Positions 1 to 37,294 of a stretch of DNA of 37,294 bases are shown here, in pieces; positions within the stretch are counted from its first letter, which is position 1; the number at the start of each line of letters is the position of its first letter. A model generated the notes under the pieces. The model made no database searches, had not been told where the DNA came from, and saw nothing but the letters and a program-made list of their open reading frames with translations. A program made the position numbers and the translations under genes. Source of the DNA: Desulfobacteraceae bacterium 4572_123 (GTDB lineage Bacteria; Desulfobacterota; Desulfobacteria; Desulfobacterales; 4572-123); assembly GCA_002084545.1 (NCBI GenBank), contig NBLJ01000039.1, forward strand, positions 1-37,294, read 5' to 3'.

Positions 1-13
1 AAATACCGCATAA

Positions 14-181
14 CATCAAAAACCCAGAAGTCATTGCCTTCAAAAGATAAAAATATCGCACGACCCGCGGGCAAAAAGTATCAGGCGTGACCTCAAAACC
101 CGCAAACCTTCGAAAGAATATATCCGGTTGTATGACGAAGTGCGGGGGGCTTTCATTCAGACGGGAATAACGTTTGAATAA
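14..181 (+). pseudogene. Possible 3' remnant of a coding region
   Basis: The frame ending at the TAA at 179-181 is open back to a stop at 11-13. Its last part reads like a protein C-terminus (DLKTRKPSKEYIRLYDEV, then RGAFIQTGITFE). There is no ATG or GTG start with a ribosome-binding site inside it, and the frame closes too early for a full gene. It may be the decayed end of an upstream gene, perhaps a kinase, but I cannot name a family. It could also be chance. Confidence 0.2.
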
Positions 182-376
182 TCGATAAAAATTTGGCAGA
201 ATAACGACTCGGTTTTCAAACGCTTAACAATGATATGGCCGCAAAAAGGCACAAAAATCACAAAAATAAAAATCCACACTGAATAATTTCAATAGGTTAG
301 AAGATGAAAATTCGAAAATTTTGACTTTTTACGAGACCGTCAACAATAAACAACAAATTATTCACAGGAGTTCATC
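182..376. other. Intergenic leader of the aminotransferase-like gene
   Basis: AT-rich non-coding stretch. Nothing recognisable lies in it except the ribosome-binding site AGGAG at 366-370, six bases before the ATG at 377. No clear -35/-10 pair is visible. Confidence 0.4.
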
Positions 377-1729
377 ATGGAAAAACAGCACAAAGCCGAA
401 GGCGATATCAATATTTCTCCCTTACGAACCAAATGGCAGGATCAGCACATCGATGCTGCCACCAGAAATCTGCTCAAAGAAGATGAACGCTATTTTCTCA
501 AGCAGTCCCTGTCCACCCCGTGTCTCAATGCCCTTAAATCCTGTGACGGCGTTTCCATTGAAGACCTGCAGGGCCGCCGCTATATGGATTTTCACGGCAA
601 TAACGTACACCAGGTCGGTTTTGCCAATCCTGAGGTTATCGACGCAATCAAAAAACAGCTCGATACCCTGTCCTTCTGCACCCGCCGCTATACCAACCAG
701 GTGGCCGTGGACCTGGCCAAAAAACTGGCAAAGCTGGCCCCCGGTGACCTGAACAAAACCCTTTTCTGCCCGGGCGGCGCTGAAGCCATCGGCATTGCTC
801 TCAAGCTGGCCCGTCTGGTCACCGGCCGCCACAAAACCATCTCCATGTGGGACTCCTTTCACGGCGCCACACTGGATGCCATTTCCATCGGCGGTGAAGC
901 GGTCTTTCGCCAGGGCCAGGGCCCCCTGCTCCCGGGCACCGAGCACGTGCCCTCGCCCGATCCCTCCAGGGCCTTTTTCGACCTGGGTGATTCCCACAAG
1001 TGGGAAATGTTCTGCGCCCGGTACGTGGAATATATTCTCGAACAGGAGGGTGACATCGCCGCGGTGATATCCGAACCTATGCGCAGTACGCCCTACGTGC
1101 CGTCGGCAGAATACTGGCGGATCATCAGAAAGGCCTGCGACAAACACGGCGCCCTTTTGGTTTTTGATGAAATCCCGCATGCCCTGGGCCGCACCGGCAA
1201 GATGTTCACCTGCGAAAACTTTGGCGTGACACCGGATATTCTTTGTATCGGAAAGGGCCTTGGCGGCGGCATATTTCCCCTGGCGGCCATGATCGCCGGC
1301 GAACGGCTCGATGTGGTCGGGCACCGCGCCCTGGGTCACTACACCCACGAAAAAAGCCCGGTGGCCTGTGCAGCGGCCCTGGCCACAATCAGCTACATCG
1401 AATCCAATGACCTGCTGACCCATTCGGAAAAGCTGGGAAAATACGCACTGGATCGCCTGAAAGCCATGAAGGCAAACCATGCCCTGATCGGTGACGTTCG
1501 AGGGATTGGCCTGTTTCTGGGAATCGAGCTGATCAAAAATGAAAAGTATGCCCTGGATGAAGCTGAGAAAGTAATGTATTGCGCCCTTTCAAAGGGAATC
1601 AGCTTTAAGCTGACCATGGGCAACATCATTACCTTGACCCCGGCACTGACCATTACAAAAAAAGAGATGGATCAGGCTCTCGATATCATAGAAGAATGTA
1701 TCAGCCAGGTTGAGTCCGGAATCATTTAA
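377..1729 (+). CDS. PLP-dependent class-III aminotransferase-fold enzyme, PbfA-like
   Basis: A 450-residue fold-type I PLP enzyme. The cofactor lysine is K293 in GKGLGGG and the pyridine-nitrogen aspartate is D264 in VFDEIPHALGRTG. The N-terminal signature (SLSTPCLNAL, GRRYMDFHGNNVHQVGF, FCTRRYTN) resembles, from memory, the (R)-1-hydroxy-2-aminoethylphosphonate ammonia-lyase (PbfA) group rather than ordinary ornithine or GABA transaminases. If so, it eliminates ammonia from a hydroxylated aminoethylphosphonate to give phosphonoacetaldehyde. The start is supported by AGGAG six bases upstream. No phnW, phnX, phnA or phnY lies beside it, so the substrate is an inference. Alternative: a general class-III aminotransferase acting on an amino acid or polyamine. 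Confidence 0.8.
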   Translation: MEKQHKAEGDINISPLRTKWQDQHIDAATRNLLKEDERYFLKQSLSTPCLNALKSCDGVSIEDLQGRRYMDFHGNNVHQVGFANPEVIDAIKKQLDTLSFCTRRYTNQVAVDLAKKLAKLAPGDLNKTLFCPGGAEAIGIALKLARLVTGRHKTISMWDSFHGATLDAISIGGEAVFRQGQGPLLPGTEHVPSPDPSRAFFDLGDSHKWEMFCARYVEYILEQEGDIAAVISEPMRSTPYVPSAEYWRIIRKACDKHGALLVFDEIPHALGRTGKMFTCENFGVTPDILCIGKGLGGGIFPLAAMIAGERLDVVGHRALGHYTHEKSPVACAAALATISYIESNDLLTHSEKLGKYALDRLKAMKANHALIGDVRGIGLFLGIELIKNEKYALDEAEKVMYCALSKGISFKLTMGNIITLTPALTITKKEMDQALDIIEECISQVESGII

Positions 1730-1740
1730 TCTTACCAGCC

Positions 1741-1761
1741 AGGCGCCATTTAAGGGCGCTT
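1741..1761 (+). terminator. Weak hairpin after the aminotransferase gene
   Basis: GCGCC and GGCGC form a five-base-pair stem around an AT-rich loop just after the stop codon. Only an interrupted T-rich stretch follows, so a terminator role is tentative. Confidence 0.25.
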
Positions 1762-1930
1762 ATTATCTCCTGCAACCTTGAATCGTTGAAAATTAATATA
1801 TTTTACTACCATTTACAGGCAAACTCATTTGACACAGGGCTTTTGTTCAGCTATAGATAAAGGCTGATAAATGTAAAAGATGCCAATATGGGTTCTTTTA
1901 CGCAAACCTGATATACGAGAGGAGGGTACT

Positions 1931-2323
1931 ATGGAAATTATGGTAGGTTATGACGATTCTGGAGTGGCCAAAGATGCTCTGAATATAGCTATGAAGCACG
2001 CGCAGGCTTTTGGTGCCAATGTTCATATAGTAACATCCATGGTTGGCGGAATCGATGTCCCAAGGAAAGAGTTCGATCGGGTTGAAAAAAAATTGGAATA
2101 TGCCAAATCTCTTTTTAAAGACAAAAACATTCCCTGTAAAACTCATCTTTTGGTGCGCGGACTGGAAGCCGGTGAAGACCTGGTTCAATTAGCCGAAGAT
2201 ACGGGTGTAGATGAAATTGTTATTGGAATCAAAAGAAGATCTAAAGTCGGCAAGCTTTTGTTCGGCTCGACAGCTCAATACCTGATTCTGCATGCACCCT
2301 GCCCGGTGCTTACCATCAAGTAG
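1931..2323 (+). CDS. Universal stress protein, UspA family
   Basis: 130 residues of single-domain Usp fold: beta1 EIMVGYDDSGVAKDAL and a C-terminal nucleotide loop ending in PCPVLTIK. The ATP-binding Usp signature is G-2x-G-9x-G-(S/T). Here G99 and G112-S113 are present with the right spacing, but the middle glycine is R102, so nucleotide binding may be altered. The start at 1931 is chosen because AGGAGG lies at 1920-1925, five bases upstream. An upstream in-frame start at 1880 has no such site. Likely a cytosolic dimer in stress tolerance; no partner is implied by the neighbours. The gene converges with the transporter gene, whose end is 24 bases away. Confidence 0.9.
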   Translation: MEIMVGYDDSGVAKDALNIAMKHAQAFGANVHIVTSMVGGIDVPRKEFDRVEKKLEYAKSLFKDKNIPCKTHLLVRGLEAGEDLVQLAEDTGVDEIVIGIKRRSKVGKLLFGSTAQYLILHAPCPVLTIK

Positions 2324-2346
2324 CGGCTTTTTTTAAACACAGGAAA

Positions 2347-3204
2347 TCATGCTTGCGCCAGCATTATTACCGATACGACGGCAAGGGCCATCACAAAGCA
2401 TTTTTTAGGGGTGATGGCTTCCATTTTCAGACCGGCCGAGAGCAGAAGTGCTACAATAAAACTCATGTTGGCAATGGGAATGACTATACTGGCCTCACCG
2501 TAATTGACCGCCAGCATCAGAAAATTGGCGACCCCTAGAACCAGCAGACCTGATAATAGGGAATATCGAAAAATTTCAGATATTCCCGAAAAGTTTTTTT
2601 CTCTGAAAAAAGCATACGCGGCTCCACCGGCAATCCAGCTTGATGAAATCAAAACCAGCATGGTTTGCATGTCCGCCCTGTGCAAAAGCCCGGCTTTTGT
2701 GGTGATGCCGTAAAAGGCCCGCAGCAAAGATGCTGTGATGGCAATTGCATAGAATAAAAAACAACCGGAATTCGCATTGCCTTTGTCGTTTTTTCGATAC
2801 AGAAAAAGTACCGCCGTAATTCCGGCCACAACTCCTGTCACCTTGAAGCCCCCCAGGGATTCGTCAAGAAGTATAAAAGAAAGGATAACGACCCCGATCG
2901 TATTCAGGCGATAAATTGTTGAGCCGGCGCTGACATTGATCCGGGTCAGGCTTTCAAGCAGTAAAAGGTTGGACAGCGTAACAAAAATCCCGGCTGCCAG
3001 GCCAAACCCGATGGTGGGAAAATTACAGACGAAGTGGCCGCCTTGCAGCCGTAAAAATAGAACCTGGGCAATTGTCCAGACGATGCCGATGCCGCAAATA
3101 TAAACTCCCATTGAATATTTTTTAAGAGCATATTTTTTGAAAACAACGTCATTTATGCCCGCACATAAAAGACTTAAGAGGGCGAATCCTGCCGCATAAC
3201 TCAT
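2347..3204 (-). CDS. EamA/DMT-superfamily membrane transporter
   Basis: 285 residues with about ten hydrophobic segments arranged as two EamA-like halves, the usual architecture of drug/metabolite transporters. The first half ends with GSTIYRLNTIGVVILSFILLDESL, the typical EamA pattern in which a helix is followed by an acidic turn (LLDESLGG) and a further helix. The second half starts after the short hydrophilic linker YRKNDKGNANSG. It probably exports a small metabolite across the inner membrane; the substrate cannot be read from sequence. The next minus-strand gene upstream is the URO-D family gene, 112 bases away. Confidence 0.82.
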   Translation of the reverse strand: MSYAAGFALLSLLCAGINDVVFKKYALKKYSMGVYICGIGIVWTIAQVLFLRLQGGHFVCNFPTIGFGLAAGIFVTLSNLLLLESLTRINVSAGSTIYRLNTIGVVILSFILLDESLGGFKVTGVVAGITAVLFLYRKNDKGNANSGCFLFYAIAITASLLRAFYGITTKAGLLHRADMQTMLVLISSSWIAGGAAYAFFREKNFSGISEIFRYSLLSGLLVLGVANFLMLAVNYGEASIVIPIANMSFIVALLLSAGLKMEAITPKKCFVMALAVVSVIMLAQA

Positions 3205-3316
3205 GAATATACAACCTTATTTACAGGCATCTTCTGTAGGAAATTGCGGCGTCTTTGATTCACAAATTCACACTTTTTTTAAAAAATCCACGATGGCGGC
3301 ATTGGGGATATCGATT

Positions 3317-4417
3317 TCAGTTCTTTGTTTTTTCCAACCGTGAACCGTATTTATGAGCGGCCGTCACCGCTGCTTTTATATTTTCCGGCGGTGTGCTGGG
3401 CGCCAGATTACAAAGATAAAGCCACAACCGGCCGTTTTTTCCGCCCGCCTGCACATAGTGTCTGACCCGCTCGGATATCTCTTCCGGAGATGCATTATTT
3501 AAAAAAACCGCTCCGACACCCAGCAAAAGCGGCAGATCATGTTTATCTGCGTATTTCCTGTAAAATTCAGGCCCAAGAGCCTCAACATCAGGATCCTGGC
3601 CCTCCACATAAAGCGGATTTGCCCTGCGACGGATATCCATAAATTTTTCAGGTGCCTTGGAATACCTTTCTCCTGTCTGGTTAGGAACGCACACATTCGG
3701 ACCAACTGCCTCACGAAGACGTTCAATATAGGGTGCAATCCATTCTTCCATCATTGTCTCATTGACCATGGGCAGAGATGCAAGAGCATCGGCGCCGACA
3801 AATGCGGGTGTCTGTGGAAATTTATTTTTCAGATGAAGCAGCCACGGGATCAAGATATCTTCCGTTACGCACTCAAACAGGCTGCGCGCAAAATCCGGCC
3901 GCTCCATAATATCCATCAATACCTGTGAAATCCCCCTGATATTGGCAGCCAGACTGAACGGAGCGCAAAACGCCATCGAGGCCCTGCAGCCGGTCAATTT
4001 TTCAAAAAGTCGATACATCTCCACCACAACGGGGCATCGGGCGGCTTTATCAAAATCAGGTGTTTTAATTTTTTTCAGATCTTTCCGGTCCTGAATCAAT
4101 GGGTGCATGCGATCCACATCCGGCATGATATTTTCATCAAAAATTAATTTCTGCCCGATCGCTTCAGCTTCGATATTATAGGAATCCAGATCAACAACCG
4201 GCACATCAATACCATACTTTTCACAAATTTTGAAACTGCCGATGGTTAACAATTCGGGATCATGAAAAATCTTTTCCGCAGAAACACCCATCTCCAGAGG
4301 GATCATCTCGCATAACTGAGCATAAATGGGAACCCGATCCGGGATACCTTTCGCGGCCTGGGCCACCAGTTTGAAACCTTCCTGAAACGAGTAATATTGT
4401 TTGCCATAATCAGCCAT
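3317..4417 (-). CDS. Uroporphyrinogen decarboxylase (URO-D) family protein, methyltransferase-like
   Basis: 366 residues of the URO-D superfamily TIM barrel, which includes HemE and the corrinoid methyltransferases MtaA, MtbA and CmuA. The segment MPDVDRMHPLIQDRKDLKKI and the following CAPFSLAANIRG are typical of the MtaA/CmuA-like branch. A clear H-x-C...C zinc motif of MtaA was not seen, so the reaction is unassigned. Start ATG at 4417 is preceded by GGAGAG. Such paralogues are abundant in sulfate reducers, often near corrinoid proteins, but no corrinoid protein is adjacent here. The gene is divergent from a broken LysR gene that may once have regulated it. Confidence 0.75.
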   Translation of the reverse strand: MADYGKQYYSFQEGFKLVAQAAKGIPDRVPIYAQLCEMIPLEMGVSAEKIFHDPELLTIGSFKICEKYGIDVPVVDLDSYNIEAEAIGQKLIFDENIMPDVDRMHPLIQDRKDLKKIKTPDFDKAARCPVVVEMYRLFEKLTGCRASMAFCAPFSLAANIRGISQVLMDIMERPDFARSLFECVTEDILIPWLLHLKNKFPQTPAFVGADALASLPMVNETMMEEWIAPYIERLREAVGPNVCVPNQTGERYSKAPEKFMDIRRRANPLYVEGQDPDVEALGPEFYRKYADKHDLPLLLGVGAVFLNNASPEEISERVRHYVQAGGKNGRLWLYLCNLAPSTPPENIKAAVTAAHKYGSRLEKTKN

Positions 4418-4500
4418 TTTTCTCTCCGGTTTTTTAAAATGAAAAACGGGTCCATATTACGATTGCTTTGCGGCGGACACGGTCTGAAGCCATAAACGGG

Positions 4501-4596
4501 AAACCATGTCCTAATAACACTTGCACACCGAATGACAGGTATGTATACTGCCATGATATAATAAAGCAATAAATATTTTTAACCAAGAATATTATC
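4501..4596 (+). promoter_or_regulatory. Divergent promoter region between the URO-D and LysR genes
   Basis: A perfect -10 hexamer TATAAT lies at 4557-4562 on the plus strand, with a weak TGACAG 18 bases upstream and a small GTATAC palindrome between them. In intact LysR systems the regulator binds such a divergent spacer. Here the regulator is broken, so any operator is presumably orphaned. Confidence 0.35.
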
Positions 4597-5438
4597 ATGA
4601 ATCTGAATCAGCTTAAAATATTTTATATGGCGGCTAAACATGGAAACCTCAGTGCCGCCGCCGGTGAACTCTGTATAACACAGCCCGCAATTACAAAGGG
4701 TTGACCGATGCCGGTGAGGCACTCTATGAAATTGCCGAAAAAATCTTTGACATGGAAAGTCAGGCAGATGAAAGTATCCGGGATTTTCAACAAAGAAAAA
4801 AAGGCCATATCCGCATTCATTCCAGTGAAACTTTCGGGGCCTATTACCTGCATAATATTATTATCCCTTTCAGTAAAAACAACCCCATGATTCGCATACT
4901 GGCCAATATTCTGCCGACTGAACAAGTGATTGACAATGCGGCTTCACTTCATAACGACCTTGGTTTTATCAGTTATTCAGTGGAACATAAAAAGCTGAAA
5001 ATTACGGAAGTACTGTCTGATCGCTATGTTATCGTGGCTCCCCCGGAACATCGGCTTTCCAAAAAAGAGTATATAGAAGCCGCCGACCTTAAGGGAGAAT
5101 ACATGGTGATGCATGAAAAAGAATCGGCTACTTACCGGGTCATGGATAACTTTGTCCGAAAGAACAATCTTAATACCTTCATACCACTGGAGCTTTCCAA
5201 TAACGAAAGCATAAAAAGAGTAGTGGAACAGGGAATCGGCCTGGGGTTGATGTCGCTTCATGTCGTCAGCCGCGAGGTGGCTTCCGGACATCTTGCTGCA
5301 ATTCCTTTTGCCGATCCCGGCATGAAGCGTAAATTTTACATGGTCCATCACAGGGATAAGTATATTTCCGAATCGCTGCGGAATTTTATCGATCTGATTC
5401 AGCAGTGGGCCTCTGATTATCGGGCTGCCAATCCCTGA
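4597..5438 (+). pseudogene. LysR-family transcriptional regulator disrupted by internal deletion
   Basis: From ATG 4597 the product reads MNLNQLKIFYMAAKHGNLSA then AAGELCITQPAITKG and stops at TGA 4702-4704. This is the first part of a LysR winged helix-turn-helix. In another frame, beginning at 4701, the protein resumes with LTDAGEALYEI, the standard end of the LysR DNA-binding domain, and continues through a complete effector-binding domain to 5438. Between TKG and LTDAG a normal LysR has about 21 more residues (recognition-helix end and wing), so roughly 64 bases are missing and the frame is broken. A TTG at 4701 could start the second frame but has no ribosome-binding site. DNA-binding function should be lost. 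An assembly error is the alternative. Confidence 0.8.
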
Positions 5439-5522
5439 CCCGGATAGATCCGCGTAATTTATTTGTAATTTTTCGATTTTGTATATTGGCAGTGAAAAAT
5501 TGAAATTGGGAACAACAGAAAC

Positions 5523-6128
5523 ATGCAATACCCCTGCAGCGGTGTGATACTGGCAGGCGGCCTGAACAGCCGCTTTTCAGGCAATGAAAAGGCGTTTTTA
5601 CGAGTGGACGGTCAGCTTCTACTGGATCGGCTTTACAATATCTTTGCCCAAATATTTCAAGAAATTATTCTTGTAACGAATAACCCTCTGCGATATCTGC
5701 AATGGGATCTCAATATCGTTACTGATATTTTTAACGTACGCAGTTCCCTGACCGGTATACATGCCGGTCTTTTCTATTCCACCATGCCCCATTCATTTAT
5801 TGTGGCCTGCGACACCCCTTTTTTGAAAAAAGAGCTGGTACGGGCAATGGTGGAAAACATAGATCATAACTTCGATGCAATGATTCCCGAAACTTCAGCC
5901 GGCAGGGAACCGCTATGCGCCGTATATTCAAAAAAATGCATAGGTACCGTTGAAAGATCTCTGGCTCAAAAAAAGTTAAAAATTCAGCGGGTTTTCAAGA
6001 AACACCGGATAAAAACAATGTCCGATAAATTCTGTCGTACTTATGACCCTGATTTAAGTTCTTTTTTTAACATCAACACGCCCCGGGATCATTTGAGCGC
6101 TGAAAAACGCATAAGGGAGTTAACATGA
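5523..6128 (+). CDS. mobA: Molybdenum cofactor guanylyltransferase (MobA-like)
   Basis: 201 residues. The N-terminal nucleotidyltransferase signature LAGGLNSRFSGNEKAF (residues 10-25) matches the MobA pattern LAGGxSxRxGxxKa, with K23 as the triphosphate-contacting lysine. D97 in ACDTPF is the expected metal-binding aspartate. The SLTGIHAGL segment is also typical. MobA transfers GMP from GTP to molybdopterin to make the guanine-dinucleotide cofactor used by formate dehydrogenases and related enzymes. The stop overlaps the next gene's start as ATGA (6125-6128), so the two are co-translated. Alternative: a relative such as MocA acting with CTP. Confidence 0.82.
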   Translation: MQYPCSGVILAGGLNSRFSGNEKAFLRVDGQLLLDRLYNIFAQIFQEIILVTNNPLRYLQWDLNIVTDIFNVRSSLTGIHAGLFYSTMPHSFIVACDTPFLKKELVRAMVENIDHNFDAMIPETSAGREPLCAVYSKKCIGTVERSLAQKKLKIQRVFKKHRIKTMSDKFCRTYDPDLSSFFNINTPRDHLSAEKRIRELT

Positions 6129-6487
6129 ACAGCAACAGCTTTATCAAAACCATAAAAAATCATCCGGAATATGACAAGGTGGGTATGATTCTCTGCCATA
6201 ACGGTGTGGTACGCCGTACATCACGGGACGGTCGCCAGGTTTCCGGACTGAAAATCGAGGTAGACCATGCGAAACTCGCTACGGTAATAAAAGAAAATAA
6301 GAAAACACCTGGGATTATTGAAATCCTGGTCGAAATAGCCGAGGGTATCGATTTGAACGTTGGTGACGATGTCATGATGCTGGTGGTTGCCGGTGATATA
6401 AGAGACAATGTCATTAACGTACTTCATAAGACTCTGGACACCATCAAGACTACCGTTACCCGCAAAACCCAGTTTTATATTGAATAG
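6125..6487 (+). CDS. MoaE-like molybdopterin synthase catalytic subunit homologue
   Basis: 120 residues. The order of elements follows MoaE: an N-terminal strand with HNGVVRRTSRDGRQVSGL (like the MoaE segment GTVRDHNxGxxVxxL), then a hydrophobic IIEILVEIAEGIDLNVGDDVMM (like the VGxLxVGExxV segment), then a C-terminal helix and VTRKTQFYIE (like the lysine-containing tail). It is shorter than E. coli MoaE (about 150 residues) and the usual HRVG and WKKE motifs are changed, so it may be a divergent or regulatory version. It overlaps mobA by four bases and has GGGAG five bases upstream. Related forms are, from memory, common in Desulfobacterota. Confidence 0.65.
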   Translation: MNSNSFIKTIKNHPEYDKVGMILCHNGVVRRTSRDGRQVSGLKIEVDHAKLATVIKENKKTPGIIEILVEIAEGIDLNVGDDVMMLVVAGDIRDNVINVLHKTLDTIKTTVTRKTQFYIE

Positions 6488-6502
6488 CCCCCCTTTTTTA
6501 TA

Positions 6503-6531
6503 TTGACTTTGGCCCTCCTCTTTTTTATAAT
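6503..6531 (+). promoter_or_regulatory. Consensus sigma-70 type promoter of the prkA cluster
   Basis: TTGACT at 6503-6508 and a perfect TATAAT at 6526-6531 are separated by exactly 17 bases. Transcription would start near 6538 and give a leader of about 245 bases before prkA. The promoter begins only 16 bases after the moaE-like stop codon. Confidence 0.6.
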
Positions 6532-6718
6532 TACATCATTCCAATTGAAAAATGATTCAGATGCTGTTTTCTACCACTCCAGGCAATTTAAATTCATTTT
6601 TGCTGATACTGTTTCTCTCAACTCCGCTACTGTTTTCAACACAACCGACTCGCTACGTATGACGGCATAATTTCGGCAACTGCGTATCTGCCATATAAAA
6701 AAGTGTTCACCTGCCGCA

Positions 6719-6779
6719 GGAGGCTTTTCAGAGTTTCTTCAAGGGTGCAACGATAAGCCTCCAGAGAGTGAACTGGAGG
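6719..6779 (+). promoter_or_regulatory. Predicted two-state leader RNA controlling prkA translation
   Basis: Two perfect stems compete for the same bases. Stem A pairs GGAGGCTT (6719-6726) with AAGCCTCC (6755-6762). Stem B pairs CCTCCAG (6758-6764) with CTGGAGG (6773-6779) across the eight-base loop 6765-6772. Bases 6758-6762 belong to both, so the stems exclude each other. Stem B buries the Shine-Dalgarno GGAGG (6775-6779) that lies five bases before the prkA ATG at 6785. Stem A would free it. The pairing is seen in sequence; the switching role is inferred. Confidence 0.5.
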
Positions 6780-6784
6780 AACAA

Positions 6785-8845
6785 ATGGGGAATCAAGCCG
6801 ACAATACATTTCAATACCATATGGCTGCCGTGAAGGAAAAAAAACGGATTTTTGAAAATGCCTTTTGCGGTGTTTCACGAATGATCCTGGAGAGCGATAT
6901 TACAAAGGTTGTTGTAAATGGGAAAACAACCTTTGATTTCAGTATCTTCCGGTCCGGTAAAAAACATATCATAGGGATGTATGATGAACTCAACAGCTTT
7001 GTTTCTTATGTAAAGGACGCTGCCGAAAGAGGCTCATCCAGTGAAATGGCCTATGTGCTTGTGGGCGAACCCGGCAACGGGAAAACGTTTTTCGTTGATT
7101 TTTTATGTTCCGCATACCGACAGTTTCTGTCCCGCAAACAAAATCGCAAATATACATTCCGATTTAACCGGATGGATGAAATCGGCGGCTACGGCAGAAT
7201 AAAGGCCATCGAATCCCAGACCTATGAAGACCCGATGATACTGGCCATGAACCTGGTGGATAACCATGAGGAAAACAAAGAATTACTGGGACGAAAATTC
7301 GGATTTTCCGATACCCTCATCGAGGCTTTTTATCAAGATTACCGGCCCCTGGGAGCCTGCACGGGGTACATCTGGAACGATATTCGCACAAAAACGGACG
7401 GCGAACTTGACACCATGCTCGATTTTGTTGAAATCGTACCGGTCCCGCTCACCGAAAGTCTGGGCACCATTACCGGTAAGTATCCGGCAAAAGACAAAAT
7501 TACCTCCTCGGCCGTGGACCTGCTGGGTGAGGAATCCATTCAGCGTCTGCTGCACATCAGCGACACCAATAATCCTTACCGGTTCGATCTGAGACGCGGT
7601 GCTCTTGCCCGGGTTGCCGGTGGCGGCATCCATTTCAGCGATGAAATTTATAAAAATAAAAAAGACCTTGTACAGGTTTATCTGGGGGTTATTCAAAACC
7701 GCACTATTGAAATCGACGGTTTTAAATGGCCCATCGACACCCTGATCATCGCCACGAGCAACAATATGGAATTCCATCGATTTCTTGCTGAAAAAGAGGA
7801 GGCCCCCATTGTTGACCGCTGTCGTATCTGTTATGTTTCCCACAATACCAACTACAAGCTTCAGAAAGACCTCACCAACTACGCCGTCGGCAGTAACTCC
7901 CGCACTACTCTTACCGCCGAAGCGCTTCACCAGGATCCCAACCTGAATTATGCCGCATCAGTGGCCGTCGTACTGACAAGGCTGCCACGTTCTGAAAAAT
8001 TGACCCCGGTGGAAACCATGAAGCTGGCTTCCGGAGAAGTTGCCGGTGAAAAAAGCATCAAAACCCTGGCCGAAGTCATCGATACCCTGAACCAGGATCC
8101 GGAAATTACGAACCGGTTCGGTCAAAAGGGCCTGGGGCAGCGTAATCTTGGAAGAGCGATTCAGCTCCTGCTGGAAAGTTCGGAAACCAACGAGGGATGC
8201 TGCATGTTTGCCTGTGATATTTTTAAAGCCCTTGAAAGAATTGTTCTGGATTATGTAAACGATGCCAATGACCGGATCAAATACCTGGAAGATTTAAAAA
8301 CTGCAAAGGGATTATACCGCGAACGCATCATGACCGAGATGTTCAATGCCTACATGGACGAGCCTTTTGCCATTCGCCGGGATGTCATGAACTACGTAAA
8401 CATGATTATCGGTATAGACGCCGAAAATCTGGGGCCGGATCAAATGTGGAAATATAAGGACCCCCAGACCGATGAACTGAAAGCATTGAAAATCGATGAA
8501 CGCTATATCAAAAGTGTTGAGGAAAGGCTGGGCCTTAAAACCGAAGAGCAGCGGGAAACATTTCGCACATCTATCCGAAAAATTTACGGGCAAAAAATTT
8601 CAGTTTCCCCGGGTTATGATTTTATGGACAATCTGGAACTGGTCAAGGCGGTTACCGACGTACGCCTGAAGTCGGATATTGCCGGGACCGGCAGCCTGAT
8701 CGGGGCACTGGCAAACCGTACCAATGAGGAAAACCAGAAACTCTACGACCGGATGGTAAGCACCATGCTGGATAAACTCAACTATTGCCGGACATGCGCC
8801 CAGAAAACCATCGAATATTTCTGTACACAGGAGGATGAAAAATAG
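6785..8845 (+). CDS. prkA: PrkA-family AAA+ serine protein kinase (YeaG-like)
   Basis: 686 residues, slightly longer than E. coli YeaG (about 640). The AAA part has a Walker A loop GEPGNGKT at residues 94-101. An acidic pair D286/E287 in IHFSDEIYK marks the Walker B region, followed by the sensor strand LIIATSNNMEF. The C-terminal half holds the region annotated as the PrkA kinase domain. In enterobacteria YeaG works with YeaH in adaptation to nitrogen starvation and stationary phase; in bacilli PrkA affects sporulation. Here prkA heads a cluster with the DUF444 and SpoVR partners. Start ATG 6785 has GGAGG at 6775-6779, inside a hairpin. Confidence 0.9.
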   Translation: MGNQADNTFQYHMAAVKEKKRIFENAFCGVSRMILESDITKVVVNGKTTFDFSIFRSGKKHIIGMYDELNSFVSYVKDAAERGSSSEMAYVLVGEPGNGKTFFVDFLCSAYRQFLSRKQNRKYTFRFNRMDEIGGYGRIKAIESQTYEDPMILAMNLVDNHEENKELLGRKFGFSDTLIEAFYQDYRPLGACTGYIWNDIRTKTDGELDTMLDFVEIVPVPLTESLGTITGKYPAKDKITSSAVDLLGEESIQRLLHISDTNNPYRFDLRRGALARVAGGGIHFSDEIYKNKKDLVQVYLGVIQNRTIEIDGFKWPIDTLIIATSNNMEFHRFLAEKEEAPIVDRCRICYVSHNTNYKLQKDLTNYAVGSNSRTTLTAEALHQDPNLNYAASVAVVLTRLPRSEKLTPVETMKLASGEVAGEKSIKTLAEVIDTLNQDPEITNRFGQKGLGQRNLGRAIQLLLESSETNEGCCMFACDIFKALERIVLDYVNDANDRIKYLEDLKTAKGLYRERIMTEMFNAYMDEPFAIRRDVMNYVNMIIGIDAENLGPDQMWKYKDPQTDELKALKIDERYIKSVEERLGLKTEEQRETFRTSIRKIYGQKISVSPGYDFMDNLELVKAVTDVRLKSDIAGTGSLIGALANRTNEENQKLYDRMVSTMLDKLNYCRTCAQKTIEYFCTQEDEK

Positions 8846-8864
8846 TTTTTTCGGAGAACCGGAC

Positions 8865-10259
8865 ATGGATGACAAACTCCTGAAAATATACCAGAAGTTG
8901 AAAGCAGCGGGATTGACTCCCGAGCAGGATAAAAATATTCTCGCGGAACTGCACCATGAGGGACGCCACGGCATTACCGATCCGCCCACGGGTCCGGCCG
9001 GTGCTGAAACCGCGGATTTTATTCAGCAGTCGAATAGCGTCTATGACTTTAATGATTTTTTTTCATTGCAGGCTATGCCCCCCCCCCGTGTTCCCGGCTA
9101 CGTCTGCCTGCATTCTCTGGATGAACTGCTGGAAAGGGACAAGCAGCGGGAAAAAGACGGGTTTCCCCGCAAGATCCGTGTGGGACGGCTCATTAAACCG
9201 GGCCGCAGCGGCAAGGATAAAATTGTTGTGGTACCCACTACCGTTGAGGAAAAATTCATTCATGACACCACCTTCCAACCGGCAGACGAGGTGCCGGCAT
9301 CCGGCGGCTCAGGAAAAGGAGAAGAGGGTGAAGTGATCGGTGAACAGCCGGTCCGGGCGCCGGAAGGGGCCGCAGGGGAAGGTCCCGGAGAAGGACAGGG
9401 CGGTCCCCATGAGATGGAGTCCAGCGCCTATGAGCTGGGGCGGATACTGTCGGAAAAATTTGAACTTCCGAACCTCAAAGACAAGGGGAAAAAACGATCC
9501 CTGACCCGCTACACGTACGATATGACCGACAAACACAGAGGCTTCGGGCAGTTTCTCGATAAAAAGGCCACATTGCGTGAAATACTCAAAACCAATCTCG
9601 GACTGGGAAATTTGCCGGACATCAGCGACATTGACCCGACCGAATTTTTGATCGCACCAAAGGACAGGGTCTACCGGATTCTGTCACGGGAAAAAGACTA
9701 TGAATCTCAGGCGATGATTTTTTTCATGCGCGATTACTCAGGGTCCATGGCAGGCAAAGCAACCCAGCTTGTGGTGGCTCAGCATGTTCTGATCTATTCA
9801 TGGCTTCTGTATCAGTATGAAAAACAGGTGGAATCCAGATTTATCCTGCATGATACCGAGGCCACCGAGGTAAAGGATTTTTACACCTATTACAATTCAA
9901 AGGTGGCCGGCGGGACAAAGGTAGCTTCGGCCTTTCGACTGGTAAATGAAATTGTGAACCGCGAAAATCTTGCCCGGGACTATAATATTTATATCTTCCA
10001 CGGTACCGATGGCGATGACTGGGACACGGACGGCAAGGAAACAATCCCGGAAATCAAAAAAGCGCTCGGCTATGTCAGCCGGACAGGCATAACCATTGCG
10101 CAGCATGGCAGAAGCGCCGGCAGTCGAACCGAAGTGGAAAAATATTTAAATGCTTCCGGATTGTTAAAGAAAAAAGCCACATTGATCCGGCTGGATGTCA
10201 TGAATCAGGATGCGGATGAACCAAGACTGATTGAAGGGATTAAAAAGTTGATATCCTGA
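8865..10259 (+). CDS. DUF444 protein with von Willebrand A domain (YeaH/YhbH family)
   Basis: 464 residues from the preferred ATG at 8865, which has GGAG at 8853-8856, eight bases upstream. An in-frame ATG at 8835 adds ten residues, but its AGGAGG touches the start codon directly. The C-terminal half is a VWA-like fold with an intact MIDAS motif: D290-Y-S-G-S294, the GGTKVASAF threonine segment, and FHGTDGDDWDTDG. The middle is a Gly/Glu/Pro-rich linker (GEQPVRAPEGAAGEGPGEGQ) as in YeaH and YhbH. It is the usual partner of PrkA and starts 20 bases after it, so co-translation is likely. A run of ten C (9078-9087) near the start is a slippage risk. Confidence 0.88.
   Translation: MDDKLLKIYQKLKAAGLTPEQDKNILAELHHEGRHGITDPPTGPAGAETADFIQQSNSVYDFNDFFSLQAMPPPRVPGYVCLHSLDELLERDKQREKDGFPRKIRVGRLIKPGRSGKDKIVVVPTTVEEKFIHDTTFQPADEVPASGGSGKGEEGEVIGEQPVRAPEGAAGEGPGEGQGGPHEMESSAYELGRILSEKFELPNLKDKGKKRSLTRYTYDMTDKHRGFGQFLDKKATLREILKTNLGLGNLPDISDIDPTEFLIAPKDRVYRILSREKDYESQAMIFFMRDYSGSMAGKATQLVVAQHVLIYSWLLYQYEKQVESRFILHDTEATEVKDFYTYYNSKVAGGTKVASAFRLVNEIVNRENLARDYNIYIFHGTDGDDWDTDGKETIPEIKKALGYVSRTGITIAQHGRSAGSRTEVEKYLNASGLLKKKATLIRLDVMNQDADEPRLIEGIKKLIS
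9078..9087 (+). repeat. Ten-base poly-C tract inside the DUF444 gene
   Basis: Ten consecutive C encode part of AMPPPRV about 70 codons into the DUF444 protein. Tracts this long can slip during replication and switch a gene off, or cause sequencing indels. As written, the frame is intact. Confidence 0.85.
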
Positions 10260-10280
10260 TTACAGGTATTTTGTCTATTC

Positions 10281-10297
10281 GGTGGGCACAGCCCACC
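10281..10297 (+). repeat. Short perfect palindrome (REP-like hairpin) between DUF444 and spoVR genes
   Basis: GGTGGGC (10281-10287) and GCCCACC (10291-10297) pair perfectly around the loop ACA, followed by CTACG. GTAGGGTGGGC-type palindromes occur dispersed in many bacterial genomes. With no T-run after it, it is more likely a REP-type element or mRNA-stabilising hairpin than a terminator. Confidence 0.6.
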
Positions 10298-10330
10298 CTA
10301 CGATGACTATAGCCCGGAACCCATTACCAT

Positions 10331-10368
10331 AGCCGGGCAAAGCCGGAACTAAAGTGAGAACTTATGGA
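10331..10368 (+). repeat. Dispersed repeat copy 1, overlapping the spoVR start codon
   Basis: Contains GCCGGGCAAAGCCGGAAC followed by AAAGTGAGAACTTATGG. The same elements recur at 11994-12034 and 29728-29773. The ATG at 10364 used by spoVR is part of the repeat, and the repeat replaces a normal ribosome-binding region. Confidence 0.6.
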
Positions 10369-11995
10369 ACTTATTGACCAGCATACCAAGAAAATAATGG
10401 AGGGCTGTAAAAGAAGGGCTCGCGACGCCGGGTTAAGATTCCAGGATGAGACACTGGAATATATCGTAACCAACCGGGATTTGCTCGAATTATCACCCAA
10501 AATGATGATTCCCACCCTTTATGACTATTGGGTCCATGATGTTGAAGTCTTAAAGGAAAAAGGCAGATACGAACTTTACCCCGGCAACCCATATGAAACA
10601 GTGATCAACACCCGTCCGGCCATATCCTTTTATAATGACAACAATCCGGACTGGTTGAATGTAATGATTTTTTATCACGTCCTGGCGCATATCGATTTTT
10701 TTCAGAACAACCTGTTTTTCAGGCATACATGGGACTATGATTTCGCCGGACAGGCCCTTTCCGACAAACGGCTGATTGCCAAAACCAAAGCCGACAAGGG
10801 CCGCTGGGCCGATTATGTCATAGAATTTGCACGCAGCATAGATAACCTCACCGGATATTATCATGAACTGACAAAAACAGATCGCATGCCGGCAACGCCC
10901 CAGTCAAAACGGCTTGATTTTTATTTCGATATATTTCTGCAACGCAAAAAAAAATTTAAAATCAGCGATTATATTAAAAACATTGAGAGATATAACGATT
11001 GTATGCGTCAATTCAAGGACCAGGGTGAAAAATGTTTTTTTGCGGAAGTTGAAACGAAATATCCGGAATTTGAAGCCCTTTTCAAAAAAAGTCTTGCCCA
11101 GAAAGCGGAAAACAAACCGGATCTCATCCAGTTTATCCTTCGCCATTCGACTTTTTTAAACGCCGATGAAAACAGGTGGATGAAACCGGTCATCCAGGTG
11201 GTTCGAAAAACATCTCTGTTTTTTCAGCCGCAGATCAGGACCAAAATTATCAATGAAGGATGGGCCAGTTACTGGCATGAAACCCTTTTTTTACGGGATG
11301 ACCGCATCCAGGGACATGAGGTTGATTTTGCCAGAGTCAATTCGGCTGTGACGGCCATGCCGCGCGTGGGACTGAACCCTTATGCGCTGGGAATGCGACT
11401 GTTGTACTACATCGAAGAATTGGCCGATAAGGGAAAATATGATTACCGGTTCCAGCGCATTCTTGATGCGCACCGGCGTGACAAATACGATCAAAAAACA
11501 GGCAAGGGGAGGGATTTCATTTTCACGGTTCGAAAAAATTTCTGCGATTTCATGTTGCTCAACACCTTTGTCGACCAGGATTTTGTAACTCGCAACAAAC
11601 TCTTTGTTGCCGGTAAAAGACTGAAAAAGGCAAAAATGGTATGGGAATATTATATTAAAAGCCGCAATGTCGAAGAATATCGCCAAATGCTGAAAAACAC
11701 ACTTTATCACCCGCCACATATTGAAATCGATACCACCAGAGGCGATAATGGCAGCCTTTATCTGGTCCATCATTTTGAAGGCCGGCCCCTGGTAACCGAA
11801 TATATTGCCAACACCATGCTGGGGATTGAATACCTCTGGGGCGAAAAGGTGAATCTGGAAACCAGCGAAGTGGTTTCCGTTGCAGCACCCATTGGCCCTC
11901 CTGCTACAGACGAGATAAAGAAAGAAGAGATAAAATGGCAGCGGGTCCTTTATACGATGAAGGATCGAAAGCTGTCCAGAAAAATTATAACCTAA
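10364..11995 (+). CDS. spoVR: SpoVR family protein (YcgB-like)
   Basis: 543 residues, close to E. coli YcgB (about 510). Family hallmarks include YNDNNPDWLNVMIFYHVLAH near residues 90-110, the following DFFQNN segment, and INEGWASYWHETLFLRDD in the middle. The C-terminal region is a soluble alpha/beta domain. In bacilli SpoVR is needed for normal spore cortex. In non-spore-formers it is genetically and genomically tied to PrkA and YeaH/YhbH, as here; the biochemical role is unknown. The ATG lies in a dispersed repeat and only a weak GTGAG precedes it, so translation may be inefficient or coupled. The gap to the DUF444 gene is 104 bases. Confidence 0.9.
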   Translation: MELIDQHTKKIMEGCKRRARDAGLRFQDETLEYIVTNRDLLELSPKMMIPTLYDYWVHDVEVLKEKGRYELYPGNPYETVINTRPAISFYNDNNPDWLNVMIFYHVLAHIDFFQNNLFFRHTWDYDFAGQALSDKRLIAKTKADKGRWADYVIEFARSIDNLTGYYHELTKTDRMPATPQSKRLDFYFDIFLQRKKKFKISDYIKNIERYNDCMRQFKDQGEKCFFAEVETKYPEFEALFKKSLAQKAENKPDLIQFILRHSTFLNADENRWMKPVIQVVRKTSLFFQPQIRTKIINEGWASYWHETLFLRDDRIQGHEVDFARVNSAVTAMPRVGLNPYALGMRLLYYIEELADKGKYDYRFQRILDAHRRDKYDQKTGKGRDFIFTVRKNFCDFMLLNTFVDQDFVTRNKLFVAGKRLKKAKMVWEYYIKSRNVEEYRQMLKNTLYHPPHIEIDTTRGDNGSLYLVHHFEGRPLVTEYIANTMLGIEYLWGEKVNLETSEVVSVAAPIGPPATDEIKKEEIKWQRVLYTMKDRKLSRKIIT

Positions 11996-12034
11996 CCTGG
12001 CAAAGCCAGAACCAAATTGAATATTGAAAAGTGA
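11994..12034 (+). repeat. Dispersed repeat copy 2
   Basis: TAACCTGGCAAAGCCAGAAC followed by AAATTGAA and AAAAGTGA directly after the spoVR stop region. It aligns with copy 3 at 29728-29773 (TAACCCGGCAAAGCC, AAATTGAAAAGTGA) and with copy 1 at 10331-10368. Confidence 0.55.
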
Positions 12035-12046
12035 TTTTCAATTTTT
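12023..12046 (+). terminator. AT-rich hairpin with T-run between spoVR and the second prkA
   Basis: ATTGAAAA (12023-12030) pairs perfectly with TTTTCAAT (12035-12042) around loop GTGA, and the T-run extends to 12046. The stem has only one G-C pair, so it could be a weak terminator or attenuator that lowers expression of the downstream gene. Confidence 0.3.
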
Positions 12047-12128
12047 AATTATACCCGTCACCTCATGCTCTATTTTTTTCACATGAAAAACACGAATCTC
12101 AGAATTTAGTGATTAGGGAAAACATATC

Positions 12129-14459
12129 ATGGGAAACATTCAAAATGCGCTGCAAAACCTGAATAACTGCATGGGCAAACAGGATAAACGCCTGGCCGTC
12201 CCCTTTGAGCGGTTTATCAAAATATTGACCAGGGAACCGGACAAAATTCTCCGTAATGTTTTTCAAATATTTCACGATATGGTGAAAACATACGTTGATG
12301 AAGGAATTGATGAATACCCTGACGACCCTGAATCAATTGGTTTTATCGACTATGATTTCAGCCGGCTCCTGGTTGAGAATGCGGATCGGCCGTTTTTTGC
12401 GGACAGGCTGTTTGCCAATCGCTTGATGGCTCTCTCGGAGGCCATGAAAAGCGGGGCCCAGCAAAACAAAATCTATATTTTTGATGGTCCTCCAGGATGC
12501 GGGAAAAGTACATTTCTAAACAACTTGCTGAAAAAATTTGAAGAATATGCCAATACCGAAGAGGGCACTCGTTTTGAAACACTCTGGCGGCTGGACAGCA
12601 GTTTATTAGGCTCAGCCGGAGAGCATGAGGCCTTGCCAGCAGTCGAAAAATTTATGCATTTGATGATCAGCATCATGGAAAACGGGACCCCGTCATATCA
12701 AGAATCCAAAACAAACGCTTTCAGTGACCGATCCGGAGTGAACTTTGCCGTAAACCAGCAACCTCGCCTTACCAGCGGATATATCGAAATCCCCTGTCCC
12801 AGCCATGACAACCCGATTCTGATGATACCCAAACACTATCGCCGCACTTTTTTTGACGAACTTTTTCCAGATGGTAAATTCAAATCAAAACTCTTCAATG
12901 AAAAGGAATACGAATGGGTATTTCAGGATGAACCCTGCACCATATGCAGCTCTTTGTATCAGTCTTTTTTATATGGGGTGAAAAATCCTTTGGAAGTATT
13001 CAAGATGATTTATGCCCGTCCTTACCGCATCAACCGCCGGATCGGTGAAGGCGTCAGCGTCTTTAACCCGGGCGATAAACCGTTACGGCAAAACATCATA
13101 TCCAACCCCATCCTTCAAAAGCAAATCAACCGGATTTTCAAGGGCAGCAATCAGATCCAGTATATCTATTCCCGTTTTGCCAAGACCAACAACGGTATTT
13201 ACGCCCTGATGGATGTCAAGTCAAACAACACGGAGCGCGCTATCGAACTTCACAACATCATCAGCGAAGGGGTTCACAAGGTGGAAGATATCGAGGAGAA
13301 CGTAAATTCTCTGTTCATGGCCGTCACAAACCCCGAGGATAAACAAAATATTCAGTCATTTAAATCTTTTACCGACCGCATTGAGTACGTCAATATTTTG
13401 TACGTCCTGGATTTGAATACTGAAGTTGCCATTTATCGTAATATCTTCGGCAATCATATTGACGACAATTTTCTTCCCAGGGTTCTGCACAATTTTGCAA
13501 GGATAATCATTTCCTCGCGGATGGAAACTCAATCAAAAGCCTTGCTGGAATGGATAGAGGCCCCTGAAAAATACAGCCGCTATTGCGATAAAAACCTGCA
13601 GCTTCTTAAAATGGAAATCTATGCGGGGCATATTCCTTCATGGGTTTCCGAAGAGGATTTGAAGCGATTTACGGCCAAGCGTCGGCGCAGAATTATTGCA
13701 GAAGCTGAAACAGAAGGGAAAAAGGGTTTTTCAGGGCGTGAATCTCTTAAAATATTCAATGAGTTCTACAATACCTATGCCGGGGAAGGCAAACTCATCA
13801 ATATGTCCATGCTGTGCAATTTTTTTACCAAAATTCGTAATGATCTCGGCAAGTCAATTCCCGAAGGCTTTTTGGATTCTCTGCTCCACATGTATAATTA
13901 CAATGTACTGCAGCAGGTAAAAGCATCCCTTTATTATTACAATGAAGAACAAATTTCGCGAGATATTCAAAATTATCTTTTCGCACTGAATTTTGAGATC
14001 GGATCAGCCGAGACCTGCACCTTTACAGGCGATAAAATAGAGATTACCGAAATATTTCTGGAAAGTATTGAAAACCGTCTGCTCAGTGGTGAGGTGGAAA
14101 TGGAACAACGACTTGCCTTCCGGAAAGATACCCAGAAAAATTACACCTCGGGCACTCTGACCCAGGAAATTATGCTGGAAAAAAAATTACTTACCCAGAC
14201 TAAACTGTATCAAGCCCTGCATGACCGGTATGTTTATGGTCTCAAGGAAAAAGTGCTGGAGCCGTTTTTAAACAATGAAAATTTTCGTCGTGCCATCAAG
14301 GATTTTAACCGGGATGACTTCAAATCCTATGACAAACGGATTAAAGCAGATGTCACCTTCCTGATTAAAAATCTGATCCGAATATACAAATATACCTCTC
14401 TGGGGGCCAGGGAGATCTGCATCTATGTTATCGATAACGACCTGGCTAAAAAATATTAA
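12129..14459 (+). CDS. Second, longer PrkA-like AAA+ serine protein kinase
   Basis: 776 residues, longer than the first PrkA (686) and clearly a diverged paralogue. A Walker A loop GPPGCGKS lies at residues 120-127 in IFDGPPGCGKSTFL, after a PrkA-like N-terminal helical region. A CxxC pair (C270, C273 in DEPCTICSS) is present; whether it binds metal is unknown. The C-terminal part (YTSGTLTQEIMLEKKLL to the end) resembles the PrkA C-terminal domain with a helical finish. The ribosome-binding site (GGGA about ten bases upstream) is weak. It lies 133 bases after spoVR, so the cluster may use two PrkA subunits, perhaps as a mixed ring or for different targets. That is inference. Confidence 0.75.
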   Translation: MGNIQNALQNLNNCMGKQDKRLAVPFERFIKILTREPDKILRNVFQIFHDMVKTYVDEGIDEYPDDPESIGFIDYDFSRLLVENADRPFFADRLFANRLMALSEAMKSGAQQNKIYIFDGPPGCGKSTFLNNLLKKFEEYANTEEGTRFETLWRLDSSLLGSAGEHEALPAVEKFMHLMISIMENGTPSYQESKTNAFSDRSGVNFAVNQQPRLTSGYIEIPCPSHDNPILMIPKHYRRTFFDELFPDGKFKSKLFNEKEYEWVFQDEPCTICSSLYQSFLYGVKNPLEVFKMIYARPYRINRRIGEGVSVFNPGDKPLRQNIISNPILQKQINRIFKGSNQIQYIYSRFAKTNNGIYALMDVKSNNTERAIELHNIISEGVHKVEDIEENVNSLFMAVTNPEDKQNIQSFKSFTDRIEYVNILYVLDLNTEVAIYRNIFGNHIDDNFLPRVLHNFARIIISSRMETQSKALLEWIEAPEKYSRYCDKNLQLLKMEIYAGHIPSWVSEEDLKRFTAKRRRRIIAEAETEGKKGFSGRESLKIFNEFYNTYAGEGKLINMSMLCNFFTKIRNDLGKSIPEGFLDSLLHMYNYNVLQQVKASLYYYNEEQISRDIQNYLFALNFEIGSAETCTFTGDKIEITEIFLESIENRLLSGEVEMEQRLAFRKDTQKNYTSGTLTQEIMLEKKLLTQTKLYQALHDRYVYGLKEKVLEPFLNNENFRRAIKDFNRDDFKSYDKRIKADVTFLIKNLIRIYKYTSLGAREICIYVIDNDLAKKY

Positions 14460-14482
14460 CCAGGCCCTTTCAATGTTCCGAA

Positions 14483-15337
14483 TCATTGCAGCATATGCGC
14501 ATCCAGCCACGTCGTAAGGTCTCTCAGCACCTTTGCTCTTTGGTCATTAGGCGCATTATAGATTTCATGATACAGCTCTTTATACTCATACAGCGTTTTA
14601 TCCCGGGCTTTAAGCCGTTTAAAAAAAGTGCGCGAGGAAGCTGTCTTTACCAGATAATCATCGCCCGCCAACTGCATTAAAAACGGAATTTCCAGCCCGG
14701 ACATGGAAGTTCGGATACCTTCCATGGCAGCCATTGTCTCCGTAAACCAGCGGGCCGATACCCGGCTGTGGACCATGGTATCATCTATATAAGCCTTTAC
14801 AACATCGCCGTCCTTACTTATTTTGGAAGGATCGAGTTCATTTTTAAGAGATAAACCCGGGTACAGGAACGACATGACTTTTCCCATCAATTTTTTCAGC
14901 AAGGGAACATCTATCACCATGCCGATAAGGGGAGAGGAAACAATCAGACCGTCAATCATTTTATGAGAACCTTGTGCCAGAGTCAGGGCAATAATCCCTC
15001 CCATACTGTGACCCAGTAAAAACATTTTTTTGTTATCGGGTTTTCCTTGATGGGCCATTTCCAGCATCCCGGTCAGATCGGCAACATACTCATTAAAAGA
15101 GAGAACATGCCCGCGTTTACCCTGGCTTTTTCCATGTCCTCGAAAGTCGGGAATCCACAGGGAAATCCCCATCGGAACGAGCTGCTCGACCAGGTTTTTA
15201 TAACGGCCCGAATGCTCGCCAAGACCATGGGCAATAACCATCCGGGCCCTTTCATCGGGGGCTTCAAACATCCTGAAAAATATCTTGCAACCCTTTTGCC
15301 CGGTAAACGTAGCCTGTTTTTCGCGATAATTTTCCAA
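14483..15337 (-). CDS. Alpha/beta hydrolase, monoacylglycerol lipase-like
   Basis: 284 residues from the preferred TTG at 15337, which has GGAG six bases upstream. The frame extends to an ATG at 15445 without such a site, and the extra residues do not look like the family. The catalytic triad is visible: S111 in LGHSMGG, D227 in LAGDDYLV and H257 in ELYHEIYN. The oxyanion HGLGEHSGRY segment and DFRGHGKSQGKRGH are typical of the monoacylglycerol lipase / lysophospholipase L2 (PldB) group. It probably cleaves mono-acylglycerols or lysolipids. It is convergent with the second prkA gene, 23 bases apart. Confidence 0.85.
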   Translation of the reverse strand: MENYREKQATFTGQKGCKIFFRMFEAPDERARMVIAHGLGEHSGRYKNLVEQLVPMGISLWIPDFRGHGKSQGKRGHVLSFNEYVADLTGMLEMAHQGKPDNKKMFLLGHSMGGIIALTLAQGSHKMIDGLIVSSPLIGMVIDVPLLKKLMGKVMSFLYPGLSLKNELDPSKISKDGDVVKAYIDDTMVHSRVSARWFTETMAAMEGIRTSMSGLEIPFLMQLAGDDYLVKTASSRTFFKRLKARDKTLYEYKELYHEIYNAPNDQRAKVLRDLTTWLDAHMLQ

Positions 15338-15481
15338 TATTTGCTCCTTTATTATTAAACCGTCACATCTATTGACTATCGGGTCGATCTGGTTTATCTG
15401 GTCAGTGGCTGAGACTGTATTCCGGCTGAGCCGGGATACGGACAATTATTTCATAACTCGTCTCATAAAAGGAGATCCGAC

Positions 15482-15751
15482 ATGAGTCATCACCACGAAC
15501 ATCATCACGAGCACGAAAATGATCATGGTGCTCCAGGTTCACTGTCATTTAACGAAAAAATGGTTAAACTGCTTGATCACTGGGTCAAACACAACGATGA
15601 TCACGCATCAAATTACAGGGACTGGGCTGCAAAAGCAAGGACGGAAAATCTGTCTGAAGCGGCAGCTCTGCTGGAAGAGGCCGCCGCCATGACCCGGCAG
15701 ATCAGCGAAAAATTTGAAACAGCCGCAAAGTTGATTGCTTCAAGGCGCTGA
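15482..15751 (+). CDS. Small histidine-rich helical protein
   Basis: 89 residues. The first 15 carry HHHEHHHEHENDH, a probable Ni/Zn/Co-binding tail. The remainder is a predicted amphipathic helical hairpin (LSFNEKMVKLLDHWVKHNDD onward, rich in Ala and Glu). Similar short proteins with a His-rich head and a LxHWxxHNxxH core occur, from memory, in anaerobic bacteria and methanogens as uncharacterised proteins. GGAG at 15471-15474, seven bases upstream, supports the start. A metal buffer or metallochaperone role is plausible but only inferred. Confidence 0.75.
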   Translation: MSHHHEHHHEHENDHGAPGSLSFNEKMVKLLDHWVKHNDDHASNYRDWAAKARTENLSEAAALLEEAAAMTRQISEKFETAAKLIASRR

Positions 15752-15762
15752 AATTCATATTT

Positions 15763-18750
15763 TTATATCCGATGCAGTTGTAGCTGGTAGTCCGCCATTT
15801 TAGAGTTAGCGGCATCGAGTTGTTTTTTACTGGAAACAACCGCCACGGCATGGCCTCTTGAATCCGAAGCAAAATATTTTTCAGCAACCCTTTGAATTTT
15901 TTTATGGCTGATTCCCAGTACTCCGGCCTTGAATTGGTTGCGTGCCTCGTCGGACAGGGAAACTATCCGGCGGTAAAACGCCTTGCGTGCCGCCGGGCCC
16001 GGCGGATGCGGTTTGTCGATTTCGGAACACACCTGCAAAATCGCCTCTTTAATATCTTCGCTGCCGTATTTGCCCGAACAGATAAACCGCATGGCACCGG
16101 TAAAGGCATGCAATGTCGCCCGGATGTGCGGATCACGGTAGGAAGCAAACGAAAAAATACCGTTTTCGGAATTAAACAGTGCAAACCCGCCGTAAGCGCC
16201 CCCTTTCTCCCGGATTTCCCGATGCAGATACATGGATCGCAGTATCTTGCTGATCACCGCCAGGGCCGGCGCATCGGCATGGGACATGCGAACCGCGGTA
16301 AAGGCACGTGCCACGAATGAAACCGCCGAGGAGGTGTACCAGCCCTCGTTTGGAATTTCGCCCGGGCACCGGATATCAGGTTCGCCAAACCCGTCACCAG
16401 GGTTATCCGTTAGTCCTTTAAAAATGGATTCCACTGCGTTTTGTGAGGATGACAGGGCCGTGTCTTCACCTATAAGCGCCATTTTAAAATTGTTTGTTGT
16501 AAAAAGACTTTTACCGATCCGTGTAAGATCCTCGGAGAGGGCTCCCAGCTTTTCTTCGGTTAGATCGAGGGTTAATGCCTTGATTCGGCGCAACTGGTGA
16601 ATACCGTGCCAAGTCTCATTTACGGCACTGGTGGTGTTAAAATTACGCGCAGCCAAGGAGATGGCCAGTTGATGTCCATTCTGAACAACCGTGGATTCCA
16701 GACCGGCCCTGTATTCAAGCAGCAGATTTTTCAGGCGGGAAAAGTCGGCAAAGGCATGGTCAAAAATCAGTTCCTGAATAATATCGAACATGGCCTGTTG
16801 GTTACGCACCAGGCATTTACCGCCAAACGATACAAAGGGTATGCTTTTGCCCTCTTCAGTGAAGCGGGTTCTGGAACCTGCCGCCAGCCCGATACCGCCT
16901 GTGTACCGGGCGATCCGGCGTGCTATTTCCAGATAATCCCGGCGGGCAGTTCCGATTTTGGGCAGGGCATGGCAGAAAAATGGTACCAGCCCGAGAAGAT
17001 CCGCGGAAACAGCTCCTGCCCCCGCGGCCCCGGCCAGATAAAAAATACCAGCCGTGGGCTGGTTGTAACAGATGGCCGGCGCCATATCGTATGCCCGGGA
17101 GGGTTGGACACTTTGAATTAGAGGCGGAATATCGGAAAGATCCAGGGTAGGAAGTATTGTCAGGTCTTCGTGACGTTCCTGAAGGCGTTTGAGGATGTCG
17201 GTCCGGGACTTGATTTTTGTAATTTGTTCCGTGGTCAGGCAAGACTGAATTTTTTGCAGTTGCTTGGCTGTCTGTTTTGCTTCCCGGTCGGCCATCTCCT
17301 GATCCGGAATCAGGTGCAAAAGCACCCGGTGCGGGTTATCTATAAAATATTTTTTAATCAGGTTTTCAAAAAAAAGGCCGGCCTTGAGCTGTTCGCGTAT
17401 TTGCGATAGGTCGGCATCAAAATCAAAACTTCTTACAGGATCGCCCCCGTGAAACCAACTGCCTGAAAAGAAAAGCAGCAGCTTGAGCCCGTAAGGATAG
17501 GGCGTATTGGTAACTTCCCGGCGATGGAATTCAAGCTGATGAATGGCTGACTCGATCATCTCCTTATCGATCCCGCTGTTCACCAGTTCCTTTAAAACAT
17601 CCAGGATAATCGATTCGATCTTTGCTGAATCAGCCTTGTCGACATCCTTGAGCCCGCATACAAACATGGTGTCCCGGTTATCTCCGTCAAACCCGGCGCT
17701 GTCGCATAAAGAACTGCCCAGACCCGAATCGATAAGGGCCTTGCGCAAAGGGGAAGCGGCATTGCCGAGCAGGATCTGTTCCAGCAGGGTGAGGCACAGC
17801 ACCCCGAATGTGTCTTTTATATCACAGGTCAGCCATGCCAGGCAGACCTGTGATTTTTTCGCAGTCGTTTCAGAGGGATCAAGGGGGTATGAATAATTCA
17901 TTGTTCTGGGACGGCGCCAGCGGGGCTGGGACGGTACATCCGTTCCCGGATCAATGGGTGTAAAATGTTTGAGCACCCTGTCCTGAATAAAATCAAGGTG
18001 ATCGTGAAGCGGAAGGTTGCCATATGTATAAAAAAATGCATTGCTGGGGTGATAATGAACCCGATGGAATTCAAGGAGTTGTGCGTGGGTCAGTTGCGGA
18101 ATCACGGCCGGGTCACCGCCTGAATTATTGCTGTAGGTGGTTTCCGGGTACAGGGCATTTAATATAGAGCGCCCCATGACCTGGCTGGGAGAGGACATGG
18201 CCCCCTTCATCTCATTGTATACCACCCCTTTGTATGTCAGGGAGCCTGGATACTGCCCGGGGTCATGATTTTCCTCAAACTCCAGGCGGTGGCCTTCTTG
18301 ACTGAAACTTAGTTCATCCAGCTTGGGGAAAAAGGCTGCGTCCAGATAGACATCCATCAGATTGTAATAATCTTTCGGGTTCTGAGTGGCAAACGGATAC
18401 ATGGTCCAGTCCGAGGCGGTAAAGGCGTTCATGAAAGTACTCAGGCTTCGTTTGAGCATGGAAAAAAACGGGTCCCGAACCGGATATTTTCTGGAACCGC
18501 ACAGGGCCGTGTGCTCCAGAATATGGGCCACGCCGCTTGAATCGGAAGGCACTGTTTTAAAGGCCACGCTGAAACTGTTTTCCGCATCAGCGGTACTGAT
18601 ATGCACATGTCGGGCACCGGTTGCCTGATGTTCCAGCTCATAATAGATCGAATTGATCTCTTTCAGGTCTGCAATCCGTTTGATTTGATAGCCGGATATC
18701 TTATCTCCCGTCTTCAGGCCGGGATTGTTTTTATCTGATTTTGTGTTCAT
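15763..18750 (-). CDS. Peptidase M16C, presequence protease (PreP/Cym1)-like
   Basis: 995 residues, the length of PreP/Cym1-type zinc metallopeptidases. The inverted zinc motif H76-I-L-E79-H80 lies in VAHILEHTALCG. The distal zinc glutamate is E180 in VVYNEMKGAMSSP. The following GRSILNALYPETTYSNNSGG and the C-terminal half (RARIAAGS-like region, then GAYGGFALFNSENGIFSFASYRDP) fit the four-domain M16C clamshell. It degrades short unfolded peptides; with no signal peptide visible it is probably cytosolic. Only a weak AGGAT precedes the ATG at 18750. It is divergent from rsmA with a short shared spacer. Confidence 0.9.
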   Translation of the reverse strand: MNTKSDKNNPGLKTGDKISGYQIKRIADLKEINSIYYELEHQATGARHVHISTADAENSFSVAFKTVPSDSSGVAHILEHTALCGSRKYPVRDPFFSMLKRSLSTFMNAFTASDWTMYPFATQNPKDYYNLMDVYLDAAFFPKLDELSFSQEGHRLEFEENHDPGQYPGSLTYKGVVYNEMKGAMSSPSQVMGRSILNALYPETTYSNNSGGDPAVIPQLTHAQLLEFHRVHYHPSNAFFYTYGNLPLHDHLDFIQDRVLKHFTPIDPGTDVPSQPRWRRPRTMNYSYPLDPSETTAKKSQVCLAWLTCDIKDTFGVLCLTLLEQILLGNAASPLRKALIDSGLGSSLCDSAGFDGDNRDTMFVCGLKDVDKADSAKIESIILDVLKELVNSGIDKEMIESAIHQLEFHRREVTNTPYPYGLKLLLFFSGSWFHGGDPVRSFDFDADLSQIREQLKAGLFFENLIKKYFIDNPHRVLLHLIPDQEMADREAKQTAKQLQKIQSCLTTEQITKIKSRTDILKRLQERHEDLTILPTLDLSDIPPLIQSVQPSRAYDMAPAICYNQPTAGIFYLAGAAGAGAVSADLLGLVPFFCHALPKIGTARRDYLEIARRIARYTGGIGLAAGSRTRFTEEGKSIPFVSFGGKCLVRNQQAMFDIIQELIFDHAFADFSRLKNLLLEYRAGLESTVVQNGHQLAISLAARNFNTTSAVNETWHGIHQLRRIKALTLDLTEEKLGALSEDLTRIGKSLFTTNNFKMALIGEDTALSSSQNAVESIFKGLTDNPGDGFGEPDIRCPGEIPNEGWYTSSAVSFVARAFTAVRMSHADAPALAVISKILRSMYLHREIREKGGAYGGFALFNSENGIFSFASYRDPHIRATLHAFTGAMRFICSGKYGSEDIKEAILQVCSEIDKPHPPGPAARKAFYRRIVSLSDEARNQFKAGVLGISHKKIQRVAEKYFASDSRGHAVAVVSSKKQLDAANSKMADYQLQLHRI

Positions 18751-18875
18751 AATATCATCCTGTTTTGATTTATGGAAATTCGAACCCGGAGAGCATAGTC
18801 ACGGACGCCGGGTGTTATGGGGTACAATACAAAAAAGTTGCATCTCCCGCCGAACATATGATAGATACAAAAAAT

Positions 18876-19715
18876 ATGACATCACCCCGTACCCTTCTAA
18901 ATGCCCGGAACCTGCGGGCAAAAAAACATCTTGGACAAAATTTTTTAAGCGATCCGTCTACGGCCATGATGATTCTGGAACGTACCGGCATCATGCCCGA
19001 TGATATTGTACTGGAAATCGGCGCCGGCTTAGGTGCCCTTACGATTCCGACCGCGGGTATGGCCCGCAAGATTTACGCTGTTGACAAGGACCCGCAGGTT
19101 CTGGAACTTTTAAAAAAGGAACTTTCCTTAAAGGAGCTTTCCAATGTTGACCTGATCAAGGGCGATATCCTGCGGATCGATATCAATGCACTGGCCCGCA
19201 GGCATAATGCCCGCCTTCTGGTACTGGGCAACCTGCCGTATAATATCTCTTCCCAGATAATTATCCGGCTGATCAGCTCGCGAAACGCGGTAAGCAGGGC
19301 TGTCATTATGCTGCAAAAGGAGCTGGCCCAGCGCCTGACGGCTAAACCCGGATGCAAGGATTATGGACGCATTACAGCCATGCTGCAATATTGCGCCGGC
19401 ATTCGCAAAATTGCAGCCGTACCGGCAAATCTTTTTTTCCCTAAACCCACTGTCGATTCCCAAGTACTTGAAATCACGTTCAAGCCCGTGCCCGATCATT
19501 CGGCCGCGGATGAAGCCCTTCTTTTTGCAGTAATTAAGGCTGCATTTTCCAAGCGCCGCAAAACGCTGAAAAACGCACTGGCCGGCAGTGAACTGTCTCT
19601 TGATGCTCAAAGTGCCGGAAAACTCCTTGAAAAGGCCGGTATAGATCCCATACGAAGGGCCGAGACGCTTGAAATAGCCGAATTTGTCGAATTAAGCAAA
19701 AACTTTGAACCCTGA
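18876..19715 (+). CDS. rsmA: 16S rRNA (adenine1518-N6/adenine1519-N6)-dimethyltransferase
   Basis: 279 residues from ATG 18876. Earlier in-frame ATGs (18765, 18858) give extra N-terminal residues unlike the family, but none of the candidate starts has a clear ribosome-binding site. The KsgA opening AKKHLGQNFLSD (residues 16-26) is present. SAM motif I is LEIGAGLGALT (46-56), the acidic ribose contact is D70 in AVDKD, and D97 lies in KGDIL. The catalytic NLPY motif is at 119-122 in LGNLPYNISSQ. It dimethylates A1518/A1519 of 16S rRNA late in 30S assembly. Also known as ksgA. Confidence 0.93.
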   Translation: MTSPRTLLNARNLRAKKHLGQNFLSDPSTAMMILERTGIMPDDIVLEIGAGLGALTIPTAGMARKIYAVDKDPQVLELLKKELSLKELSNVDLIKGDILRIDINALARRHNARLLVLGNLPYNISSQIIIRLISSRNAVSRAVIMLQKELAQRLTAKPGCKDYGRITAMLQYCAGIRKIAAVPANLFFPKPTVDSQVLEITFKPVPDHSAADEALLFAVIKAAFSKRRKTLKNALAGSELSLDAQSAGKLLEKAGIDPIRRAETLEIAEFVELSKNFEP

Positions 19716-19722
19716 CCCTATT

Positions 19723-20973
19723 TTACATCGTATCCGCTACGGCCACGGTCCGGTCCCCCAGCATATTGACATAGCTTCCCATTTCATTGTCGTACCAGCC
19801 ATAGATGACAGCCTGGGTTACAGGGACATGTATAGTTGAATCTTTCAGCGGGCCGCCTATAATTTTTTCGATTCCCGGAACATTATTAAGATCGACACTC
19901 AGTTCGGCCGTACGGGTATGAGTTTCGTGACCTTCGATAATGGCAGCGGCCCTGGGCATCCCGACAATGTCTCCGGATACATTCTGTTTTTTTGAAAAAT
20001 GCAGATAACCATTCACATCACCTGCCGCGGCATGACGGTATATGTTGTTAATCAGTTCCCGGCGGATTGATTGCCCCGTCAACTCTTCCTGAAGGTTCAA
20101 CACAAGGATTATCAGTGATCCTGTGGTACTTGGGATTCTTACGGATTCGGCAATAAAACCGATATGCTCCATCTCGGGTATCACCAGCTGCAATGCCCTG
20201 GCGGCCCCGGTGGAAGTGAGGATAATATTATTCATGACACTGCGGTTTTTGCGCAGATCCCCGGCCCCTGTTTTCGGCAGGCGATCCAGCACCTGCTGGG
20301 AACCTGTCGCAGCATGCACGGTGGCCATGGAAGCCGACAGGATTTTATGTGCTCCCAGGGCGTTCAGCAGCGGCTTCATCATATGGGCCAGGCAGGTGGT
20401 AGTACACGAGGCATTGGAAATCAGTGTATGGCGCCGGGGGTCATAGTCATCCCCGTTCACCCCCATGACGGTGGTCACGGCATCTTTGGGCATGGGCCGG
20501 CCCTGGTCCTTGAGCTTAAAAGGCGCCGATACAATGACCTTGTCGGCACCTGCCGCTATATGGCCGCGCAAAGAACCCCCGGGATGCTCCGGCGGCAAAA
20601 GCGGATTCAGAAACTGACCGGTGGTATCCACCACTAGACGCACATCGTGGCCGCCCCAGTTCAGTTCGGCAGGGTTGCGGTTTGATCGTAAAAATCTGAC
20701 AGGCATGCCGTCAATGGTCATGGCGCCGTTTTTTTCATCCAGGTCCTTTATGACCGGCGTTGCATTGCAGCCGTGCAGATATCCGCTCAACGCGCCGTAG
20801 TTTGAATCCCGTTCCACATAATGGGCGATATCACCTATGGATTTACCTGCATCGCGGCCTATATTGACGACCAGCTCACTGAAATATCCGCGGCTCACAT
20901 GGTGCCACACCGTCAGTTTGCCGATTCTGCCGAGCCCGTTAATCCCCAGTTTTAATCCTGTTTCAGCTCTCAT
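19723..20973 (-). CDS. Glyceraldehyde-3-phosphate dehydrogenase-like, long form
   Basis: 416 residues, about 80 more than usual GAPDH. The Rossmann start LGINGLGRIGKLTVWHH is normal. Catalytic C190 in SNASCTTTC and H220 in ATVHAATGSQ are conserved, as are the C-terminal GWYDNEMGSYVNM contacts. Extra length lies around residues 120-180 (LLPPEHPGGSLRGHIAAGAD, then KLKDQGRPMPKDAVTT) and in the linker after H220 (VLDRLPKTGAGDLRKNRS). Such a form may serve gluconeogenesis or another aldehyde phosphate. The coenzyme cannot be settled by eye. It is convergent with rsmA. Confidence 0.85.
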   Translation of the reverse strand: MRAETGLKLGINGLGRIGKLTVWHHVSRGYFSELVVNIGRDAGKSIGDIAHYVERDSNYGALSGYLHGCNATPVIKDLDEKNGAMTIDGMPVRFLRSNRNPAELNWGGHDVRLVVDTTGQFLNPLLPPEHPGGSLRGHIAAGADKVIVSAPFKLKDQGRPMPKDAVTTVMGVNGDDYDPRRHTLISNASCTTTCLAHMMKPLLNALGAHKILSASMATVHAATGSQQVLDRLPKTGAGDLRKNRSVMNNIILTSTGAARALQLVIPEMEHIGFIAESVRIPSTTGSLIILVLNLQEELTGQSIRRELINNIYRHAAAGDVNGYLHFSKKQNVSGDIVGMPRAAAIIEGHETHTRTAELSVDLNNVPGIEKIIGGPLKDSTIHVPVTQAVIYGWYDNEMGSYVNMLGDRTVAVADTM

Positions 20974-21028
20974 ATCATGCCCCCCCTTATTTCTTCATTC
21001 CGCAAAGCATAAACGGTATTTTGACAAA

Positions 21029-24000
21029 TTACGTTTCGCGGACCTTTAAAAATCCTTTAAAGACAGTTCCCTCCAATCCGTCAATGCTGATAAATTCTCC
21101 CGATTTCAAATACGCATCATCAAAAGTGCAATATTTCTTTTTTTCATTGCAGATAAGATTGCCGCACCCTACAACACATGTTTTCCCCAGACGATGGGCC
21201 ACCACCGCGGCATGGGAAGTCAGTCCGCCGCGTGCCGTCAAAAGGCCGTCGGCGGCATTGATTTCACGGATATCATCGGGAACCGTATCACTCCTGAGCA
21301 GAATCAGCAAAGTGTTCGGTTCCTGTTCCCGCCATTGATAGATTTCATCAAGGTTAAAAACCACCCGACCGCTCATGGCGCCGCCGCTGACACCGATACC
21401 GTGGCCGATGATATTATTATCACCCGGTTTTTCAGAGTCAAATGTCAATACTTTTTTACGTTCACGCATGGCCATATCTCGGGTCTGCAGCAAAAACAAG
21501 TCTTTTCGGAGAGCCCCCTCAAAGGTAAATTCCATCTCCTGGGGGCTCCATCCACGCAGGTTAATCAACTCGTGAGCCCATTCTTTCAGGGCCGTATATA
21601 CTTCAGGGAAATGACTTTCCAGTGTTGTATCGGTATCCCGCATCTCAATATCCTGCTGGGCAATGGAAATCGGCAGGGTTCTTACCAGTCCGGAAACAAC
21701 GTCTTCACCCTGATTGCCTATTGTGAAATCTCCCCAGAGCCTGAGGCTGTCACCGGGCCAGTGCGGATTATGGGTAAAGATAACACCGCTGCCGGACTGT
21801 CGCGACAAGTTCCCGTATACCATGGCCTGAACCGTAGCTGCTGTTCCCCAGTCATCTGATATACCCATGATTCTGCGATAAGTTACCGCCTTGGATGACT
21901 TCCAGGAATCAAACACCACTTTGATGGTGATCAAAAGCTGCTCCAGGGGATCTTCGACGATTTCGATCCCGTAATCTTTGATAAGTCCCTTGTAGGTCAG
22001 CGCCACCTTGCGCATCTGCGGGCCGGTAAAATGTCTTTTCAAAGGGATACCGACCCGGCGTTTCAGTTCGCTGATAATAGCATCAAAATCATCTCGTTCC
22101 AGGCCGAAAGCCATACCGTAGCACTGTAGAAAACGACGGTAATTGTCCCATGCAAACCATCCGTTCCCGGTCCGGGCCTCAATCCCGGCGGCAATATTTT
22201 CGTTCATGCCCACATTGAGCAATGTATCCATCATACCGGGTTGGGAGATGGATGATCCGCTGCGAACTGAAAAAAGCAGGGGATTTTTCGGATCCCCAAA
22301 GATTTTACCGGTAATTTTTTCCAGGATGGCGATGTTTTGGATGACCTGTGTTCTGAAATTACGGATAGCTTCAGGATAACTCTCTATCATATCGCGACAG
22401 CGGAAAACCTCGGTGGTAATAATAAAGCCTGGCGGCACGGGCAGACCGAAATTTTTCATGCGCATCATGTTAAGCCCTTTGTTACCAAGGAATATAATTC
22501 CGGTCACCTTACCGTTGGGCTTTTCCAGATTAGTAATCGCCATTTGGGGATCATAGTTCAGCAGCAACCTGAGCCTGTCCTCGGGCAGCTTATGCGACTG
22601 GTAAAACAATGTGTTTAAGATACGGGTCAAAAAGGCATCGAGTTGCTGGAGCCCCAGCGAAAGCGCAATCCGGTCCCGGAAAAAAATTTCGGACACTCGA
22701 TGATGCAGTTTTTCATGATCATCCAGGTCCTGACCGGAGGTATACTTTTCAAGCAGGCGATCCACCGGTAAACCGGACAAAATGCGATCCAGGTTGCCTT
22801 CGTGGATATTATTGAAATTGTCGTTGATAATATTTCTTACCGCCTGGACAAACCCTTTGAAAATATCGACATACTGGGTAAATGAAAAACCCCGCACCTC
22901 CAGTGAATGTGCCAGGAGATCCAGTTGGCGTTCATTCTCAACCGATCGCATGCCGTCGATCTTGAGGGCCTTGTTAAACAAGATCAGCAGGTCAAAGATT
23001 TCGTAAAAAGTGGTGCGTGTGATTAATCGCAAATCGACCTTGGTAATTAGTTCTTCAAATAAAACATTCACCAGGGATTCAATCCGGAACGTGAGTCCCA
23101 GTGCATCAAACTTCATCTCATGATAACTTCCGTACATGGACGGGATATCAATGGTAATATGCCGTTTTTTATAAATATCTTCTTTTATTTCATATATATG
23201 CGAAGAGAGTATCAATTTTTTTAGATTTTCAAGATACTCCAGCAGCCGGAACAGTTTTTTCTGCAAATCAGTTTCCTGCAGCGCTTTTTGAAGATTTTTT
23301 AAATTCGGAAATCCGGATGCGGCCAGTCTTGCCATATACCGGTCCATCTCGATAAAGTTAAGATTATATTTCTGATGCAGAAGCTTATACACTTCGATGC
23401 TCAGTTGGACTCGTTCTTGATCTTCAGGGCTTACATCCGCTACCTGGCCAATTAAAAGATTCAATTTTTTATCCGGCAGTGTCAGCAGGTCATTCGGCAG
23501 AGCAACTTCATGGTTTTCGAGATACTGCATGATGCGATAAGCATCATCGATGTAGGGGCCCTTGGTCTGTATCCGACGATATATCCGCGGCGGAACATAC
23601 GGCTCTAGTCTGGTTTTGTCCCTGGTTCTCCAGAAATCAATGATCGCCTCAATCAGGCCGATGATCCGGTTACTGCTTTCCACGTGGCTTTGCTTGCGCA
23701 AAAAGTGAATCAGCTCATCCTTTCGGCGGTAAATTTCATCGATCCGGCTGGATATATCTCTTAAATGCCCTTCGGCACCGATATCATTGAAATAAACAGG
23801 AAAAATTCGTGCAAGCTGCTTGACCAGGTTATACACGGGTCCGATATTGCTGTTTAACAACCTGGTGATGTCCCGGGGGAACAGGTCCGTATCCCGAATG
23901 AATATGCCGCATAGAGCCAGGTGAATGATAAGGCTGGAAAGCAGACGGGTCGACCATTGAGGATGTTGTTCGATCAATTCGAGGCTCATCCGGATATTGA

Positions 24001-25210
24001 GGATATGGGCAGAGTTGGCCCTGATCTGCCAGTCATTTCCAATGCCGTTGATCATGGGTGCCTGAAATCCCATATCGATCACATGATCGATAAAAAAGTT
24101 AACCAGATCGATCTCATCGGTTTTATATACCCCTTTGCCCATATTCAGAACACAGTCCAGAGCCGTTGCCGGAAAATTTATGGCCCGGTCCCTTAAAATG
24201 GAAAAGGTTTTTTTGATCAACTTGCGGATATTCCAGTGTTTTTCATGCCCTATCAGCCATGTGAGGGTCCGATTGATATCTCTTAAAGCCTCTTCATGGA
24301 TCATGGACAACCCCTTGATGCTCATGATATGAAACAAAAAGATAACTTTCCAGCCGTTGCCCCATGTACCGTCCCGGCCGGCATCAAGCAGGCGTTGAGG
24401 GAGCCGGCGATAAATTTCAACAAACCGGTTGTAGGCGGGAAGTTCAAGCATCCGCTCAAGGTCATCCCGTGAGGCAGGATCACCGGACAGTGTCATATTA
24501 TTCAGCCGTGATTTCCATTTTTTTATCTGCCGGTGCGATATATCATCAAACAGGCCCCGCCAGTATTGATGATGCCGGGGTTCTTCCAGTTCGGAGGCAA
24601 ACCAGACACCCGGATCAACTTCCCGAAGCCAGTATTCATAAACGGTATGGTAATACCTTTTCAGCAGTACCCTGGCCGGGCCCAGATCGATGATTTGGTC
24701 CGGTAGTTTGTTTATCAGAAGATCGATCAGCCTGGTGATCTGATAATAGCTTTTTACAAACAGAAAAAAATATTGATCCGGGTATTTTCCTATTTTGTCG
24801 AAGGCATTATTGATGACCGGCAGAAATCGCTGAAATTCAGAAGTCGAATCAGTGAGAATTTTTTTAAGAAACAGCAGCAGGTTGTCTGTTGCGTCAATTC
24901 TGACCTCGGCATCCTTTGTTAATTCAATAGCATTCGAAAAAATTTCTATAAAAAGATCGGCGGCGTCAGGTCCTTGTGGATGGCTTTTCAGGAGATGAAA
25001 ATAGTTTAAGGAATAGGCTCTGGCTTCCTTGACGATAAACTGCCAGTTCTTGTAGGGATGGGAAAGTTCCTGCAAAAAGGTATTGACTCCCTCCATGATT
25101 CCGTAATACTGGGACAGCACATCCCGCAGAAGAAAATATTTTTCATCAATGGTAACATCGACATGATAGTCGGCGATATTAACTTCCAGTGCTTTTGATT
25201 TAATATTCAA
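21029..25210 (-). CDS. PPDK/PEP-synthase-like giant protein lacking the PEP-binding barrel
   Basis: 1393 residues. Residues 1 to about 890 are a helical region I do not recognise. From about 900 it becomes a PPDK-type ATP-grasp domain: GNKGLNMMRMKNFGLPVPPG, LFSVRSGSSISQPGMMDTLL and SGSGVIFTHNPHWPG. The swivelling phospho-histidine domain follows, with H1333 in GGLTSHAAVVAHRLGK. The protein ends 60 residues later, so the C-terminal PEP/pyruvate TIM barrel of true PPDK or PpsA is absent. It may therefore phosphorylate another acceptor, or need a partner protein. The start is TTG at 25210 with AGAGG upstream; no nearer ATG fits. Confidence 0.82.
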   Translation of the reverse strand: MNIKSKALEVNIADYHVDVTIDEKYFLLRDVLSQYYGIMEGVNTFLQELSHPYKNWQFIVKEARAYSLNYFHLLKSHPQGPDAADLFIEIFSNAIELTKDAEVRIDATDNLLLFLKKILTDSTSEFQRFLPVINNAFDKIGKYPDQYFFLFVKSYYQITRLIDLLINKLPDQIIDLGPARVLLKRYYHTVYEYWLREVDPGVWFASELEEPRHHQYWRGLFDDISHRQIKKWKSRLNNMTLSGDPASRDDLERMLELPAYNRFVEIYRRLPQRLLDAGRDGTWGNGWKVIFLFHIMSIKGLSMIHEEALRDINRTLTWLIGHEKHWNIRKLIKKTFSILRDRAINFPATALDCVLNMGKGVYKTDEIDLVNFFIDHVIDMGFQAPMINGIGNDWQIRANSAHILNIRMSLELIEQHPQWSTRLLSSLIIHLALCGIFIRDTDLFPRDITRLLNSNIGPVYNLVKQLARIFPVYFNDIGAEGHLRDISSRIDEIYRRKDELIHFLRKQSHVESSNRIIGLIEAIIDFWRTRDKTRLEPYVPPRIYRRIQTKGPYIDDAYRIMQYLENHEVALPNDLLTLPDKKLNLLIGQVADVSPEDQERVQLSIEVYKLLHQKYNLNFIEMDRYMARLAASGFPNLKNLQKALQETDLQKKLFRLLEYLENLKKLILSSHIYEIKEDIYKKRHITIDIPSMYGSYHEMKFDALGLTFRIESLVNVLFEELITKVDLRLITRTTFYEIFDLLILFNKALKIDGMRSVENERQLDLLAHSLEVRGFSFTQYVDIFKGFVQAVRNIINDNFNNIHEGNLDRILSGLPVDRLLEKYTSGQDLDDHEKLHHRVSEIFFRDRIALSLGLQQLDAFLTRILNTLFYQSHKLPEDRLRLLLNYDPQMAITNLEKPNGKVTGIIFLGNKGLNMMRMKNFGLPVPPGFIITTEVFRCRDMIESYPEAIRNFRTQVIQNIAILEKITGKIFGDPKNPLLFSVRSGSSISQPGMMDTLLNVGMNENIAAGIEARTGNGWFAWDNYRRFLQCYGMAFGLERDDFDAIISELKRRVGIPLKRHFTGPQMRKVALTYKGLIKDYGIEIVEDPLEQLLITIKVVFDSWKSSKAVTYRRIMGISDDWGTAATVQAMVYGNLSRQSGSGVIFTHNPHWPGDSLRLWGDFTIGNQGEDVVSGLVRTLPISIAQQDIEMRDTDTTLESHFPEVYTALKEWAHELINLRGWSPQEMEFTFEGALRKDLFLLQTRDMAMRERKKVLTFDSEKPGDNNIIGHGIGVSGGAMSGRVVFNLDEIYQWREQEPNTLLILLRSDTVPDDIREINAADGLLTARGGLTSHAAVVAHRLGKTCVVGCGNLICNEKKKYCTFDDAYLKSGEFISIDGLEGTVFKGFLKVRET

Positions 25211-25479
25211 TTTTTCCTCTCTGGAAATGTAACGGTAAAATATATATCAGGTCCTGTGTCCCGCACCGGACGGCCGCGGATTGAGCGATTTCACAAAGCG
25301 GTCGCGGGCAATCAGAGTTCAAAGCTCTGTAAACTATGAATGCCGAGATCCTGAAAACATTTTACCAAAGCTCATTTGCATTTTCAAGGGTATTAAGGTA
25401 AAGACAATTTCGTGACGCACTATCGGATCAGATTTTGTATCCCCGGAAGAAATTTGAACACTTACAATATTTTTTAATT
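25211..25479. other. Divergent intergenic region
   Basis: The spacer between the PPDK-like gene and the rhodanese gene holds no open coding frame of note and no tRNA-like fold I can recognise. The AAGGTAAAG and AT-rich part near 25400-25480 may contain the rhodanese promoter, but no good hexamer pair was found. Confidence 0.3.
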
Positions 25480-25971
25480 ATGACAAGAAAAATTGCGTTT
25501 GAAGTACTTATCATCGCTTTTGCTGCTGTTTTGATAGCTTTTACGGTAAATCGGCTGCGTCCTGACGGGTTGCCGCTGTTTTCCGAAAAAAATATCAACA
25601 GCCATTCTGAACGGATTTCCCTCGAAGAGATATCTATTACCGAGGCAATTAAACGTTTTCATACAGGCGATACCCTGTTCGTCGATGCCAGACCGGCATC
25701 TGATTTTAACTCCGGCCACATAAATGGAGCGATAAACCTGACGGATACGTATATGGATGAATGGATAGACGATTTTCTTGCAAACACTTCTCCCGATACC
25801 CTGATCATTGTCTACTGCGATGGCCTGCGCTGCTCTCTGGGGCGGGACCTGGCCGAACAATTCCGGCTGCTTGGTTATACAAAGGCATATTATCTGAAGG
25901 ACGGTTGGAGCCAATGGAAAAAGCATGGCATGCCGACCAATTCGATTGATCAGGAGGCAAGTCAAAAGTGA
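25480..25971 (+). CDS. Membrane-anchored rhodanese-domain protein
   Basis: 163 residues from ATG 25480. An upstream TTG at 25435 adds 15 hydrophilic residues and has little support. Residues 5-23 (IAFEVLIIAFAAVLIAFTV) form one N-terminal membrane segment or uncleaved signal, so the domain probably faces the periplasm. The rhodanese domain follows: FVDARPASDFNSGHINGAIN, then the active-site strand IVYCDGLRCSL with C113 as the likely persulfide cysteine and C118 near it. The loop differs from the classic CxxGxR form, as in many stand-alone sulfurtransferases. A role in periplasmic sulfur transfer is an inference. Confidence 0.8.
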   Translation: MTRKIAFEVLIIAFAAVLIAFTVNRLRPDGLPLFSEKNINSHSERISLEEISITEAIKRFHTGDTLFVDARPASDFNSGHINGAINLTDTYMDEWIDDFLANTSPDTLIIVYCDGLRCSLGRDLAEQFRLLGYTKAYYLKDGWSQWKKHGMPTNSIDQEASQK

Positions 25972-26070
25972 TGCCTTCATAAACAGTTAAATTGAGACGG
26001 CCTCGTAAAAAGTGGCTATTGAATATAGAAAAAAAATTGTGGGCTGGTAAGCTATTTTTTAAGCGTGTCT

Positions 26071-26961
26071 TTAAAATTGCATCATTGTTTCTATGCGCCT
26101 GTCTTTTTCATTCCAGAGTGTATTCAACCAGTTATGATAGCGTTCGCGAAATTCCCGGTCTTCAAAATAGTCCCCCAGAATTTCCCCGGTCAGCGGCAGA
26201 GACTTTACCCTTACCTTAATATGGCTGATTTTGCCGCATAAAAGCGTCCAGAAACTTTTGGGCCCGGTCGGGTAGACGATGGTGATGTCCAGAACATGAT
26301 TCAGATGCTCGCCCATGGCGGCCAGTACAAAGGCAACACCGCCGGCTTTTGGTTTTAGAAGGTGATTGTAGGGAGATTCCTGTCTGCGGTGCTTGCCCGT
26401 CGTAAACCGTGTGCCTTCAACAAAATTCATGATGGATACCGGAACGGTTTTAAATTTTTTACAGGCCCGGCGGGTTATTTCAATATCCTTGCCCTTCAAC
26501 TCGGGCCTTTTTTTGGTAATTTCACGCGAATATCGCTTCATGAACGGAAAATCCAGTGCCCACCAGGCAAGCCCCAGCACCGGAACCCAGATAAGTTCCT
26601 TTTTCAGGAAAAATTTCAGCATGGGAATTTTTTTATGAAAAATTTTTTGCAAAACCAGAATATCGACCCATGACTGGTGATTGGCCAGAACCAGGTACCA
26701 CTCGTCGCGCTTGAGAGTATCCAGACCTGTGACATCCCAGTCGATATTGCTGGTAATTTTCAGGTTCAGATTGTTGCAGAAAATCCAGTTACTCACGATG
26801 CCGTTTAAAATTTTTTCACAGAATTTACGCCAGGCCCTTATCGGAAGGATAAACTTTGCAAAAGCCACCGGGAACAGGATGGTGCACCAGAAAAAAGTGT
26901 TGAGGACATATAGCAAAAAAGAAATGACCGCCCGTACCGGACCGGGGAGAAACGCTATCAT
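26071..26961 (-). CDS. 1-acyl-glycerol-3-phosphate acyltransferase-like (PlsC/YihG type)
   Basis: 296 residues. Residues 10-40 form an N-terminal membrane hairpin. Catalytic block I is N94-H95-Q-S-W-V-D100 (NHxxxxD form). Block III is E182-G-T-R185 in VEGTRFTTGKH. These are the four-block hallmarks of PlsC-family acyltransferases, and the overall length and opening match E. coli YihG. It should acylate lysophosphatidate or another lysolipid at the inner membrane using acyl-CoA or acyl-ACP. It is convergent with the rhodanese gene. Confidence 0.88.
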   Translation of the reverse strand: MIAFLPGPVRAVISFLLYVLNTFFWCTILFPVAFAKFILPIRAWRKFCEKILNGIVSNWIFCNNLNLKITSNIDWDVTGLDTLKRDEWYLVLANHQSWVDILVLQKIFHKKIPMLKFFLKKELIWVPVLGLAWWALDFPFMKRYSREITKKRPELKGKDIEITRRACKKFKTVPVSIMNFVEGTRFTTGKHRRQESPYNHLLKPKAGGVAFVLAAMGEHLNHVLDITIVYPTGPKSFWTLLCGKISHIKVRVKSLPLTGEILGDYFEDREFRERYHNWLNTLWNEKDRRIETMMQF

Positions 26962-27256
26962 CGGCTTGGCTCCAATATTTTATGAATCAGGTTTTTCGCT
27001 GTTCCAAGCGGGCCTTATTCGATTGCTATTTCTTATTTTAATAAAAAGACAAAGCGTAATTTTTTGAAAGATATTTAACTTAAAAAAAGATGTGGTTGGT
27101 GTCAATGCAATACGGGACCCGTGACAAAACTTTGACAAAAAAGAGATGGCCGGCTACAGCTTGAAGATGTGCGTTGTTTCAGGAAAATCGCTGGAGCAGG
27201 GTGCCGGTGCGGACCCGGAGTGCCGTGAAAAATTCAGGCAAAGCCGGTTGTATGCG
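26962..27256. other. Intergenic region between acyltransferase and lipoprotein genes
   Basis: No coding frame is supported. The only structure noticed is a short palindrome ACGGGACCCGT near 27110 and a GGCAAAGCCGG motif near 27237 that shares a core with the dispersed repeats at 10331, 11994 and 29728. Whether the latter is a true decayed copy is uncertain. Confidence 0.3.
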
Positions 27257-27991
27257 TTAAAATGCCGCCTTGCCGGGGTCAACTTCCTGTTTTCGTAATT
27301 TTTTACGGCCGGATCTCTCCAGAGCCAGCAGCCTGTTAAGGTTGCGTGTGAAAAAAATGGTGATATGGTATTCGGGCGTACCGTATCGGTCCGTACCAAT
27401 GGTGACGATCAGTTGATCGCCGGCCTTTGTCCAGGATAAAAATTCAACTCCTGCCTGGGGCCATTTGGTGACCACCGGAGCACCGTATTTTTCATGGAAG
27501 GTGTCCATAAAACCGGTTTCGCCTTTAACCGGCTTAATTCTAAAATAAAGAGGCAGTCCGGATTGAGCGGAAAAGACAAGTTCGATATAATTAAAAGGTG
27601 TGCCCTGTCGGGCTGCATATCGATACATATACCTTCTGATGTCATGTTCGACCCGTTCACCCACCGGTGAATTAAGTTGCCGGTTGAGTGTATGCAGGGC
27701 GCTGAAGTTGTTTTCCAGGGCACCGGACGGTTGAATTGAAAGATCGATTATGCCCCTTTTTTCAAAGGAGTGTGAGCCTAACCGATCATCGAGATCCTGA
27801 ACAACTTCCTTGGAAAGACGAGTGTTGACACCCAGGTCGAAAAAAGTGAAGCTTTCGGCCGCTTTTTCCAAAGGGGGCGGATCCTGGGGGACTGAATCAC
27901 CACAGCCGATGGCCGTCAAAAACGCTGCCATGAGAACGGTCCTGATCAGGACAGAGGCAAGACAATGGAATTTGTTTTTTATCGGAGGCAT
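27257..27991 (-). CDS. Putative lipoprotein of unknown function
   Basis: 244 residues. A signal peptide runs from a short basic N-terminus through VLIRTVLMAAFLTAIGC. The lipobox cysteine is C30, and a Gly-Asp-Ser tail follows, so the protein is probably lipid-anchored in the envelope. The mature part is Ser/Pro-rich near the start, then mixed alpha/beta. No family is recognised; the segment YGAPVVTKWPQAGVEFLSWT, with an aromatic-rich strand, suggests a small beta-domain. GGAG just upstream of the ATG at 27991 supports the start. Confidence 0.7.
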   Translation of the reverse strand: MPPIKNKFHCLASVLIRTVLMAAFLTAIGCGDSVPQDPPPLEKAAESFTFFDLGVNTRLSKEVVQDLDDRLGSHSFEKRGIIDLSIQPSGALENNFSALHTLNRQLNSPVGERVEHDIRRYMYRYAARQGTPFNYIELVFSAQSGLPLYFRIKPVKGETGFMDTFHEKYGAPVVTKWPQAGVEFLSWTKAGDQLIVTIGTDRYGTPEYHITIFFTRNLNRLLALERSGRKKLRKQEVDPGKAAF

Positions 27992-28090
27992 CGTTTCTCC
28001 TATTTTGCCGTGGAATCTTTAAGTTTTTTGGCGGCGCTTCCGTTTTTCCGCCATACGCGGCATGTATCAATTAAATATTTTTGCATCAAA

Positions 28091-28279
28091 TCATCTGGTA
28101 AATTTTATGGTTTGCGGAGGATATCTTTTACCGGAGACAATACTGCGGTATCCTTTCAACCGTTTTTCTATAAATTCACCTTCGACGGTAATACTGTCCC
28201 GGGTACATGCGTAAGTACCTATCATTACATTGCGAGTATGGACTTTGTCCTTATCGGTTCTGGCTGGAAATCCCGTCAT
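28091..28279 (-). pseudogene. Truncated DUF2889-like protein fragment
   Basis: 62 residues. VHTRNVMIGTYACTRDSITV and EGEFIEKRLKGYR followed by GKRYPPQTIKF resemble, from memory, the N-terminal third of DUF2889 proteins (HTR...Y...veg.l.D.R...IH.m). The frame stops right where the family continues with its helix-rich middle. The rest was not found downstream. It is probably a truncated gene, or a short protein still made. GGATTTTT precedes the ATG at 28279, giving only weak ribosome-binding support. Confidence 0.45.
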
Positions 28280-28345
28280 AAAAATCCTTTAAATAATAAA
28301 CATCAAATTTAATGAATGATAATTAAGAAACAATCATATCAGTGT

Positions 28346-29104
28346 TTAAGAAGTTTGCTTAAATTCGGAATTAATTACCTGAAACAATTCCCGTCCGATG
28401 GCAAGTCCCAGATCGATAAAGGCGGGACCGTATTTTTTTCCGGTTGCCGAACGGAATGTATGCCTGATGGCGGCTATATTATCCATACCTCGGGGATAGT
28501 GCCGAATAAATTTATCCAGGGGAGGGTTCAGGTAACCGACCATGCTCCATACCGTATCTGTAAAATTATCCGGTCCCCATCGGAATTTATCGGCATCGTA
28601 CAGGCAATCGGAGATCATAGCGCCTGCTGAAGAAGCCGCCTTTTCAGTGGGTTTGAATGCTTCATGATTGCGAATCGCCAGGCAGACATCTTCTATCTCG
28701 GCAGCGGTGAGGGGATAGCGCTTTAAAAGATCCGCGGCGCAGACAGCACCCGCCACCGCATGATTTTTATGCTTTCGCTTTATATCATGGAGCAACCCGG
28801 CACAAAGTGCAATAATGACTCTGCGATGGGTATCTTTATCGGGATAATTTAAAGCACGGCTTTCAATCAATACCAGGGCTCCGGCATCCTCGGCAACTTT
28901 AATTGAATGTTTCAACCCGTGACCGAAATCATCTTCGATGTTATCGGATACCCATTTCCTTAACTCACCCACAAACGGAGTATTTTCCATAATTTCAAGG
29001 GATAAACTAATGGCCCAGGAAAACTGTCGATAAAACACAGGCTCTGGAAGGCGGGCTGCAATCTGGCGTGCATGGGTGCGCAGGCGGATATAAACAGGCA
29101 GCAT
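28346..29104 (-). CDS. HD-domain phosphohydrolase-like protein
   Basis: 252 residues from ATG 29104, four bases after the upstream gene's stop. An upstream in-frame ATG at 29167 would overlap that gene by 59 bases. Metal-binding motifs of the HD superfamily are visible: HGLKH (H62/H66), L-L-H106-D107, H148-E149 and a distal D170/D172 in YDADKFRW. These suggest a hydrolase of nucleotides or another phosphoester; no partner domain such as GGDEF or RelA synthetase is fused. The order with the membrane-anchored gene upstream suggests a two-gene operon. Confidence 0.8.
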   Translation of the reverse strand: MLPVYIRLRTHARQIAARLPEPVFYRQFSWAISLSLEIMENTPFVGELRKWVSDNIEDDFGHGLKHSIKVAEDAGALVLIESRALNYPDKDTHRRVIIALCAGLLHDIKRKHKNHAVAGAVCAADLLKRYPLTAAEIEDVCLAIRNHEAFKPTEKAASSAGAMISDCLYDADKFRWGPDNFTDTVWSMVGYLNPPLDKFIRHYPRGMDNIAAIRHTFRSATGKKYGPAFIDLGLAIGRELFQVINSEFKQTS

Positions 29105-29108
29105 AAAT

Positions 29109-29606
29109 TCAGCCGATTCGATTGCCTGCAATATCAAAGGGGTGGTTGCACACTTTCCAGATACCATCCTCTTTCACCAAGTTTACAGTTTGCTCAAGTT
29201 GATAAATTTTTCCGATTCTGAAAAGCCTGGCGACAATTGTAAAGGCGGGGTGAATGCAACGTTTTGCGCTGGCGCTGACTTTGACCCTGGCGGTTGTATC
29301 ATCCAAACTGATGGTGTCGGTTCGGATATTCGTCAACTGCATCCGCATATAGTTCCGATTGAATCCCAGCTCGGCGGCTTCTTGATCGACTGCATATAGA
29401 TAATCGTTCAGCATGTCGGCATTATCGGATTGTTTCGCAGTGCAAAGCTGATTCAGTGTTGATTCATCCAGCGCATAACAGGCCTTTGTAAATGCCGCGG
29501 CCGCCCTGCCGGGTGTATCCCTTCCGTCTACAGCAATAAAAAGAAGTTGAAAAATAACTCCCGTAAGTATGACCGCAACCAGAAGAATAAGGTCTTTACG
29601 CCCCAT
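29109..29606 (-). CDS. Membrane-anchored protein with an NTF2-like (DUF4878-type) domain
   Basis: 165 residues. The N-terminal segment LILLVAVILTGVIFQLLFIAV is one membrane helix or uncleaved signal. The rest (PGRAAAAFTKACYALDESTL, then the strand-rich ARVKVSASAK and VNLVKEDGIWKVCNHPFD) fits a cone-like NTF2 fold of the DUF4878/lumazine-binding type, though I am not certain. GGAGGA lies six bases before the ATG at 29606. It sits just upstream of the HD gene on the same strand, so the two are likely co-expressed. Function unknown. Confidence 0.7.
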   Translation of the reverse strand: MGRKDLILLVAVILTGVIFQLLFIAVDGRDTPGRAAAAFTKACYALDESTLNQLCTAKQSDNADMLNDYLYAVDQEAAELGFNRNYMRMQLTNIRTDTISLDDTTARVKVSASAKRCIHPAFTIVARLFRIGKIYQLEQTVNLVKEDGIWKVCNHPFDIAGNRIG

Positions 29607-29634
29607 TAATCATTCCTCCCTGTTAATTTTTAAA

Positions 29635-31686
29635 TCATAGTTGAACATATGGGTATGGATTGTATCCGCAAAACACGGCTTTTGATAGCATGGAACTTTT
29701 TTGAAAACAAGGATTATCGACAAAGCCTAACCCGGCAAAGCCAAATTGAAAAGTGAGAAGTGAAAACTTATGGTATCGCTTCTGCCCGCTCTCGCTCAGG
29801 CGAGGCATGGAATTCAGAGCACTCTCCATTTCATATAGAATTGATGGATCGTCAATGGTGGCCGGAACCTTGTATTCCTTGTTGTCGGCTATTTTTTGAA
29901 TTGTGCCGCGCAAAATTTTACCCGAACGGGTCTTGGGAAGCCGCTGGACAACCGTGGCGGTTTTAAATGAAGCCACCGGTCCGATGCGATCCCTGACCAT
30001 CTGAATCACTTCCTTGATGATTTCGCCGTGATCACGGGTAACACCTGCGTTGAGCACGATAAATCCGATGGGCACCTGGCCTTTCAACTTGTCTTCCACT
30101 CCCAGTACAGCGCATTCGGCCACATCAACGTGGTCGGCCAGTACTTCCTCCATGGCACCGGTGGAAAGGCGATGCCCAGCCACATTGATTATATCATCGG
30201 TGCGGGTCATGACAAAAACATAACCATCTTCATCTATAAACCCGGCATCGGCGGTTTTATAATAGCCGGGAAATTCTTCCAGATAAGATTTGATATAGCC
30301 TTCGTCATTGTGCCAGAGAGTCGGCAGGGTTCCCGGAGGCAGGGGCAGCTTGACCACCAAAGCACCGATTTCGCCCGGGGCGGCAACCTTGTTATCAGTG
30401 TCAAGCACCTGGACATTCCAGCCCGGCACCGCCTTGGTCGGTGACCCCTGCTTCACTTCAAAATGATGCAGGCCAAGACAGTTTGCGCAGATAGCCCATC
30501 CGGTCTCCGTCTGCCACCAGTGGTCGATGACCGGCACACCAAGATTGGATTCCGCCCAGTGAAGGGTATCCGGATCAAGCCGTTCACCGGCCAGAAAAAG
30601 GGCTTTGAAATTGGACAGATCGTATTTTTTCATCAGCCCGGCGGCAGGGTCCTCCCGCTTGATGGCTCTGAATGCGGTGGGGGCCGTAAAAAGTGTTTTC
30701 ACCTTGTGCTCGGAGATCACACGCCAGAAAACACCGGCATCCGGTGTACCCACGGGCTTGCCCTCAAAAAGAATGGTTGTGCATCCTTTGAGAAGCGGAC
30801 CGTATATAATATAGGAATGCCCGACAACCCACCCCACATCCGAAGCAGCCCAATACACATCTCCGGCATCCACATTGTAAACAGCCTTCATGGTCCATTT
30901 CAGGGCAACCATGTGCCCCCCATTGTCCCTGACAACTCCCTTGGGCACACCTGTAGTACCCGAAGTGTAGAGAATGTAAAGCGGGTCGGTGGCTGCGACC
31001 GGTACGCAGTCATGGGGCCTTGCATCAGCCATCACGGCACTCCAGTCAAAGTCACGGCCTTTGATCATGGGAGCGGTCTCCTTGGAACGCTGAAATATGA
31101 TGCAGCTTTCAGGTTTTGACTGAGCCATTTCAATGGCTCCGTCCAGCAGGGGTTTGTAGGAAATCACCCGCTGGCCTTCAATACCGCAGGATGCGGAAAC
31201 AACAATCCTGGGTTTGGCATCATCGATTCGGGTGGCCAGTTCTTTAGCGGCAAAACCGCCGAACACTACTGAATGGACGGCTCCCAGACGGGCACAGGCG
31301 AGCATGGCAATCGCGGCTTCGGGAATCATTGGCATATAGATCAGAACGCGATCTCCCTTTTCAAGTCCTATCGCTGCCATGGCACCGGCAAATCCGGCAA
31401 CCTGGTCCCTTAGCTCTTTGTAACTGTATTTTTTTATCGTGCCGGTGACCGGGCTGTCGTAGATCAAAGCGGTTTGATCTCCCCGACCGTTTTCTATATG
31501 ATAATCAAGCGCATTGTAGCAGGTATTGACCTGCCCTCCGGTAAACCAGCGATAGAACGGTTTATTGGAATCATCAAGGACCTTGTCCCATTTTTTGTAC
31601 CAGTGACAGTCTTCAGCTGGGGCCGTCCAGAATTCCTCGGGTGTTTTGATTGAACTTTCAAAAGCTTCATAATAGGGGTTGCTCAT
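29635..31686 (-). CDS. prpE: Propionyl-CoA/acetyl-CoA synthetase (PrpE-type) with repeat-derived C-terminal extension
   Basis: 683 residues; E. coli PrpE is 628. The AMP-forming core is intact: P-loop YTSGTTGVPKG (residues 240-250), HWWQTETGW, the hinge area YKTADAGFIDEDGYVF and the catalytic K590 in TRSGKILRG. The true family end is near M627 (SILYEMESALNSM). The last 56 residues, from PRLSESGQKR to VQL, are encoded by 29638-29805, where a dispersed repeat lies, and do not belong to the family. The enzyme makes propionyl-CoA or acetyl-CoA from the acid, CoA and ATP. AAGGAGG precedes the ATG at 31686. Confidence 0.88.
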   Translation of the reverse strand: MSNPYYEAFESSIKTPEEFWTAPAEDCHWYKKWDKVLDDSNKPFYRWFTGGQVNTCYNALDYHIENGRGDQTALIYDSPVTGTIKKYSYKELRDQVAGFAGAMAAIGLEKGDRVLIYMPMIPEAAIAMLACARLGAVHSVVFGGFAAKELATRIDDAKPRIVVSASCGIEGQRVISYKPLLDGAIEMAQSKPESCIIFQRSKETAPMIKGRDFDWSAVMADARPHDCVPVAATDPLYILYTSGTTGVPKGVVRDNGGHMVALKWTMKAVYNVDAGDVYWAASDVGWVVGHSYIIYGPLLKGCTTILFEGKPVGTPDAGVFWRVISEHKVKTLFTAPTAFRAIKREDPAAGLMKKYDLSNFKALFLAGERLDPDTLHWAESNLGVPVIDHWWQTETGWAICANCLGLHHFEVKQGSPTKAVPGWNVQVLDTDNKVAAPGEIGALVVKLPLPPGTLPTLWHNDEGYIKSYLEEFPGYYKTADAGFIDEDGYVFVMTRTDDIINVAGHRLSTGAMEEVLADHVDVAECAVLGVEDKLKGQVPIGFIVLNAGVTRDHGEIIKEVIQMVRDRIGPVASFKTATVVQRLPKTRSGKILRGTIQKIADNKEYKVPATIDDPSILYEMESALNSMPRLSESGQKRYHKFSLLTFQFGFAGLGFVDNPCFQKSSMLSKAVFCGYNPYPYVQL
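29728..29773 (+). repeat. Dispersed repeat copy 3, inside the prpE 3' end
   Basis: TAACCCGGCAAAGCC followed by AAATTGAAAAGTGAG and ACTTATGG. These match copies at 10331-10368 and 11994-12034. A hairpin CTCGC-TCAG-GCGAG (29791-29804) follows immediately and may be part of the same element. The prpE reading frame runs through it on the other strand. Confidence 0.6.
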
Positions 31687-31961
31687 GCATTATCCTCCTT
31701 GTTTATGTTCAGTTTGATAAAAAAGTGCAATCGGACATTTTTGATATCAGGCAGTGGATTTTAAATCTTGAATTGGCAGATTAAAATAAAAGATTTTCAT
31801 AATTCAACAATCAATTCATATCATGTAAAAAGTTTAAATGAAATACATAGAATGAGTTATTATTTCACTAAGGTTTGCGAAAAAACTGCTTGAAAAGCAC
31901 TGAAAGACACATTAAATACAGCATGCAGCATTATGTTAAATAATTTACAAAAAAGCCAAGT
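31687..31961. other. Divergent AT-rich promoter region between prpE and the HisA-type gene
   Basis: Strongly AT-rich with no supported coding frame. It presumably contains promoters for both flanking genes, but no pair close to consensus stood out. Confidence 0.35.
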
Positions 31962-32726
31962 ATGAAATTTCGACCCTGCATCGATCTTCATCAGGGCGTT
32001 GTCAAGCAGATTGTGGGCTCGACCCTTTCGGATGAAGATGAAAAATCGGTAACAACCAACTTTACGGCTGAAAAGCCTGCCCAGTGGTTCGCACAACTGT
32101 ATCGCCGGGACTCGCTGAAAGGCGGGCATGTCATCATGCTGGGACCTGGCAATACAAAAGCGGCCAGGGCCGCCTTGAATGAATGGCCCGGAGGCATGCA
32201 GATCGGCGGCGGCATAACCCTTGATAATGCCGAAGGCTGGCTGGATCAAGGCGCCGCGGCCGTTATTGTCACTTCATGGGTATTTCATGACGGGACTGTG
32301 GATGAAAAGCGGCTGAAAAGGCTCGTAGGGCGCATCGGAAAAAAGCGTCTGGTGCTGGATTTGAGCTGCCGCCGGCAGGATGATTGTTATCGGATCGTAA
32401 CAAATCGCTGGCAAACCTTCACCGATGAAATAATAACACCGGACCTGCTGGGGCATCTGGCTGGTTTTTGCGATGAATTCCTGATTCATGCCGTGGATAT
32501 GGAAGGCAAATGTCAGGGCATTGAAAAGCCCCTTGTAAAACTGCTTGGGGGATGGGCACAAATTCCCGTCACCTATGCCGGTGGAATCCATTCCATGCAA
32601 GATATCCGGACTATTGAAGAACTTGGCCGGGGCGCCGTTGATTTTACCGTTGGCAGCGCCCTGGATATATTCGGCGGGAATCAGTTTACCTACGCTGAAC
32701 TGGCGGACCGGTTTGCAGATTATTAG
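31962..32726 (+). CDS. ProFAR isomerase, eukaryotic-type HisA (HIS6-like)
   Basis: 254 residues. The sequence follows fungal and plant HisA rather than bacterial HisA: CIDLHQGVVKQIVGSTL, GHVIMLGPGN, QIGGGI, VIVTSWVF, LVLDLSCR, EFLIHAVDMEG and GSALDIFGG. These match, from memory, yeast HIS6 almost block for block. The catalytic acids are D8 and D133. The enzyme isomerises ProFAR to PRFAR in histidine synthesis. No other his gene is adjacent, and no good ribosome-binding site was seen before the ATG at 31962. Transfer between a eukaryote and a bacterium, in either direction, or an ancient split family, are both possible. Confidence 0.88.
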   Translation: MKFRPCIDLHQGVVKQIVGSTLSDEDEKSVTTNFTAEKPAQWFAQLYRRDSLKGGHVIMLGPGNTKAARAALNEWPGGMQIGGGITLDNAEGWLDQGAAAVIVTSWVFHDGTVDEKRLKRLVGRIGKKRLVLDLSCRRQDDCYRIVTNRWQTFTDEIITPDLLGHLAGFCDEFLIHAVDMEGKCQGIEKPLVKLLGGWAQIPVTYAGGIHSMQDIRTIEELGRGAVDFTVGSALDIFGGNQFTYAELADRFADY

Positions 32727-32814
32727 AGAAACAGTTTAAAAAAAAGTACCTACCACCCTCCCCCAAGTTATTCACCACTTCAGCGAGGCAACAGACAGCA
32801 GATCATGTGGTGCA

Positions 32815-33483
32815 TCAGTGCTCAATAATTCCACATACGGCGCTGACAGCCGCATCCAGGCTGGATGTTTTTGTGTTTATAATAAGATCGTAATTAAGCG
32901 GATCTGAAATATCAGCATTAAAATATTTGCGGATAAATGCCCTGCGCTGCGATTCTGTTTTGATTACATGACGCCGGGCTTCTTCCATATCGACGTTGAA
33001 TTCCCTGGCAACATTACTGATTCTATCCTCCTCGGGAGCGATGACGCGTACCCGGAATCTTTTTTCGGGCGGCAGAATAAAATTTGCCCCCCTGCCGACG
33101 ATAACCGCCTTCCCATGCTTTCCGATGGTTCCTATAACTTTCATGAGATGCCGCAGGTATTCATCGGGCCAGATATGCCGCTTATGGATAAGTGAAGATA
33201 TCCAGTCTTCCAGAACCGAAAGCCTTTTTTCATCCAGGGTTTCAAGTATTCTGGTCTCGGCTTGAGCACTTCTGGCCATTTCATGAATCACCTCCTGATG
33301 AAACAGATCAAGTTCAAGTTTTTCAGCAATTCCGGCTGCTACCAACCGGCCTCCGCTGCCGGGTTCCCTCGAGACGGTTATCACCGGAAGCTCTGGCTGT
33401 TCCATTTTTTCATTGTGCATGATCTGCCACTTTCGCACCTGCTCTTCGATAATTTGATGAATGGAACGGTGTTTTGTTTTCAT
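32815..33483 (-). CDS. Cytidylate-kinase-like family protein
   Basis: 222 residues from the ATG at 33483, which has an excellent AGGAGG four bases upstream. An earlier ATG at 33513 adds ten residues without such support. A P-loop-like SREPGSGGRLVA lies at residues 38-49 in the NMP-kinase position. VGRGANFIL and the LID-like EFNVDMEEARRHVIKTESQRR segment follow, as in the cytidylate-kinase-like family (Cytidylate_kin2). Known members are uncharacterised and often lie near energy or stress genes. True CMP kinase activity is not established. Confidence 0.8.
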   Translation of the reverse strand: MKTKHRSIHQIIEEQVRKWQIMHNEKMEQPELPVITVSREPGSGGRLVAAGIAEKLELDLFHQEVIHEMARSAQAETRILETLDEKRLSVLEDWISSLIHKRHIWPDEYLRHLMKVIGTIGKHGKAVIVGRGANFILPPEKRFRVRVIAPEEDRISNVAREFNVDMEEARRHVIKTESQRRAFIRKYFNADISDPLNYDLIINTKTSSLDAAVSAVCGIIEH

Positions 33484-33688
33484 ATTACCTCCTTTCATTG
33501 TTTGCCGCAGCAACCTGGCCGTAGAAGGTGGAAAACAGGATTTGTGCTCAGTCGATGATGAATATCGCGGATTGGATTGTTGGGTGAATTGTTTCTTTTA
33601 CAGAAAAAATGCGTGATTCAGACGCTTTGCGGCGACCAGGGCAAATGTATTTAACTTTGCAATTCATTAAAAGCACATCCACACCTTT

Positions 33689-33784
33689 TTATAAACCAAG
33701 AAGTAAGGTGCCCAGGGCTGCAAATATTATCGTGAAAACCATCATCAGACATTCTATAATTTTTTCGAATATTTGATTTGTCAT
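33689..33784 (-). CDS. 31-residue single-span membrane peptide
   Basis: The product begins MTNQIFEKIIECLMMVFTII and continues FAALGTLLLGL before a TAA at 33689-33691. About 18 residues form one membrane helix after an amphipathic N-terminus. The ATG at 33784 lies seven bases after the stop of the 56-residue gene, so it is probably translationally coupled to it. No family is recognised. Confidence 0.45.
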   Translation of the reverse strand: MTNQIFEKIIECLMMVFTIIFAALGTLLLGL

Positions 33785-33791
33785 GATATCT

Positions 33792-33962
33792 CTATACTCC
33801 GCAACTACTGTTAAAATATTCAGTCGCCTCTTCAACAGAATTGAAAAGCAGCCACTCCCTGGCAATTACTATTCTGCCGCATTTGCGAATTCTTTCGATG
33901 GCCGTGTTTCCGTGGTACTCAAATTTTTCCTGATAGTTTTGATGAAATTCAATTTTTTTCAT
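33792..33962 (-). CDS. Small 56-residue hypothetical protein
   Basis: The product begins MKKIEFHQNYQEKFEYHGNT and contains AIERIRKCGRIVIAREWLLF followed by an acidic tail to CGV. GGGGGA at 33971-33976 lies eight bases before the ATG at 33962. The composition is protein-like (charged, two Cys) and it forms a tight pair with the 31-residue membrane peptide. No family is recognised. It is divergent from the ATP synthase operon. Confidence 0.5.
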   Translation of the reverse strand: MKKIEFHQNYQEKFEYHGNTAIERIRKCGRIVIAREWLLFNSVEEATEYFNSSCGV

Positions 33963-34046
33963 TGTTGGAATCCCCCTTTAAATAGAGTTTTTTCATTTGA
34001 AATCTTCAAACAAGCATGCGGCCTTGCAATAACTTTTAACACACTG

Positions 34047-34067
34047 GTTTGACAGATACGGTCAAAC
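34047..34067. promoter_or_regulatory. Perfect inverted repeat, possible operator
   Basis: GTTTGAC (34047-34053) and GTCAAAC (34061-34067) are perfect arms around the seven-base spacer 34054-34060. The left arm overlaps a TTGACA (34049-34054) that could be a -35 box with a weak -10 near 34073. The position between the divergent small operon and the ATP synthase genes suits a dimeric regulator. Confidence 0.4.
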
Positions 34068-34102
34068 GGAAATAAAAATTATTACCGCTTCGATTTCCAG
34101 TC

Positions 34103-34132
34103 TTGACAGCAGGGCAATTTGCCTGCTATGAA
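34103..34132 (+). promoter_or_regulatory. Candidate promoter of the ATP synthase operon with palindromic spacer
   Basis: TTGACA (34103-34108) and TATGAA (34127-34132) are 18 bases apart. The spacer contains the palindrome GGCAATTTGCC (34113-34123), flanked by GCAGG and CCTGC (34109-34126 as a whole), placed where a repressor would block polymerase. Confidence 0.45.
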
Positions 34133-34234
34133 TAATTTTTACATTGATTTAATTTTTTGGTTCGCCATTAATCATGCTTAATTTTTTGTACTTGAATATT
34201 TATTTAGGTATATTTATCGATTGTGTATCAAGGT

Positions 34235-34789
34235 ATGCAGCAGCCAAAAAAGAAAAAATCCAAAAGACTGTTTCTTGATGTAAGACACACCCGGGCTTGG
34301 TCTGAAGATCTTTCTTTTGTAATGCAACTGGGGCTTACAATGGCCGGGTGCATTTTTTTTTGTTTTTTTATAGGTAAAACCCTGGATAGCTTTCTGGGAA
34401 CCAGGGGAATATTTTTAACAATTTTTATTTTTTTAGGGATCATCGGAGGCGCCAACGTTGTCTACCGCCAGATCATGGAAATGGTAACGCCGGAGCAAAA
34501 CAAAATGGTCTTCGGCGCTCTGTTCAGTATTCTAAATTTTATTTTAATGGGTGAAACCCTCCCTGTGCGAATTAACAAAACCCGAAACATGACTTTGATT
34601 CTGGCTTTGGGGTCCATTTTTTTCAGATATGGTTTGATGGCGATTCCACTTATTCTGGCAATCAAACTGGATCAGTTCAACCTTTTTGCGACAATCGCCG
34701 GACTTTTCATGGTTCAGGCGGTTATACTCGGTGATCATTTAAAACACTTTCTTATTCCGGTTCGAAAAAAACAACCCCAAGGTGATTAA
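34235..34789 (+). CDS. AtpZ-AtpI fusion, ATP synthase assembly/ion-transport protein
   Basis: 184 residues from ATG 34235; an in-frame GTG at 34223 adds four. The first part (WSEDLSFVMQLGLTMAGCIF to YRQIMEMV) is the AtpZ domain: two membrane helices joined by FFIGKTLDSFLGTRG. The second part has three further helices (VFGALFSILNFILMGE; LILALGSIFFRYGLMAIPLIL; FNLFATIAGLFMVQAVILG) like the last three spans of AtpI. Many relatives encode atpZ and atpI as two separate genes. The protein probably helps c-ring assembly and may move Mg2+ or Ca2+. It lies nine bases before atpB. Confidence 0.75.
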   Translation: MQQPKKKKSKRLFLDVRHTRAWSEDLSFVMQLGLTMAGCIFFCFFIGKTLDSFLGTRGIFLTIFIFLGIIGGANVVYRQIMEMVTPEQNKMVFGALFSILNFILMGETLPVRINKTRNMTLILALGSIFFRYGLMAIPLILAIKLDQFNLFATIAGLFMVQAVILGDHLKHFLIPVRKKQPQGD

Positions 34790-34797
34790 CGTCAATT

Positions 34798-35472
34798 ATG
34801 GAAGAATTAGGTAAAATCCATCAACTCATAGTTCCGTTTTTCGGGCATAATATGGTATTTAACCTGGAAGCCATTTTCATGACCTGGATTGTTATAGCCA
34901 TCTTGATTGTCTTTGGCATGATCACAACCAGGGGGAAAAGCATGTTTCCCGGATCATTCCAGGTGATCGGTGAATTATTTGTAGCTCAGCTTTATGATTT
35001 AACTGAAGATGCTTTAAACCGCGAAATGGCCAAAATCTATGCGCCGCTGATATTTGCACTGTTTCTGTTTCTGGTTCTTAGCAACTGGATCGGTATGGTT
35101 CCTCACCTGGAGGAACCCACCAAAGATCTTAACACGCCTTTAAGCCTTGGCCTGATGGGCTTTGCCATTGCCCATTATGCCGGCATCAAAAGCAAGGGCT
35201 TCAAGGCGTATGCCAAAGAGTATTTTGAACCGATGTTTTTTATGATGCCGCTGAATTTAATTGGAGAACTGGCAAAGATAGTATCCATCTCCTTTCGCCT
35301 GTTCGGCAACATCATGGGCGGTTCGATTATCATTCTTGTGGTATCCCATCTGACATGGAGTATTTTGGTTCCTCCTTTTCTAAATGCTTTTTTCGGTTTG
35401 TTTGTGGGCGCAATTCAGGCTTTTGTTTTTACCATGCTTACAGTGGTATATATTTCGGTTCAGGTAAAATAA
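34798..35472 (+). CDS. atpB: F-type ATP synthase subunit a
   Basis: 224 residues with about five membrane spans. The essential stator arginine is R167 in SISFRLFGNIMGG, the classic subunit a motif. The N-terminal NMVFNLEAIFMTWIVIAILI and the loop VPHLEEPTKDLNTPLSLGL are normal for bacterial a subunits. It forms the two ion half-channels facing the c-ring. Its end is three bases from the start of the fused c gene, so expression is coupled. Na+ or H+ specificity is not decided by this subunit alone. Confidence 0.93.
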   Translation: MEELGKIHQLIVPFFGHNMVFNLEAIFMTWIVIAILIVFGMITTRGKSMFPGSFQVIGELFVAQLYDLTEDALNREMAKIYAPLIFALFLFLVLSNWIGMVPHLEEPTKDLNTPLSLGLMGFAIAHYAGIKSKGFKAYAKEYFEPMFFMMPLNLIGELAKIVSISFRLFGNIMGGSIIILVVSHLTWSILVPPFLNAFFGLFVGAIQAFVFTMLTVVYISVQVK

Positions 35473-35475
35473 CTT

Positions 35476-36450
35476 ATGACAATAGATATTGAAACCTGGG
35501 TAAAGGTAGCTGCTTTTACAGGCAGCGGTTTGGCCATGGGGCTAGGTGCCATTGGTGCGGCAATTGGTGAAGGGTATACAGCCGCATATGCAAATTCCGC
35601 TATTTCACGCAGCCCCAATCTTTCCGGTGAAATTTTTAAATCAATGCTGGTGGGTCAGGCCATTGCCGAATCCGCCTCAATATTTGCGCTTGTCATTGCA
35701 ATGCTTTTATTATTTTCAGATTTCAGCTCGCAAAGCTGCCTGATGATAATGGTCCCTATATCAGCGGGACTGGCCATGGGATTTGGTGCAATTGGATCGG
35801 GAGTCGGTTCAGGTTTTCCCGCCGGTGCTGCATGCATGGGAATAGCAAGGCAACCGGCCATGAGTGCAAAGCTGACTACCAATATGTTGATTGGCTCCGC
35901 AGTTTGCCAAACACCGGCAATATTTGCTCTGGTTACATCTTTTATTTTATTATTTACTAATTTTTCTTCATCTCCTGTATCGCCGACCTGGGCAGCTATA
36001 CTTGGTGCCGGTTTGGCATCAGGCTTGGGAGCAATTGGATCCGGGCTTGGTGGGGGATTTGTTGCAGGGGCCAGTTGTGAAGGGATTGCACGGCAACCCA
36101 ACTCTGCAACTACCGTTACCAATGTTATGCTCCTTGGGCAGGCAGTAACACAAACAACGGCAATATATGGCCTTCTGATCAGTTTTATCCTTATGTTTAA
36201 AACTTTTGCACCGACTGATTCCATCGCGGCGGCAGTGGCATTACTTGGAGCTGGACTCTCGATCGGGATTGGTGCAATTGGCCCAGGCATTGGCGAAGGA
36301 TTGGCTGCACAAAGCGCAGTGGGAGCTATCGCGAAAAATCAGAAGGCAACCCCTGACATAACAAGGGTAATGCTTGTCGGTCAGGCGGTTTCCGAATCCA
36401 CTGGAATCTACTCTTTAGTTATATCTTTAGTTTTGATTTTTGTTATTTAA
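35476..36450 (+). CDS. Four-hairpin fused c subunit of F-type ATP synthase
   Basis: 324 residues made of four tandem c-subunit hairpins, about eight membrane spans, roughly residues 7-82, 88-163, 171-245 and 250-324. Hairpin 1 has E32 (GEG) and E65 (AES). Hairpin 4 has E274 (GEG) and E307 (SES), with Y312. Hairpin 2 has S112 and Q145 (CQT) instead. Hairpin 3 has G193 and Q226 (TQT). Thus two of four hairpins lack both ion-binding carboxylates. Normal c subunits are about 80 residues with one hairpin. The gene sits between atpB and a normal c gene, so the proteins could co-assemble into one rotor ring. No internal frameshift or stop is present. Confidence 0.9.
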   Translation: MTIDIETWVKVAAFTGSGLAMGLGAIGAAIGEGYTAAYANSAISRSPNLSGEIFKSMLVGQAIAESASIFALVIAMLLLFSDFSSQSCLMIMVPISAGLAMGFGAIGSGVGSGFPAGAACMGIARQPAMSAKLTTNMLIGSAVCQTPAIFALVTSFILLFTNFSSSPVSPTWAAILGAGLASGLGAIGSGLGGGFVAGASCEGIARQPNSATTVTNVMLLGQAVTQTTAIYGLLISFILMFKTFAPTDSIAAAVALLGAGLSIGIGAIGPGIGEGLAAQSAVGAIAKNQKATPDITRVMLVGQAVSESTGIYSLVISLVLIFVI

Positions 36451-36490
36451 TTTTAAAATTTCTAACTCGTTAAGCAAGGAGAATAAAAAA

Positions 36491-36739
36491 ATGGCAATTG
36501 AAGGTGCGGATATTATCAAGGCTGCGGCATTTTTAGGGGCGGGATTGTCCATGGGACTTGGCGCAATAGGACCCGGTGTCGGAGAGGGCATGGCAGCAGC
36601 AAAGGCGTGTGAAGCCATAGGCAAAAACCCTAGAGAAGCCGGCCTTCTTACACGAACAATGCTCGTAGGGCAGGCGGTATCCGAGTCCACCGGAATTTAT
36701 TCGCTGGTAATTGCGCTATTGCTTTTGTTTGTAGTTTGA
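36491..36739 (+). CDS. atpE: ATP synthase subunit c, single hairpin, Na+-type signature
   Basis: 82 residues, normal length. Start ATG 36491 has AAGGAG nine bases upstream; an upstream TTG at 36440 overlaps the previous gene and adds an unlikely tail. Residues E32, V63, E65, S66, T67 and Y70 are present. In the Ilyobacter tartaricus c-ring Na+ is held by Q32, V63, E65, S66 and a water on T67, with Y70 nearby; E at 32 together with E65 is the two-carboxylate variant known from Fusobacterium. Na+ coupling is therefore likely. It lies 40 bases after the fused c gene and is most similar to hairpin 4 of it (VGQAVSESTGIYSLVI). Confidence 0.93.
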   Translation: MAIEGADIIKAAAFLGAGLSMGLGAIGPGVGEGMAAAKACEAIGKNPREAGLLTRTMLVGQAVSESTGIYSLVIALLLLFVV

Positions 36740-36812
36740 TTATCGGAGTAACCCGCTTCGCTGCAGGTTCAGTAAAAACGACGGCAAATCAACCGGTTAA
36801 TACGTTCCGCAA

Positions 36813-36866
36813 TGGCGTACAGACGCCACGCGGCACGACGATTGAAAAGGGAAATTGATTTTTCCC
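36813..36866 (+). other. Two hairpins in the atpE - b' gap
   Basis: TGGCGT (36813-36818) pairs with ACGCCA (36823-36828), and GGGAAA (36849-36854) pairs with TTTCCC (36861-36866). They lie in a 185-base gap that interrupts an otherwise tightly packed operon and are followed by the short tandem CAACGTC repeat (36878-36891). They could protect or process the mRNA and so raise the amount of c subunit over b. Confidence 0.4.
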
Positions 36867-36924
36867 GAAGAACAGGCCAACGTCCAACGTCCGAAAATGA
36901 AAAAAACAGGTTGAAAATCAATTT

Positions 36925-37146
36925 ATGCAGATTATCAGCAATATTGCATTGATCAGTATTAACGAAACCCTATTTATTCAGTTGATCTCTTTTCTTATTT
37001 TTCTTTTCATTATCAACCGAATAATGTTTCGCCCGCTGAGACGAATCATTATCGAAAGAGAAAATCATATAGAGAAGATAAATCTGGATATCATTGATGC
37101 CGAAAAATTTATGGAGAAGGTAATAGAGCGGAGGATGGTTCTATGA
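36925..37146 (+). CDS. Short ATP synthase b'-type subunit
   Basis: 73 residues. The membrane helix (ETLFIQLISFLIFLFIINRI) and the following MFRPLRRIIIERENHIEKI match the start of b/b' subunits (typically 140-160 residues). The protein then ends at RRMVL, so most of the stator coiled coil is absent. The stop TGA overlaps the next gene's ATG (37143-37146), so the short end is the real gene end in this assembly. It may be a truncated b' or need the next gene's product for its coiled coil. Confidence 0.7.
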   Translation: MQIISNIALISINETLFIQLISFLIFLFIINRIMFRPLRRIIIERENHIEKINLDIIDAEKFMEKVIERRMVL

Positions 37147-37294
37147 ACAATAAAAATTTAAAGGTATACAGCCCATATCTATTGCCTGCGGTTTTGTTCT
37201 CCGTGCTTATCTCCTGTGGTAATGCCTATGCGTCCGAGACAGCGGCCGCAGGCTGGCGGCCGACATATGATCTCGTCATGATGTGGATCAATTT
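37143..37294 (+). CDS. atpF: ATP synthase subunit b (N-terminal part, runs off the window)
   Basis: The first 50 residues are visible: a basic N-terminus (MNNKNLKVYSPYLL), a hydrophobic PAVLFSVLISC resembling a signal peptide, a short linker GNAYASETAAAGWRPTYDLV, then the start of a membrane helix (MMWINF). Desulfobacterota b subunits of this kind carry an N-terminal signal-like segment. It overlaps the b' gene by four bases. The gene is cut by the window end. Alternative: another Fo-linked membrane protein. Confidence 0.6.
   Translation, partial: MNNKNLKVYSPYLLPAVLFSVLISCGNAYASETAAAGWRPTYDLVMMWIN

Follow-up and report, generated by a model that had tools for sequence, protein, structure and literature searches.

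The number of ion sites in a rotor ring sets the energy price of ATP. The Na+ F-type rings characterized by 2013 all had 11 hairpins, as reported in PMC3692424, and the Na+ site of Ilyobacter is described as lying between two subunits, one of which provides Glu65 and Gln32 while the other contributes Ser66 and the Val63 backbone and stabilizes the Glu through its Tyr70 (PMC2359735). Acetobacterium woodii builds a ring in which fused and single c subunits are reported to be mixed at c2/3:c1 = 9:1 (PMC8904574), described as holding 10 Na+ sites and as working at 3.3 Na+ per ATP (PMC7793690).

The principle of a fused c with a neutralized site is already known from this two-copy case. Brandt and Muller 2015 reportedly gave twelve species with one FO-type and one VO-type c gene per operon, and may already name some Desulfobacterota. 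An F-type c with three to six hairpins and graded live sites was not found in the literature searched, which did not reach Matthies 2014 or Brandt and Muller 2015. Two to four atpE copies are described for Desulfatiglandales in a 2026 paper, in which their ion was not resolvable (PMC13343851).

Results

A four-hairpin c subunit in an F-type FO locus

The window analyzed here is the whole 37,294-nucleotide stretch of contig NBLJ01000039.1 from Desulfobacteraceae bacterium 4572_123, a draft genome of 168 contigs that is 88% complete and 7.5% contaminated. The contig ends at position 37294, within an operon that contains the following features; hairpins that keep their site carboxylates are called live, and those that have lost them dead.

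34223..34789 (+): AtpI/AtpR-like protein, 188 aa (PF09527, E 3.6e-13; weak PF03899), at the same position in relatives
34798..35472 (+): F-type subunit a, 224 aa, with the stator Arg in SISFRLFGN (PF00119, E 3e-50)
35476..36450 (+): fused four-hairpin c, 324 aa, one open frame starting 3 nt past the stop of a (four PF00137 stretches)
35497..35724 (+): hairpin 1, live (E32, E65, S66, A67, F70)
35746..35964 (+): hairpin 2, dead (S112, Q145, T146, P147, F150)
35986..36207 (+): hairpin 3, dead (G193, Q226), with T227, T228 and Y231 as putative donors for hairpin 4
36229..36444 (+): hairpin 4, live (E274, E307, S308, T309, Y312)
36476..36481 (+): AAGGAG, ribosome-binding site of the single c (-8.5 kcal/mol, vs -4.7 upstream of the fused c)
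36491..36739 (+): single c, 82 aa, with a two-carboxylate Na+-type site by alignment (E32, E65, S66, T67, Y70; PF00137, E 6e-19)
36925..37146 (+): b' subunit, 73 aa, most of the stalk helix absent (PF00430, E 3.7e-5)
37144..37294 (+): start of subunit b, cut by the contig end (read from the sequence and from the b', b order in relatives)

The fused c scores 203 bits against PF00137 (ATP-synt_C; cut-off 24), in four stretches with E 6e-61. A sequence-only reading of the window had described four hairpins in 324 aa, with E32/E65 and E274/E307 kept and S112/Q145 and G193/Q226 lost, and counting on the translation returned exactly these residues; the window protein thus has fewer ion sites than hairpins, two live of four, as that reading had stated. 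The F-type setting that it proposed is borne out by the gene order a, c4, c, b', b and by the PF00119 and PF00430 neighbors, with the window b' itself scoring below the PF00430 cut-off, and the stator-Arg motif is present in 114/114 related a subunits. A PF00430 pair also occurs at loci L046 and L055, where no F1 genes were seen among the genes examined 3' of b. Delta and alpha share an operon with the fused c in G214 and at loci of several other families (L127, L132, L133, L135, L136, L137, L142, L147 and L148).

The window b' measures 81 aa from stop to stop and is the shortest among 121 frames, redundant loci included (next 142, median 159). It retains the start and the final residues, and the middle of the stalk helix is absent. 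The short b' reflects a genuine in-frame loss or else a collapsed stretch close to the end of the contig; given this truncation, the window FO copy may be non-functional, or the contig end may be misassembled.

A phylum-wide family with two to six hairpins

Matches to the window protein at E <= 1e-40 were found in 105/194 genomes drawn from the order (contig-end fragments counted) and, by the same search, in 69/122 good-quality genomes of the order. A draw across the phylum yielded 34/297 genomes at E <= 1e-26, six of which, the window genome included, belong to the same order. Among the 31 aligned relatives, identity ranges from 48 to 90%. Of 116 confirmed loci, 80 were kept, and loci L041-L102 come from Desulfobacterales and other Deltaproteobacteria. 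Split homologues in all relatives would have counted against the sequence-only reading, yet relatives carry the gene unbroken. Among them are Desulfosarcina widdelii, whose closed genome encodes a fused c of four hairpins with one live, and Desulfonema magnum, also closed, with three hairpins of which two are live; both belong to the set of loci just named.

For the hairpin survey, c-like frames of the fetched loci were taken, each hairpin was aligned to one profile, and the site residues were read in Ilyobacter tartaricus numbering (32/65). Collapse at 97% identity, with one contig-cut protein dropped, left 116 non-redundant fused proteins comprising 471 hairpins; a set of 114 omits L149 and L165, which end at a contig end. 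Among these 114, the window pattern +oo+ (live, +; dead, o) is the commonest (43), followed by +ooo (33), +ooooo (8), +o++ (7), +oooo (6), +ooo+, +o+ and +oo (4 each), +o (3), and +o+o and ++ (1 each), and the four-hairpin share is probably inflated because the query was itself a four-hairpin protein. Hairpin 1 is live in 114/114. Two-hairpin forms account for 4/114 members, three of them with one site. The four-hairpin, two-site design, which had first been taken for a singleton, is instead one state of a phylum-wide family with two to six hairpins and one to three live sites.

Two genomes hold a second fused-c copy, namely G150 (C1:2940342-2941313, where the adjoining subunit a match is a 27-residue piece only) and G036 (C16 and C29). 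At L150 (4165-4931) the usual order is inverted: the single c comes first and is followed by a two-hairpin c whose two sites are both live.

In a tree of a subunits, a branch with support of 100 separates the fused-c FO from conventional a. Hairpin number and live-site number need 20 changes each on the best tree, which came from a quick search with 42/117 inner branches open and one genome present twice, and fewer changes are needed if weak forks are ignored.

Dead hairpins are under purifying selection

Across the 471 hairpins of the 116 proteins, both carboxylate positions are kept in 182 and both are lost in 288, while a single hairpin is mixed (inner lost, outer kept), with Gln or Asp at position 32 scored as kept. 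Within the 114-protein set, residue 65 of the dead hairpins (n = 285) is Gln in 284 and Ser in one, with S/T66 in 285/285; the live hairpins (n = 181) have E65 and S/T66 in 181/181 and E or Q at 32 in 179/181. Live hairpins of the fused c are therefore consistent in sequence with the Na+-specific c signature (Gln/Glu32, Glu65, Ser/Thr66). The neighboring single c reads PE.QVESTY in 76/79 and PQ.QVESTY in 3/79. Q145 is invariant among 32 aligned four-hairpin proteins.

For hairpins 1-4, dN/dS was 0.090, 0.103, 0.076 and 0.091, as obtained from 17 pairs with pooled pS 0.1-0.55 (about 0.45) among 83 usable proteins. The dead hairpins are under purifying selection, and pseudogene decay is ruled out by these ratios together with the conserved Gln. 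The earlier suggestion that the paired loss of carboxylates reflects selection rather than decay thus held, with dN/dS of 0.08-0.10 in every hairpin, live or dead.

AlphaFold2 modeled the window protein with pLDDT 93.9 and pTM 0.89 (32 alignment rows) and a six-hairpin relative with pLDDT 91.4 and pTM 0.89 (8 alignment rows). According to DSSP, the outer helix is broken at the Gln in 7/7 dead hairpins of the two models, and such a break occurs in 0/3 live hairpins. We read the neutral Gln as a mimic of a loaded Glu.

Tyr70 across hairpin borders

Since the Ilyobacter site is shared between two subunits, it gives a testable prediction about Tyr70 for fused chains. Each ion site would combine the carboxylates of one hairpin with residues 63/66/70 of the preceding hairpin, and for this reason it would also govern which dead hairpins retain Tyr70. 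Among 355 inner borders in the 116 proteins, which are related, so that the counts are not independent, the hairpin preceding a live one has Tyr70 in 54/67 and the hairpin preceding a dead one is without Tyr70 in 286/288. In all 13 exceptions before live hairpins, residue 61 of the live hairpin itself is Met or Leu. Tyr70 is absent from hairpin 1 in 113/113 proteins whose hairpin 2 is dead and present there in the single protein whose hairpin 2 is live, and the last hairpin, live or dead, carries S66-T67-Y70 in 114/114. The window fused c fits the pattern at every border.

This Tyr70 neighbor pattern is what would be expected if the fused c subunits belong to working rings. The reverse direction, in which hairpin i+1 completes hairpin i, showed the opposite tendency, with Tyr70 in i+1 for 19/124 live and 151/231 dead hairpins. 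A tree-controlled version of the test yielded 3 independent pairs with good support (12 when all branches are used), too few for significance, averaging 1.7 in the expected direction and 0.0 in the opposite one.

Gene order and translation signals

A live single c lies 3' of the fused c at 79/83 loci. The fused-c start lies <=20 nt from the stop of a at 109/112 loci, with a median of 3 nt, when taken as the ATG nearest that stop, a rule that favors short gaps, and with loci lacking a recognized ATG or subunit a dropped. The ribosome-binding site of the single c is the stronger one at 104/106 loci (mean -10.5 vs -4.1 kcal/mol; exceptions L137 and L141), and an earlier count under another start rule had given 78/78. 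The weak fused-c site and the start close behind a together suggest that each a, and with it each enzyme, receives about one fused c along with many single c. As a control, seven Bacillota loci with a two-hairpin fused c showed no consistent contrast between ribosome-binding sites; a weak site is therefore not a general mark of hybrid rotors, and the dosage argument is specific to the Desulfobacterota family.

Counts of F1 and FO genes

With curated cut-offs, alpha was sought in 16 genomes and a in 15 of these (G168 left out). One more a than alpha was present in 11/13 finished or near-finished genomes (G480, G479, G010, G465, G214, G150, G171, G069, G116, G167 and G065), in which, on gene content, the fused-c FO appears to be additional, with no further F1 to go with it. 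In G054 and G185, no alpha exceeded the cut-off. Of two drafts, G481 fits the same relation and the window genome has two of each; its two different F1 operons (L212 on C157, L213 on C136) possibly come from contamination. In G480, G479, G010, G465, G214, G069 and G116, one FO is conventional and one has the fused c, and in G214 the sole F1 adjoins the fused-c FO. That one F1 is shared by two FO is put forward as a hypothesis, because its basis is gene counts.

The conventional single c in these genomes (L214, L215, L219, L221, L223, L225 and L227) carries Gln32, Glu65, Ser66 and Tyr70, but Leu67. This c might take Na+ or H+, so that what distinguishes the two FO may be gear and not ion.

Relation to Acetobacterium woodii c1 and to other bacterial c subunits

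The likeness in design to A. woodii c1, which the sequence-only reading had pointed out, was confirmed at two levels: 4bem_J, the A. woodii c1 chain, is the top PDB match of the window protein by sequence (E 1.3e-25) and of the window model by Foldseek (E 3.4e-7, TM 0.80 on the target, rmsd 7.8). V-ATPase c/K subunits are also among the Foldseek matches. Chain 4bem_J has E65 and F70 in hairpin 1 and Q65 and Y70 in hairpin 2. In a hairpin tree built by quick search from 75 columns and a sample of 28 proteins, the hairpins of A. woodii c1 cluster with A. woodii c2 (SH-aLRT 92-93), most dead middle hairpins form one group (support 97), and hairpin 1 and the single c need one change each (supports 72 and 69). 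The fused c of this family and A. woodii c1 are probably of independent origin; simple descent from A. woodii c1 is not supported by this 75-column tree.

Among 398 drawn Bacillota genomes, 17 match at E <= 1e-17; 11 of these hold 12 two-hairpin fused c, and the other six gave single-c-sized matches, the one fetched being a single c. No fused c with more than two hairpins was seen among the 398. Hairpin 1 of the Bacillota two-hairpin c is live, with F70 in 11 and L70 in 1, and hairpin 2 is dead at position 65 only (Gln, with Gln32 kept) and has Y70 in 11/12. At L240-L243, a and a two-hairpin fused c occur with no single c and no F1 genes recognized nearby, and at L249 (3185-4670) two different two-hairpin fused c genes stand in tandem, followed by a single c.

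In Omnitrophota, at 3/12 loci (L104 7983-9399, L105 896-2214, L111 1008-2312), two separate single c genes flank a; the first has Thr or Ile at 32 and Ser at 65 instead of the carboxylates, and the second is live. A mixed ring could also arise in this way, with the dead c encoded as a gene of its own.

Discussion

The fused c is, in our judgment, probably a subunit in the rotor of a Na+-type F-ATP synthase with a mixed ring, in which one long fused c would be joined by several single c from the next gene. In the window form, live hairpins 1 and 4 would carry ions, and hairpins 2 and 3, where Gln replaces the ion-carrying Glu and a small residue replaces the second carboxylate, would act as positions that are always neutral, as if 'already loaded', and move past the stator with no ion exchange. 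Fewer ions would then be needed per ATP. If the ring is assumed to have 11 hairpins and to include a single fused copy, the window form would move 9 ions per turn (3.0 per ATP), and for the six-hairpin form the same assumption gives 6 sites and 2.0 ions per ATP. The computed voltage for ATP synthesis at 40 kJ/mol is ~138 mV for the window form and ~207 mV for the six-hairpin form. We infer that the fused c sits in the ring, in one copy, with 11 hairpins, the Na+ ion and this ion ratio, and the composition and copy number of the ring and the ion and direction of the enzyme are to be read in the same way.

ATP-driven pumping, to which the sequence-only reading had pointed, becomes more plausible the more dead hairpins a chain has. 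The window form is compatible with synthesis and could work either way, and the longest forms look more like ATP-driven pumps because of the ~207 mV that synthesis would need. The longest siteless run spans five hairpins; if the ring has 11 hairpins, the live sites on either side would lie ~196 degrees apart. Desulfobacteraceae are described as having a constitutive Rnf2 (PMC11887813), with which a Na+ cycle fits.

Could the fused c instead lie outside the ring, as an assembly factor, a regulator or a relic, with single c only in the working ring? The weak translation signal of the fused c and the truncated b' of the window would agree with such a role, but dN/dS of 0.08-0.10 in live and dead hairpins alike, the conservation of Q65 and S/T66, and the Tyr70 neighbor pattern all speak against it, as does the fact that A. 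woodii c1 is a chain of a solved c ring (4bem_J), and we consider it unlikely. Less probable again is a ring of fused c alone, for example three four-hairpin chains making 12 hairpins and 6 sites, with the single c serving another complex or condition. The donor set STY in the last hairpin (114/114) could complete the site of either a single c or hairpin 1 in another fused chain and is to that extent compatible with such a ring; yet a live single c follows at 79/83 loci, its ribosome-binding site is the stronger at 104/106, lengths of two to six hairpins do not suit one ring size, and A. woodii is reported to mix both kinds of c (PMC8904574). An assembly artefact or chimeric tandem repeat, which the 168 contigs and 7.5% contamination of the draft might bring to mind, can practically be dismissed: homologous fused genes are present in closed genomes, identity runs from 48 to 90% across the 31 aligned relatives, and hairpins cluster by position. 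The collapsed or chimeric repeat against which the sequence-only reading had advised checking is refuted for the family, and chance or artefact is likewise ruled out at that level by the closed-genome homologues and the 105/194 order genomes.

A further proposal adds to the mixed ring more than it competes with it, namely that the fused-c FO is an ATP-driven Na+ pump sharing the single F1 with the conventional FO, so that the cell would have two gears. The surplus of one a over alpha in 11/13 finished or near-finished genomes argues for sharing, and low ions per ATP favor pumping. On the other side, sharing is deduced from gene counts, G054 and G185 have no alpha above the cut-off, the window draft genome has two F1 sets, the sole F1 of G214 adjoins its fused-c FO, and the fused c of other families stands in an F1 operon. 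We take this proposal seriously while leaning slightly against it. Returning to the mixed ring, we advance only tentatively, and with rather more doubt than belief, a natural gear series in which fused c of two to six hairpins, with as many as five siteless hairpins in a row, would lower the ions per ATP step by step (10, 9, 8, 7, 6 per turn of an 11-hairpin ring), and in which, in many Desulfobacterales, conventional and fused-c FO on one shared F1 would synthesize ATP in one gear and pump Na+ in the other.

Many sulfate reducers encode a two-to-six-copy fused c with neutral sites, possibly a natural way to change motor gearing. With about 20 changes each in hairpin number and live-site number, the family is a ready comparative series for the price of ATP, and its five-hairpin siteless runs bear on how much empty rotation can be bridged by elastic coupling to F1. 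If it is true that one F1 serves two FO, the counting and interpretation of ATP synthase genes in sulfate reducers would change.

Several described rotors share parts of this design. Multi-hairpin fusion is reported for the archaeal c of Methanocaldococcus (three hairpins) and Methanopyrus (13 hairpins), but these are V/A-type, and 13/13 Methanopyrus hairpins are described as keeping the full Na+ ligand set (PMC2359735). The V-ATPase c/K subunits, with two hairpins and one site, likewise combine duplication with the loss of one site (PMC2359735); they belong to V-type enzymes and, unlike the window, come without an F-type a and a separate single c gene. The Na+ c ring of Fusobacterium nucleatum (PDB 3zk1) has the same Glu32/Glu65/Ser66/Thr67/Tyr70 as the window single c (PMC3692424), whereas each of its chains is one hairpin and all 11 sites are live, unlike the fused c.

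The closest likeness is to the F/V-hybrid rotor of A. woodii (PDB 4bem), in which c1 also has a live hairpin 1 with F70 and a later dead hairpin with Q65 and Y70. The fused c is likewise encoded between a and the single c, as seen in the Bacillota relatives and as in A. woodii itself. The dead hairpin of the Bacillota two-hairpin c keeps Gln32 (12/12), whereas the Desulfobacterota lose both positions. A. woodii c1 and the window thus have in common a fused c, fewer live sites than hairpins and an adjoining single c gene, but c1 has two hairpins with one site, and the window fused c has four hairpins with two.
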